Part shown: positions 1 to 56,023 of the stretch, one piece after another
Layout: each line of letters begins with the position of its first letter
Position numbering within the stretch: position 1 is the stretch's first letter
Source of the DNA: an uncultured Caryophanales bacterium
GTDB taxonomy: Bacteria; Bacillota_I; Bacilli_A; RFN20; CAG-449
DNA length: 56,023 nt
Direction of reading: 5' to 3'
Assembly: GCA_945873815.1 (NCBI GenBank)
Contig: CAMCEE010000013.1
Coordinates: 1 to 56,023, forward strand
Translations under genes and position numbers: made by a program
The notes under the pieces: model-generated
What the model was told of the DNA's origin: nothing
Databases searched by the model: none
The model's input: the letters and a program-made list of their open reading frames with translations, nothing else

Positions 1-57
1 AGTAGAATCCTTGAGCGAGAAGCCCCCACTTCTATAAGTGGTGGAGCATGTCACTGA
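1..57 (+). mobile_element. 3' tail of an IS200/IS605-type tnpB element (right end), partial
   Basis: The plus strand reads as an open frame from base 1 to a TGA at 55-57, ending in SRILEREAPTSISGGACH. It runs through an imperfect palindrome (CCCCCACTT at 24-32, AAGTGGTGG at 35-43). A short reading frame passing through a C-rich/G-rich hairpin and ending in GCATGTCAC is what I associate with the right end of IS605-family elements, where the tnpB 3' end overlaps the omega-RNA scaffold. The rest of the element would lie upstream, outside the window. The exact right boundary cannot be fixed; it is probably within 50-57. The tail overlaps the 3' end of the convergent lipoprotein gene. It could instead be a chance hairpin. 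Confidence 0.5.
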
Positions 58-1042
58 GATATTCTTTTATGAACTTACATTGTTCGTTAAGTAAATCGTT
101 TCTTAAGGCTAATTTATCACTATTTTGTTTATTTACTAATGAATCAAAAAATGATTCTTTAACGTAATATCCATTATCCTTTTCTTCAATCACATCGTTT
201 GAAAAAACAATCATATCAATCTTTTTCCCATTTTCATATGTGACTATTGTAGGAACTTTTCCACCTCGATATGAAGAAAATTCTTTTTCATTAGCAAAAG
301 CTGTGAATTCATCTAAATTAAATGAACCATCTTCATTTCTTTTAGAACGGATATAATCGACTTCATATTCATATAGAGTTCCATTATATGATTTAATGAA
401 ATCATTTAAGAACATTTTCTTAAAATCTTGGCAATCTATACATTCTTTCCATGAATAGAGAATACTAACTCTATTATTTGAAGAAATCAATTCATCTAAT
501 TTATCGTGTGATTCTATATCAATTTTATACATATTTACTTCCTCGTTATATTTATATATTTCATAATCGTTAATATCATATATTCCTTTTAATGAGATGT
601 ACTTAGATAAAGTAAATTCTAACTTATCTTTACTAAAATATAATTCTGCATCGTAGTCGATTTGCTTATATATCTCCCCATCATCGATTAAAAAGACGGT
701 AGATGTAAGAATATTAGTTTTAAGGTTATATTCTTCTTTATTCGCAACTTTTTGATATGATGTGTATTCAATCCAATAAACGAGCGTTTCATATTTTTTG
801 ATAAATGAAATAAATGGAGTTTTGATATAATCGCATGTTGAACACCCATTTTCACCAATCACTAATATGAAATCTTGATCGTGCTTTAATAAATCTATCA
901 ATTCATATTCATCAATGTAAATAAAAGAGTCGATATTCTTTATTCGTTTAGAATTTATCTTATTAGTATTTGTACATGAAGATAAAGAAATTAATATTAT
1001 TGATAAAACAAAAATTAATATAAACGTTTTTTTCTTTTTCAT
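32..1042 (-). CDS. lipoprotein with two thioredoxin-like CxxC segments
   Basis: A 336-residue exported lipoprotein is predicted. The start at 1042 is chosen because MKKKKTFILIFVLSIILISL is a typical signal peptide with a lipobox (LSSC, Cys23), and a GAGG ribosome site precedes it; an in-frame ATG at 1111 would put 23 unneeded residues in front. Two thioredoxin-like regions are visible, one with C67-S-T-C70 after a hydrophobic strand (FILVIGENG) and one with C201-I-D-C204 (ILYSWKE before it). Both look like the redox-active turn of thioredoxin folds, so a role in thiol/disulfide exchange at the cell surface is likely but not shown. The last codons, about residue 329 onward, are read from what looks like the end of a mobile element, so the original C-terminus may have been replaced. 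The partner and substrate are unknown. Confidence 0.7.
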   Translation of the reverse strand: MKKKKTFILIFVLSIILISLSSCTNTNKINSKRIKNIDSFIYIDEYELIDLLKHDQDFILVIGENGCSTCDYIKTPFISFIKKYETLVYWIEYTSYQKVANKEEYNLKTNILTSTVFLIDDGEIYKQIDYDAELYFSKDKLEFTLSKYISLKGIYDINDYEIYKYNEEVNMYKIDIESHDKLDELISSNNRVSILYSWKECIDCQDFKKMFLNDFIKSYNGTLYEYEVDYIRSKRNEDGSFNLDEFTAFANEKEFSSYRGGKVPTIVTYENGKKIDMIVFSNDVIEEKDNGYYVKESFFDSLVNKQNSDKLALRNDLLNEQCKFIKEYLSDMLHHL

Positions 1043-1156
1043 AATTTGCCTCAATGAAATTATAGTAGATATTAATAAAAATACCAAATCAATTTTTTCA
1101 ATTATCGACAATATATTTTAAAATCGTTTCATATATTTTTATTAGAGGATTAATCT

Positions 1157-1723
1157 ATGAATAATAAAGAATTTGAAGAAATCTCAAAAGCGAGAAATAT
1201 GTTTAAAATAAATAAAGTAGAAGAAGCTATAGAAGTATTAGAAAATATGGCACAAAAAAAATCAAAATATGCAATTTTTGAATTAGGGAAAATATATAAA
1301 GAAGGAGTGTATGTGAAAAAAGATCTTCTTAAAGCGGAGAATCTTCTCCTTTTATCTGGAAATCTTGGATATGAAAAATCATTCTATATCCTTGGTCAAT
1401 TATATTTAGAAAAGAAAGAATATCGAAATGCAAAGAGAAGTTTTGAAAAGAATAAATCAAATCCATATTCAGAATATGAATTAGGAAAATTATATTATTA
1501 TGGAAAAGGATGCTCAATATCACATCATAAAGCGTTTGTCCTTTTTCTTGATTCTGCGAAAAATGGATGTGTTCTTGCTTCATATATGATAGGGTATCAA
1601 TACTATTATGGAGATGGAATTAGAATGAACAAAGAAAAAGGAAAATTATATTTAATAAAAGCGATAAGAAAGAGAGTGCCAGATTATTTTAATATATATA
1701 ATAGAATACAAACGAATTGTTAA
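1157..1723 (+). CDS. Sel1-like repeat (TPR-type) protein
   Basis: A 188-residue soluble protein built of short helical repeats. Sel1-like repeat signatures are clear: AIFELGKIYKEGVYVKKDLL, then YELGKLYYYGKGCSISHHKA, then SYMIGYQYYYGDGIRMNKEK, each with the A/L-G-x-Y-x-x-G pattern. Such repeats act as protein-binding scaffolds. No catalytic domain and no signal peptide are present. A GAGG site lies 8 bases before the ATG. The gene is transcribed away from the lipoprotein gene across a 114-base gap that must hold both promoters. The specific partner is not predictable from sequence. Confidence 0.75.
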   Translation: MNNKEFEEISKARNMFKINKVEEAIEVLENMAQKKSKYAIFELGKIYKEGVYVKKDLLKAENLLLLSGNLGYEKSFYILGQLYLEKKEYRNAKRSFEKNKSNPYSEYELGKLYYYGKGCSISHHKAFVLFLDSAKNGCVLASYMIGYQYYYGDGIRMNKEKGKLYLIKAIRKRVPDYFNIYNRIQTNC

Positions 1724-1815
1724 CCATAAATAATACTAAAACGTTCATTTTGGTAGAAAAAACCGAATATATTTCAAAACCCGATAATCAATGAGAATAA
1801 AATGAGACTTTCATA

Positions 1816-1852
1816 GGAAAAGTAAAAAAAATTCGATTTTCCTTTTCTTTTT
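1816..1852 (+). terminator. weak A/T-rich terminator-like hairpin
   Basis: GGAAAA (1816-1821) can pair with TTTTCC (1837-1842), followed by a T-rich run (TTTTCTTTTTG). It lies in the 177-base gap after the Sel1 gene. The stem is short, so this is tentative. The rest of the gap (1724-1900) is AT-rich and must carry the promoter of the next gene. Confidence 0.35.
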
Positions 1853-1900
1853 GCTTTTTTTATTGTTTAATTTGTATCGTTTATTTGTAGGAGGATTATT

Positions 1901-2269
1901 ATGGATAGAAACGCTTGTATTGAAAAAGTATTCTACGATTATAAAATCACATGTGCTAGATTAATGCGACTTGGAAAACTAAATAATATCGAAATGCTTT
2001 TTCGCGATTCAGAATGTATTGAAAATGATTCATATGTCATGCAATTGATTTCGAAAATGAAAGGGACAGACGACGATGATGTTCTATATATCCAACACGT
2101 GAATTTTGCATATTTACTATTGAATCGTGTAGAAAGAAAAATTATTATGAATGATTTCATTTTTCCAATTGAGAAATTTTGGTATATGAAAGAATATTCT
2201 CGTTCCACATATTATAGAATTAGAGAAAAAGCAATAAAGAAGTTTTTAGATTTAATGGGAATGATTTAA
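1901..2269 (+). CDS. small protein with a sigma/ArpU-like C-terminal helix-turn-helix
   Basis: A 122-residue protein with a strong AGGAGG ribosome site. I do not recognise a named family with certainty. The C-terminal 45 residues (YLLLNRVERKIIMNDF, then EYSRSTYYRIREKAIKKFLD) have the layout of a sigma-70 region 4 or ArpU/RinA-type helix-turn-helix, where S-R-S-T-Y-Y-R-x-R would be the recognition helix. The N-terminal half is acidic and helical. It may be a transcription regulator. Its 3' end overlaps the convergent mutM-coaE gene by 18 bases. Confidence 0.55.
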   Translation: MDRNACIEKVFYDYKITCARLMRLGKLNNIEMLFRDSECIENDSYVMQLISKMKGTDDDDVLYIQHVNFAYLLLNRVERKIIMNDFIFPIEKFWYMKEYSRSTYYRIREKAIKKFLDLMGMI

Positions 2270-3661
2270 TAATTTTTTTAAAATTAAGTCTATTTGTTTT
2301 TTTAAATCATTATATGTTCCATCATTATTAATGAGGAAATCACATTTACATGCATTTTTATCAAATTTATTTGATTGATTGATGATTAAATCTGTTGTAA
2401 TGGTTTTGCTACCTCTACTTTTTAAGTGTGATAATTGAGTTGAATGAGAACATGTAACTCCAAGAATATAATCGAACATGAGATTAAACTTTGTTTCAAA
2501 CATTAAAGGAACTTCGACGATTATAAGCTTTTCACTTTTATGTTTATGGATGAAATCAATGATTGATTTCTTAACAAGTGGGTGAATAAATTTTTCGAGT
2601 TCTTTTTTCTTTTGAGGATTATTTGCAATGGTATTTTTAATATATCCTTTTGAAATTGTTAGATTGTCATTTAGAACAGATTCACCAAAAATATTTATTA
2701 ATCCTTTTTTTGTGCTTGTAAGCGTATATAATCTATTTACTTCTTCATCGGAAGAGAATACTTTGAATCCGAGTTCTTTAAAATAATTAAGAACAGTTGA
2801 TTTACCTGAAGCAATTTTTCCTGTAACTCCTATTCTTAAGGCGACATTTTGACACGATGGACAATATGTTGTACCTCTTCCACCTAATTCGTCTTTTCTA
2901 AATATGCTAGAACAATATGGACATTTTTCACCTTTTTTTCCATAGCACATCAATTCGTTTTGAAATCTTCCATCAACACCTTTTTCAGGGTGATATGAAG
3001 ATATGGTGGATCCACCTAATTCTATAGCATGCTTTAATGTCTTTTTAGAGTTATCAATGATAGTTATGCATTCATCAAGAGATAAAGTATTTGCAAGCCT
3101 ATATGGATTGATTTTAGATTTATACAATACTTCATCAGCGTAGATATTTCCAAGTCCACACATAATCTCTTGATCTAATAAACATGCTTTAATCTCATTC
3201 TTTTTGTTTTTCAATTTATCAAATAAATATTTAGGATCATCAATCTCAAAAGGTTCTTTCCCGAGTTTTGCGATTTCTTTTAATTTTAAAACATCATCGC
3301 TTCTTACAAGAATCATTATTCCAAAAGAACGCGAATCATCATAAACCATATCAATATTATCATTTAAATGAAATACGATTCTTGCATGTTTTGGAAGTGG
3401 TTCTCCACGAATTATTTTAATGTATTTTCCTTCCATTCTTAAATGTGAAACGATGGTATAACCATTGTCTAGATTGAGTAAAAGATATTTTCCTTTACGC
3501 GAAAAAGAAATGAATTTTGTTCCTTGAACTGTTGAAATAAATTCATTTATTGGAGAAAGAATCATTCGTGGTAATAAAATAGATACCGATTCAATCTTTT
3601 TATTTAAATATAGTTTCTCTAATGAGAGGCGAACTGTTTCTACTTCTGGTAATTCTGGCAT
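2252..3661 (-). CDS. mutM-coaE: formamidopyrimidine-DNA glycosylase fused to dephospho-CoA kinase
   Basis: A 469-residue fusion. Residues 1 to about 272 are MutM/Fpg: the MPELPEVE start supplies the catalytic Pro2 and Glu3, Lys58 lies in the RKGK beta-hairpin, and the zinc finger CPYC...YCPSC follows with the finger arginine in GGRGTTY. This half removes oxidised purines such as 8-oxoguanine and nicks the abasic site. From about residue 276 an ordinary CoaE begins (RIGVTGKIASGKST, P-loop) and runs to the end; it phosphorylates dephospho-CoA in the last step of CoA synthesis. No stop codon or second start separates the halves. In B. subtilis mutM and coaE are close neighbours, so the fusion plausibly arose by loss of the gap. 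It is the last gene of the dnaE-polA operon, 8 bases after polA. Confidence 0.95.
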   Translation of the reverse strand: MPELPEVETVRLSLEKLYLNKKIESVSILLPRMILSPINEFISTVQGTKFISFSRKGKYLLLNLDNGYTIVSHLRMEGKYIKIIRGEPLPKHARIVFHLNDNIDMVYDDSRSFGIMILVRSDDVLKLKEIAKLGKEPFEIDDPKYLFDKLKNKKNEIKACLLDQEIMCGLGNIYADEVLYKSKINPYRLANTLSLDECITIIDNSKKTLKHAIELGGSTISSYHPEKGVDGRFQNELMCYGKKGEKCPYCSSIFRKDELGGRGTTYCPSCQNVALRIGVTGKIASGKSTVLNYFKELGFKVFSSDEEVNRLYTLTSTKKGLINIFGESVLNDNLTISKGYIKNTIANNPQKKKELEKFIHPLVKKSIIDFIHKHKSEKLIIVEVPLMFETKFNLMFDYILGVTCSHSTQLSHLKSRGSKTITTDLIINQSNKFDKNACKCDFLINNDGTYNDLKKQIDLILKKLLNHSH

Positions 3662-3669
3662 AATAACTC

Positions 3670-6267
3670 CTATTTACAATCGTACCAAGTTTTTCCATAC
3701 GAACCTTCAACTTTGAGCTTAACTTTTAATTCGCATGCTTCTTCCATCAATTTTTTTAAGATAGGAAGAATAATTGTTTCTTCTTCATGAGGAACTTTAA
3801 AGATCAGTTCATCGTGGATTTGAAGGACGATTTTAGTTTTATATTCATGTTCTTTTAAATATCTTGAAATGCTTATCATCGCCATTTTAATAATATCTGC
3901 CCCTGTTCCTTGAATGGTTGCATTCATCGCGGCACGTTTACCAAATTCTCTGACATTATATGAGGATGAAAATATTTCACTGATATATCTTCTTCTACCA
4001 AAGAGAGTCTTTGAATAACCATTTTTAATAGTATCATCAATAACTTTATTGAAATATGTTTCGATTTCTGGATAATGTTCATTAAAAGCGGCAATGATTG
4101 AATGAGCTTCCTTGACGCTTGAGGATATTTGTTCTGCAAGTCCCCAATCTGAGATTCCATAAACAATACCAAAGTTAACAGCTTTTGCTCTTCGTCTATA
4201 TTCGCTTGTCAATTCTTCTTTCGATAGATTAAATACCTTCATTGCAGTAGTGGAATGGATATCTTCGTCATTATTAAATGTATTAATCAAATCCTCACAT
4301 TCAGCCATACTTGCAAGAATTCTTAATTCAATTTGACTATAATCTAAAGATAAAAGAGAATAACCTTCATCATAAAAGAAAGCTTTTTTAATATTTTTTC
4401 CTTCTTCTGAACGAGTGGAAATATTTTGTAAATTTGGTTCGCTTGATGATAAACGACCTGTTTGAGTTAATGCTTGATTGAAAATTGTATGAATTTTCCC
4501 ATCAAGATAAATGTTTGAAATCAATCCTTCTGAATAAACAGAAAGAAGTTTTGAGTATTTTCTATGTTCGATAATAAGAGGAACAATTGGGTGTTTAGAA
4601 GCGAGTGAAGATAATACTTCAATGCTTGTTGATTCCTTTTTATTAGAAGGGAGATTTAATTTATGAAATAATAGATCTGCAACTTGTTTTGGAGATGATA
4701 AATTGAATTCATATCCTGCAAGTTCATAGATTTTATTTGTGATTTCTTCAATCTTTTTCTTAAAATCATTGCTTAAATCTTCCAAAACCTTTCTAGAAAC
4801 CGGGAATCCTTCTATCTCCATTTCAGAAAGGATATCTGCAAGAGGTAATTCCATATCTACATATAGATTATAACAATCGATTTCTTTTAGTTTATCGATG
4901 ATTGTTGGATATAATCTTTCTAGATGATAGACCATATTATAGATTGAATTTTCTTCTTCTAATAGAGAAAGGCTGTCATTTTTAAAAGATATATTCACTT
5001 TATAGTACCCATATATTGCAACAGGTGAATTCTCGATGGAAGAATTTAAAAGATAAGAAGCAAGAGTTAAATCAAATTCTAGACCATTCACATCAATATT
5101 GTAATGAGAAAGAGCAACTTTAAGGGCTTTATAGTCATAGGTGATTTTCTTAATATTTTCATCCTTCATAAAATTGATGAAATCACGATCTTTAATCGCT
5201 TTATCAAAAGGAAGATAGTATACTATTCCATCTTTAGAAAAAGCAAATCCATTTATCGGAGAAGTATTATAGTTACCTCTTTCTTGATCGATTATTATTG
5301 TTCTAGATAAAGGAATATCTTTGAATTTATTCACTCTAATCACTTCTATTTTTTCTTCTTCTTCTACTTGATTTTTATCATTGACTTTCCTTTTATCGTT
5401 TGGCTTTAATTTCTTGATCAAAGAATAACATTCATAAGTTGTATAGAAAGAAGAAAGAGCATTATAATCATAACCTTCATATTGCAAACTTTCTAAAGTG
5501 AATGGAATGTCCATATCTGTAATGATTGTTGCCATTTTCTTACATAGTAAACCTAGGTCTTGATTCTCAATAATTTTTTCAGCAATTTTTGACTTTTGAT
5601 TTTTCATCTCTTCAATAATATTTTCTAATGAACCATATTCTTGAATGAGTTTAAGCGCGGTTTTTTCTCCAATTCCAGGTATTCCTTTTAAATTATCACT
5701 AGGATCACCCATTAATCCTTTGTAATCTTTGATTTGTTCTGGAGTTAATCCCATTTTTTCTTTAAGAGAAACTTCATTCATTGACTCGATATCTGTTAAT
5801 CCTTTTTTTATCATCTCAATTGTGATATTGTCATCAATTAGCTGTAAATAATCTTTATCTGAAGTGTAGATAAATGTTTTAATTCCTCTTTTCGATGCGA
5901 GTTTTGCTACGCTTCCTGCGATATCATCGCCTTCAAAACCTTCTTTTTCATAATATACAATATTCATCGCTTTTAAATATTCTCTAGCGACTGGTAGTTG
6001 AACAGCTAAATCTTCTTCAATTGGTTTTCTTTGAGCTTTATATGATTCTAATAATTCTGAACGGAATGTTTTTTTACCTGAATCAAAAGCAACGAAAATC
6101 AAATCATCTTCCTTTAAAAATGAAGTGATTTTGGTAATCATGTTTGAAAAACCAAAGATTGCATTTGTTGGAAAGCCATCCTTTCTTCTCATAATGTTTC
6201 CAGTGAATGAAGTAGCATAATATGCTCTAAATAGTAATGAGTTTCCATCAATTATATATAATTTCAT
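3670..6267 (-). CDS. polA: DNA polymerase I
   Basis: An 865-residue full-length enzyme for Okazaki fragment processing and repair synthesis. The N-terminal 5'-3' exonuclease begins LYIIDGNSLLFRAYYA and includes the acidic FEGDDIAG and YTSDKDYLQL sites and a helix-hairpin-helix (GIPGIGEKTA). The central 3'-5' exonuclease domain looks inactive: a D-x-E remains (D327, E329), but the aspartates of motifs II and III are not found at the expected places, as in Bacillus-type enzymes. The polymerase domain is intact, with motif A LSLDYSQIELRIL, motif B RRAKAVNFGIVYGIS and motif C LQIHDELIF. The start codon overlaps the end of dnaE by 4 bases, implying translational coupling. Confidence 0.97.
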   Translation of the reverse strand: MKLYIIDGNSLLFRAYYATSFTGNIMRRKDGFPTNAIFGFSNMITKITSFLKEDDLIFVAFDSGKKTFRSELLESYKAQRKPIEEDLAVQLPVAREYLKAMNIVYYEKEGFEGDDIAGSVAKLASKRGIKTFIYTSDKDYLQLIDDNITIEMIKKGLTDIESMNEVSLKEKMGLTPEQIKDYKGLMGDPSDNLKGIPGIGEKTALKLIQEYGSLENIIEEMKNQKSKIAEKIIENQDLGLLCKKMATIITDMDIPFTLESLQYEGYDYNALSSFYTTYECYSLIKKLKPNDKRKVNDKNQVEEEEKIEVIRVNKFKDIPLSRTIIIDQERGNYNTSPINGFAFSKDGIVYYLPFDKAIKDRDFINFMKDENIKKITYDYKALKVALSHYNIDVNGLEFDLTLASYLLNSSIENSPVAIYGYYKVNISFKNDSLSLLEEENSIYNMVYHLERLYPTIIDKLKEIDCYNLYVDMELPLADILSEMEIEGFPVSRKVLEDLSNDFKKKIEEITNKIYELAGYEFNLSSPKQVADLLFHKLNLPSNKKESTSIEVLSSLASKHPIVPLIIEHRKYSKLLSVYSEGLISNIYLDGKIHTIFNQALTQTGRLSSSEPNLQNISTRSEEGKNIKKAFFYDEGYSLLSLDYSQIELRILASMAECEDLINTFNNDEDIHSTTAMKVFNLSKEELTSEYRRRAKAVNFGIVYGISDWGLAEQISSSVKEAHSIIAAFNEHYPEIETYFNKVIDDTIKNGYSKTLFGRRRYISEIFSSSYNVREFGKRAAMNATIQGTGADIIKMAMISISRYLKEHEYKTKIVLQIHDELIFKVPHEEETIILPILKKLMEEACELKVKLKVEGSYGKTWYDCK

Positions 6268-9200
6268 TTGTTTTCCTCCAGTTTTCTTATTGAATCCACA
6301 TAGAATGTTAATCCATATAAATCATCTTTTCTAAATGATCCATTTAAGATTAATGGTGTATTTTTCATTAGTTTTATCTTTTCTTTCTCATAGACATCGC
6401 TAAACAAAGTTGCAGATAATAACGAAGTATTATCATAGCATTTGATAGTTGCCATGGTTTTATGATTTTTTGTGGTAAATATGTGGATGTCACTGATTAT
6501 GACGGCAATTGAAGTATTGCTTGTAAAATTCTTTGCTTCTTGTATTGGTTTTAAATCGTATTTTTTGATGGCGTTTGAATAATTTGCAAAGAGTGAACTT
6601 GAAATGAGGATTCCAAGTACCTCATATTCATTTCTATTTTTTTCCTCTTCATTCTCATCAACTACTAAAATATTTGGAGAGATTCTTTCTAATTGTTTTT
6701 CGCTGAAGATAGAAAAGGAATTATAAGTGTTTTCAACGAATTGCATTATCCGTTTTACGTTGGCTTTTTTAGTTGCTCTATTATATTCAAAAGAATCAAA
6801 AGCTCCTGAATCGATTAAAGTGCAGATATCTTTTTCTGAAATGTTATATTCTTTCATTCTTGTAATGAAGGAAATTAAGTCTTTATATGGACCATTTTGA
6901 TTTCTTTCATAAACAATCGATTTTGAAAGATCGTAAGATAATCCTTTAATCGCAGTAAAAGGAATGACTAGCTCTTTAAACCTTGGTCTATATTCTAATG
7001 ACGAATAATTAATATCCGGTAGAGCAATTTTAATATCTAGTAGCGATAATTCATCCATATATTTGATGTATTTATTATCTGCAAGAGATTGAGTATCTAA
7101 TAAGGCACTATAGAATTCACAAGGATAATGAGCTTTTAAATACGCCATCTTATAACTGATTAATGAATAAGCGACAGAGTGCGATTTATTAAAACCATAT
7201 GAAGCAAAGCGATTAATATTTTCAAATATCTTTTCGCTTGTTTCTTTACTATAACCATTTTTTAGTGCATTCTCAAAGAATTTATCTTTTAATTGAACCA
7301 TTTGACTTTCATCTTTTTTGGAAATTGCACGTCTAAATATATCAGCTTCACTCATTGTAAAAGAAGCTACTTTTTGAACGATTTGCATGATTTGTTCTTG
7401 ATAGATGATAATTCCGTATGTTGGAGATAATATATCTTCTAATGATGGATCTATGTATTCGATTTTTGAAACTTTATTCTTATTATCTGCGTATGTTTTT
7501 ATATAACTAATTGGTCCAGGTCGACATAGAGCAAGAAGAGCAACGATATCATCGAATGTTTCCATTTTTATTTCTTTGATTGCTCTTTTAAATTCGTCAG
7601 ATTTTTCTATTTGGAAAATACCAAGTGTAAGGCCGGCATTTAACGTTAAGTATGTTTTACTATCATCCAAGGGAATATTTTTTAAATCGATTTTAATCGT
7701 TTGAGAATTAATCTTATCTACAATATTTGAAATGGTTGTCAATGTTCTTAAGCTTAATATATCCATTTTTAAAAATCCTTGTTCTTCAAGCGGAGAATAT
7801 TCATATTGACAAGTCATAATACCTTTTTCATCCTTCGTTGTTGGAACGATGTTTTCTAATGAATCATTATTTAAAATAATACCTGCAGGATGAAGACTAG
7901 ATTGACGGATATAACCTTCGATTTTTTTTGATAGAGCATATATTTTATGGAAATATGGATCTAAACATAATTTATTAAATTCATCGTTCTTATTTCTTAT
8001 TTCATCGAGCGATAAGGAGTTCCCTTTAAAAGACATTGCAAGCGTATTGATATCAATTGGGTTAAACGAAAAGATCTTCCCAATATCTCTTATTGCTTGC
8101 TTTGCACCTATTGTTTGGTAAGTAATAATATTTGCAGTCTTATCTATTCCATATTTTTGCCTGATGTATTTGATGATATCATCTCGGTATATATCAGCGA
8201 TATCAATATCGATATCTGGCATAGTAACTCTTCCTGGATTTAAGAATCTCTCAAATAATAAGTTGTATTTTAATGAATCAATTTCAGTAATACCTAAACA
8301 ATATGAAATTAAAGAACCAACAACAGATCCTCTTCCAGGACCGACAGGAATTTTTCTTTTTTTTGCTTCACTGACATAATCTGCGACGATTAAGAAATAA
8401 TCGAGAAATCCCATTTGCTCGATTATATTTAATTCGTATTCTAAACGATTCATATATTCTTTAGTGGTTGGGATATTATTCTTTAACATGTTCTCTTTGC
8501 ATTTAAATAAAATAGCTTTTCTCTTATTTAATAAGCTATCTGGATTAAAGCATAAGAGCTTACCTCTTTTTATATTGAAATCGAATTCTATCATCTCTAC
8601 TAGGTGATTTGTCTCGTTTAATTCTTCTTTGGTGTAGAGGGTAGACAATGCTAAATCATTTAAAAAATAGTATGGACCTTCTTTAGGTGTATTTGAATTG
8701 ATGAGCGTATCGTTTTTTATTGCATTTAACATTTCATAGACGATATGATCCTTTTTAGTTTCATATAGATGAAGAGGAAAAGCAATCGCTTTATTTACAT
8801 AATTATTCGCATAATCTCTTACTTTTTTCATGACTTCTTTATCTTCTTTTTGATATATTTCTATTCCTAGATAAGAATCATCAAAACCTCTTTCAAGGGT
8901 ATAGAGAATACGATGGATTTCATCGATGTAGTCACCTTTGAACGAATTGTAGACAAGATTATTTGTTTTGCAAGGAATAACGAGAATTAAACCTTTTTTA
9001 TGTTCAGAAAGTGATTCCATAGTAATAGAATCGTGATTTGATATTAAGTAACAAAGATTACGATATCCTTCTTCATTCCTAACAAAAAGAGAGATAAGAA
9101 ATTTTTTATTATTAATAAGAATATCAATTGATGAACCAAAAACTGGTTTTACATTATGTTTCTTGCATTCTTTAGAAAATGTAGGGAAAGCATAGGCGTT

Positions 9201-9326
9201 ATTTATATCGCATATTCCAACAGAAGAAAAAGAGTACTTATCACAAATAGAAAGCAGATTATCTATTTTTAGACAAGAACTAAGAAATGTATACTCCGTA
9301 TGAATATGTAATGGAATGTAATGCAT
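6264..9326 (-). CDS. dnaE: DNA polymerase III alpha subunit, DnaE type
   Basis: A 1020-residue replicative polymerase. The N-terminal PHP domain starts with LHIHTEYTFL (His7, His9). The palm has GPGRGSVVGS near residue 330 and the catalytic acidic motif MPDIDIDIAD near 369-378. A helix-hairpin-helix region (SEKDICTLIDSGAFDSF) and a C-terminal OB-like segment (IAVIISDIHIF) follow. The length fits the short DnaE3/DnaE1-like enzymes of Firmicutes, which usually work beside PolC; PolC is not in this window. It is the first gene of the dnaE-polA-mutM/coaE operon, with a GAGG ribosome site. An AGTATA (TATACT on the minus strand) at 9345-9350 is a possible -10 element. Confidence 0.96.
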   Translation of the reverse strand: MHYIPLHIHTEYTFLSSCLKIDNLLSICDKYSFSSVGICDINNAYAFPTFSKECKKHNVKPVFGSSIDILINNKKFLISLFVRNEEGYRNLCYLISNHDSITMESLSEHKKGLILVIPCKTNNLVYNSFKGDYIDEIHRILYTLERGFDDSYLGIEIYQKEDKEVMKKVRDYANNYVNKAIAFPLHLYETKKDHIVYEMLNAIKNDTLINSNTPKEGPYYFLNDLALSTLYTKEELNETNHLVEMIEFDFNIKRGKLLCFNPDSLLNKRKAILFKCKENMLKNNIPTTKEYMNRLEYELNIIEQMGFLDYFLIVADYVSEAKKRKIPVGPGRGSVVGSLISYCLGITEIDSLKYNLLFERFLNPGRVTMPDIDIDIADIYRDDIIKYIRQKYGIDKTANIITYQTIGAKQAIRDIGKIFSFNPIDINTLAMSFKGNSLSLDEIRNKNDEFNKLCLDPYFHKIYALSKKIEGYIRQSSLHPAGIILNNDSLENIVPTTKDEKGIMTCQYEYSPLEEQGFLKMDILSLRTLTTISNIVDKINSQTIKIDLKNIPLDDSKTYLTLNAGLTLGIFQIEKSDEFKRAIKEIKMETFDDIVALLALCRPGPISYIKTYADNKNKVSKIEYIDPSLEDILSPTYGIIIYQEQIMQIVQKVASFTMSEADIFRRAISKKDESQMVQLKDKFFENALKNGYSKETSEKIFENINRFASYGFNKSHSVAYSLISYKMAYLKAHYPCEFYSALLDTQSLADNKYIKYMDELSLLDIKIALPDINYSSLEYRPRFKELVIPFTAIKGLSYDLSKSIVYERNQNGPYKDLISFITRMKEYNISEKDICTLIDSGAFDSFEYNRATKKANVKRIMQFVENTYNSFSIFSEKQLERISPNILVVDENEEEKNRNEYEVLGILISSSLFANYSNAIKKYDLKPIQEAKNFTSNTSIAVIISDIHIFTTKNHKTMATIKCYDNTSLLSATLFSDVYEKEKIKLMKNTPLILNGSFRKDDLYGLTFYVDSIRKLEENK

Positions 9327-9541
9327 TTTTGTTTCCTCTTTTATAGTATAAAAGAAAAATAAAAAAATATATATAGATTTTTTAGAAATATGGGTTTGTA
9401 TATGTATAATATGTTAATTGAAGATTAGTAATTGTTATGTTTTATTTGTTTTATTTTTATAAGAAAAACTTTGGTTATATTGTTGCATTTAGTTTTTCAT
9501 CTAACAAGTACTAAAAAAATGAAAAAATAGAAAAATATTTG

Positions 9542-9570
9542 TTGATTTTGTCTTTCTATTTACTTATAAT
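9542..9570 (+). promoter_or_regulatory. rpsU promoter
   Basis: TTGATT (9542-9547), a 17-base spacer and a perfect TATAAT (9565-9570) lie just upstream of rpsU, giving a short leader of about 35 bases. The rest of the 286-base gap back to dnaE is AT-rich and shows nothing else clear. Confidence 0.8.
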
Positions 9571-9612
9571 TCTAAATGGTAAAGCGAAACAGCTTGTAAA
9601 GGGGTGAAGAAA

Positions 9613-9786
9613 ATGCCAAAAACAGTAGTCAGAGACAACGAATCTTTAGATGATGCATTACGCAGATTTAAAAGACAAGTAAATAAAGCTGGTACACTCG
9701 CAGAAGCAAGAAAACGCGAATTCTACTTAAAGCCAGGTGTCAAAAGAAAACTTAAGTCAGAAATGGCTCGTAGAAATCATTATTAA
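9613..9786 (+). CDS. rpsU: 30S ribosomal protein bS21
   Basis: A 57-residue small-subunit protein: [20 protein letters not shown] is the classic start, followed by a basic helix and the ending MARRNHY. The ATG at 9613 is preferred to the GTG at 9604 because the AAAGGGGTG ribosome site sits just before it and family members begin MPK/MSK. It binds near the 3' end of 16S rRNA. It is transcribed alone, between its own promoter and terminator. Confidence 0.97.
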
Positions 9787-9797
9787 TGGTTGAAATT

Positions 9798-9823
9798 AGA
9801 TCGGATAATCCGATCTTTTTTTT
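9798..9823 (+). terminator. rpsU terminator
   Basis: AGATCGGA (9798-9805), loop TAA, TCCGATCT (9809-9816), then a run of T. This is a textbook intrinsic terminator 12 bases after the rpsU stop. Confidence 0.9.
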
Positions 9824-9837
9824 ACCTTATTTTTATA

Positions 9838-9870
9838 TAAAAAAAACTAGAATCCATAAAGAATTCTAGT
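9838..9870 (-). terminator. rpsD terminator
   Basis: Read on the minus strand, ACTAGAATTC pairs with GGATTCTAGT across a short loop (9846-9870) and is followed by eight T. It ends the rpsD transcript and faces the rpsU terminator. Confidence 0.85.
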
Positions 9871-9897
9871 AATTTTATCAGTTTCCTTTTAATATGA

Positions 9898-10509
9898 TTA
9901 GAGCATTTTGTTGTAGTATTCAACAATTAATGATTCATCAATATCTTTTGGTAATTCATTACGTTCTGGAAGTCTAACATATTTACCTTCTTTTGCTTCT
10001 TTGTTGATTTCAACATAAGGTGCAACGATTGCTAATGATTCTAATGAATCTGCAACAACTTTAAGGTTTTTTGAAGCTTCTTTTAATGTAATGACATCGC
10101 CAGGTTTGCATTCGTATGATGGAATATCAACTTTCTTACCATTGACAAGGATGTGACCATGTGCAACTAATTGTCTTGTAGCTCTTCTTGTTGTACCAAA
10201 ACCAATTCTATAGACAACATTGTCTAATCTTGATTCGAGTAATTGTAGGAATGCAGTGCCAGTAACAACACCTTTCTTACTTTTAGCTTTGATGAATAAG
10301 TTTGCAAATTGTTTTTCAGAAACGCCATAAGTGAATCTTACTTTTTGCTTTTCAATTAATTGTTTACCATATTCAGATGGTTTCTTTGGTCTAGCATCTT
10401 TTGCTTTACCAGGTGCGTAAGGACGTTTTGCGATATCCTTACCAGTCTCGAGAGTTGAGTAGCCGAGTCTACGACCTAATTTCCATGAAGGTCCTGTGTA
10501 TCTTGACAT
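9898..10509 (-). CDS. rpsD: 30S ribosomal protein uS4
   Basis: A 203-residue primary 16S-binding protein that starts 30S assembly. It begins MSRYTGPSWKLGRRLGYSTL and has the S4 RNA-binding domain at about residues 92-155 (LESRLDNVVYRIGFGTTRRA, VAHGHILVNGKKVDIPSY). The N-terminal zinc-binding cysteines seen in some S4 proteins are absent. The AAGGAGA site precedes the ATG. It is monocistronic with a structured leader, consistent with the well-known autogenous control of rpsD. Confidence 0.97.
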   Translation of the reverse strand: MSRYTGPSWKLGRRLGYSTLETGKDIAKRPYAPGKAKDARPKKPSEYGKQLIEKQKVRFTYGVSEKQFANLFIKAKSKKGVVTGTAFLQLLESRLDNVVYRIGFGTTRRATRQLVAHGHILVNGKKVDIPSYECKPGDVITLKEASKNLKVVADSLESLAIVAPYVEINKEAKEGKYVRLPERNELPKDIDESLIVEYYNKML

Positions 10510-10655
10510 ATAATGTCTCCTTTCTTTGTATTGCTAGTACAAATCATGGTGTAGATTCCTTTATCCTCTGGGTGAAATACATTCGCCAATATTTAGCTTG
10601 GTTACTTCATTTTGCATTCATCAGCAGGGAGTATCTACATGCTAATTGCACACGC
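10510..10655 (-). promoter_or_regulatory. structured rpsD mRNA leader, probably S4-autoregulatory
   Basis: The transcript leader is about 145 bases, long for this compact genome. On the minus strand GTAGAT (10638-10633) can pair with ATCTAC (10556-10551), enclosing about 75 bases. A second hairpin, TTTGTA/TACAAA (10543-10525), sits directly before the ribosome site. In Bacilli, rpsD is repressed by S4 binding its own leader. The long-range pairing fits such an element, but the match to the known fold was not tested. Confidence 0.6.
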
Positions 10656-10661
10656 TATTTA

Positions 10662-10690
10662 ATGATATTAAATATGATGATTCATGTCAA
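10662..10690 (-). promoter_or_regulatory. rpsD promoter
   Basis: On the minus strand: perfect TTGACA (10690-10685), 17-base spacer, TATCAT (10667-10662). This sets transcription to start near 10655. Confidence 0.8.
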
Positions 10691-10740
10691 CTATTATTTA
10701 TAAAAAAATCGATAATTCGGTATTTTATCTTATACAATGA

Positions 10741-10796
10741 AAAATTAAAAGAACTGTTTTGAAATAGAAATAATGATATCTATTTTTCAGTTCTTT
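10741..10796 (-). terminator. terminator of the ABC importer operon
   Basis: On the minus strand AAAGAACTG (10796-10788) pairs with CAGTTCTTT (10756-10748), with further pairing inside, then TTAATTTT. It lies 40 bases after the ATPase gene that ends the operon. Confidence 0.75.
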
Positions 10797-10836
10797 ATTT
10801 TTTGTAATAGTTAATGAATAGTAAAAATTTTTGAAA

Positions 10837-12483
10837 TTATAGTTCAATCTTACCGGTAGAAATCAATTTTCCTGAAATTCTATCATATAATAGAATTCCC
10901 ATTCCAGCAAATTCAACCATGATTTCTTCTCCGATAGAATAATCAATTCCTCCATACATTACACTAGTTAAGATATAATCTCCAATACGGATTTTTACCG
11001 TTGTTTCAGAACCTGTAGGAAGAGCACTATATACTTCTGCTTTAATTCCTTTTCCTTTTGTTGTTTTAATAAATTCTGGTCTAATTGCAACTAAATATAC
11101 ATCTTCTGGAATATCGTGTTGTTCTTCGGAAGAAATAACACCCGTACTCTTAGTAATATGATAGTTGAAATTTCTATCAGCATTTTCTTTTTCAACATAT
11201 CCTTTTTCTTTACTTTTTTGTTCTTTTTCTTCGAGTTCTTTTTTAATTAGTTCATCTCTAAGTTTTACTTCATTTGCTAAATTAACTTTATTTGATGGAA
11301 TAAATGTTGCTTCTACTTCATCTAACATTTTTAATTTGATATTGTCACCATCTTGACTTGCATGCGCTTCAATAAAATTGATACTTGGAGAACCAATAAA
11401 GTCCGCGACAAACATATTGTTTGGTTTTTTGTAGACGTTTAATGGTGGTTCGTATTGTTGAATAACTCCATTATTAATTAAACAAATCTTGGAAGCTAAT
11501 GTCATTGCTTCTTGTTGATCGTGAGTAACATATACAAATGTAGAACCTGTTTCAACGTGTAGACGTTTTAATTCTGATCTCATTTCTAAACGAAGCTTAG
11601 CATCGAGATTGGATAAAGGCTCATCCATGAAAATAACTTTTGGTTCTGGAGCAAGAGTTCTTGCGATTGCAACACGTTGTTGTTGACCACCTGATAATTC
11701 AGCAGGGTATCTTTCCATAAATTCACCAATATGAACGATTCGTGCAACGTGTCTTACTCTTAAATCAATCTCTTCTTTATCAAGTTTTCTTAATTTTTTA
11801 ATCACAGCACCATTTTCTACATATTCGCCATTTTCATTTAATTCAATACCTTTTTTAGCAAGATTGTCTTTGATTTCTTTTGCTTTATTAAGGTATTCAT
11901 TTTTCTTTTGTTCAGCTAAGGCATTTGCTTCATCATCACTCAATGTATCAAAATGAAGATCATATATCTCTTTTGCTGCACTCATGCTGATTTTAAAGCC
12001 ATCGATAATAAAGATAAGAGCTTTATCTTTAACTACTTTTTTATTCTTATCCAATGAATATGAGATGAATTTCTTAATATCATTGATACGAGTTACTACT
12101 TCTGATAAACGAATATATTTCTTATAATTTGAATCGACTAATGGTAATTCTTGCTTTAATTCTAATAAACCAAAAGTAATGTTCTTATATACGGTCATAT
12201 GTGGCCATAATGCATAGTTTTGAAATAAAAATCCTACATGTCTTTTACTTGCTGGAACATTGATTCCTTCTTCAGAATCAAATATTACTTCATCATCAAA
12301 CATGATCTTTCCTTCTGTTGGAGTTTCAAGACCAGCAATCATACGAAGAGTAGTTGTTTTTCCACAACCAGAAGGTCCTAGGAGTGTGACGAAACTATTA
12401 TCTTCAATAACCATATTTAAATGGTCAGCTCCATAGAATCCACCCCATCTTTTTGTTACGTTTTCTAATGTAATCTTTGGCAT
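10837..12483 (-). CDS. ABC importer ATPase (PotA/FbpC/AfuC type) with a long insertion
   Basis: A 548-residue nucleotide-binding subunit. Walker A GPSGCGKT (36-43), Q-loop FLFQNYALWP (Q88), signature LSGGQQQRVA (263-272), Walker B VIFMDEP (283-289), D-loop LSNLDAK and H-loop VTHDQQEAM (H321) are all intact, so it should hydrolyse ATP. The Q-loop and signature are about 175 residues apart instead of about 50. A charged insert of roughly 125 residues (about 107-235) therefore lies in the helical subdomain, where the ATPase contacts the permease. The C-terminal TOBE region (about 360-548) also has a charged insertion. Long PotA proteins are known in mycoplasmas. It is the last gene of the importer operon, 2 bases after the permease. 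The substrate is not fixed by sequence. Confidence 0.88.
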   Translation of the reverse strand: MPKITLENVTKRWGGFYGADHLNMVIEDNSFVTLLGPSGCGKTTTLRMIAGLETPTEGKIMFDDEVIFDSEEGINVPASKRHVGFLFQNYALWPHMTVYKNITFGLLELKQELPLVDSNYKKYIRLSEVVTRINDIKKFISYSLDKNKKVVKDKALIFIIDGFKISMSAAKEIYDLHFDTLSDDEANALAEQKKNEYLNKAKEIKDNLAKKGIELNENGEYVENGAVIKKLRKLDKEEIDLRVRHVARIVHIGEFMERYPAELSGGQQQRVAIARTLAPEPKVIFMDEPLSNLDAKLRLEMRSELKRLHVETGSTFVYVTHDQQEAMTLASKICLINNGVIQQYEPPLNVYKKPNNMFVADFIGSPSINFIEAHASQDGDNIKLKMLDEVEATFIPSNKVNLANEVKLRDELIKKELEEKEQKSKEKGYVEKENADRNFNYHITKSTGVISSEEQHDIPEDVYLVAIRPEFIKTTKGKGIKAEVYSALPTGSETTVKIRIGDYILTSVMYGGIDYSIGEEIMVEFAGMGILLYDRISGKLISTGKIEL

Positions 12484-12485
12484 AA

Positions 12486-14309
12486 TTATTTACCTCCTAA
12501 TCCTTTATCAATACTTGCTCCGGTTAAAATATTCGTGAGCCAGTTAACTAATAATATAATTGCTATAAGTACAAAGTTTGCAGCATTTTCAAGTGCTGGA
12601 CATCCATCATTTCTCAATTGGAACATGAATTTAGTTAATGTCAATTGGTCATCACCAATAAAGACGAATAAGTCGTATTCACGCATACTTGAAATGAATG
12701 GTAATAAGAAGCCTGAAATAATCGCGGATTTTTGAATTGGGAAGACAATTTTTGTCATTCTCTTCCACCATGGAATATTTTGAATAATTCCAGCTTCTTC
12801 GATTTCTCCAGATAATTGCATCATCGCATTTAATGATGATCTTGAAGCCATAGGTATATATTTTAATGAACCTATTACGACTGCGATTAGTAATGCGGAT
12901 GTAATTTTTAGATTCAATCCTAGTAGATAGAAGCATTGAGATAATGCAAGTGCTGGCATTAAATATGGGAAGAATGCTAAGCCATTAACAAGGTTTGCTC
13001 CTTTTGATTTTCTTCTCTTACTTACAGCATAACCGATCAAGAAACCACAAGTACCTGCAAAGAGAGAACATAGTAATGAGATTTTTAATGTTCCTAACAA
13101 TGAGTTTGCAATTTTTCTTTCAAAGAAGAATCCAACAAAGTCGTTTGTAGAAATAGGAGTTTTTGAAATCCATGCTTTCCATGTAATACCGGAAGAATAG
13201 TCACCAGGGTTTGGTAATAACGATTCAAGGAAGAATGAGAACATTGGGAATATACAGAAGAAAATAACAAATAATGATAAAATCGAACCATATACCCATT
13301 TTCCAACTTTTCCAAGATTGATTTTTGTAATTTGCCCTGATTTACCAGTGACTGTTGTGAATTGCTTTCTTGAACCAGTTTGAATTTGATTTAAAGTAAG
13401 AATGAAAACCCCAATAATGATTAATACGAGAGCCATTACGTTACCCATACCACTATTTCTTGTATTAGATAGACAATTTTGCATTGATGTCGCAAGAACG
13501 GAATAAGAGACTGGATTTCCTAAAGTAACTGCAACTGAATATGAACTCATCGCTGCACTGAATACTAATAAAACCGTTGATAATAATGCTGGTTTTAATA
13601 ATGGAATAGTGACTTTAAAGAAACTTTTCCACTTTGGAATTCCAAGAATTGAAGCGGCTTCTTCGAGGTTAGAATCCATATTTTGTAATACGCCACCGAA
13701 TAAAATATAAGCAAATGGAGCGTAATGTAGACCTAACATTAATGCGATTGGAAGTGGACCATAAACAAACCATTGAGGTACTTGAATCCCTGTAATTGCT
13801 TGAAATTGACCCATGTGTCCAGCAGTACATCCTGTATTTACAAAGAAATTCTCCCAGAAAGATGCTAATGTCCATTGAGGCATAATATAAGGGAAAATAA
13901 ATACTGCAGAAATAAATTTCTTAAAAGCAATATTAGTTCTTGCGAGTAAATATGCAGCAATGCCGCCAAATAATACGGCAAAGATACATGATAATATAGA
14001 AACAACTAACGAATTACCAAATGGTTTCCAGAAGAATCCAACTGAAACACCACTATTATTCCAATCAAATGTTCTAGTAAAATTATTAAAAGAGAATACT
14101 CCAAGCGTAACACCATCATCTGAAGGTAGAGTAAACGATTTTATTAATAGAGAAATAATCGGTGAGACATTTAAGATGATTAGAATAACAGCGAATAGAA
14201 CTAAAATAGTATTCGCAGGTACTCCTAAAAAAGTAATGACCCCATTAGCTTTTCTCTTAAACCATTTACCAAAAGGAATTTTCTCTTTTTCATTTGAAAC
14301 AACATTCAT
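12486..14309 (-). CDS. ABC importer permease, two fused permease domains (FbpB/AfuB type)
   Basis: A 607-residue membrane protein with two copies of the binding-protein-dependent permease domain in one chain. The first EAA loop is EEAASILGIPKWKSFFKVT near 216, the second EIEEAGIIQNIPWWKRM near 502. About twelve membrane helices are visible, six per half. The fused form replaces a PotB/PotC-like heterodimer and is typical of the iron(III)/AfuB group, members of which also carry sugar phosphates. It sits between the binding-protein and ATPase genes, almost touching the ATPase gene, so the three form one transporter. Confidence 0.88.
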   Translation of the reverse strand: MNVVSNEKEKIPFGKWFKRKANGVITFLGVPANTILVLFAVILIILNVSPIISLLIKSFTLPSDDGVTLGVFSFNNFTRTFDWNNSGVSVGFFWKPFGNSLVVSILSCIFAVLFGGIAAYLLARTNIAFKKFISAVFIFPYIMPQWTLASFWENFFVNTGCTAGHMGQFQAITGIQVPQWFVYGPLPIALMLGLHYAPFAYILFGGVLQNMDSNLEEAASILGIPKWKSFFKVTIPLLKPALLSTVLLVFSAAMSSYSVAVTLGNPVSYSVLATSMQNCLSNTRNSGMGNVMALVLIIIGVFILTLNQIQTGSRKQFTTVTGKSGQITKINLGKVGKWVYGSILSLFVIFFCIFPMFSFFLESLLPNPGDYSSGITWKAWISKTPISTNDFVGFFFERKIANSLLGTLKISLLCSLFAGTCGFLIGYAVSKRRKSKGANLVNGLAFFPYLMPALALSQCFYLLGLNLKITSALLIAVVIGSLKYIPMASRSSLNAMMQLSGEIEEAGIIQNIPWWKRMTKIVFPIQKSAIISGFLLPFISSMREYDLFVFIGDDQLTLTKFMFQLRNDGCPALENAANFVLIAIILLVNWLTNILTGASIDKGLGGK

Positions 14310-14393
14310 AAAAATATTTCCTTTCTTCTAAAATAGGATAAATAGTGAAATATAAGTCTAATTATATTTTATATCACCTTTGTGTAATACGAA

Positions 14394-14418
14394 GTAAACC
14401 GGCATTAAGCCGGCTTAC
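14394..14418 (-). promoter_or_regulatory. intercistronic hairpin between binding protein and permease
   Basis: On the minus strand GTAAGCCGGC pairs with GCCGGTTTAC (one mismatch, loop TTAAT). No T run follows, so it is not a full terminator. Stem-loops at this place in ABC operons often protect the upstream mRNA or reduce read-through, giving more binding protein than membrane subunits. That role is inferred. Confidence 0.65.
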
Positions 14419-14449
14419 CAAACGATTCACAAATTAATTGATTTAATAA

Positions 14450-15793
14450 TTATTTTGCTTTTGCAGCAATAACTACATCAATGAAATCGATAACATCATC
14501 ATAATGTGCACCGATGAAAGAAGGAGTTTCAACAACAGCTTCACCTTTTCCTAACCACCATGTAGATGTTGGGTCATTTAAGCAAGACATATTTACTTTT
14601 GTTCCATCAGCTATTTCTTTGTCAACACCATTTTTTGTTCTGTTAACATTGATTGAAGGAAGTGATGGATAATCACCAACGTCTCCTCCCCAGACAGAGT
14701 ATGCTGTTGCATTTGTTGAGATTAATTCAAAGAATGCGCATGTAGCATATGGATATTGAGCATCTTTTAATACTTGGAGATAGTGTTTATACATAAATCC
14801 ACCAAATCCTTTGATGCATGACTTATCCATCTTTGCACCATCAGTATTATTTTCACCTAATGCAGCAACAACAATGTTTTTCTTAGAAATATCATTTGTT
14901 TCTTCAACTTTTAATATTTTTGAGTAAACAATCCAACCAATATTTCCTGGAGTTTGTGCTAGGTGAGCCATTGCTTTACCATCATCTGCATAGAATACTG
15001 CATTTGATAAGAATCTGTCGATGAATGCATAAGCATATTTCTTATCACCGAATTGTTTGTAATTATCAATATTAACATCTGTTGTAGCTGTTGAATCTTC
15101 AAAAGCTGCTTTTAATTTTGCAACTTCTTCATCTGATGTTAATTGAATTAACCAGTCCATGTTAACGTTTTCGTTATTTGGATCCATTGTATCGATTTTT
15201 CCTTTGTATTTTGAGTGTGTGACATCCCAAACATTATCGATTACCATATCTTTATTTTTATTGTTGTACATCCATGTTTTGAAGTTGTATTGAAGTGTAA
15301 ATGGATCTTTTGCACTTAAATCAGCACCTGGAGCTTCTCTCCAAGTTTTTGGAATGTAGTTTTCGAAATAACCTTTATCGATTGCTTTCTTTTGTAATTG
15401 ATAACCATCTTGTGTAATTGTTCCAGAATAGCCATCTTTTTTACCATTAAGAATTTCACCAATTAATGTTGTGTAAATTGCACCATCAACGAAAGTATCG
15501 TATTTAATTGGATCTGTGATTTTGCTATTGTGTTTTTGTAATTCTGCTTTAAATAAATCTTTAACCTTATCTCTACCACCACGAGAAGTAGTAGCTGCAA
15601 TCTTTAATTGTCCAGTTTCTCCTAATTCTTCTGCAGCTTTTTTGAATAATTCATCATGTGATAATGTTTCTGCATCTGCAATAGCTTTTTGAACTCTTGT
15701 TGATGCTTCTTTCTTTCCATCACATGCTGTTAATGCACCCATACCTAAAACAGTTGATGCAACTAACAATAAACCTGTTAATTTCTTTTTCAT
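14450..15793 (-). CDS. ABC importer substrate-binding lipoprotein
   Basis: A 447-residue exported lipoprotein. MKKKLTGLLLVASTVLGMGA followed by the lipobox LTAC (Cys24) is a clear signal, and the mature chain has the two-lobe binding-protein look (for example NVWDVTHSKYKGKIDTMDP, a strand-helix pattern like that of FbpA/AfuA/PotD relatives). It is the first gene of the importer operon with its own promoter and cre-like site. The substrate is uncertain: iron, polyamine, phosphonate and sugar-phosphate binders all belong to this wider group. Catabolite control would favour a carbon compound. Confidence 0.85.
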   Translation of the reverse strand: MKKKLTGLLLVASTVLGMGALTACDGKKEASTRVQKAIADAETLSHDELFKKAAEELGETGQLKIAATTSRGGRDKVKDLFKAELQKHNSKITDPIKYDTFVDGAIYTTLIGEILNGKKDGYSGTITQDGYQLQKKAIDKGYFENYIPKTWREAPGADLSAKDPFTLQYNFKTWMYNNKNKDMVIDNVWDVTHSKYKGKIDTMDPNNENVNMDWLIQLTSDEEVAKLKAAFEDSTATTDVNIDNYKQFGDKKYAYAFIDRFLSNAVFYADDGKAMAHLAQTPGNIGWIVYSKILKVEETNDISKKNIVVAALGENNTDGAKMDKSCIKGFGGFMYKHYLQVLKDAQYPYATCAFFELISTNATAYSVWGGDVGDYPSLPSINVNRTKNGVDKEIADGTKVNMSCLNDPTSTWWLGKGEAVVETPSFIGAHYDDVIDFIDVVIAAKAK

Positions 15794-15862
15794 ATTATTA
15801 TATCCTCCCTATGAATATGAAATTTTGAAGTGTTCTAAACGAATCACTTTTTAACACTACTA

Positions 15863-15890
15863 ATTATAGCACTTGTGTAAGCGTTTACAA
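15863..15890 (-). promoter_or_regulatory. importer promoter with overlapping cre-like (CcpA) operator
   Basis: Minus strand: -35 TTGTAA (15890-15885), 16-base spacer, extended -10 TGC-TATAAT (ending 15863). TGTAAACGCTTACA (15889-15876) matches the cre consensus TGWAARCGYTWNCW at every position and covers the -35 and spacer. A CcpA-type regulator bound here would block RNA polymerase when preferred sugars are present. No ccpA gene is in the window. Confidence 0.75.
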
Positions 15891-16151
15891 GTATTTTTTT
15901 TACCTATGTAGGAGAAAATCAATCCACCACCATTATTCTTAAAGTTCCTAATTTTACATTAAATCATTCACAAATAATGCTTATTCCTTAAATATAATAT
16001 ATAAATAAAAAAACAAAAAATTTATTTTTATTTCTATTCTTTAATTCGTTTCATTTAATAGATTTATCAGAGTGAAGCATTTATAAATATATGAAGATTA
16101 TATTTAATTTATTTTTCAATTTATGTATAATCTAATAGAGGTGCATTCAAG
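15891..16151. other. AT-rich gap between divergent importer and ezrA genes
   Basis: About 260 bases with no credible gene. Near the right end TATAAT (16126-16131) is a likely -10 for ezrA, with only a weak TTTAAT at the -35 place. The remainder shows no repeat or RNA that I can recognise. Confidence 0.5.
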
Positions 16152-17876
16152 ATGTTTTTATTTAATATTTCAAACATAAGTCCATTGATTTTTATATTTG
16201 TACCAATTGCTGTGATTATTTTAATTGTCAGCATTATTTTAGTGTATTTCTTAGTGATAAAAAGAAGAAGAGAAAGAAGAACATCAAAAGAATTAGAGAA
16301 GAAATATGTTTCTTTACATCAAATTCTTACTGAAGATATTGAACAATATATTGCAAGACTAGATTTTATTTCTAACCAAAATACAGAATATATCCAATAT
16401 CATGAAAAATACTATCTTGCATATCAAGAAATATTACAAGAAAATGACAGAGGCTCTTACATTGCAGTTAATGGGTTAAGATCAACAGTTAATGAAAAGA
16501 AGCATAAGGGATTAAAGAATTTAATTGATTCTACTAGAACTATTGTTAATGAATTTGATCGTAAAGTAACAGAATTGTTTAATGAACTAAATGAATTATT
16601 ACAAAAAGATGAAGAATTTCATCAAGATGAATTAGCTTTGCAACGTAGATATCGTGCATTAAAGGAAAAATATAACGAGAATCAAACCGAATTATTGATT
16701 ATGGAAAACTCGTTCAATCGTTTTTTTGAGAAAATTGATAAATTGTTCTTAGAATGCGAGAATTTAACTTCTGGAGCAAGATACGATGAAGCAAATGAAA
16801 TTCTTCCTAAGATTTCTCAAGTATTAGTTGCACTTGATGAATCGTTCGATAAATTGCCAAATTTTTGCGTGAAAATTACTAAAGTTATTCCAAAGAGGAT
16901 GGATGAGATTAGAGTTAGATATGAAGAATTAGAAAAGAATGAATACCCATTACATCATTTAAAGGTGATGTCTAAATTGGAATCATTTAAGAATTCATTA
17001 GATGAACTAGTAAAACGATTATGCTCGTTTAATTTGAAGAATATTGAAGAAGAATTAGATTCTATCGATAATGAGATTATTGAAATTTTTAAGGCTTTTG
17101 AAAAGGAAGAATATGCAAAAGTATTCTTTGATGAGAATTGCGAAAAGATGTATACCGATATATATGATCTTGAGAATAAATTCAAAAAAATCAAAAGAGC
17201 TCTTCCAAATTATAAAGAAGTATATTTGATAAAAGAAAAATATTTAGATAAAGTAAATGAATTAGAAGAAGATATTAATAATGTTCAAATCATAAAAAGA
17301 GATTTAGATCAATACATTCATTCTTCAACTCGTCAACCATATACAATCATCGTATCTAAAATTAAAGACATGCAAGATGAAATGGGAAGAATCAATGAAA
17401 TATTAAAAGATTTTAATTCTTATCTTTTATCACTTAAAAAGGATAGTGAAAATGACTATATCACAATTTGCGATTATTATTTGAAACTAAAAGATGCGCA
17501 ATATCAACTAAGAGAAATGGCTGTTCCTTCTTTCTCTGATCGCTTAGTTCTACCTTTTGAAAGAGCGTATAGCTTTTTAGAACAAATCGGTGAAGTTTTA
17601 AAATCTCGTCCAATTGATGTTGCAAAGGCAAATGAGATTTTAGATGGTGCGATTGAATTAATCGATGGAATGTTAAAGGATATTCAAGAACAAGTTGGTC
17701 AAAGAAAATATGCAGAAGAATCAATTGTCTATGCAAATCAATATAGACAAAGTTTCGTTGATTGTAAATACACTTTAAAAAGCGCTGATCAATCTTTCTA
17801 TGAAGGAGATTTCACAAGAACTATTGATCAAACAGTTACTTTGATTAAAAAGATGAGACCGGAGATTAAACAATAA
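16152..17876 (+). CDS. ezrA: septation ring regulator EzrA
   Basis: A 574-residue membrane-anchored coiled-coil protein, close to the 562 residues of the B. subtilis protein. One membrane helix lies at about residues 10-37 (LIFIFVPIAVIILIVSIILV), followed by a basic RRRERR stop-transfer patch and then long helical spectrin-like repeats rich in E, K and L. EzrA limits FtsZ ring formation away from mid-cell and links to cell-wall synthesis. The cysteine desulfurase directly downstream reproduces the Bacillus ezrA-nifZ neighbourhood, which supports the name. A GAGGTG ribosome site precedes the ATG. Confidence 0.88.
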   Translation: MFLFNISNISPLIFIFVPIAVIILIVSIILVYFLVIKRRRERRTSKELEKKYVSLHQILTEDIEQYIARLDFISNQNTEYIQYHEKYYLAYQEILQENDRGSYIAVNGLRSTVNEKKHKGLKNLIDSTRTIVNEFDRKVTELFNELNELLQKDEEFHQDELALQRRYRALKEKYNENQTELLIMENSFNRFFEKIDKLFLECENLTSGARYDEANEILPKISQVLVALDESFDKLPNFCVKITKVIPKRMDEIRVRYEELEKNEYPLHHLKVMSKLESFKNSLDELVKRLCSFNLKNIEEELDSIDNEIIEIFKAFEKEEYAKVFFDENCEKMYTDIYDLENKFKKIKRALPNYKEVYLIKEKYLDKVNELEEDINNVQIIKRDLDQYIHSSTRQPYTIIVSKIKDMQDEMGRINEILKDFNSYLLSLKKDSENDYITICDYYLKLKDAQYQLREMAVPSFSDRLVLPFERAYSFLEQIGEVLKSRPIDVAKANEILDGAIELIDGMLKDIQEQVGQRKYAEESIVYANQYRQSFVDCKYTLKSADQSFYEGDFTRTIDQTVTLIKKMRPEIKQ

Positions 17877-17878
17877 TT

Positions 17879-17905
17879 AGGCTTATATAATAAGCCTTTT
17901 CATTT
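17879..17905 (+). terminator. ezrA terminator
   Basis: AGGCTTAT (17879-17886), loop ATA, ATAAGCCT (17890-17897), then a T-rich run, right after the ezrA stop. Confidence 0.8.
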
Positions 17906-17938
17906 TTTATTCATAATTTAATTTAGGGAGAAAAGCAA

Positions 17939-19057
17939 ATGATTTATTTTGATAATGCTGCGACAACAATTGTAGATAATGAAGTATTAAAAAGTTTTAA
18001 TGAAATTAATACTCGATTTTTTGCAAACCCTGCATCAAGTCATAAATTAGGACAAGAGACATTTAATCTTGAAAATATCGCAAGAAGGAATATCGCGAAG
18101 ATTTTTGCTTCAAAAGAAGAAGAAATAATCTTTACTTCAGGGGCTACTGAATCGAATAACCTCGCGATAAAAGGCTGCGCTTTTCGTTATCAAAATCGAG
18201 GTAAACATATTATTACCACTAAAGTTGAACACCCTTCTGTTTTGAATGCTTTTCGTCAATTGGAAGATTTTGGATTCAGCGTTACGTATCTTGATGTTGA
18301 TAAGGATGGAAAAGTTTCCTTTGAAGATTTAAAAGAAGCGATAAGAGATGATACGATTCTTGTTTCAATTATGAGCGTAAATAATGAAGTTGGAACGATA
18401 AATGATATAGAGGAAATTGCAAAATATTTAAAAACTTTCCCAAAAATAGTTTTTCACAGCGATGCTACTCAAGCAATCGGAAAGATAGACATTGATTATA
18501 AGAATGTGGATCTAGTAAGTTTATCTGCTCATAAACTTCATGGTTTTAAAGGTTCAGGAGCTTTAATTAAAAGAGCTAATATTGATTTATTACCTATTGC
18601 TTCTGGAGGAGGACAAGAATTTTCCTATCGTTCAGGAACAAACAATTTTCCTTATGAGATCTGTTTAGCTAAAACTCTTCGTATCGCTTATGAAAAACAA
18701 AAAGAAAATTATGAAAAAGTAAAAAAACTTAATGATAGATTAAGAGAAGAATTGAATAAGATGCCCGGAGTTAAAATTAATTCTCCTCTTGATGCTTCGC
18801 CATATATATTGAATTTCTCAACTGTAAAGAAAGCAAGCGTCGTTGCAGAAGGGTTGTCGCTAAAAGAAATATATGTTTCGACAAAATCAGCATGCTCTTC
18901 TAAAAAAAGCCCAACAAGTTATGTTCTTCAAGCGATGGGAAGAGATGAATTTGATAGTGCTAATGCTATAAGAGTATCTTTCTCAAATGAGAATACGCTA
19001 GAGGAAATTGATATTTTTGTTAAAGAGTTAAGTAATATATTGCTAAAATTGAAGTAG
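17939..19057 (+). CDS. cysteine desulfurase (NifS/IscS-like)
   Basis: A 372-residue PLP enzyme that takes sulfur from cysteine as a persulfide for tRNA thiolation or Fe-S assembly. It begins MIYFDNAATT; the PLP lysine is K199 in SLSAHKLHGFKG; the mobile loop carries C319 in STKSACSS, the persulfide cysteine. It lies next to ezrA as nifZ does in B. subtilis, where thiI follows. No thiI is seen here, so the sulfur acceptor must be encoded elsewhere. A GGGAG ribosome site precedes the ATG. Confidence 0.93.
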   Translation: MIYFDNAATTIVDNEVLKSFNEINTRFFANPASSHKLGQETFNLENIARRNIAKIFASKEEEIIFTSGATESNNLAIKGCAFRYQNRGKHIITTKVEHPSVLNAFRQLEDFGFSVTYLDVDKDGKVSFEDLKEAIRDDTILVSIMSVNNEVGTINDIEEIAKYLKTFPKIVFHSDATQAIGKIDIDYKNVDLVSLSAHKLHGFKGSGALIKRANIDLLPIASGGGQEFSYRSGTNNFPYEICLAKTLRIAYEKQKENYEKVKKLNDRLREELNKMPGVKINSPLDASPYILNFSTVKKASVVAEGLSLKEIYVSTKSACSSKKSPTSYVLQAMGRDEFDSANAIRVSFSNENTLEEIDIFVKELSNILLKLK

Positions 19058-19077
19058 TTGCTATTTCAATTTTTTAT
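19046..19077 (+). terminator. terminator overlapping the end of the desulfurase gene
   Basis: AAATTGAAGTAG (19046-19057) pairs with CTATTTCAATTT (19061-19072) around a TTG loop, then T run. The upstream arm contains the last codons and the TAG stop. Confidence 0.8.
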
Positions 19078-19154
19078 TATTTTATGTAGAATAGAAATCG
19101 AGGCTTATATATGGTAATAATATTAGTAATATTTTAGCCAAAATGGAGGTAAAT

Positions 19155-20123
19155 ATGTACGAAGTAGAATTTAAAAATGAGTTTAAGAAAGCATTAAAGA
19201 AGATTAAGGAATATGATAATATCGTTGTTTTCCGTCATCAAAGACCAGATGGAGATGCTTTTGGCTCTCAATTAGGATTAGCATTTTGGCTTAAGGATAG
19301 TTTCCCATCAAAAACAATTCATTTTGTTGGGAAAAATTCATCGGTATATGGAGAAAATGTTTTTACTAAGATGGAAGAAGTGGATGATGACTTTTTCAAT
19401 AATAAGTTTTTAGCTATCATCTGCGATACTGGAAATACTGCACGTATCGATGATGAAAGATGGCAAAAAGCAGATTATAAGATTAAATTCGACCATCATC
19501 CTAACGATGAACCATATGGTGATTTGAATATTGTTGCAAACGAGATTGCATCTTGTTCTGAACTAATCGCAGATTTTATTTTCTTTACTGGAAAAAAATA
19601 TCCAATGTCAAAATTAAGCGCAATGTATTTATTTGATGGAATAACAACGGATTCAGGTAGATTCTTATTTTCATCTGTTACTTCTAAAACGCATAGAATT
19701 GCGGCAAAATTAATTGATATTGGTATTATCCCTTCATACGATTGCTTTAACAAATTATATGAAAAGGATGTAGATTCTTTAATTTTCCAAAAACATGTCT
19801 TAAATAATATGGTATTTACAGGAAATGGTATTGCTTATTACGTATTAACTGAAAAGGATCTTAAGGAGTTGAACATTGATAATGAAAGGGGTAAAGAACA
19901 TCTTTCATTGATGTCAAATATAAAAGGAATTGAGATTTGGTTCTGTGTAACAGAAATCGTTGAAAAGAACGAATGGAGAGTATCAATTAGAAGTAAGAAG
20001 ATTGATATTTCAGAAGTGGCTAAGAAATATAATGGTGGAGGACATATGCAAGCAAGTGGAGCAACATTGTATTCACTTGATGAAATGCCATCCTTAATCA
20101 AGGATCTTGAGGAATTGATTTGA
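19155..20123 (+). CDS. nrnA: DHH/DHHA1 phosphoesterase, NrnA-like (nanoRNase / pAp phosphatase)
   Basis: A 322-residue cytoplasmic enzyme. The DHH domain shows VVFRHQRPDGDAFGSQ, an internal D (IICDTGNTARI) and FDHHPND, the metal-binding set. The DHHA1 domain ends with the substrate motif GGGHMQASGA. Relatives degrade 2-5-mer RNA and dephosphorylate pAp, the by-product of CoA-dependent carrier loading. The start is placed at 19155 because GGAGG at 19145-19149 sits correctly before it and would lie inside the gene if the ATG at 19143 were used. It is translationally coupled to the SDR gene (TGATG). Confidence 0.88.
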   Translation: MYEVEFKNEFKKALKKIKEYDNIVVFRHQRPDGDAFGSQLGLAFWLKDSFPSKTIHFVGKNSSVYGENVFTKMEEVDDDFFNNKFLAIICDTGNTARIDDERWQKADYKIKFDHHPNDEPYGDLNIVANEIASCSELIADFIFFTGKKYPMSKLSAMYLFDGITTDSGRFLFSSVTSKTHRIAAKLIDIGIIPSYDCFNKLYEKDVDSLIFQKHVLNNMVFTGNGIAYYVLTEKDLKELNIDNERGKEHLSLMSNIKGIEIWFCVTEIVEKNEWRVSIRSKKIDISEVAKKYNGGGHMQASGATLYSLDEMPSLIKDLEELI

Positions 20124-21007
20124 TGAACTATAATAAGTGGTTTAAAAAGAATATTACCTCATTAAAAGGAAAGACTTTCATTGTTACTGGTGCAAACTCG
20201 GGTATCGGTTATCAATTATCTTTACATTTAGCTTTTCTTGAGGCAAATATTATTATGGCTTGTCGTAATATTAATAAAGCCACAAAAGCTAAAGAGGAAA
20301 TATTAAAACTTTATCCTAATAGTAATATCTATCTTGAGGAATATGATCAAGCTTCTTTTGATTCAATCGAAAGATTCGCTTTAAAAATAAAGAAAGATTA
20401 CACCCATATCGATGGGATTGTTTGTAATGCAGGAGTATATTTTCCTAAAAAAGATTATAAGACGGAAGACGGATATGAATTAACGCTTGGAACTAATTAT
20501 TTAGGAGTATACAAACTAATTGAAGAATTAAAAGACTATTTAAATGCGAATAAGGCTAGAGTAGTTCTTGTTAATAGTTTAGTTAGTGGATTTGCAAAAA
20601 AGATTCCATTAGAGAAAGCTTTTAACTTAAAGAGAAATGCACTTTATAATTATTCAAAATGTTCGATAGCTCGTTTTGGATATGAATTAATGAAAGAGAA
20701 TAGTGATATAACATATCGTATTGCACATCCTGGGATTTGTTCAACAAATATCATTTCTAGTACACAAACAGGATTTCCTACTTGGTTTGGAGTATTAGGC
20801 CATAAGGCTTTAACTTTATTTACTCATTCTTCAAAAAAAGCAAGTTTATCATTGTTGCTTGCTTTAGTTGATGATGGAGAAAAGAAATATATTACACCAC
20901 GTGGTTTATTTTCTATTAGTGGTTTTCCAAAAAGAAAATTATTGCCAAAATTTATGGATAGACCAATTAAAGAAGAAACGGCTTTGTTTTTATTAAAAAA
21001 TAAATAG
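20123..21007 (+). CDS. short-chain dehydrogenase/reductase
   Basis: A 294-residue SDR with the NAD(P) motif TGANSGIG (about residues 22-29), a following arginine in ACRN that suggests NADPH, CNAG in strand 4, and the catalytic YxxxK (YNYSKCSIARFG). The sequence resembles the retinol-dehydrogenase/WW-oxidoreductase-like branch of SDRs, but the substrate cannot be told. The ATG at 20123 overlaps the nrnA stop, so both are probably made from one message. No link between their functions is evident. Confidence 0.85.
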   Translation: MNYNKWFKKNITSLKGKTFIVTGANSGIGYQLSLHLAFLEANIIMACRNINKATKAKEEILKLYPNSNIYLEEYDQASFDSIERFALKIKKDYTHIDGIVCNAGVYFPKKDYKTEDGYELTLGTNYLGVYKLIEELKDYLNANKARVVLVNSLVSGFAKKIPLEKAFNLKRNALYNYSKCSIARFGYELMKENSDITYRIAHPGICSTNIISSTQTGFPTWFGVLGHKALTLFTHSSKKASLSLLLALVDDGEKKYITPRGLFSISGFPKRKLLPKFMDRPIKEETALFLLKNK

Positions 21008-21058
21008 ATAGTTACTATAAAAGAATATGGTGATTATCGTTATTGGGAGGATAAGAAA

Positions 21059-22642
21059 ATGTTAAAGATTACGAATTTATCAATGCAATTTGGAGGAAGA
21101 ATCCTCTTTAAAAATGTTAATTTAAATTTTCAAAAAGGTAATTGTTATGGAATTATAGGTGCAAATGGGGCAGGTAAATCTACTTTACTAAGAATTATTT
21201 CAGGTGAACTTGAACCTACTGACGGCCATATTGAATTTACCGAACATGAAAGATTATCAATCCTAAAACAAAATCAAAATGCATACGATGATTTAACCGC
21301 GATTCAAACAGTCATCCAAGGTTATCCAAAACTTATTGAAATAGAAAATGCAAGAAATGCATTATATATGAAAGAAGATTTTAGCGAGGAAGATGGAATA
21401 AAAGCAGCTGAGTTAGAAGCGGAATATGCTGAAATGGGAGGATACGAAGCGGATTCTGATGCAAGAAGTTTATTATCTAATCTTGGTATTCCTAGCGATA
21501 AGCACGATACATTGATGGGAGAATTAGATGCAAAGATTAAAGTTAAAGTATTATTAGCTCAAGCTCTATTTGGTAATCCAGATATTCTTTTATTAGATGA
21601 ACCTACTAATAATCTTGATGCGCTTGCAGCAAAATGGCTTGAATCATTCTTGTATTCCTTTGAAAATACAGTTATTATCGTTTCTCACGATCGTCACTTC
21701 TTGAATCAAGTCTGCACACGGATTTGCGATGTTGATTACGGTAAAATCTCATTATTTGTTGGAAACTATGATTTCTGGTATCAATCGAGTCAATTGATTC
21801 AAAAACAATTACGCGATCAAAATGCTAAAAATGAAGATCGTATAAAAGAATTGCAAGAATTTATCGCAAGATTCTCTGCGAATGCTTCTAAATCAAAGCA
21901 AGCAACTTCAAGAAAGAAGGAACTTGAAAAGATTTCTCTTAATGAATTAGTGCCTTCAAGTAGAGTTTATCCATATATTGATTTTAAGTTTGAAAGAGAA
22001 ATTGGAAATGATGTGTTAGAAGTTGAAGGACTTTCTAAAAAAGGACAATTTAAGAATTTATCTTTCGTTGTTAGAAAAGGTGATAAGATTGCGTTTATTG
22101 CTAAAAACTCACTTCAAATTACTTCTTTATTCAATGTATTAGCTAAGAAAGATGATCAATTTGAGGGAACATTTAAGTTTGGTATTACCATTACTCCTTC
22201 ATACATTCCTAGCGATAATTCAGAATATTTTAAAGAAGGAGATCTTAATCTAGTTGATTGGCTTAGACCATATTCCAAGGACCAAAATGAATCGACGATT
22301 CGTGGATGGCTTGGAAGAATGCTTTTCTCAAATGAGGAAGCATTAAAGAAGGTATCTGTTCTTTCTGGAGGAGAAAAAGTACGTTGCATGATGGCAATGT
22401 CTATGTTAACTGCAGGAAATTTAATCATGATGGATGATCCAACAAATCATTTAGATTTGGAATCCATTACTGCATTAAATAACGGTATGAAGAATTATAA
22501 GGGCGTATTATTATTCTCATCTCATGATCATGAACTCATTAATACAGTTGCAAATAGAATCATTTATATTGGTGAAGATAAGATTATTGATCGAGTATGC
22601 ACTTATGATGAATTCTTAGAAAAATTTGGAAATGAAATATAA
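21059..22642 (+). CDS. ABC-F family ATPase, YkpA/YbiT type
   Basis: A 527-residue protein with two ABC domains and no membrane segment. Domain 1 starts MLKITNLSMQFGGR with Walker A GANGAGKST and Walker B ILLLDEPTNNLD. The linker (about 240-310) is basic and helical. Domain 2 has signature VLSGGEKVR and Walker B LIMMDDPTNHLD. In domain 1 the signature is degenerate (MGELDAKIKV), as in YkpA/YbiT. The second P-loop is poor (VRKGDKIAFIAKNSLQ, lacking GKS/T), so domain 2 may not bind ATP in the usual way. ABC-F proteins act on the ribosome E site. A GGGAGG site precedes the ATG. Confidence 0.9.
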   Translation: MLKITNLSMQFGGRILFKNVNLNFQKGNCYGIIGANGAGKSTLLRIISGELEPTDGHIEFTEHERLSILKQNQNAYDDLTAIQTVIQGYPKLIEIENARNALYMKEDFSEEDGIKAAELEAEYAEMGGYEADSDARSLLSNLGIPSDKHDTLMGELDAKIKVKVLLAQALFGNPDILLLDEPTNNLDALAAKWLESFLYSFENTVIIVSHDRHFLNQVCTRICDVDYGKISLFVGNYDFWYQSSQLIQKQLRDQNAKNEDRIKELQEFIARFSANASKSKQATSRKKELEKISLNELVPSSRVYPYIDFKFEREIGNDVLEVEGLSKKGQFKNLSFVVRKGDKIAFIAKNSLQITSLFNVLAKKDDQFEGTFKFGITITPSYIPSDNSEYFKEGDLNLVDWLRPYSKDQNESTIRGWLGRMLFSNEEALKKVSVLSGGEKVRCMMAMSMLTAGNLIMMDDPTNHLDLESITALNNGMKNYKGVLLFSSHDHELINTVANRIIYIGEDKIIDRVCTYDEFLEKFGNEI

Positions 22643-22668
22643 TTACTCCATTCTTCATATAATGGAGG

Positions 22669-22992
22669 ATGAATGTTAATAAATTATATAATCAAGATAA
22701 GCAAATAGATTTAATATTCTTATTTCTATTATGCATTATGATATATGTAGTATTTAAGATTTCTTCCTTAATGAAAAATCCTTATTTTGGATATAATCAG
22801 GAAGAACTAAAAAGAAAGATGAGGATATTGGCATTACTTTCCATTATTCTACTGTTATTCTTTATATTTAAATATTTTAAGAAATATAGAGTTTATCCGA
22901 CACAGAATGAAATTCTCATTTTCCTTCTTATACTATTTATTATTGGATTTGGATTAGTGAAAATGTATTTAGCGATAAATAACGAAGCATAG
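22669..22992 (+). CDS. small three-helix membrane protein, unknown function
   Basis: A 107-residue protein with three hydrophobic helices (about 14-33, 52-67 and 81-99) and a basic stretch between helices 1 and 2. I do not recognise a family. It sits between the ABC-F gene and hflX, 9 bases before hflX. Start choice is uneasy: GGAGG touches the ATG with no spacer and is also part of a hairpin (CTCCATT at 22647-22653 with AATGGAG at 22661-22667). It may be poorly translated or start elsewhere. Confidence 0.5.
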   Translation: MNVNKLYNQDKQIDLIFLFLLCIMIYVVFKISSLMKNPYFGYNQEELKRKMRILALLSIILLLFFIFKYFKKYRVYPTQNEILIFLLILFIIGFGLVKMYLAINNEA

Positions 22993-23001
22993 AGGAAAAA
23001 A

Positions 23002-24285
23002 ATGAAAGCGATAGTAGTTGATTGTGAAATAAGTGGAGAAAGAGCAAATTTAAAAGAGATGGAAAACCTTCTACATACACTCGATGTAGATATGGATTTT
23101 GTTTGCTCACAAAAATTAGATAAACCACATACTGCTACTTATATTGGTAAGGGATTATTAAATGAACTTGCTTCATATATTATGCAAAATGATGTTGATA
23201 TTGTCGTATTTAATAATGACTTATCTCCACTTCAAATTAAGAATATCACTGAAGCATGTGGTGTAGATGTTTTTGATCGTTCGATGATTATTTTAAAAAT
23301 CTTCGAAATGCGTGCTTCTTCTAAAGAAGCAAAATTGCAAGTGGAAATCGCATATTTAAAATATATGGCTTCTAGATTAATTGAGAAAGATAAAAATTAT
23401 GAACAAGTAACTTCTGGAGGTGCAGGAGGAGTCACTAATCGTGGTGCAGGAGAAAAAGCGATTGCAATAAAGAGGTATTTGTTTAGAAAAAGGATAAAGC
23501 AAAAGGAAGAGGAACTTGAAGAAATTGCTTCTAGAAGAATAGAAAAGAGAAATAGTAGTAGAAAAATGTATCCTCGAGTAGCTATTGTTGGATATACAAA
23601 CGCTGGTAAATCGACTCTAATGAATAATTTTATTAGAATGACTGATACAAATAAACGCGTTGAGGTTTTAGAAGAGAATCGACTCTTTGCAACTTTATCA
23701 ACTAATACAAGGCTTATTAAAATTGATAAACACTATCCATTTTTATTGACTGATACAGTTGGTTTTATTTCTAGTTTGCCTACTCCATTAATCAAAGCAT
23801 TTAGATCCACTTTAGAGGAAATAAATGATGCAGATTTATTAATTCATGTGATAGATATTTCAGATCCTAATTTTATTGATCAGATAAAAGTGACTAATGA
23901 AACGTTAAGAGAAATAGGAATTAATGAAGATATTCCAATGATTTTCTTACTGAATAAGATTGATAAAATATCAATGACTAATGTTCCTTTTGTTGATGAT
24001 AAAGCACTCTTAGTTTCATTGAAAGAAGAAGATTATATGGATTCAATTCTATCTTTAATTGATGAAAATATTTCAAAGTTTTATGTTGAATTATCATTAT
24101 TTATTCCATATGAAAATGCAAATGTATTTTTCGAGATTAAGAATAATGAAGCAATTGTTGAATACGAGGAAAATGATGAGGGATATAAATGTGTTGCGAA
24201 AATTTCTTATAATAATGTAAGTAAGTATCGTGACTATCTTGCTTTACTTAATAATAAAAGTAAAATTTCAAATAAAATGAATTAA
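23002..24285 (+). CDS. hflX: ribosome-associated GTPase HflX
   Basis: A 427-residue GTPase. The N-terminal HflX domain contains TATYIGKGLLNELA and DLSPLQIKNI. The linker has the hallmark GGAGGVTNRGAGEKAI. The G domain has G1 GYTNAGKST, G3 DTVGFISSLP and G4 NKID. A C-terminal domain of about 70 residues follows. HflX splits stalled or stressed 70S ribosomes. It may share a message with the small membrane protein in front of it. The 147 bases after it (24286-24432) hold no gene and no strong terminator. Confidence 0.95.
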   Translation: MKAIVVDCEISGERANLKEMENLLHTLDVDMDFVCSQKLDKPHTATYIGKGLLNELASYIMQNDVDIVVFNNDLSPLQIKNITEACGVDVFDRSMIILKIFEMRASSKEAKLQVEIAYLKYMASRLIEKDKNYEQVTSGGAGGVTNRGAGEKAIAIKRYLFRKRIKQKEEELEEIASRRIEKRNSSRKMYPRVAIVGYTNAGKSTLMNNFIRMTDTNKRVEVLEENRLFATLSTNTRLIKIDKHYPFLLTDTVGFISSLPTPLIKAFRSTLEEINDADLLIHVIDISDPNFIDQIKVTNETLREIGINEDIPMIFLLNKIDKISMTNVPFVDDKALLVSLKEEDYMDSILSLIDENISKFYVELSLFIPYENANVFFEIKNNEAIVEYEENDEGYKCVAKISYNNVSKYRDYLALLNNKSKISNKMN

Positions 24286-24432
24286 CAATAAGAATAGATA
24301 AATGTTGCTAAATTGAAGGAAGTAGACAAGAAAAATAAAGTATCCTCAAATTGCAAAATAAAAAATATCAAAGATGAGGATTATAAAAGATTTTTGATGA
24401 TAAAAAAATCTAAATAAAATATAAAAAGAATA

Positions 24433-25350
24433 TTATTTAAACACAATTGTTTTATAGTTAATAAAACTCTTTTTAACTATTTTACCTAATTCTGAAAGTC
24501 CGTATTTTTCTACAATAAAAGAAGCTAACTCATCAACTTTGGTTGATGCTCCTTTTAATATTTCAATGCCATATTTAATAGACATTTCATCAAACCATTT
24601 AAGAAATTCATATCGAGCAATCATAGATGCTACTGCAACGCTAGGATAGTGCGATTCTCCTTTTGTTTCAAAGATAATATTTGTATTTAGGCTTTCGTAG
24701 TTGTACTTTCTTAAATAGGAATAATAATTTGATGGTGAACAAAATTGATCAACATAGCAGATTGTATTTGCATTTACTTGCTTTCTTACTTTAATGAGTG
24801 CATCGTTATGAAGAATTGCTTTTATTTCATTCATTGAATATCCTTTATCACTCATCTCATTGAATTTTAAAGGGCTGCATGCATGGACTTTATATACGAT
24901 TTTATCTATTATTTTTGGTACGATTTCTCGAATTTTTTGATCAGTAATCTTTTTTGAATCATCTACACCTACTTCCTTTAAATAGGGAATAAAGGAAGAA
25001 TCAACATATGCTGCACATACGATGATAGGACCAAAGAAATCGCCAGTTCCTACTTCATCTGAACCAATTTGTGATGACAAATCTTTCCAAATAGAAGGAA
25101 CTTTCTCTTTAGGAATGTTAACTAAAGCATTATCATCCCATTTTTTAGCTTCTTCTAAAGCATTTTTACCCGAAAATACGGCCTTATATCCATTTTTAGA
25201 ATGATAGATTGTCAATTGTAAATCGTTAGTAATATGCGAAAAAAATGATACGTATTCTCCAGCGTTTTCTTCTTTTAAAGCATGGTAATAATCTTGCATT
25301 TTAATATTTGTTTGTTCGTCTAGTTTTATTGTTACTGTTTCTTTATTCAT
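24433..25350 (-). CDS. rnhC: ribonuclease HIII
   Basis: A 305-residue enzyme that removes RNA from RNA-DNA hybrids. The N-terminal 80 residues form the TBP-like substrate-binding domain typical of HIII. The catalytic domain starts IGSDEVGTGDFFGPIIVCAA, where D-E-x-G is the HII/HIII active-site start, then VDDSKKITD, and the glutamate/aspartate residues in YVDQF. It lies opposite mutS2, as rnhC and mutS2 are often near each other in Firmicutes. It has its own promoter and is transcribed towards hflX. Confidence 0.93.
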   Translation of the reverse strand: MNKETVTIKLDEQTNIKMQDYYHALKEENAGEYVSFFSHITNDLQLTIYHSKNGYKAVFSGKNALEEAKKWDDNALVNIPKEKVPSIWKDLSSQIGSDEVGTGDFFGPIIVCAAYVDSSFIPYLKEVGVDDSKKITDQKIREIVPKIIDKIVYKVHACSPLKFNEMSDKGYSMNEIKAILHNDALIKVRKQVNANTICYVDQFCSPSNYYSYLRKYNYESLNTNIIFETKGESHYPSVAVASMIARYEFLKWFDEMSIKYGIEILKGASTKVDELASFIVEKYGLSELGKIVKKSFINYKTIVFK

Positions 25351-25368
25351 GTTATGTCCTCAATGTGA

Positions 25369-25379
25369 GTATAGCACAT
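25369..25379 (-). promoter_or_regulatory. rnhC extended -10 promoter
   Basis: On the minus strand TGTGC-TATACT (TATACT at 25374-25369) has the TGn extension. No clear -35. It sits 19 bases before the rnhC ATG. Confidence 0.5.
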
Positions 25380-25438
25380 TTAATGATAGATTTTATATTT
25401 TTAAGAATAATTAGTTAACTAATTATATTTGATTTTTG

Positions 25439-25444
25439 TATAAT
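25439..25444 (+). promoter_or_regulatory. mutS2 -10 element
   Basis: A perfect TATAAT lies just before the GAAGGTG ribosome site of mutS2; TTAACT at 25415-25420 is a possible -35 with an 18-base spacer. The leader would be very short. Confidence 0.5.
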
Positions 25445-25459
25445 GAAGAAGGTGAATTT

Positions 25460-27766
25460 ATGAAAGATATATACAAAGTATTTGAATTTGATTTGATTAC
25501 GAAACAAATTGAACCTTATTGTAGAACTGAAATCGGACTAAATAAGATTCGTTCTTTAGTGATGTTTGATAACGAAGATGATTTGAAAGATGAATTATCT
25601 CATTTGAAGGAAATGATGGGATATATCGTAAAATATCGCAATTTAAAGATTACTCCTCATAAAGATTTGACTAATATGTTTTCTTTAATCGAAAAAGGAG
25701 GATGTGGGAATATTGATTTTTTCTATCAAGTAAGCCTCTATTTAGAAAACGCAAAAGATATTAGAAATGAGTCTTCTAAAGATGATTCTTTTCCATTTAT
25801 TATGGAACTTATTAGAAAACTTGAAGAATGTGATTCGCTTAGAAATGAAATTGAAAGAATCATTACTAAAGATCTTCAAATTGCAGATAATGCTTCTCCT
25901 TTATTAAGAGATATTAGAAAATCCTTGCATCAAGAAAAAAGTGGACAACAAAAGATTATTAATCAATTACTTTTGAAATATAAAGATTATTTGAATAATG
26001 AAAGAGTTGCACTTCGTAATGGCGCATTTGCTTTACCTATTAAAGCGCATTATAAATCTCGAGTAGATGGAATTGTAATCGATGAATCGGATACAGGATT
26101 AACACTTTTTATTGAGCCTTCTGAGATTATTGCATCCAATAATAAAATAATGAGATTAAAAGAAAAAGAGAAAGAAGAGATTAATCGTATTATTGATGAA
26201 TTGACCTTACATGTTTTAAATCACCTAGAAGAAATTAGAATCGATCAAGAAATTCTATGTTATATGGATTTCCTTCTTGCAAAAGCAAATTATGCATTAG
26301 ATGAAGATGATATTGTCGGTGAATTAGTTGATGAAAGAATAATATCTTTAAAAGGTGCAAGACATCCACTTATTGATAAAAAGAAAGTAGTTCGTAATTC
26401 ATACATTTTAGATAAACAAAAAATTATGTTGATCACTGGACCTAATGCAGGTGGAAAAACAGTATCCATTAAGTTAATTGGTCTTTGTATTATTATGCAT
26501 CAATGCGCACTTGCTCTTCCTACCATTGAAGAAGCAAAATTGTGTTTCTTTGAAAATCTTTATGTTGATATGGGAGATAATCAATCTTTACTTGATAATC
26601 TATCTACTTTTTCTGGCCATATTTCATCATTAAAAGAAATAGTGAAAGGAACGAATAATAGATCAATGGTAATTCTTGACGAGATTGGTACTGGCACTTC
26701 ACCATTAGAAGGAGAAGCACTTGCGATAGGTTTTATCGAATATCTTCACAAAAAGGATTCATTTGGTGTTTTGACTTCACATTTTGATGGTTTAAAGAAC
26801 TACGCTTTGGAAAATGATTATATTTTAAATGCTTCTATGGCTTTTTCTGAAGAAAGAATTGAACCTACATATCATCTTCGTTTAGGAGTTGCAGGAAAAT
26901 CTTATGGACTTGAAATGGCATCGCGTTTAGGGTTGAGTAACGATATACTTAATACTGCAAATCAATATATTGAATCAAAAAAAGAAACCGATAAAGAGAT
27001 TACATTATCCTTACTTCAACATAAATTAGAAGAAAATGAATCTCTTACTTTAGAACTTGAAGAAAAAATGAATGAAGCGAATAAAAAACTTTTAGAAATT
27101 GAAAAGGAAAAGAAAAATCTCCTAGCTTTACAAGAAGAAATCAGAATGAATGCTGAGGAGGAAAAAGAAAAAATCATTGAAGAAACTAAAGGAAAAATTG
27201 ATGCGATTTATGAAGAATTTAAGAGATCTGAATCGTATAAATTACATGAGATTATTACTGCAAAAAGAAATTTGGATTTGTTACATTTAGAAGAAGAGGA
27301 AGAAGAGGAAGAAAGTATATCATTAAAAATCAATGATTATGTAAGTGTTTCTTCTTTTGGAGCAAGAGGAAAAGTAATTCGTCTTAATGGTGATAAAGTA
27401 ACGATACTAACAGATACAGGAATGAACTTGAATTGTAAGACGAATCAATGCAAGAAAGTAGAAAAAGTAAAGAAAACTACAAATAAGACTTATGTTCCCT
27501 CATACAAGGTTGATAAGAAGGTTCCCCTTGAATGTAATGTTATTGGTTATTTCGTGAATGATGCGCTTCCTGTTATTGATAAATATTTGGATGATGCACT
27601 TACTGCAAGATATTCTGAAGTAAGAATCATCCATGGTGCAGGAACTGGAAAATTAAGGAGCGCAGTTCATGATTATTTAAGAGGAAGAAAAGATATTGTT
27701 TCTTTTAGATTAGGAGGATTAGGCGAAGGTGGTGTGGGAGCGACCGTAGTCACTTTAAAAAAATGA
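25460..27766 (+). CDS. mutS2: endonuclease MutS2
   Basis: A 768-residue MutS-family ATPase without mismatch-recognition domain I. It begins MKDIYKVFEFDLITKQIEPY, the usual MutS2 start; an in-frame start 24 bases upstream is rejected because GAAGGTG lies just before 25460. The ATPase has LITGPNAGGKTVS and ILDEIGTGTSPLEG. A long glutamate-rich coiled coil follows, with EEEEEEEE near its end. The C-terminal Smr domain contains HGAGTGKLR. Its usual LDLRG start is replaced by LECNVIG. MutS2 acts on recombination intermediates and, in Bacillus, rescues collided ribosomes. First gene of the mutS2-uvrC-M32-ligA operon. Confidence 0.93.
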   Translation: MKDIYKVFEFDLITKQIEPYCRTEIGLNKIRSLVMFDNEDDLKDELSHLKEMMGYIVKYRNLKITPHKDLTNMFSLIEKGGCGNIDFFYQVSLYLENAKDIRNESSKDDSFPFIMELIRKLEECDSLRNEIERIITKDLQIADNASPLLRDIRKSLHQEKSGQQKIINQLLLKYKDYLNNERVALRNGAFALPIKAHYKSRVDGIVIDESDTGLTLFIEPSEIIASNNKIMRLKEKEKEEINRIIDELTLHVLNHLEEIRIDQEILCYMDFLLAKANYALDEDDIVGELVDERIISLKGARHPLIDKKKVVRNSYILDKQKIMLITGPNAGGKTVSIKLIGLCIIMHQCALALPTIEEAKLCFFENLYVDMGDNQSLLDNLSTFSGHISSLKEIVKGTNNRSMVILDEIGTGTSPLEGEALAIGFIEYLHKKDSFGVLTSHFDGLKNYALENDYILNASMAFSEERIEPTYHLRLGVAGKSYGLEMASRLGLSNDILNTANQYIESKKETDKEITLSLLQHKLEENESLTLELEEKMNEANKKLLEIEKEKKNLLALQEEIRMNAEEEKEKIIEETKGKIDAIYEEFKRSESYKLHEIITAKRNLDLLHLEEEEEEEESISLKINDYVSVSSFGARGKVIRLNGDKVTILTDTGMNLNCKTNQCKKVEKVKKTTNKTYVPSYKVDKKVPLECNVIGYFVNDALPVIDKYLDDALTARYSEVRIIHGAGTGKLRSAVHDYLRGRKDIVSFRLGGLGEGGVGATVVTLKK

Positions 27767-29522
27767 ATGAATTAGTTAAAGCAAAAATTGATCTACTAAC
27801 TAGTAAACCTGGTGTTTATTTAATGAAGGATAAAAATGAGAAAATTATCTACGTTGGTAAAGCTAAATCACTTATTAAAAGGGTAAAACAATATTTTACT
27901 CGACCTCAAAGTGGTAAGGTTTTTCGTATGGTTAGAGAAGTATACGATTTTGATACGATAGAAACACCTTCAGAAAAAGAAGCTTTATTATTAGAGATTA
28001 ATCTAATTCAAAAACATTATCCAAAATACAATATTTTATTAAAAGATGGTAAATCGTATCCTTATATTGCGTTATATAAAAAAGGTGATCCTTATTTAAA
28101 GATTTCATATAAGGATAACAATCCAAATTATAAATATTTTGGACCATATCCTAATTCTAGTGCTTGTTATCATACAATAGATTTATTAAACCGAATTTTT
28201 CCATTAAGGAAATGTCAAAATCTTAAAACGGATGCATGTTTAGAATACCATTTAGGAAGATGTCTAGGACCGTGTATAAAAAAGATTAGCAAAGAAGAAT
28301 ATGAACCATTAATTGAAGGAATAAATCATTTTTTGAACGGAGATACATCAAAGATTGAAGAAAAACTTCGTAAAGATATGATGGAAGCAAGTGAGAATCT
28401 TCAATTTGAAAAAGCACAAAATATTAAAGAAACTTTAGAAGGAATAAAAAACGTTTGTTCAAAACAAAATATTCAACTTCAAGATCATATCGACCGTGAT
28501 GTCATCGCTTATTCTATAAGAGAAGGATATTTCTCTTTAGCGATTATGACATATCGAAACGGTAATTTGCTTGGAAAGAATATCTTTGTTTTAGAAGCTT
28601 TTGAAGATGTCGAAGATGAAGTTGTTGAAAATCTATTCTCCTATTATTTAACGCATAATAAGCCTAAGGAAATCATTGTTCCTACTGAGAATTTAAAGAA
28701 AAATATAGAGTATTTATTAGAAGTAAATTCGATTTGCCCAACTAAAGGAACTAAGAAAGATTTGATATTAATTGCTTTAAATAACGCTAAAAATGGATTG
28801 GATGAACACTTTTTAACCGCAAGATTAGAGGATGATACTTTATCCCTTTTAGAGGAATTAGGAAGTTTACTTCATATCGAAACTCCTTTAAGAATTGAAC
28901 TATTTGATAATTCACATCTTCAAGGTAGTTATCCTATCGGTGCGATGGTAGTTTTTATAAATGGACAAAAAGCCCCTTCAGAATATCGTAAGTTTAATAT
29001 TCAAGATAGTGAAGGTAAGGATGATCTAAAATCAATGGAAGAAGTTATTACTAGACGTTATTCACGTTTATTAATCGAAAATAAGCCTCTTCCTGATTTA
29101 ATAATTGTCGATGGAGGACAAAATCAAATTAATGTTGCAGAGGAAGTGATATATAATCTTGGTTTATCTATTCCTATCGCGGGTCTTGCTAAAAATGATA
29201 AGCACCATACGAATGGTTTAATATATCATAATGAATTCTTCGAAATCGATAAGAAGTCTCGATTGTTTCTAATGCTTGTTAGAATGCAAGATGAAGTTCA
29301 TAGATATGCAATTACTTTCCATAAAGATAAAAGAAATAAAGGAGTTACTCATACTTTATTTGATGATATTAAAGGCATAGGAAAAAAGAGAAAGGAAATG
29401 CTTTTAAAAGCTTATCCTTCTTTAGATAGTTTAAAAAAAGCGACGAAAGAAGAATTGATGCAATTAGTTCCTGAAGATATTGCATCTAAAATTAGAGAAT
29501 ATATAGAGAAGGAGAAGAACAA

Positions 29523-29526
<4 letters not shown>
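27763..29526 (+). CDS. uvrC: UvrABC excinuclease subunit C
   Basis: A 587-residue nucleotide excision repair nuclease. The N-terminal GIY-YIG domain reads PGVYLMKDKNEKIIYVGKAK and makes the 3' cut. A UvrB-binding UVR motif lies near residues 200-235. The central RNase H-like domain (ELFDNSHLQGS, LIIVDGGQNQ) makes the 5' cut. A helix-hairpin-helix pair closes the protein (DDIKGIGKKRKEMLL). Cysteines in KCQNLKTDACLEYHLGRCLG correspond to the Cys-rich region of UvrC. The start overlaps the mutS2 stop by 4 bases (ATGA). Confidence 0.96.
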
Positions 29527-33013
<3,487 letters not shown>

Positions 33014-33021
33014 TATTTTTC

Positions 33022-33055
33022 TAATTATCTTTTAATTAAGATAATTATTGATTTT
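33022..33055 (+). terminator. probable ligA terminator
   Basis: TAATTATCTT (33022-33031) pairs perfectly with AAGATAATTA (33038-33047), followed by TTGATTTTAT. The T run is interrupted, so it may be incomplete. Confidence 0.5.
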
Positions 33056-33104
33056 ATCTCCTATTAGTGATAAAACATAATATGTTGTTAAAAAAGGAGA
33101 GCAT

Positions 33105-33752
33105 ATGAAGATTTTTATTGATACAGCTATCACTGAAGAAATCAAAGAAGGAGCAAAATTAGGAATTTTAAAAGGCGTTACAACAAATCCTTCCTTATTA
33201 GCAAAATCGGGAAGAACATTAGATGATGTAATTACAGAAATCCTTTCTCTTGTCGATGGTCCTATCTCTGCAGAAGTAACAGAAGCTGATGAAGAAACAA
33301 TGTACAAACAAGCACATGATATTGTCAAAATGGCTAAAAACGACAATATCACGATTAAATTACCAATGACTGAAGATGGTATTGCAGTTTGTTCAAGACT
33401 TTCAAAAGAAGGTATTAAAACAAATGTAACACTCATTTTCTCAGTATCTCAAGCCCTATTAGCTATGGAAGCAGGGGCAACATTTATTTCCCCATTTATG
33501 GGTAGAGTAGATGATTATTATCACGATGATGACTCTGGATTTGAACTCATTAGAAAGATTATGGAAGTAAAGAAAAACTTCGGTTATGAATCTGAGATCA
33601 TTGCAGCATCAATCCGTAATGTAAAACATGTTGAACAAGCTGCACTTGCAGGTGCGGATATTGCAACAATTCCTTATAAGGTCATTAAGGAAATGTATAA
33701 AAATGAGTTGACGACTAGAGGTTTACAAATCTTTAGAGACGCAGCAAAATAA
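33105..33752 (+). CDS. transaldolase-family protein (fructose-6-phosphate aldolase-like)
   Basis: A 215-residue short-type transaldolase. Motifs: MKIFIDTA, GVTTNPSLLAKSG, the Schiff-base lysine K85 in ITIKLPMTEDG, and SPFMGRVDDYYHD. The short length fits the MipB/TalC group of homotypic enzymes, in which transaldolase and fructose-6-phosphate aldolase cannot be told apart by eye. It acts in the non-oxidative pentose phosphate pathway. It has a strong AAAGGAGAG site and lies alone between ligA and the FMN riboswitch. Confidence 0.92.
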   Translation: MKIFIDTAITEEIKEGAKLGILKGVTTNPSLLAKSGRTLDDVITEILSLVDGPISAEVTEADEETMYKQAHDIVKMAKNDNITIKLPMTEDGIAVCSRLSKEGIKTNVTLIFSVSQALLAMEAGATFISPFMGRVDDYYHDDDSGFELIRKIMEVKKNFGYESEIIAASIRNVKHVEQAALAGADIATIPYKVIKEMYKNELTTRGLQIFRDAAK

Positions 33753-33778
33753 AAGATTAAATTAAAACTAAATATTTT

Positions 33779-33884
33779 AACTTCAGGGTATGGTGAAAGT
33801 CCAAACTGGCGGTAAACCCCGCGAGCTTATAGCACGAACTTGTGAGATTCAAGTGGCAATAGTAAAGTCTAGATGAAAGAAGTT
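33779..33884 (+). promoter_or_regulatory. FMN riboswitch (RFN element)
   Basis: The P1 helix is AACTTC (33779-33784) with GAAGTT (33879-33884). Inside are the conserved blocks GGTATGGTGAAAGTCC, CTGGCGGTAAACCCCGCGAG and AAGTCTAGATGAAAG, in the order of the RFN element. It binds FMN. A terminator and ribU follow, so high FMN should shut off riboflavin uptake by premature termination. No clear promoter is visible between the transaldolase stop and the aptamer; it may lie inside the transaldolase gene. Confidence 0.93.
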
Positions 33885-33910
33885 GATAGATTACTTTTTT
33901 GTAATATGTT

Positions 33911-33940
33911 AATAGCCCTGATTATTGGGGCTATTTTTTT
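33911..33940 (+). terminator. FMN-riboswitch terminator (expression platform)
   Basis: AATAGCCC (33911-33918), loop TGATTATT plus G, GGGCTATT (33928-33935), then seven T. It ends just before the AGGAGA ribosome site of ribU, as expected for a transcriptional off-switch. Confidence 0.88.
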
Positions 33941-33951
33941 AGGAGATTTTT

Positions 33952-34770
33952 ATGAAAAAGAAGATTAGTTATGAAATTATTATAGGTATTTTATTAGTTA
34001 TTTTAGGTATAGGATCTGCAATAACTGCTTATATTTTAAATTTTGGAAAAAATGCATTTTCTAAAGGAGAATGGTATATTTATTTACTATATATATTAGG
34101 AGCAGTATTCATTTTTATTGGTGCTTGTTTACTTTATCGAGATTATGAGATAAGAAAGGATGTATCAAATAAAATCAATGTTCGTCAAATGACACTTATT
34201 GCTTTTCAAGCAAGTATTACGATCATTCTATATTATTATGCGAAATTCAATCTACCATTCTTTCCTGGATGGCTTGATATTCAAGTTAGTGAGATTCCTG
34301 CATTAATCACTTCTTTTATCTATGGACCAGGCGCAGGAGCAATGGTAATATTCATTCGTTTTTTAGTTAAGCTTCCAGGCACTATGACGGTAGGAGTAGG
34401 GGAATTTGCTGATTTAGTTTTAGGATTATCTTTAGTTTTGATTTCAGGAATTATCTATAAAAAGAAGCATACATTTAAAGGAGCATTATTAGGTCTTGGA
34501 ATAGGAGTATTTGTTTCTACCTTCTTAGCTTGTATTCTTAACTGGTTAGTTCTTATTCCGGCATATATCAACATTGCTGGATTTAAAATTGAACAATTAA
34601 TTGGAATGATGTCTTATATTCCTTCAGTTACTAAAGATAATTTCATGTTGATTTATATTTTTGTTGGAGTACTTCCTTTCAATTTATTTAGATATGTTAT
34701 CGTTCTTGCATTAACTATTATCTTATACAAAAAGACTCATGTTGTATTCGATAAGATTGCAAGACGCTAA
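33952..34770 (+). CDS. ribU: riboflavin transporter, ECF S-component RibU
   Basis: A 272-residue membrane protein. Two N-terminal helices (about 7-28 and 40-62) precede the six-helix S-component fold from about residue 80 (MTLIAFQASITIILYY). The stretch LDIQVSEIPALITSFIYGPG is the RibU-type motif. It binds riboflavin and needs the shared EcfAA'T module encoded elsewhere. The two extra N-terminal helices make it longer than most RibU (about 190-205 residues). Control by the adjacent FMN riboswitch makes the substrate call firm. Confidence 0.92.
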   Translation: MKKKISYEIIIGILLVILGIGSAITAYILNFGKNAFSKGEWYIYLLYILGAVFIFIGACLLYRDYEIRKDVSNKINVRQMTLIAFQASITIILYYYAKFNLPFFPGWLDIQVSEIPALITSFIYGPGAGAMVIFIRFLVKLPGTMTVGVGEFADLVLGLSLVLISGIIYKKKHTFKGALLGLGIGVFVSTFLACILNWLVLIPAYINIAGFKIEQLIGMMSYIPSVTKDNFMLIYIFVGVLPFNLFRYVIVLALTIILYKKTHVVFDKIARR

Positions 34771-34873
34771 AATATTCATAAAAAGACGGAATGTTTTAAT
34801 ATTTTACGTTCTTTTAAGGTATATTTAAGTGAACTAGTGTATACTAAATATACGTAATGAAAAGGAGGATGCT

Positions 34874-35818
34874 ATGAGTGTAAAAATATTTACCGATGCA
34901 GGTTCAAACTTATTTAAGAAATTATTAGATGAGAAAAATGCTGACATTACAGTTTTACCGATGTCACTTGATATAGATAATGTAACATATCATTGTTACT
35001 CAGATGATATTAATGTTGAAGAGATGTCAGAAGAATTCTATAAGAAAATGGAAAACGGAATGAAACCTAAAACTTCACTTGTTAGTCCTGGACTTTTTTA
35101 TGAAATGGTAGAAGAGGAAGTAAAAAAGGGAAATGATGTTTTATACATTTCCTTAGCTGAAAGCATTTCAGGATGTTATCAAAGTGGTGTATTGATGGCT
35201 TCTCAAATTAACGATGAATATAAAAGAGACGCTGTTAAAGTTTTGAATTCTAGAACTGCGAGTTTTGGTGAAGGAATGATGGCTCTTTACGCTTACGAAC
35301 TAGCAAAAAAAGGGCTTGATTTACAAAAGGTTTACGATTTGACTTTAGAATACTCCGATCGAGTAAGAAGTGAATTTACTGTTGATACAATTAAGTATTT
35401 AGCGCAAAGTGGTAGAGCTTCAAAAATCACGGCAGTTATTTCTAATGTTCTATCAATTAAACCTTTACTATATGGTTCAGAAGAAGGACGTATCGAAGTG
35501 ACAGGTAAATGCCATGGAAGAATGAATGCTTTAAGGACGCTTGCAAACCAAGTTATCCAATATATCAAAGATAAGGATCAACTTGTTTATATTGCACATT
35601 GTAATGCAATTGAAGATGCAAATAAGATTAAAACTTTCTTAAATGAGGCAGGTATTAATAATATTGAAATTTATTTCTATGACCTTATTACAGGAGCTCA
35701 TGTAGGACCAGGAACAATCGCGGTTTTCTACGAAGGAACAAAGAGATCTTTTGATAAAAAAGGTGTTATCGATACGGTTTTAAGTAAATTTAGAAAGAAA
35801 GACGAAAACGCAGAGTAA
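34874..35818 (+). CDS. DegV-family fatty-acid-binding protein
   Basis: A 314-residue DegV protein: KIFTDAGSNL at the start, KTSLVSPGLFYE, ISLAESISGCYQSG in the fatty-acid site, VDTIKYLAQSGRASK, and IYFYDLITGAHVGPGTIAVF at the end. DegV/FakB proteins present fatty acids to FakA kinase for phosphorylation and entry into phospholipids. Whether this one is a true FakB or a diverged relative is open; no fakA is in the window. The AAAGGAGGATG site is strong. TATACT at 34840-34845 is a possible -10. Confidence 0.9.
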   Translation: MSVKIFTDAGSNLFKKLLDEKNADITVLPMSLDIDNVTYHCYSDDINVEEMSEEFYKKMENGMKPKTSLVSPGLFYEMVEEEVKKGNDVLYISLAESISGCYQSGVLMASQINDEYKRDAVKVLNSRTASFGEGMMALYAYELAKKGLDLQKVYDLTLEYSDRVRSEFTVDTIKYLAQSGRASKITAVISNVLSIKPLLYGSEEGRIEVTGKCHGRMNALRTLANQVIQYIKDKDQLVYIAHCNAIEDANKIKTFLNEAGINNIEIYFYDLITGAHVGPGTIAVFYEGTKRSFDKKGVIDTVLSKFRKKDENAE

Positions 35819-35829
35819 TGTGAAATATT

Positions 35830-35864
35830 AAGCATGATTTCATATATGAAGTTATGCTTTTTTT
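35830..35864 (+). terminator. terminator after the degV gene
   Basis: AAGCAT (35830-35835) with ATGCTT (35854-35859), plus inner TTCAT/ATGAA pairing, then a T run. Confidence 0.8.
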
Positions 35865-35908
35865 ATTCATTTATTTATTTCAGGACTTTCTTTATTTTTA
35901 TTTTGTTT

Positions 35909-35933
35909 TATAATTATTATGTAAACGGTTACA
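35909..35933 (+). promoter_or_regulatory. glycerol operon -10 with cre-like operator
   Basis: TATAAT (35909-35914) is followed by TGTAAACGGTTACA (35920-35933), which fits the cre pattern except for G in place of a pyrimidine in the centre. It would overlap the transcription start and lies directly before the AGGAGG ribosome site. The -35 is weak (TTTCTT). The site suggests CcpA repression, as is usual for glycerol genes. Confidence 0.65.
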
Positions 35934-35944
35934 GGAGGTAACAT

Positions 35945-37402
35945 ATGAAATATGATGTTTTGATTATTGGTGCTGGAATAGTTGGCTCTAGCATCGCTTT
36001 TGAACTTTCAAAATACAATTTGAAAGTCGCGGTAGTAGAAAAAGAAAATGATGTATCTTTAGGAACGACAAAAGCAAATTCTGGTATAGTTCATGCCGGA
36101 TACGATCCTCGACCTGGAACTATTATGACAAGACTCAATGTTTTAGGAAATAAAATGTATGAGGAACTTGCTCCTAAACTTAATGTTCATTATAAGAAAA
36201 TCGGTTCGCTTGTTATTGGAAGAAATGATAAGGATAAAGCCCTTATTGAAGAATTATATAGAAGAGGAATAGAAAATGGTGTTCCTGAACTAAGCATTAT
36301 TGATAAGGACGAAATTAAGAAAATAGAGCCTAATTTAAATGAGGATATTACTGTTGCACTTCTAGCAAAGTCGGCGGCTGTAGTTTCACCTTGGGAAATG
36401 TGTTTGGCTCTTATGGAGAACGCAGTTAGAAATGGAGTGAAACTTCATTTGAATAATGAAGTAAAAGAGATTAAGAAAGAGAATGATTGTTTTATTATTA
36501 AAACTGATAAAAACACATTTGAATCTCAATATGTTATTAATGCTGCAGGATTATATTCTGATAAAATCAATTCACTAGTTACAGGAAGAGATGATTTTTC
36601 AATCGTTCCTATTAAAGGAGAATATTATCTTTTAGATAAAGGACAAGGAAAAACTGTCAATCATGTTATTTTTCAAACTCCAAATGAATTAGGTAAAGGA
36701 GTACTTGTTTCTCAAACAGTTCATGGAAATCTAATCGTTGGACCAAATGCATCTTTTGATTTAAAGGATAAGAATGATGTTTCAGTTACTCAAGAGGCAT
36801 TAGATTACATTCGTAAAGCGAGTGCATTATCTTGTTCTAATATTAATTTTAGAGATAATATTCGAAACTTTTCAGGTGTAAGAGCAACTATTTCTAAATT
36901 CGATGATTTTATTATTGGAGAAAGTGATAGCGTTAAGGGATTCATTAATTTTGCAGGTATTAAATCGCCAGGATTAACTTGTGGACCGGCATTTGGTATC
37001 GAAGCGAAAGAGATATTAGAAAAAAGTGGTTTAGTTTTTACAAAGAAAGATGATTTTATACTTGTACCTCTTCCTAAATTCTTTAATGAAATGAGTAAAG
37101 AAGAAATTGATATGAAAATCAAAGAGAATCCTCTATATGGAAGGATTATCTGCCGTTGTGAAACTGTTTCTGAAGGTCAAATTGTTGATGCATTACATCG
37201 TCCTATCGTCGTTCCTTCTATTGATGCGATTAAAAGAAGAACAAATGCAGGAATGGGAAGATGTCAAGGCGGATTCTGTGGGCCTAAGGTTCTTGAAATC
37301 ATTAAAAGAGAATTGAATTTAGAACCAACAGAAATTATGCAAGATAAAGAAGGAAGTAATATTGTTTTAAATTATACTAAAGGTGGTGTTAAAGATGAGT
37401 AA
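35945..37402 (+). CDS. GlpA-like FAD-dependent glycerol-3-phosphate dehydrogenase with C-terminal BFD-like domain
   Basis: A 485-residue flavoprotein. The FAD site is DVLIIGAGIVGSSIAFELS with TTKANSGIVHAGYD after it. The C-terminal BFD-like [2Fe-2S] domain has cysteines C403-x-C405 and C440-x4-C445 (RCQGGFCG). This is the layout of anaerobic GlpA. The next genes encode a second FAD oxidoreductase, a Cys-rich DUF1667 protein and glycerol kinase, so the substrate is most likely glycerol-3-phosphate, oxidised to dihydroxyacetone phosphate. Related dehydrogenases (for example L-2-hydroxyglutarate oxidase) are the alternative; context argues against it. The end overlaps the next gene by 8 bases. 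Confidence 0.88.
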   Translation: MKYDVLIIGAGIVGSSIAFELSKYNLKVAVVEKENDVSLGTTKANSGIVHAGYDPRPGTIMTRLNVLGNKMYEELAPKLNVHYKKIGSLVIGRNDKDKALIEELYRRGIENGVPELSIIDKDEIKKIEPNLNEDITVALLAKSAAVVSPWEMCLALMENAVRNGVKLHLNNEVKEIKKENDCFIIKTDKNTFESQYVINAAGLYSDKINSLVTGRDDFSIVPIKGEYYLLDKGQGKTVNHVIFQTPNELGKGVLVSQTVHGNLIVGPNASFDLKDKNDVSVTQEALDYIRKASALSCSNINFRDNIRNFSGVRATISKFDDFIIGESDSVKGFINFAGIKSPGLTCGPAFGIEAKEILEKSGLVFTKKDDFILVPLPKFFNEMSKEEIDMKIKENPLYGRIICRCETVSEGQIVDALHRPIVVPSIDAIKRRTNAGMGRCQGGFCGPKVLEIIKRELNLEPTEIMQDKEGSNIVLNYTKGGVKDE

Positions 37403-38651
37403 GCATGATTTAGTGATTGTTGGTGGAGGTCCTGCAGGATTATCTGCAGCTTATGAAGCGTATAAGGAAGGTATTAGAGATATCGTAATAATTGAAAGAG
37501 ATAGTTTTCTAGGTGGAATATTGAATCAATGCATTCATAATGGATTTGGTCTCCATCGTTTTAAAGAGGAATTAACAGGTCCTGAATACGCAAGCAGATA
37601 TATTGATATGGTAAAAACGACCAGTGCGATAATAAAATCAGATTCAATGGTTTTGCATGTTACTGATAATAAGGAAGTTCATTATGTAAATAAGGATGAA
37701 GGTTATCAAATTATTGAAGCAAAAGCAGTTATTCTTGCAATGGGTTGTCGAGAAAGAACTAGAGGCGCAATATCAATTCCAGGAACGCGTGCAAGTGGTG
37801 TTTTTACTGCAGGTGCTTGTCAAAAATACGTCAATATGGACGGATATTTAGTCGGAAAAAGGATTGTGATTCTCGGATCTGGTGATATTGGACTAATTAT
37901 GGCAAGAAGAATGACTCTAGAAGGATGTAAAGTTCTTGCGGTTGTTGAATTAATGCCTTATTCAAACGGCTTAAATCGAAATGTCGTTCAATGCTTAAAT
38001 GATTTTAATATCCCTTTATATCTATCACATACTGTTACGGATTTAATCGGTAAAAATAGAGTTGAAAAAGTAATTGTTTCAAAAGTTGATGAAAATCGTA
38101 AACCAATAAAAGGAACAGAGATGGAATTTGAATGTGATACTTTACTTCTTTCTGTTGGTTTAATTCCTGAAAATGAGTTATCAAAAGAAGCTGGAGTGGA
38201 ACTTGATAGAAGAACGAATGGTCCAGTGGTTTATGAGAATATGGAAACATCGATTCCTGGAATTTTTGCTTGTGGTAATGTTCTTCACGTTCATGATTTA
38301 GTTGATAATGTATCTCTTGAAGCTTCAAAAGCAGGTAAAAGTGCAGCTAAATACATTCTTTCTAAAAAAGAATTATCAAACGATTACATTAATCTAGTAA
38401 ATGGTAATGAAGTGTCATATACTTGTCCACAAAAGATTAGAAAAGATAATGTCGATGACGTTATTGAAGTATTCTTTAGAGTAAGAAGCGTAATGAAAAA
38501 TAAAAGAATTCTTGTAAAATCTAATGGTGAAGTGATTTCAAAAGTTATGAGATTACATCTTGCTCCTGGAGAGATGGAAAGCGTAAAAATCACTAAAGAG
38601 CAATTATCTACTTGTAGCGATACAATTGAGATTAGTGTGGAGGAAGATTAG
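37395..38651 (+). CDS. NAD(P)/FAD-dependent oxidoreductase, partner of the GlpA-like subunit
   Basis: A 418-residue two-dinucleotide-domain flavoprotein. HDLVIVGGGPAGLSAAYEA binds FAD; VGKRIVILGSGDIGLIMARR binds NAD(P)H; GIFACGNVLHVHDLVDNV closes the FAD site. The start at 37395 is chosen since AAGGTGG lies 8 bases before it. This family is regularly found between a GlpA-like protein and DUF1667 in Firmicutes and is thought to pass electrons from the dehydrogenase to NAD. It has the place of GlpB but is not closely like E. coli GlpB. Confidence 0.85.
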   Translation: MSKHDLVIVGGGPAGLSAAYEAYKEGIRDIVIIERDSFLGGILNQCIHNGFGLHRFKEELTGPEYASRYIDMVKTTSAIIKSDSMVLHVTDNKEVHYVNKDEGYQIIEAKAVILAMGCRERTRGAISIPGTRASGVFTAGACQKYVNMDGYLVGKRIVILGSGDIGLIMARRMTLEGCKVLAVVELMPYSNGLNRNVVQCLNDFNIPLYLSHTVTDLIGKNRVEKVIVSKVDENRKPIKGTEMEFECDTLLLSVGLIPENELSKEAGVELDRRTNGPVVYENMETSIPGIFACGNVLHVHDLVDNVSLEASKAGKSAAKYILSKKELSNDYINLVNGNEVSYTCPQKIRKDNVDDVIEVFFRVRSVMKNKRILVKSNGEVISKVMRLHLAPGEMESVKITKEQLSTCSDTIEISVEED

Positions 38652-38653
38652 TT

Positions 38654-38995
38654 ATGAAAAAATTGATTTGTATTACATGTCCTAGAGGTTGTCATTTAGA
38701 AATCGATGAAGAAACTTTGGATGTAAAAGGAAATGCTTGCCCAAGAGGTAAAGAATATGGAATTAATGAAATAACCAATCCTAAAAGAACGATTACTTCT
38801 ACGGTGAAGATTGTAGGAGCAGAAATAAATAGATTACCTGTTAAAACAGATAAACCAATTGCTAAAAGTTTGATGTTTGATGTGATGAAGGAACTAGATA
38901 AGATTTGCGTATCTCATCCTATTACTAGGGGAACAGTCATCATCAGCAATGTATTAGGCAGCGATGTTAATATTATCGCTTGTAGAGATTTGTAG
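38654..38995 (+). CDS. DUF1667 cysteine-rich protein
   Basis: A 113-residue protein with C6-x2-C9-x3-C13 (ICITCPRGCHL) and C29 in NACPRGKEYG, the DUF1667 signature and a likely metal or Fe-S site. It always travels with the GlpA-like and FAD oxidoreductase genes, here 2 bases after the latter, so it is probably a third subunit of the dehydrogenase complex, perhaps an electron carrier. Its exact role is not established. Confidence 0.88.
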   Translation: MKKLICITCPRGCHLEIDEETLDVKGNACPRGKEYGINEITNPKRTITSTVKIVGAEINRLPVKTDKPIAKSLMFDVMKELDKICVSHPITRGTVIISNVLGSDVNIIACRDL

Positions 38996-39005
38996 GAGTT
39001 AATAT

Positions 39006-40502
39006 ATGGGTAAAAGAAGTTATATTATCGCTTTAGATCAAGGTACTACTTCTTCGCGTTGCGTTATTTTTGATAACGAGTCAAATGTGATTGAAGAAGT
39101 GCAAAAGGAATTTAGGCAATTCTATCCTCATCCTGGATGGGTTGAACACGATGCAATGGAAATCTATGCTTCTCAATACGCAGTTATGACTGAAGCTATT
39201 GCAAAATCTGGTATTAGACCATATCATATTTCGGCAATTGGAATTACAAATCAACGTGAAACGACAATCGTTTGGGATAAAAATACTGGTAAACCTATAT
39301 ATAATGCTATTGTTTGGCAATGCCGTAGAACTTCTTCTTTAGTTGAACAAGTAAGAAAAGACGGACTTGAAGATTATATAAAAGAGAATACAGGATTAGT
39401 TCTTGATGCTTATTTCTCCGCGACAAAGATCAAATGGATTTTAGATAATGTTGAAGGAGCAAGAGAAAAAGCAAATAAAGGCGATTTATTATTTGGTACA
39501 GTTGATACTTGGCTCATTTGGAAATTAACGAATGGAAAAGTTTTTGCAACAGATTATACTAATGCATCTAGAACGATGCTATTTAATATTAAGGAATTAA
39601 AATGGGATGAGAAACTATGTAAATATTTTGATATTCCTCTTTCGATGCTTCCAGAAGTCAAACATTCAAGTGATGATTATGGTAGCGTATCAATTTTTGG
39701 CTATGATATTCCTATTGCAGGAGTAGCTGGAGACCAACAAGCTGCGTTATTTGGTCAAGCTTGTTTTGAAAAAGGTGATGCAAAAAATACTTATGGAACC
39801 GGTTGTTTCTTATTAATGAATACAGGAGAAAAGTTGATTCAATCTAAACATGGATTAGTTACGACAATTGCTGCAACTAGTGGAGAAAAGATTCAATATG
39901 CTTTAGAAGGTTCGGTGTTTGTTGGAGGAGCTTTGATTCAATGGCTTCGTGATGAATTGCGTTTCATCGTTGATTCAAGCGATTCAGAATATTTTGCAAA
40001 TAAGGTTAAAGATAATGCTGGAGTATATATTGTACCTGCGTTTACTGGACTTGGCGCACCACATTGGGATATGTACGCTCGAGGAACAATCTTTGGTTTA
40101 ACTAGAGGCTCGAATCGTAATCACATCATAAGAGCGTCTTTAGAAGCGATTGCTTATCAAACAATGGATGTATTAGATGCGATGGTAAAGGATACTAATA
40201 TTCCAATTAATAAATTAAAGGTGGATGGAGGAGCATCGAGAAATAATTTCCTTATGCAATTTCAAGCAGATATTTGTTCAGTTTCTGTTGAAAGAGCAAA
40301 AATAATGGAAACAACAGCACTTGGAGTTGCTTATCTTGCAGGCTTAAAAGTAGGTATTTGGAATTCACCAAATGATATAAAAGCAATATGGGCTTGTGAT
40401 CAAGAATACACTCCTTCTCTTGATGAAGATAAGAAAAATAAATATCAACGCAAATGGCATAAAGCGGTTGAGATGTGCAAGGGATGGATTGAAAATGATT
40501 AA
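39006..40502 (+). CDS. glpK: glycerol kinase
   Basis: A 498-residue FGGY-family kinase converting glycerol to glycerol-3-phosphate. [18 protein letters not shown] is the N-terminal phosphate motif; [17 protein letters not shown] and [13 protein letters not shown] are GlpK signatures; the C-terminal [18 protein letters not shown] closes the ATP site. The full set and length (498) are typical. It ends the operon, feeding substrate to the upstream dehydrogenase. The uptake facilitator glpF is not in this window. Confidence 0.97.
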
Positions 40503-40508
40503 TGAAAG

Positions 40509-40538
40509 TATTCATAGTTATCTATGAATATTTTTTTT
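40509..40538 (+). terminator. glpK terminator
   Basis: TATTCATAG (40509-40517), loop TTAT, CTATGAATA (40522-40530), then eight T. Confidence 0.92.
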
Positions 40539-40561
40539 GGATTTTGGACATATAAAATATT

Positions 40562-41191
40562 ATGAGAATTTGTCTTTTAGATTCAGGTATTGGGGTAGTT
40601 CCTTTTATTAAAGAAATCATTAAAAATGATAAAAGAAACGATTATATCATTTTTATGGATTCTTCTTTTTTTCCATATGGTGACAAATCTCCAAACGAAA
40701 TGAAAGAGCATATCTTAGATCTAACTAGTAGTTTAGAAAGATTGAATATCGATATATTACTTGTTTGCTGTAACACGTTATCATATTATTTTTTAAATAT
40801 TAATCTTTCTGCTTCTTTTATTATTAGAACAATCTTAGAGATTAATATGAAATCAGAATATCATCTATTAACTACATCATTGTTAAGTAAGGAAATCGGG
40901 TCTATTAATGGAGAAAATCTTGCATATTTAATTGAGAACAACAAAATTAAGGAGATCATTTCATTAATTAAAAGAAGAGGGGAAAATAATCTAGTTATGG
41001 GATGCACACATTATTCATTGATAAAAAAGATTTTTGAGGTGTATTTTTCTAATATTGAATCTAATGAATATGAATTAATTAAGAATCTTCCTTCGACAAC
41101 TTTAGCAATAAATTTCTATGCTAATATCGATACAATAAAGAAAATTAATGTTTTCTTTCCTAATTTAGTAATTAAAGAAATGGATCATTAA
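40562..41191 (+). CDS. murI: short glutamate racemase (MurI)
   Basis: A 209-residue Asp/Glu racemase giving D-glutamate for peptidoglycan. Active-site parts are present: LLDSGIGVVPF (Asp7-Ser8), SSFFPYGDKS, C70 in CCNTLS and C148 in MGCTHYSLI, the two catalytic cysteines. It is about 55 residues shorter than usual (about 265), with loss mainly between the cysteines and at the C-terminus, so it may be a trimmed but active form. The usual DSGVGGL is DSGIGVV. No ribosome site is seen before the ATG, and TATAAA at 40551-40556 is so near that a leaderless message is possible. The GerMN gene follows, as gerM follows racE in B. subtilis. Confidence 0.82.
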   Translation: MRICLLDSGIGVVPFIKEIIKNDKRNDYIIFMDSSFFPYGDKSPNEMKEHILDLTSSLERLNIDILLVCCNTLSYYFLNINLSASFIIRTILEINMKSEYHLLTTSLLSKEIGSINGENLAYLIENNKIKEIISLIKRRGENNLVMGCTHYSLIKKIFEVYFSNIESNEYELIKNLPSTTLAINFYANIDTIKKINVFFPNLVIKEMDH

Positions 41192-41216
41192 TATATTTAG
41201 ATAGGAGAACGTGCAT

Positions 41217-42293
41217 ATGAAAAAATGTATTGAGAAGATTAAAAGTATATTTTCAGGAAAATTATTCATTTCACTTAATAAGAAACATAAAGAGATTAAG
41301 GTAAAGAAAAATCGAAAAAACATATGGGGAATTGTTTCAGTTATTATTCTTTCACTTGTTTCTATAGGAACTGGAACTACACTTGGAATCATTGAATCAA
41401 GAAAAGAAAAAAAGGAAGTTGAAGTTGAGAAAGTTGTTATTGATAATACAAGTAAAGTGAATAGAAGATTATTTCTTATTAGTAATGATCAATATACAAT
41501 TCCTGTAACTGTATCATTAAGAAAAAAGAATTCTTTACACGAGGAATTAAAAGATTTATTTGATCTATTAAAAGAATCTACACCATATAAAACTAATTAT
41601 GTGAAAGGGTATATAAATGATGAAGTAGTCGTTAATAAGATGATATTAGAGAATAAGAGTCTTACTATAGACGTAAATGAGAAGATTCTTGATTGTTCAT
41701 TTGATGTTGTTAAGTCTTTTGAAGCACTCAATCAATCATTTTTACAATATGAGGAGATTGAGAATGTCAATATAAAAATTAATGGTAAAGAATTAAAGGA
41801 ATTCGATAAAACTAAAAATGTTAGTTCGATATTAAGTAATAAATCGATTAATGATAATGCACTTTACTTGAGTCAGAGAATTGGTCAAAAAGAAGTAGTG
41901 TTCTTTGAAAGAACTTATAGTGAGAATGATAAATACTTAGTACCAGTTACTGTATATATAAAAGATGGAATGAATGATGCAAAAACATTTGTAGAAGCGA
42001 CAAAAGTAAGTATGCCTATTTCTTCTAGATTGAAAAGAGTATCAGCCTACGATGCTTTTGAAGATGAACAACTTAGTAATGAATATAAGTTTAAGATAAA
42101 CAATTTCGCGCTTGATGTTAATGGATTAGTAAATAAGAGTTTATATGATTTAGTATCATTATCATTCGATTTTATGGATATTGATGAAAAGGTTTCATTC
42201 CTTTTAGAAGAAAATGAAATTGCTGTATCTGGAATTGTGAATGAAGAAGAATATCCTGTATCGAACATTATATATAATGAGGTTAAGTTATAG
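41217..42293 (+). CDS. membrane-anchored GerMN-type (GerM-like) protein
   Basis: A 358-residue protein with a basic cytoplasmic start, one membrane helix at about 38-56 (IWGIVSVIILSLVSIGTGTT) and a large outer part. That part seems to hold two GerMN-like units, beginning RLFLISNDQYTIPVTVSLRK and FFERTYSENDKYLVPVTVYI, each followed by a strand-helix-strand pattern. GerM is known from Bacillus spore cortex and germination. The murI-gerM neighbourhood is also Bacillus-like. Here a role in the cell envelope is more likely. The ATG at 41217 is preferred to GTG 41211 because AGGAG is 9 bases away. Confidence 0.65.
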   Translation: MKKCIEKIKSIFSGKLFISLNKKHKEIKVKKNRKNIWGIVSVIILSLVSIGTGTTLGIIESRKEKKEVEVEKVVIDNTSKVNRRLFLISNDQYTIPVTVSLRKKNSLHEELKDLFDLLKESTPYKTNYVKGYINDEVVVNKMILENKSLTIDVNEKILDCSFDVVKSFEALNQSFLQYEEIENVNIKINGKELKEFDKTKNVSSILSNKSINDNALYLSQRIGQKEVVFFERTYSENDKYLVPVTVYIKDGMNDAKTFVEATKVSMPISSRLKRVSAYDAFEDEQLSNEYKFKINNFALDVNGLVNKSLYDLVSLSFDFMDIDEKVSFLLEENEIAVSGIVNEEEYPVSNIIYNEVKL

Positions 42294-42318
42294 ATGGTTG
42301 AAAAACCATCTTTTCTTT
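42292..42318 (+). terminator. terminator after the GerMN gene
   Basis: AGATGGTT (42292-42299), loop GAAA, AACCATCT (42304-42311), then TTTCTTTAC. The stem starts inside the stop codon. Confidence 0.75.
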
Positions 42319-42363
42319 ACTTTTATTATGAAAATGATACAATAAATATAGAAAGTGAGTAGC

Positions 42364-43083
42364 ATGAATAACATTAAATTTTTAAATCTATACAAGACAT
42401 TTGAAGCATTAGTTAAGGATTCTTATTCTGGTGATTCTTCAAGAGCAATCAGATCCTATATTTCCAAATTAGAGCATTCGGTTTCTTTATCCGAACAAAT
42501 AAGAGGGAGAAAATTAAATGTTGCAAGAGAACTAAGAAATGGGCTTGCACATTTAGAAGATGTCGAGGTTGATGGATTATATAATAGTTCTTTTTCCATC
42601 AGCGATTCTTTAATTGAGATATTGGAAAAAGAGATTGAAATCATCCGTAACCCAAGAATTGTTGAAAATGAAATGGTTAAGATAAGTAATGTTTTCTATA
42701 CTTCAAATGATGAATTATTATCTAATGTATTTGAAAGGATGAGTAGTCATACATATTCTAATGTTCCTATTCTTGAAGATGGTAGGGTGGTTGGAGTTTT
42801 TGGCGAGCATTCTATCTTTGCCTTTGTTACAGATAATAAGAATATAAGCATTAGTAATGAACTTAAAATAAAGGATTTAGCTGAATATACTTCTTTGGAT
42901 AAGCAAAAGAATGAATATTACACTTTCGTTGCAAGAAACGCAAAAGTGGTTGAATTATATGATGAATTTACAAAATATCGTGATGGTAAGAGATTAGGAA
43001 TGGCTTTTGTTACTCAAAATGGTCTTCCAAAAGAAAAAATTATTGGTATAGTTACTATCTATGATTTGATTGATAAAGAGTGA
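42364..43083 (+). CDS. HEPN-like domain fused to a CBS-domain pair
   Basis: A 239-residue protein. Residues 1-95 are helical and contain R58-N-G-L-A-H63, the RNxxxH motif of HEPN ribonucleases, preceded by helices like those of HEPN folds. Residues about 105-160 (FYTSNDELLSNVFERMSSHT, then VPILEDGRVVGVFGEHSIF) and 180-235 (FVARNAKVVELYDEF, then IIGIVTIYDLID) are two CBS motifs, which bind adenosine nucleotides. A nucleotide-gated RNase is a reasonable guess. The start at 42364 is placed after AAGTGAG; a GTG at 42355 is the alternative. It lies between terminators, just before tRNA-Arg. Whether the HEPN site is active is unknown. Confidence 0.65.
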   Translation: MNNIKFLNLYKTFEALVKDSYSGDSSRAIRSYISKLEHSVSLSEQIRGRKLNVARELRNGLAHLEDVEVDGLYNSSFSISDSLIEILEKEIEIIRNPRIVENEMVKISNVFYTSNDELLSNVFERMSSHTYSNVPILEDGRVVGVFGEHSIFAFVTDNKNISISNELKIKDLAEYTSLDKQKNEYYTFVARNAKVVELYDEFTKYRDGKRLGMAFVTQNGLPKEKIIGIVTIYDLIDKE

Positions 43084-43244
43084 GAGGTATTTGATTCTTA
43101 AAAAAAGAATATGTAAAACCTATAATTATCTTGAAGAATTATTATTTGGTTGCAAGTTATTAGTAAAAGAAAAGTGTGTTTCATCACTGTTTCTAATGTT
43201 CATAATTCTTTATTGAAAAAAATTAACAAAATAGAAAAATAGTG

Positions 43245-43273
43245 TTGATTTTGCAATATAATTATTATATTAT
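43245..43273 (+). promoter_or_regulatory. tRNA-Arg promoter
   Basis: TTGATT (43245-43250), 17-base spacer, TATTAT (43268-43273), starting transcription about 6 bases before the tRNA. The TGTTGATTTTG block is the same as in the rpsU promoter. Confidence 0.75.
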
Positions 43274-43285
43274 AAATAAGCACTT

Positions 43286-43362
43286 GGCCTTGTAGCTCAG
43301 CTGGATAGAGCAACTGCCTTCTAAGCAGTAGGTCTGGCGTTCGAATCGCCACAAGGTCACCA
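43286..43362 (+). tRNA. tRNA-Arg (anticodon UCU)
   Basis: Full cloverleaf: acceptor GGCCTTG with CAAGGTC (one G-U pair), D-arm AGCTC...GAGC, anticodon stem ACTGC/GCAGT with loop CTTCTAA (anticodon TCT), T-arm GGCGTTCGAATCGCC, discriminator A and an encoded CCA. It reads AGA, the main arginine codon in this AT-rich genome. Confidence 0.97.
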
Positions 43363-43375
43363 TTTATAAGATTAG

Positions 43376-43402
43376 AAGCGATAGTAAAAGATCGCTTTTT
43401 TT
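43376..43402 (+). terminator. tRNA-Arg terminator
   Basis: AAGCGAT (43376-43382) with ATCGCTT (43391-43397), then a T run. Confidence 0.85.
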
Positions 43403-43671
43403 CATTATTTTGGACATAAAATGATTGATAATGAACAATATATAATTATTTGGAATATAATTTGTTCGTTGTCTTGAAGTAATAAATAATGGATTTTTTT
43501 GTGGATGAGGAATAAAAGAATTGAAATATAATACATTTTTGGAAATAATTGTAAATGGATGGTAATGAGTGACTGCGTTTATATTTTCACTAAATCATAG
43601 AAAAACAGTATTAAATACCAGTTATTGATTACTTTCATTTTATTTGAAGGAATTTTTTTTAGGGTTGGTGT
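43403..43671. other. gene-free gap downstream of tRNA-Arg
   Basis: About 270 AT-rich bases with no credible gene. A TTTTGGACATAAAAT block near its start resembles one before murI (TTTTGGACATATAAAAT). No copy of the tRNA 3' end was noticed. Confidence 0.5.
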
Positions 43672-44193
43672 ATGAGTAAAATTAATATTATAAAAAAGGG
43701 AATCACTCATCTTGATGTTGATTGTATCGTAAATGCAGCGAATAGCTCCTTGTCTTTTGGAGGAGGAGTTTGTGGAGCGATTTTTCAAGCTGCTGGAATA
43801 GATGAATTATCTAAAGCATGTGGTAAAATCGGTCATTGTAATACGGGTGATGCTGTGATTACTCCGTCTTTTAGAATTACAAACGCAAAATATATAATTC
43901 ACGCAGTTGGTCCTGTTTACTCTTACTCGAATAAACAACAATGTCGTGATCTACTTTATAGCGCTTATAAAAGAGCTTTAGAAGTTATGCTAGAGAATGA
44001 TTGTCTATCCATTGCATTTCCTTTGATTTCAAGTGGTATCTATGGTTATCCTATAGAAGAAGCGTGGAGAGTAGCTTTAAAGGCTTGTAATTCATTTATT
44101 TCTCAACATTCAGATATCGATATAACAATATATTTTGCAGTTATTGATGATGAAAGATATGATATCGGTAAAAAGATAATAAATGAATGTTAA
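43672..44193 (+). CDS. macro-domain protein (ADP-ribose / O-acetyl-ADP-ribose hydrolase type)
   Basis: A 173-residue single-domain protein. DCIVNAANSSLSFGGGVCGAI is the ADP-ribose-binding start of MacroD/YmdB-like proteins, with CNTGDAVITPSF, YIIHAVGP and the loop PLISSGIYGYPIEEA completing the pocket. These enzymes remove ADP-ribose from proteins or deacetylate O-acetyl-ADP-ribose. Its place beside accessory genes raises the chance of a role in stress or phage response, but that is inference. It has a GGTTGGTG-like, rather weak ribosome site. Confidence 0.92.
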   Translation: MSKINIIKKGITHLDVDCIVNAANSSLSFGGGVCGAIFQAAGIDELSKACGKIGHCNTGDAVITPSFRITNAKYIIHAVGPVYSYSNKQQCRDLLYSAYKRALEVMLENDCLSIAFPLISSGIYGYPIEEAWRVALKACNSFISQHSDIDITIYFAVIDDERYDIGKKIINEC

Positions 44194-44262
44194 TAGTAAG
44201 AAAAATATATAATTATGGAATAATAATTTGAAAATATTTTTAAACATCATAGAGGTGGAAAG

Positions 44263-45051
44263 ATGAAGATTCAATGTTTAGTTGAAAATGTTAAATATAA
44301 TAATTTAGTTCCAAAACATGGAGTGTGTTTCTATATAGAAACAAGCAAACATAAAATATTATTTGACTTAGGACCAGATGATTTATTCTTTAGGAATGCA
44401 AATTTACTAAATATTGACATTTCTAAAGTTGATACTGTAATCATTTCGCATGGCCATGTTGATCATGGAGGTGGATTAAGAACTTTTTTGAGTGTCAATA
44501 ATACTGCTAAAATATATGTACAAAGAAATGCATTTGATGATTATTATACAAAAGTACTATTTATAAAAGCTTATATTGGTTTAGATCAGGATTTGAAGAA
44601 TAATAATCAAATTGTATATGTGGATAATGATTTTGTAATCGATGATGAATTATCTTTATGGACAGCTAAAAAGAATATATTGCCTTCACCTTTTAATAGA
44701 GCACTATATAAAGGGAATAATCTTTTAGATGATTTTTCTCATGAACAAAGTTTGCTAGTTAAAGAGAATAAGAACGTCTTGTTTACAGGATGTTCGCATC
44801 ATGGTGTATTCAATATATTAGATGCCGTAAAAGAAAGAGTTGATATACAAATAGGTGGATTTCATTTGTGTAATCCTGTCTTAAAAAAATACGCAAAATG
44901 TCAATACTTAGAAGAATTCAAAAATAAACTTAAAGAATACGATAATGTTTTTTATACTTGTCATTGCACTGGGATAAAGCCATTTACATATTTGAGCAAG
45001 GATAATTCAAATATTAAATATTTTTATTGTGGAATGAGTTTAGAGGTGTAA
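44263..45051 (+). CDS. MBL-fold metallo-hydrolase
   Basis: A 262-residue metallo-beta-lactamase-fold protein. The metal motif HxHxDH is in IISHGHVDHGGGL; another histidine pair is in FTGCSHHGVFNIL; GGFHLCNP and YTCHCTGIKPF give the last ligands. The overall order resembles the archaeal dihydropterin-ribofuranosyl-aminobenzene phosphate synthase group that is common in anaerobes with unknown substrates. An AGAGGTGG ribosome site precedes the ATG, 69 bases after the macro gene. Confidence 0.88.
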   Translation: MKIQCLVENVKYNNLVPKHGVCFYIETSKHKILFDLGPDDLFFRNANLLNIDISKVDTVIISHGHVDHGGGLRTFLSVNNTAKIYVQRNAFDDYYTKVLFIKAYIGLDQDLKNNNQIVYVDNDFVIDDELSLWTAKKNILPSPFNRALYKGNNLLDDFSHEQSLLVKENKNVLFTGCSHHGVFNILDAVKERVDIQIGGFHLCNPVLKKYAKCQYLEEFKNKLKEYDNVFYTCHCTGIKPFTYLSKDNSNIKYFYCGMSLEV

Positions 45052-45170
45052 TTCTGTTAAGTTGGTTTGAATTAAAAAAATTGATTCTATATATCATAGT
45101 TTAACCTTTTTGTTTATTTCATTAATGATAGAAGAATTCTCAACACTATTTAGGAATTTTTTAAATAAAA

Positions 45171-45199
45171 TTGAGAAATCTTTGAGATTGAGATAGAAT
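45171..45199 (+). promoter_or_regulatory. promoter of the helicase-MazG pair
   Basis: TTGAGA (45171-45176), 17-base spacer, TAGAAT (45194-45199). TTCTCAA (45137-45143) and TTGAGAA (45171-45177) form an inverted repeat that overlaps the -35 and could be an operator. Confidence 0.55.
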
Positions 45200-45216
45200 G
45201 ATTAAAAGGTGAGATT

Positions 45217-47109
45217 ATGATTATTTATAATAAGACAAAAGGGGAATTTATCGACGATATTAGGAATGGTTATATCGTTGATCAAATTGAAGAGGGATTT
45301 AAGAAGCATCATATAAATCATTCGAGTGAAGCAGAACGCCGTTCATGGGCATATTCTTTGATGTTTATGCGAAATGTATTAGATGATGAAGATATTGCAA
45401 ATGATTGTCCATTAGCTATCGAATATCAAATCCCATTAACTTCAAAAAGAGTTGATTTCCTTATTACAGGGAAAGATAAAAAAGATAGTAACAACGTGGT
45501 AATAATCGAATTAAAACAATGGGAGAATTGTTCGACTACTGAAAAACCAGATGTAGTAAAAGCTTTTACAGGAGGAGCAGAAAGAAATGTTGCTCATCCT
45601 TCTTATCAAGCTTATTCTTATGCTAAGATAATCGAAAACTTTAATGAAGAGGTATATAAAGAGAAAATTGGATTAAAGCCATGCGCTTTCTTACATAATT
45701 TTAAGGAAGAAAATCGTCATAACATCGATAATGATTTTTATTCTGAAGCAATAGAACTTGCACCTATTTTTTTAGCAAAAGATGTTGTAAAATTACGTAA
45801 TTTTATAAAATCATTCATAATAAAGGCATCAGATTGTGATCTATTAATGAAAATAGAACATGGTAAACTTAAACCAGCAAAAGCACTTCAAGATAGTGTA
45901 GCATCAATGCTTAAAGGGAATAAGGAATTTTATTTGATTGATGAACAAAAGGTAGCTTATGAAACTGTAAAAAAGACTGTAATCAGTTCATTACGAGAGA
46001 TTAATAAGTTAACAGGAACTAATCAAAAATATACAATAATTGTTGAAGGTGGTCCTGGAACTGGAAAAAGTGTTGTAGCAATTCAATTATTATGTGATTT
46101 GATACAAAAAGGCTATTCCGCAAATTACGTAACAAAAAATGCTGCGCCAAGAAATGTTTATTTTGAAAAACTTAAACAAGATAAATACAAATTGAATTAT
46201 ATAAAGAGCTTATTTAAAGGTTCTAGCTCATATATCGATGTACCTAATAATTTTTTTGATTGTCTTATTGTTGATGAAGCACATCGATTAAATGCTAAAT
46301 CGGGTATGTTTCAAAATCTAGGTGAGAATCAGATTAAAGAAATAATTCATGCATCAAAAGTATCAGTTTTTTTCATCGATGAAGATCAAGTTGTTACAAC
46401 TTCAGATGTTGGTTCTGTAGATTTAATTAAACATTATGCTAAAGAAGAAAATTCAATTGTATGTTCTGGAGATGAGATGAAACTTGTTTCTCAATTCCGT
46501 TGTAATGGATCAGATGGGTATTTAGCTTTTTTAGATAATTTATTAGGAATTAGAGAAACTGCGAATTATGATCTTGATATTGATTACGATATAAAACTTT
46601 TTGATGATCCAAATAAAATGAGAGATGCTTTAAAAGAAAAAAATGAAATCAACAATAAATCGAGGATGCTTGCAGGATATTGTTATAATTGGATTACCAA
46701 GAATAATCCATCTTCTGATGAATACGATATTGTTTTAGAAAATGGATTTAAGGCAAAATGGAATTTTAGTAATACCTCTACTTGGGCAATTGATGAATCT
46801 TCTTTTTCTCAAGTTGGCTGTATTCACACTGCTCAAGGTTTAGAGTTTGATTGGTGTGGAGTAATTATTGGTAAGGATTTACGATTTGATGGTAATAAAG
46901 TGATTACCGATTATCAAAGTAGAGCAAAAACGGATACTTCATTAAAAGGAATAAAAACAACAAAAAACTTTGATTTAGCCGATCGAATTATTAGAAATAC
47001 ATACCGAACTCTTTTATCAAGAGGTCAAAAAGGATGTTATATCTATTGTGAAGATAAAGAATTGATGAAATACATTTCAAAAATGCTTAATAAGGAGATT
47101 ATCAAATAG
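45217..47109 (+). CDS. PD-(D/E)XK-like nuclease fused to DUF2075/SF1 helicase
   Basis: A 630-residue protein. Residues 1-210 have a probable PD-(D/E)XK core: D80 in TSKRVDFLI and E98-x-K100 in VVIIELKQW, with E40 a candidate first acid. From about 272 a DUF2075 superfamily-1 helicase follows: Walker A EGGPGTGKSVVA (278-285), Walker B CLIVDEAHR (DEAH 353-356), motif III VFFIDEDQVV, LVSQFRCNG, CIHTAQGLEFDWCGVIIG and arginine-rich RNTYRTLLSRG near the end. All helicase motifs look intact. Coupled nuclease-helicases of this type are frequent in defence and repair. The next gene begins immediately after the stop, so both are co-made. Confidence 0.85.
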   Translation: MIIYNKTKGEFIDDIRNGYIVDQIEEGFKKHHINHSSEAERRSWAYSLMFMRNVLDDEDIANDCPLAIEYQIPLTSKRVDFLITGKDKKDSNNVVIIELKQWENCSTTEKPDVVKAFTGGAERNVAHPSYQAYSYAKIIENFNEEVYKEKIGLKPCAFLHNFKEENRHNIDNDFYSEAIELAPIFLAKDVVKLRNFIKSFIIKASDCDLLMKIEHGKLKPAKALQDSVASMLKGNKEFYLIDEQKVAYETVKKTVISSLREINKLTGTNQKYTIIVEGGPGTGKSVVAIQLLCDLIQKGYSANYVTKNAAPRNVYFEKLKQDKYKLNYIKSLFKGSSSYIDVPNNFFDCLIVDEAHRLNAKSGMFQNLGENQIKEIIHASKVSVFFIDEDQVVTTSDVGSVDLIKHYAKEENSIVCSGDEMKLVSQFRCNGSDGYLAFLDNLLGIRETANYDLDIDYDIKLFDDPNKMRDALKEKNEINNKSRMLAGYCYNWITKNNPSSDEYDIVLENGFKAKWNFSNTSTWAIDESSFSQVGCIHTAQGLEFDWCGVIIGKDLRFDGNKVITDYQSRAKTDTSLKGIKTTKNFDLADRIIRNTYRTLLSRGQKGCYIYCEDKELMKYISKMLNKEIIK

Positions 47110-47436
47110 ATGGATAGATTAGAATCATTATTAAAAAGAATTGATAAATTCAATAAAGATAGAGATTGGGATAAATTTCATACTCCTTCTAATCTAGCAA
47201 AATCGATTTCAATTGAAGCAAACGAATTATTAGAGTGCTTTCAATGGAACGATGATGGATATAATATAAATGAAGTTAGAGAAGAACTTGCCGATGTAAT
47301 GAATTATTGTTTGCAAATGGCTATGGTGTTGAATTTGGATATCATAGATATTATGAACGATAAGATGGATAAAACAGAAATGAAATATCCTGTAGAAAAA
47401 GCAAAAGGAAGATCTACAAAATATACTAAATTATAG
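47110..47436 (+). CDS. MazG-like nucleotide pyrophosphohydrolase, DCTPP1/RS21-C6 type
   Basis: A 108-residue all-helical enzyme cleaving NTP or dNTP to the monophosphate. FNKDRDWDKFHTPSNLAKSI followed by EANELLECFQW matches the dCTP pyrophosphatase (RS21-C6) group closely, and EELADVMNYCL supplies the second metal motif (ExxE and ExxD). The preferred substrate may be dCTP or a modified dNTP. Its ATG follows the helicase stop with zero gap, and AAGGAG lies inside the helicase gene, so the two are translationally coupled and probably one functional unit. Confidence 0.9.
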   Translation: MDRLESLLKRIDKFNKDRDWDKFHTPSNLAKSISIEANELLECFQWNDDGYNINEVREELADVMNYCLQMAMVLNLDIIDIMNDKMDKTEMKYPVEKAKGRSTKYTKL

Positions 47437-47482
47437 ATTAAATTATTGATAATATGAGTAATTTGAGAATATGAGAAAATAA

Positions 47483-47512
47483 AATACTGCTTTTTAATAG
47501 CACTATTTTTCT
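47483..47512 (+). terminator. terminator after the helicase-MazG pair
   Basis: AATACTGCT pairs with AGCACTATT (one C-C mismatch) around a TTTTAAT loop, then TTTTTCTTATATTTTTTT. Confidence 0.6.
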
Positions 47513-47703
47513 TATATTTTTTTAGTTACGTTATGCAATAAGCATATTCATAACTGGATGAAAATGGATAAAGAAAATTTAACTTGTGTAAAGGATGGAT
47601 AAATTACTTACTCATACAGTGAGTGTGGTGAAACTAAAATTGAAATCATTCATCATGTATGACATATGGGTATAAAGCATTTGTATAAAAGAAGAATGAT
47701 GAT
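47513..47703. other. gene-free stretch, possible relic
   Basis: No open gene. A short frame from about 47560 gives MKMDKENLTCVKDG, then after a stop ITYSYSECGETKIEII, which loosely recalls the start of an alpha/beta hydrolase. This is too weak to call a pseudogene. Confidence 0.3.
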
Positions 47704-47732
47704 TTGCATAATTGTTGCAAATAACGTATAAA
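47704..47732 (+). promoter_or_regulatory. promoter of the MacB-type ABC gene
   Basis: TTGCAT (47704-47709), 17-base spacer, TATAAA (47727-47732); a TATAAT at 47733-47738 is an alternative -10. Confidence 0.5.
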
Positions 47733-47765
47733 TATAATAATATTTATAAAGCAAAGGAGAGTATT

Positions 47766-50639
47766 TTGCTTCGATTAAAGAATATTTTTAAAAACTATAC
47801 AAGTAGCGATAAAGCGGTAGTGGCTTTAAAAAACATTAGCGTTTCTTTTAGGTGTGCCGAGTTCGTTTCCATTTTAGGCCCTTCTGGATGTGGTAAGACG
47901 ACTCTACTTAATATTATCGGCGGACTTGATAAATATACCAAAGGAGATATGTATATTGAAGGCGTATCTACTAAAGATTTTAAGGATTCTGACTGGGATG
48001 ATTATCGTAATAATAGAATTGGATTTGTCTTTCAGTCATATAATCTTATTCCGCATCTTAGCGTACTTGCAAATGTTGATTTAGCTTTAACTTTGTCTGG
48101 CGTTTCAAAACAAGAACGTAAAAGAAGAGCAACTGAAGCTCTTGAAAGAGTTGGACTAAAAGAAGTGCTAAATAAACTTCCTAATCAACTTTCTGGTGGA
48201 CAAATGCAACGTGTTGCGATTGCAAGAGCTTTAGTCAATAACCCGGAAATTATTTTAGCTGATGAACCTACAGGTGCATTAGATTCGAAAAATAGTGTAC
48301 AAGTAATGAAGATATTGAAGGAGATTTCAAAAGATCGCCTTGTAATAATGGTTACTCATAACCCTGATTTAGCTATTCAATATGCGACTAGAATCATTAG
48401 GTTCAATGATGGAAAAATTATCGACGATAGCGATCCTTATATTGATGAAACGCCACTTCAAGAACCTGTTTCAAAAAAGATTAGGAAACTACCACTAAGA
48501 CAAAGACTATTCCATCATCGAGAACGCAATAAGAATAAGATGTCTTTTAAAACTTCTTTGATGTTATCAATGCGAAACTTTTTTACTAAGAAAGCAAGAA
48601 CTACATTAACTTCTATTGCTGCTTCTATTGGTATCTTTGGGATTGCTATTATTCTTTCTTTATCTAGTGGATTCCAAAGTTATATCAATCAAGTGCAACA
48701 AGATACTCTTGTGATATATCCTTTGACCGTATCTAAAGATAATGCCGATTTTACGAATGTTTTGAATTTTGCTGCTTCTAGCGATAATGACGGGAAGGAA
48801 GGAGATTATGTTGGATTAAATGATACGATATCAAAATTAGTCGCTTCACTTGCGTCAACTAGCAAATCCAACGATTTAATTGATTTTAAAAAGAATCTTG
48901 AAGAATCGATGAAAAATGATCCTAGATTAAATAGCGCGATTACTTCTGTCATCTACGATTATGGTGCATATATCAATATTTTTGATGAGAATAATAAAGC
49001 GATTAATCCTTCAACGTTCATCTCTAATTTGATTAGTGAGGTATTTAAAATCTATACCGATTCAGAAAATGCTTCTAAAGATGTTATCAATACTTTATCA
49101 AAAGGTATTTCTACTTTAGAAGGCGGACTATTTTCTGAGATGATTGATAATCAAAAATTATTAGAATCACAATATGAATTAGTTGATGGAGAATGGCCTT
49201 GGAATAAAAGGCTATATCCAAATTTAGATGAATCGCAAAAGATCATGCTGATCGTTGATAGCTCTTATTGTATGCCTGATTATCGTATGTATGAATTAGG
49301 ACTTATTGATGATGTATCGATTCACGATGTTGCTTTATCAGTTATTGATCCTAATAAATACCCATTAAAAACAACCAAGGTTGATGTTGATGATATATTA
49401 GGTAAGAAGTATAAAGCTCTATATAAATACGAATATTATATCGAAAATGATGATGGTACTTTTAGAGAAAAAACTCCTGAAGAACTTAATGCAACTTTGT
49501 CAAATGTAAATGAAGGGTATGAAGTCTATATTTGTGGAATAATAAAAGAGAAGGCTACGAATGATTTTATTTCAACTAAAACTGGATCATTAGGGTATGC
49601 ACCAAGTTTGAAGAAAAAATATATTGAAAAGTGTAATAATTCTAAAATTGCCTTAAAACAAATTGAAAATCCGGAGATAAATGTTTTTACAGGGAAATCT
49701 TATGCTTCGGAAGAAAGAGAATATTCAAAAGATGATTTAGTTGTTTATTTGAATAATTTAATGAAGGAATCCTTTAAGGATGATAAGACTTTTGAAGCTG
49801 GTGAATCGCTTGTTTCTCATATGAAGTCTACGATATTAAGTGATAAACAATATTTTATCGATATGATTAAGGATAAGGTTGTCATGAATCTATTACTGAA
49901 GAAATATAATGTTTCTTCTTTATTAGAACTAACTGATGAGCAATTTGAGTACGAAATCTTTTGGCTCATGTGTAATACGGAAAAATATGGAATTTCCTTT
50001 AAGAGGGTATTAGATGATCATTTCGCTTCATCTTCCTTTGAATCGAATAAAAAGAAGATTGGTATTTTTGATGAAAGTACTTTATCGATGGTTTATATCT
50101 ATTGTTCGACTTTCATTGAAAAGGATTATTTGATTAATTATATCAACAATTACAACGATGACCCTTCTCATAATTCGATTTCTTATTCTGATTTTATCGG
50201 AATGATTATGAGTTCTGTTTCTACTATTGTTTCTGGTATTAGCTATGTTCTTATCGGATTCGTTTCTGTTTCATTAATCGTTTCTAGCATTATGATTGGA
50301 ATTGTAACTTATATATCTGTTCTTGAAAGGAAAAAAGAAATAGGTATATTGCGCGCAATGGGTGCATCTAAAAGAGATATATATCGTGTGTTTAACTCGG
50401 AGACTTTGATTATTGGCCTAATTTCAGGCTTAATTGGAGTATGCTTAACGTGGATATTTGATGTTCCAGTTAACGCTATTATCAATTCGTATGTTGATAT
50501 TGGACAAATTGCAAGTTTACCTTGGTGGGGAGCTTTAGGACTTATCTTGATGAGTATTATATTAACTTCCCTTTCGGGAATGATTCCTTCTCAAATTGCT
50601 TCGAATAAAGATCCGGTAGAATGCTTAAGAGGAGAATAG
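47766..50639 (+). CDS. MacB-type ABC transporter, ATPase fused to FtsX-like permease
   Basis: A 957-residue fusion. The N-terminal ATPase (1-230) has [48 protein letters not shown] and [10 protein letters not shown] linker leads to a membrane helix at about 287-305 ([15 protein letters not shown]), a very large outer domain of over 500 residues, and three C-terminal helices with the FtsX signature [20 protein letters not shown]. This layout belongs to the MacB/LolCDE-like group that moves peptides or lipoproteins or senses envelope stress. The start is a TTG at 47766, chosen because AAAGGAGAG lies 6 bases before it. The cargo is unknown. Confidence 0.88.
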
Positions 50640-50644
50640 TCTAT

Positions 50645-51472
50645 ATGAGTGAAAAATTATTTGAACAAATGGATTTGCTTTCTAATGGAAGCGATGAAGA
50701 AGGATTCTTGTTTTTCATTGATTTACATAAGGATTTACTTAAGGAGAATCCTATTAGATTTATTGGAAATCATATCTCTTTTTATGCGAATAAAGAAGAT
50801 GTAATTAAATCGCTTCAAGTCGTAGAATTTTATAAGAGTGCTCCTTATATTTCGATGGAAGTTGAGGATTTCTTAAATGAAATGAAGGAGGAATTACTTA
50901 AACTTCATTCTCATAAGAAGAATGAATATTCTCTAGTAGAAATTGAGAAATTTCTATTTTCAGATGACGAAAATAAGATTGTGAATGCCCTTCATTTTTT
51001 ATCTAAAAAGAATATTAGGACTTGTCTTAATTTAGTTAAGAAATTTCTAGTTTCCAAGCAATTATCAAAATACAAGTCTCTGGCTTTATTTATTTTAGTT
51101 GAACAAAGCGTTGATGAAGAGATAAAAATAATTAAAGATGGAAGTTCATATTCTATTAATCCTTCTAAACTTATATTGCCGTTTGATAATCCTAAGTATA
51201 AGAAGGTTATTGAGGTATTAGAAAGGAAAAATGATAATGCTGAAATAGTGGAGATTGCAAAGGAGATACTAAATACTATACAAATAAAAATGTATCCTCA
51301 ATCGATGATTGATAGATATAATGAATATGTATATGGTGAAATATTTATTGAAGTTGCAAAAAAGTTTATGATTTTAGATTATTCTATTTCGCATATTGCT
51401 TCATCTTATGAATTAGATATTAATGAAATTAATAATGAAATTAATAAAATAATTGAAGTTTTTAATTCATAG
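50645..51472 (+). CDS. helical protein of unknown function in the ysoA position
   Basis: A 275-residue soluble, mostly helical, acidic and lysine-rich protein. I do not recognise the family with confidence; it may be of the DUF3196/TPR-like kind. It lies directly before tig, the place of the TPR protein YsoA in B. subtilis. The C-terminal 60 residues (YSISHIASSYELDINEINNE) could form a small helix-turn-helix. The ATG at 50645 follows AGAGGAG, which overlaps the end of the ABC gene, so translation is probably coupled to it. Confidence 0.65.
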   Translation: MSEKLFEQMDLLSNGSDEEGFLFFIDLHKDLLKENPIRFIGNHISFYANKEDVIKSLQVVEFYKSAPYISMEVEDFLNEMKEELLKLHSHKKNEYSLVEIEKFLFSDDENKIVNALHFLSKKNIRTCLNLVKKFLVSKQLSKYKSLALFILVEQSVDEEIKIIKDGSSYSINPSKLILPFDNPKYKKVIEVLERKNDNAEIVEIAKEILNTIQIKMYPQSMIDRYNEYVYGEIFIEVAKKFMILDYSISHIASSYELDINEINNEINKIIEVFNS

Positions 51473-51516
51473 CACATATAAACGCTCAAAAAGTGCGAAA
51501 TAATATATTTATATTA

Positions 51517-51545
51517 TTGTAATCAAAAAATAAATTAGATATAAT
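51517..51545 (+). promoter_or_regulatory. tig promoter
   Basis: TTGTAA (51517-51522), 17-base spacer, perfect TATAAT (51540-51545). No CIRCE element was seen around it. Confidence 0.8.
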
Positions 51546-51581
51546 TTCAATGTTGACAATTAGGAGGAATACCAAATTTAT

Positions 51582-53021
51582 ATGGAAAAATTAGTCGAAA
51601 AGAAAGAAAACCAAGACGTTGTTATCACTGTAAAATGCGAAGGCGAATCTTGGACAAAACAATTAAAAAAAGAATTCAATAAAAAAGCAAGTAACGTAGT
51701 TGTTCCTGGCTTCCGTAAGGGAAAAGCACCAGAAGCAATGGTTAAAAGTAGAATTAACCAAGCTGAAGTAATTAACAATGCTATTATGCATTTTGCAAAT
51801 GTTGCTTACAAAGAAGCAGTTACAGAAAATCAATTCTACGTTTATACAGAACCACAAATTAACGTTACTAAGGTTGAAGATAATTTAGCTGAATTTACAA
51901 TTGTATTTGGCTTACCACCAGTAGTTGAATTAGGTCAATATAAGAATCTTGGCGTAGCATTAAAGGAAGTTAAAGTTTCTGCAAAAGATGTAACAGAATA
52001 TATCGATAATTTAAAGAAACAAAATGCTGTAATGCAAGTTAAAGATGGCGAAGCTAAAATGGGCGATACTGTAATTATTGATTTTACAGGTTACATTGAT
52101 AATGCACCATTTGATGGTGGTAGCGCAAAAGGCTATGAATTAGAATTAGGTTCTGGTTCATTCATTCCAGGATTTGAAGATCAATTAGTTGGAATTAAAG
52201 CAGAAGAATCAAGAACAATCAATGTTAAATTCCCAGATAATTACGTTGAATCATTAAAGGGTAAAGCTGCAACATTCGAAGTAAAATGTAATGATGTTAA
52301 AGAAAAAGTATTACCTGAATTAGATGAAGAATTCTTCAAGGAATTAAACATAAATGATGTAAAAGATGAAGCAAGCTTAAAGAAATATGCTAAAGCTCAA
52401 GTTACATCAAGAAAAGAAAATGAAGCTAAACAAGAACAATTAAATGAAATTGTTAATACTGCAGTTGCAAATGCAAAAGTTGGCATCCCTTCTGCACTTG
52501 TAGAAAAAGAAGCAAATGCTCAATTTGAACAAATCAAGAAACAAATTGAAAGTGCAGGTTTAACATATGCTGATTACGTTGCAATTAACGGCTTAAAAGA
52601 AGAAGAATTAGCTGCAAAACGTAGAGAAGAAGCTGAAAAGAATATTAAATCAATGATCGTTATTGAAAAGATTATTCTTGAAGAAAAACTCGATGTAACA
52701 GAAGATGATCTTAAAAATGAATATGCACGTATCGCAGGTATGTACAATATGAAAGTTGAAGACGTAGAAAAAGCTTTATCATCAAATAAGGATCAATTCT
52801 TAAATCAATTAAGAAATGCTAAATTCACAGAGTTTATGTCATCAAATAATGCAGTTAAAGTAGAAAATGAAGCTCCTTCTAAAGTAGAAGAAGAAAAAAC
52901 TGTAAAGAAGGCTCCTGCAAAGAAAGCTGCTTCTACAACTGCAAAAAAGACAACAACTTCTACTAAAAAAGCATCTTCAACAACAAAAACAACAAAAAAA
53001 GCTGCACCTAAAGCAGAATAA
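51582..53021 (+). CDS. tig: trigger factor with a histone-like C-terminal tail
   Basis: A 479-residue ribosome-bound chaperone and prolyl isomerase. The N-terminal ribosome-binding domain contains the VVPGFRKGKAP signature loop. The FKBP-type domain is at about 150-245 (GDTVIIDFTGYI, GSGSFIPGFEDQLVG). A helical chaperone domain runs to about 430. After that comes a tail of about 40 residues made almost only of K, A, T, S and P (KKAPAKKAA, TTTSTKKASS), unlike the core and not part of the usual protein of about 430 residues. The ribosome site AGGAGG is 14 bases from the ATG, rather far. lon follows 41 bases later. Confidence 0.95.
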   Translation: MEKLVEKKENQDVVITVKCEGESWTKQLKKEFNKKASNVVVPGFRKGKAPEAMVKSRINQAEVINNAIMHFANVAYKEAVTENQFYVYTEPQINVTKVEDNLAEFTIVFGLPPVVELGQYKNLGVALKEVKVSAKDVTEYIDNLKKQNAVMQVKDGEAKMGDTVIIDFTGYIDNAPFDGGSAKGYELELGSGSFIPGFEDQLVGIKAEESRTINVKFPDNYVESLKGKAATFEVKCNDVKEKVLPELDEEFFKELNINDVKDEASLKKYAKAQVTSRKENEAKQEQLNEIVNTAVANAKVGIPSALVEKEANAQFEQIKKQIESAGLTYADYVAINGLKEEELAAKRREEAEKNIKSMIVIEKIILEEKLDVTEDDLKNEYARIAGMYNMKVEDVEKALSSNKDQFLNQLRNAKFTEFMSSNNAVKVENEAPSKVEEEKTVKKAPAKKAASTTAKKTTTSTKKASSTTKTTKKAAPKAE

Positions 53022-53062
53022 TTTATAGGTAAATAGAAATTTGCCTAATAAGGAGGTAAATT

Positions 53063-55402
53063 ATGATAAAAGACAAAGATGAATTAATTCCACTTCTTAT
53101 TACTAGGGGCACAATCATTTATCCAGGATGCTCGACCACTATTGATGTTGGTCGAGTTTTTTCCATCAATGCGATAAATGATGCATTAGCTCATAATGAA
53201 GGAAAAATTGTCGTTGTTTCTCAAATTAACGCAAATCTTGATGAGATTACGCAAGATAATATCTATACAGTAGGTACTCTTTGTAATATCGTTAATTGCC
53301 GTGAAACTAAAAAAATTCTTAAGGTTAGATTAGAAGGAATATGTAGAGTTTCTATTTCTGATGTTAATTTTGGAAAAGATGATGAAGAAGCTGGATTCCT
53401 AACATCATTTTCTGTTTTACAAACTACTTCTTCGGCAAATGCTCAAGAACAAAATAAGATTGTTGAACAAATCGTTGAAACTCTTCAAAAATTTGGACCA
53501 CAATTACTACCTGTTTCTTTAGTGAACCGTTTACGTAAAGGAGTTAATGCAGAAGATTTAGTTAATCAAATCGCACTCAATTTCCCTTTATCAATGGAAA
53601 TAAGACAAGGACTTTTAGAAGAGAATGATATCATGGTTCGTTTAAATACGATTCATTCATTCTTATTAGAACTAAGACAATACGATGAAGTTGAAAATAC
53701 TTTAAATAACAAGATTCGTGAACAAACGGAAAAACAACAAAAGGAATATATTCTTCGTGAGAAGATGAAAGCGATTCAAGATGAATTGAATTCACTTAAT
53801 GGAGACGAAGATAGTGAAGAAGATGAACTTCAAAAGAAATTAGATAGTGATTCTTTCCCAGAAAAGGTAAAAAAAGCAATTAAAAAGTCGCTTCAAAAAT
53901 TCAAGCAACTTCCTGCAGCTTCTTTAGAATCTAGTATGGAAAAATCATATCTTGATTGGTTATCTACTTTACCTTGGTCAGAGAAAACTGAAGATAATGA
54001 TGATTTAAATAACGTTATGAAAGTACTTGATGAAGATCATTATGGACTTGAAAATGTTAAAGAAAGAATCGTTGAATATATTGCGGTTAAGAAGGTAACT
54101 AATTCCTTAAAAGCTCCAATTATTTGTTTATATGGTCCTCCTGGAGTTGGTAAAACTTCTCTTGCTAGATCAGTAGCTAGAGCATTAGGAAGAAAATTTG
54201 TTAAAGCATCACTTGGTGGACTTTATGATGAAGCAGAATTAAGAGGACACCGTAGAACATATGTTGGTGCAATGCCAGGTAAGATTATTAAGGGTATTAA
54301 GAATGCTGGAGTATGTAACCCTGTATTCTTGTTAGATGAGATTGATAAGATGGCTTCTTCTAATAAAGGAGACCCTTCCAGTGCTTTACTTGAAATCTTA
54401 GATCCTGAACAAAATACTGTTTTCCAAGATAATTACATCGAAGAAACTTATGATTTAAGCAATGTTTTATTTATTTGTACTGCAAACTACTTACAAAATA
54501 TTCCTGCACCTTTAAGAGATCGTTTGGAATTAATTGAACTTAATTCGTATACGGATTATGAAAAAATCAATATTGCTTTCTCTCACTTAATCGATAAGCA
54601 AAGTAAAGCTAATGGATTAAAAGAAGGTCAAATAACATTTGATAAAGAAGCAGTACAATTTATCATTGATTACTATACTCGTGAGGCTGGAGTTCGTGAA
54701 CTTGAAAGACAAATTTCAAGAGTATGTCGTAAGGCAGTTGTTGAGTTATTGAAAAACCCTTCTAGAGAAAAGATTCTTGTCAATGTCGATAAAGTTAAAG
54801 AATATTTAGGTACAATTAAATTTGAGTATTCTAAGAAAGAGAAAGAGAATCAAGTTGGTGTTGTAACTGGATTAGCTTACACTGAATTCGGGGGAGATAT
54901 TCTTCCTATCGAAGTTAATGCTTTCGAAGGAAAGGATAACCTTATCTTAACTGGTAATTTAGGTCAAGTTATGAAGGAATCAGCAACGATTGGCTTAGAT
55001 TATGTTAAATCTAATGCTAGAAAATATGGAATTGATCCCGCATTCTTTGAAAATCATGCAATTCATATTCACGTTCCAGAAGGAGCGGTTCCTAAAGATG
55101 GACCAAGTGCTGGTATTGCTTTAACTACTTGTATCATTTCTTGCCTTACAAATCAAAAGGTTAAATCTTCCGTTGCAATGACTGGAGAAGTTAATCTTCG
55201 TGGGCAAGCATTGCCAATTGGTGGATTAAAAGAAAAATCACTCGCCGCATGTAGAAGTGGAATTAAGACAATCATCATTCCAAAAGGAAATGAAAAAGAT
55301 ATCGAAGATATCGCGGATGAAGTAAAGAAGAATGTAGAAATTGTCATTATGGAAAATGTCGATGATGCATTAAGAGTTGCATTGGAGAATAGTAATGGTT
55401 AA
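53063..55402 (+). CDS. lon: ATP-dependent protease Lon (LonA)
   Basis: A 779-residue AAA+ serine protease that degrades damaged and regulatory proteins. The N-terminal substrate domain covers about 1-200 and is followed by a coiled-coil segment (EQTEKQQKEYILREKMKAIQ). Walker A is YGPPGVGKTSLARS, Walker B VFLLDEIDKM. The protease domain holds the Ser682-Lys725 dyad in PKDGPSAGIAL and GGLKEKSLAA. All features are intact. The AAGGAGG site is strong. In B. subtilis clpX and lonB lie between tig and lonA; both are absent here. engB overlaps its end. Confidence 0.97.
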   Translation: MIKDKDELIPLLITRGTIIYPGCSTTIDVGRVFSINAINDALAHNEGKIVVVSQINANLDEITQDNIYTVGTLCNIVNCRETKKILKVRLEGICRVSISDVNFGKDDEEAGFLTSFSVLQTTSSANAQEQNKIVEQIVETLQKFGPQLLPVSLVNRLRKGVNAEDLVNQIALNFPLSMEIRQGLLEENDIMVRLNTIHSFLLELRQYDEVENTLNNKIREQTEKQQKEYILREKMKAIQDELNSLNGDEDSEEDELQKKLDSDSFPEKVKKAIKKSLQKFKQLPAASLESSMEKSYLDWLSTLPWSEKTEDNDDLNNVMKVLDEDHYGLENVKERIVEYIAVKKVTNSLKAPIICLYGPPGVGKTSLARSVARALGRKFVKASLGGLYDEAELRGHRRTYVGAMPGKIIKGIKNAGVCNPVFLLDEIDKMASSNKGDPSSALLEILDPEQNTVFQDNYIEETYDLSNVLFICTANYLQNIPAPLRDRLELIELNSYTDYEKINIAFSHLIDKQSKANGLKEGQITFDKEAVQFIIDYYTREAGVRELERQISRVCRKAVVELLKNPSREKILVNVDKVKEYLGTIKFEYSKKEKENQVGVVTGLAYTEFGGDILPIEVNAFEGKDNLILTGNLGQVMKESATIGLDYVKSNARKYGIDPAFFENHAIHIHVPEGAVPKDGPSAGIALTTCIISCLTNQKVKSSVAMTGEVNLRGQALPIGGLKEKSLAACRSGIKTIIIPKGNEKDIEDIADEVKKNVEIVIMENVDDALRVALENSNG

Positions 55403-55964
55403 TTTCAAGAATGTCAGATTTGTTAAATCTGCAACTTCAGATAAGGATTCATTATATGATTTACCTCATGTTATTATGGTTGGTAGATCAAATGTTGGGA
55501 AATCTACTTTGATTAATTCGCTATGTAACAATAAGAATCTAGCATTTGTTTCTAAACGTCCTGGTCATACGAAATTATTGAATTATTTCAATGTTTCTGA
55601 TTCATTATATTTAGTTGATGCACCAGGTTATGGGTATCGTGTATCGGTTAAAAAAGATGCTTTTGATTCGATGATGGATTCATATTTTAAAACGAATTCT
55701 CGTTTGAAATTAGTATTATGGCTTCTTGATTCTAGAAGAGAATTATCAAAAGAAGATTTAGATTTTTATTCATTTTTAAAGGAAAATGATATTCATACTC
55801 TTATCGTTTTTACAAAATCTGATAAATTGAACCAATCTGAAAAATCTAAGATTCTTTCTCTAGCAAAAAGAGATTTAGAAGGATTTGATTACGTTTTATC
55901 TTCGATGAACGATAAAAAATCGATCGATCAGATTAGAAGTATTATTTCTACATCAATTGAATAA
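55395..55964 (+). CDS. engB: ribosome biogenesis GTPase EngB (YsxC)
   Basis: A 189-residue TRAFAC GTPase needed for 50S assembly. G1 GRSNVGKST, G2 around the GHTK threonine, G3 DAPGYGY and G4 TKSDK are all present, and the N-terminal VRFVKSATS is the family start. The ATG at 55395 is preferred to an upstream TTG since GGAG is 8 bases before it; the gene thus overlaps the lon stop by 8 bases. The lonA-ysxC order is conserved in Bacilli. Confidence 0.96.
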   Translation: MVNFKNVRFVKSATSDKDSLYDLPHVIMVGRSNVGKSTLINSLCNNKNLAFVSKRPGHTKLLNYFNVSDSLYLVDAPGYGYRVSVKKDAFDSMMDSYFKTNSRLKLVLWLLDSRRELSKEDLDFYSFLKENDIHTLIVFTKSDKLNQSEKSKILSLAKRDLEGFDYVLSSMNDKKSIDQIRSIISTSIE

Positions 55965-55992
55965 TCATATGGGGCTGTAAAGAAATAAAATT

Positions 55993-56010
55993 TTAGAAGT
56001 TGACTTCTAA
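55993..56010 (+). terminator. hairpin after engB
   Basis: TTAGAAGT (55993-56000) and ACTTCTAA (56003-56010) form a perfect stem with a 2-base loop drawn strictly, so in RNA the inner pairs would open. No T run follows before the window ends. It may be a weak terminator or part of the next gene's control. Confidence 0.4.
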
Positions 56011-56023
56011 GGAATTATTTCAA

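Follow-up and report, generated by a model that had tools for sequence, protein, structure and literature searches.

A HEPN-CBS fusion family in Bacilli chromosomes as a candidate ligand-gated RNase

Described systems and the gene in its surroundings

Most of what is known about HEPN RNases concerns toxins and defence effectors. In eukaryotes, Ire1 and RNase L are ligand- or stress-gated HEPN RNases of a logic similar to the one considered here, and Csm6 and Csx1 are CARF-HEPN RNases in which a ligand-binding domain, an N-terminal CARF sensor for cyclic oligoadenylate, gates the HEPN RNase. In the portions of the two closest sources available to us, HEPN RNases are described as usually dimeric and metal-independent, leaving 2',3'-cyclic ends (PMC3710099, PMC13092281). 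Fusions of HEPN and CBS domains were proposed to be ligand-responsive RNases in 2013, when Anantharaman et al. listed HEPN-CBS(-HD) proteins such as alr3009 and Pelobacter gi 118580987; as far as the consulted excerpt goes, the route from sensing to RNA degradation was presented as a possibly poorly appreciated signalling pathway (PMC3710099). In 2026, anti-phage activity was demonstrated for a CBS+HEPN protein, DS-11 (PMC13092281, in part). The HEPN-CBS hypothesis is therefore already in print, as a pairing since 2013 and tested for DS-11 in 2026, and the consulted sections of PMC7701990 and PMC6563490 do not treat HEPN-CBS fusions.

The gene described here lies in a window of 56,023 nucleotides, the whole stretch of DNA analysed, from an uncultured Caryophanales bacterium (contig CAMCEE010000013.1, GCA_945873815.1). 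The features of the locus, all on the + strand, are as follows.

42292..42311, +, terminator-like hairpin between the upstream GerM-type gene and the HEPN-CBS gene
42316..42343, +, promoter-like site TTTACT-16-TACAAT with TG before the second hexamer (a consensus match only, at a regional count equal to chance)
42364..43083, +, HEPN-CBS fusion gene, 239 aa (ORF list, translation, Pfam)
42364..42654, +, HEPN-like four-helix N-terminal domain, residues 1-97 (AlphaFold2, PDB profile, VIA-align, Pfam)
42535..42552, +, RNGLAH putative active-site motif, R58-H63 (R58, N59 and H63 invariant in 69/69)
42655..43080, +, CBS pair (Bateman module), residues 98-239 (Pfam CBS 1.3e-9; VIA Z about 14-15)
43054..43065, +, T231-x-x-D234 of CBS2, a [ST]xxD motif (D234 in 61/69)

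The open reading frame runs from ATG 42364 to the stop at 43081-43083, as the first-pass annotation had placed it; a mechanical ORF list starts the same frame at GTG 42355. The layout is monocistronic, the gene standing alone between the hairpin that ends the GerM-type gene and a tRNA-Arg gene (43286-43362) downstream. These two neighbours also uphold the annotation's remark that no antitoxin is adjacent: a Pfam scan of six neighbours found no MNT (MntA-type) nucleotidyltransferase, and no CRISPR gene occurs among the seven window proteins scanned with Pfam.

Two further gene pairs lie downstream. A macro-domain protein and an MBL-fold protein are encoded just 3' of the tRNA-Arg (43672-45051), and neither was found at the other 61 loci searched. 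The stretch 45217-47436 follows, with a Schlafen-group-3/DUF2075 helicase (PF09848, 1e-100) and a MazG-like gene directly after it. Relatives of both, at 51% and 66% identity, are also found near the HEPN-CBS homologue at locus L145, and because of this recurrence the helicase and the MazG-like gene may be a travelling pair.

Domain architecture and the RNGLAH motif

The translation contains R58-N59-G60-L61-A62-H63 within the helical N-terminal domain, as originally read. An R-x4-H pattern alone is weak evidence, because by a rough composition estimate about one in four proteins of such size would have one. R58, N59 and H63, however, are invariant in 26/26 order-level homologues, in all 60 homologues drawn from order and class (L110 among them with an internal stop), and in 69/69 full-length homologues, from whose alignment six of 75 rows shorter than 215 aa had been removed beforehand; these sets overlap, and they are non-random samples since they were retrieved with the window protein or its family profiles. 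No homologue examined is an exception to the conservation of R58 and H63 on which the annotation had made its reading depend. Outside these three residues, N-terminal domains share about 15-39% identity with the window protein, and R58, N59 and H63 are the sole invariant columns among 50 N-terminal domains. Judged from these alignments, the conservation would be hard to explain by chance. The motif agrees with the published HEPN pattern, which in the part of the source consulted is R-x4-6-H with a polar residue after R, located at the end of helix 3 and read, where conserved, as the signature of RNase catalysis (PMC3710099): the window protein has R58-N59-x3-H63, with residues 58-63 near the end of the helix spanning residues 42-68.

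The full-length AlphaFold2 model (pLDDT 86.2) returned only CBS pairs in a fold search, and the N-terminal domain was therefore folded alone (mean pLDDT 84.9), giving four helices at residues 2-20, 25-37, 42-68 and 81-95. Foldseek found no significant match to this model in the PDB (best E 2.1) and nothing significant in a viral library. The HEPN case consequently rests on four other observations. First, a search of all PDB sequences with a profile built from 50 N-terminal domains gave three matches at E<=10, all of them HepT (E 0.0027-0.0066), with LRN-x3-H aligned over LRNIAVH and the catalytic motif in register. Second, the three invariant residues are those of the motif. Third, HepT (6m6w/7bxo) occupies the first row of VIA-align with Z 5.8, rmsd 3.5 and 86 aligned residues, and Csm6 (6tug) the fourth row with Z 5.3 and 85 aligned, although a Z of 5-6 falls in what the tool describes as a common range for helical bundles, and one designed three-helix bundle is placed between the HEPN rows. 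Fourth, HEPN Pfam models match the 50 domains weakly but recurrently (RiboL-PSP in 14, HepT in 8, Cthe2314 in 6), with further weak matches to Abi_2, DUF4145 and Apea, of which we take Abi_2 and DUF4145 to be HEPN families. The N-terminal domain is thus very probably HEPN, in keeping with the fold first suggested for it. DUF6548 (PF20185), a family of unknown function for which our literature search found no paper, also weakly matches 29/50 of these domains; its match to the window protein covers residues 5-67 and is weak too, scoring 22.3-24.7 bits where the gathering cut-off is 27.3.

The clean CBS pair reported behind the helical domain is likewise present. PF00571 matches two stretches (E 1.3e-9), the AlphaFold2 model folds them as a pair, and residues 97-239 of the full model match CBS pairs such as those of DarB, CorB and AcuB in VIA-align with Z about 14-15. 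The matched DarB, AcuB and CorB structures include forms bound to adenine nucleotide or c-di-AMP, and a CBS part was found in 26/26 order-level members. The T231-x-x-D234 motif of CBS2 is an instance of [ST]xxD, presumably a ribose/phosphate-type motif, and the retention of D234 in 61/69 homologues is no more than suggestive of adenine-nucleotide binding. In the clade of genus g42 (L145, L147, L148, L032 and L035), T-x-x-D of CBS2 has been lost and R58, N59 and H63 are retained; the canonical nucleotide site is thus not universal, and the loss possibly reflects a changed ligand or changed control.

Distribution, inheritance and chromosomal contexts

Within the order, 96/279 genomes contain a match at E<=0.001 with CBS-only matches counted in, and by hand count about 65/279 have a match long enough to include the motif as well as the CBS pair. 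The class sample gave 95/395 genomes at E<=1e-6, again counting CBS-only matches. In the phylum sample, a profile of the HEPN domain matches 56/392 genomes, all 56 from the same class or nearer, and by hand count 53 of the 58 matches are in frames of fusion size (191-267 aa). The named loci belong to uncultured Bacilli or carry the plain label 'uncultured bacterium'. Relatives that carry this motif are found in many gut-type Bacilli, and their genes frequently belong to ordinary chromosomal operons. No homologue was found in the phage records or in the viral contigs searched, and matches on plasmids reach no more than 55% of the query, in a stretch that is largely or entirely CBS. One very long open frame in a class genome was rejected, as it proved to be a masked stretch. 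At L109, two HEPN-CBS copies of one genome (6001-6717 and about 7337-8089) flank, by eye, a short Nudix-like gene on the opposite strand; the match of the second copy contains one stop.

A gene tree, built by a quick method and with some long branches, requires 14 changes of the taxonomic family label, where the minimum is 10 and shuffled labels average 40.7. Inheritance is mostly vertical, with L108, L127 and the window copy among the exceptions. The window protein falls outside the group of L136-L139, four other copies of its genus. An M18-type peptidase lies 0.1-3.9 kb from L136-L139 and from L132, which is of another family, that is, at five of the seven loci of the group; L140 and the window are the two without it. 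The window's genome encodes this peptidase on a different contig, and no remnant of a HEPN-CBS gene lies within 10 kb of it. Since the window copy stands apart from its congeners and away from the peptidase site, movement does occur.

Several clades keep the gene in a fixed context. In the main f28 clade, ecfA1 is downstream in 11/12 loci and rplQ upstream in 10/12 (L061 included), and L108, another f28 copy, has neither. Mrp precedes the gene by 0-23 bp in 4/4 loci of the f2 clade, and murB follows it by 58-59 bp in all three loci of g219. A LigT-type phosphoesterase is encoded 6-9 bp upstream in five of the six loci of the f18 clade, the sixth having just 292 bp of flank; these five (L092-L096) represent five species of one genus, and their LigT_PEase is possibly an RNA 2',3'-cyclic phosphodiesterase. 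Pfam confirmed rplQ, the ABC ATPase, LigT_PEase and the Mrp-type ATPase on single examples, and murB, ecfA1/ecfT and the M18-type peptidase were named by eye. Each conserved context represents one evolutionary placement at clade level rather than many. Beyond these clade-specific contexts, no neighbour cluster recurs between loci apart from the common ABC ATPases (17/60 loci). Close to several loci there are ffh/trmD, rimP/nusA, tig, gltX or rplM/rpsI (names by eye); a general tie to translation genes was set aside because such genes are common and the counts had no control, which leaves the rplQ/ecfA arrangement of one clade as the sole such link relied on.

Candidate functions and comparison with known systems

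We favour the view that the gene encodes a single-gene, chromosomal, ligand-gated RNase, and that its role is to regulate RNA decay, in housekeeping or under stress, not to act as a mobile toxin. As regards fold and architecture there is good support for a HEPN RNase controlled by a CBS ligand; its activity and its ligand are inferred. The observed basis comprises the architecture, the fold resemblance, the invariant motif, the mostly taxonomic inheritance and the stable chromosomal contexts; dimerisation, the direction of switching and the housekeeping or stress role are steps of the model. The HEPN domain would be expected to dimerise, R58, N59 and H63 then making up an RNase site that works without metal and produces 2',3'-cyclic phosphate ends. 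The C-terminal CBS pair would bind an adenine nucleotide (AMP, ADP or ATP, or else c-di-AMP or Ap4A) and hold the HEPN domain off or switch it on, the bound nucleotide setting the geometry of the HEPN dimer through the fusion by analogy with known CBS proteins. The signal may then be either the energy or the alarmone state that the annotation named. Such internal control, which the first-pass annotation had suggested, would correspond to the model published for these fusions in the portion of PMC3710099 consulted, and DS-11 mutants support regulation by CBS in DS-11 itself (PMC13092281, in part).

With control built in, an antitoxin would not be needed. Built-in control is also the simplest reading, because no antitoxin is conserved and the operons are likely well expressed; as relatives often sit in ordinary chromosomal operons, the protein may be a built-in RNA-decay switch and not a mobile toxin. 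A more specific version, in which an antitoxin-free housekeeping HEPN RNase of Bacilli couples adenine-nucleotide status to RNA decay from core operons (rplQ, ECF ATPase), with LigT-type end repair in one lineage, is tentative. The LigT-type neighbour of that one lineage fits an enzyme acting on 2',3'-cyclic ends.

The best-placed alternative is an abortive anti-phage system resembling DS-11, in which infection shifts an adenine nucleotide, CBS senses the shift and HEPN cuts host or phage RNA. The one-protein DS-11 protects against phage and, in the sections of the source consulted, needs both its HEPN catalytic residues and Y157 of CBS (PMC13092281). The DUF2075 helicase (matching PADLOC PDC-S41 at E 2.3e-18) and the MazG-like gene, 2-4 kb downstream in the window and paired again near L145, could be part of a defence cluster. 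However, this linkage is seen at 2/62 loci searched, the window counted in (at L100 a MazG-like match occurs by itself, 5.3 kb away and on the other strand), and no PADLOC model matches the window HEPN domain at E<=0.1. The DS-11 model (NF053863) matches the window protein in its CBS part only, scoring 17.3 bits where the cut-off is 260, a value that none of 273 order genomes reaches. The taxonomy-following tree and the core-operon contexts also argue against an anti-phage role, which we regard as rather unlikely; a housekeeping or stress RNase is probably the better description than mobile defence.

A HEPN toxin acting on its own, with its antitoxin gene at another site and the CBS pair as a dimerisation scaffold only, appears improbable: the toxin HepT is the closest solved sequence relative, but the six scanned neighbours contain no MntA-type nucleotidyltransferase and the shared neighbours are clade-specific apart from the ABC ATPases. 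More improbable still is a non-catalytic RNA- or ribosome-binding adaptor with CBS as energy sensor and R/N/H kept for binding, which would accord with the rplQ context of one clade and with the loss of the motif in some HEPN domains (PMC3710099, in part) but not with an invariance strict for exactly R, N and H, nor with that paper's use of the conserved motif as an RNase active-site mark.

The favoured ligand-gated RNase can be set beside four described systems. The 2013 fusions share its domain pairing and a proposed path from nucleotide sensing to RNA stability; they are compared here by description alone, the part of PMC3710099 consulted naming no example from Bacilli. DS-11, like the window protein, unites CBS and HEPN in a single polypeptide, and gating by an adenine derivative is proposed for it, with HEPN and CBS residues both required there (PMC13092281, in part). 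The DS-11 model, however, points to CBS first and HEPN last over about 305 aa, whereas the window protein has HEPN first over 239 aa, an order inferred for DS-11 from model positions rather than its own sequence (about 74-192 are matched by CBS proteins, and 202-292, HEPN-like, by a stretch of another protein holding RNKVMH). DS-11 is a tested defence system, whereas the present family is known from sequence and, in several clades, occupies core contexts. Because the curated model matches the CBS part only and the order is opposite, we do not assign the window family to DS-11.

HepT shares the HEPN domain, the aligned LRN-x3-H and the top structural row with the window protein, but in the type VII HepT/MntA system it is paired with a nucleotidyltransferase antitoxin, and the window gene has a fused CBS pair in place of an adjacent one. 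Csm6 and Csx1 differ in their sensor, which in the window protein is a CBS pair and C-terminal, and no CRISPR gene accompanies it among the seven scanned proteins. Our literature search, mostly of non-subscription papers, found no description of a HEPN-first Bacilli family or of its residence in core operons. What appears to be new is a family without a conserved antitoxin and without matches in phage records or viral contigs, HEPN-first and in one class, mostly following taxonomy and holding fixed contexts (rplQ/ecfA, a LigT-type phosphoesterase, mrp). If the favoured reading is true, this widespread core-operon HEPN-CBS family would offer a testable case of nucleotide-gated bacterial RNA decay outside phage defence.
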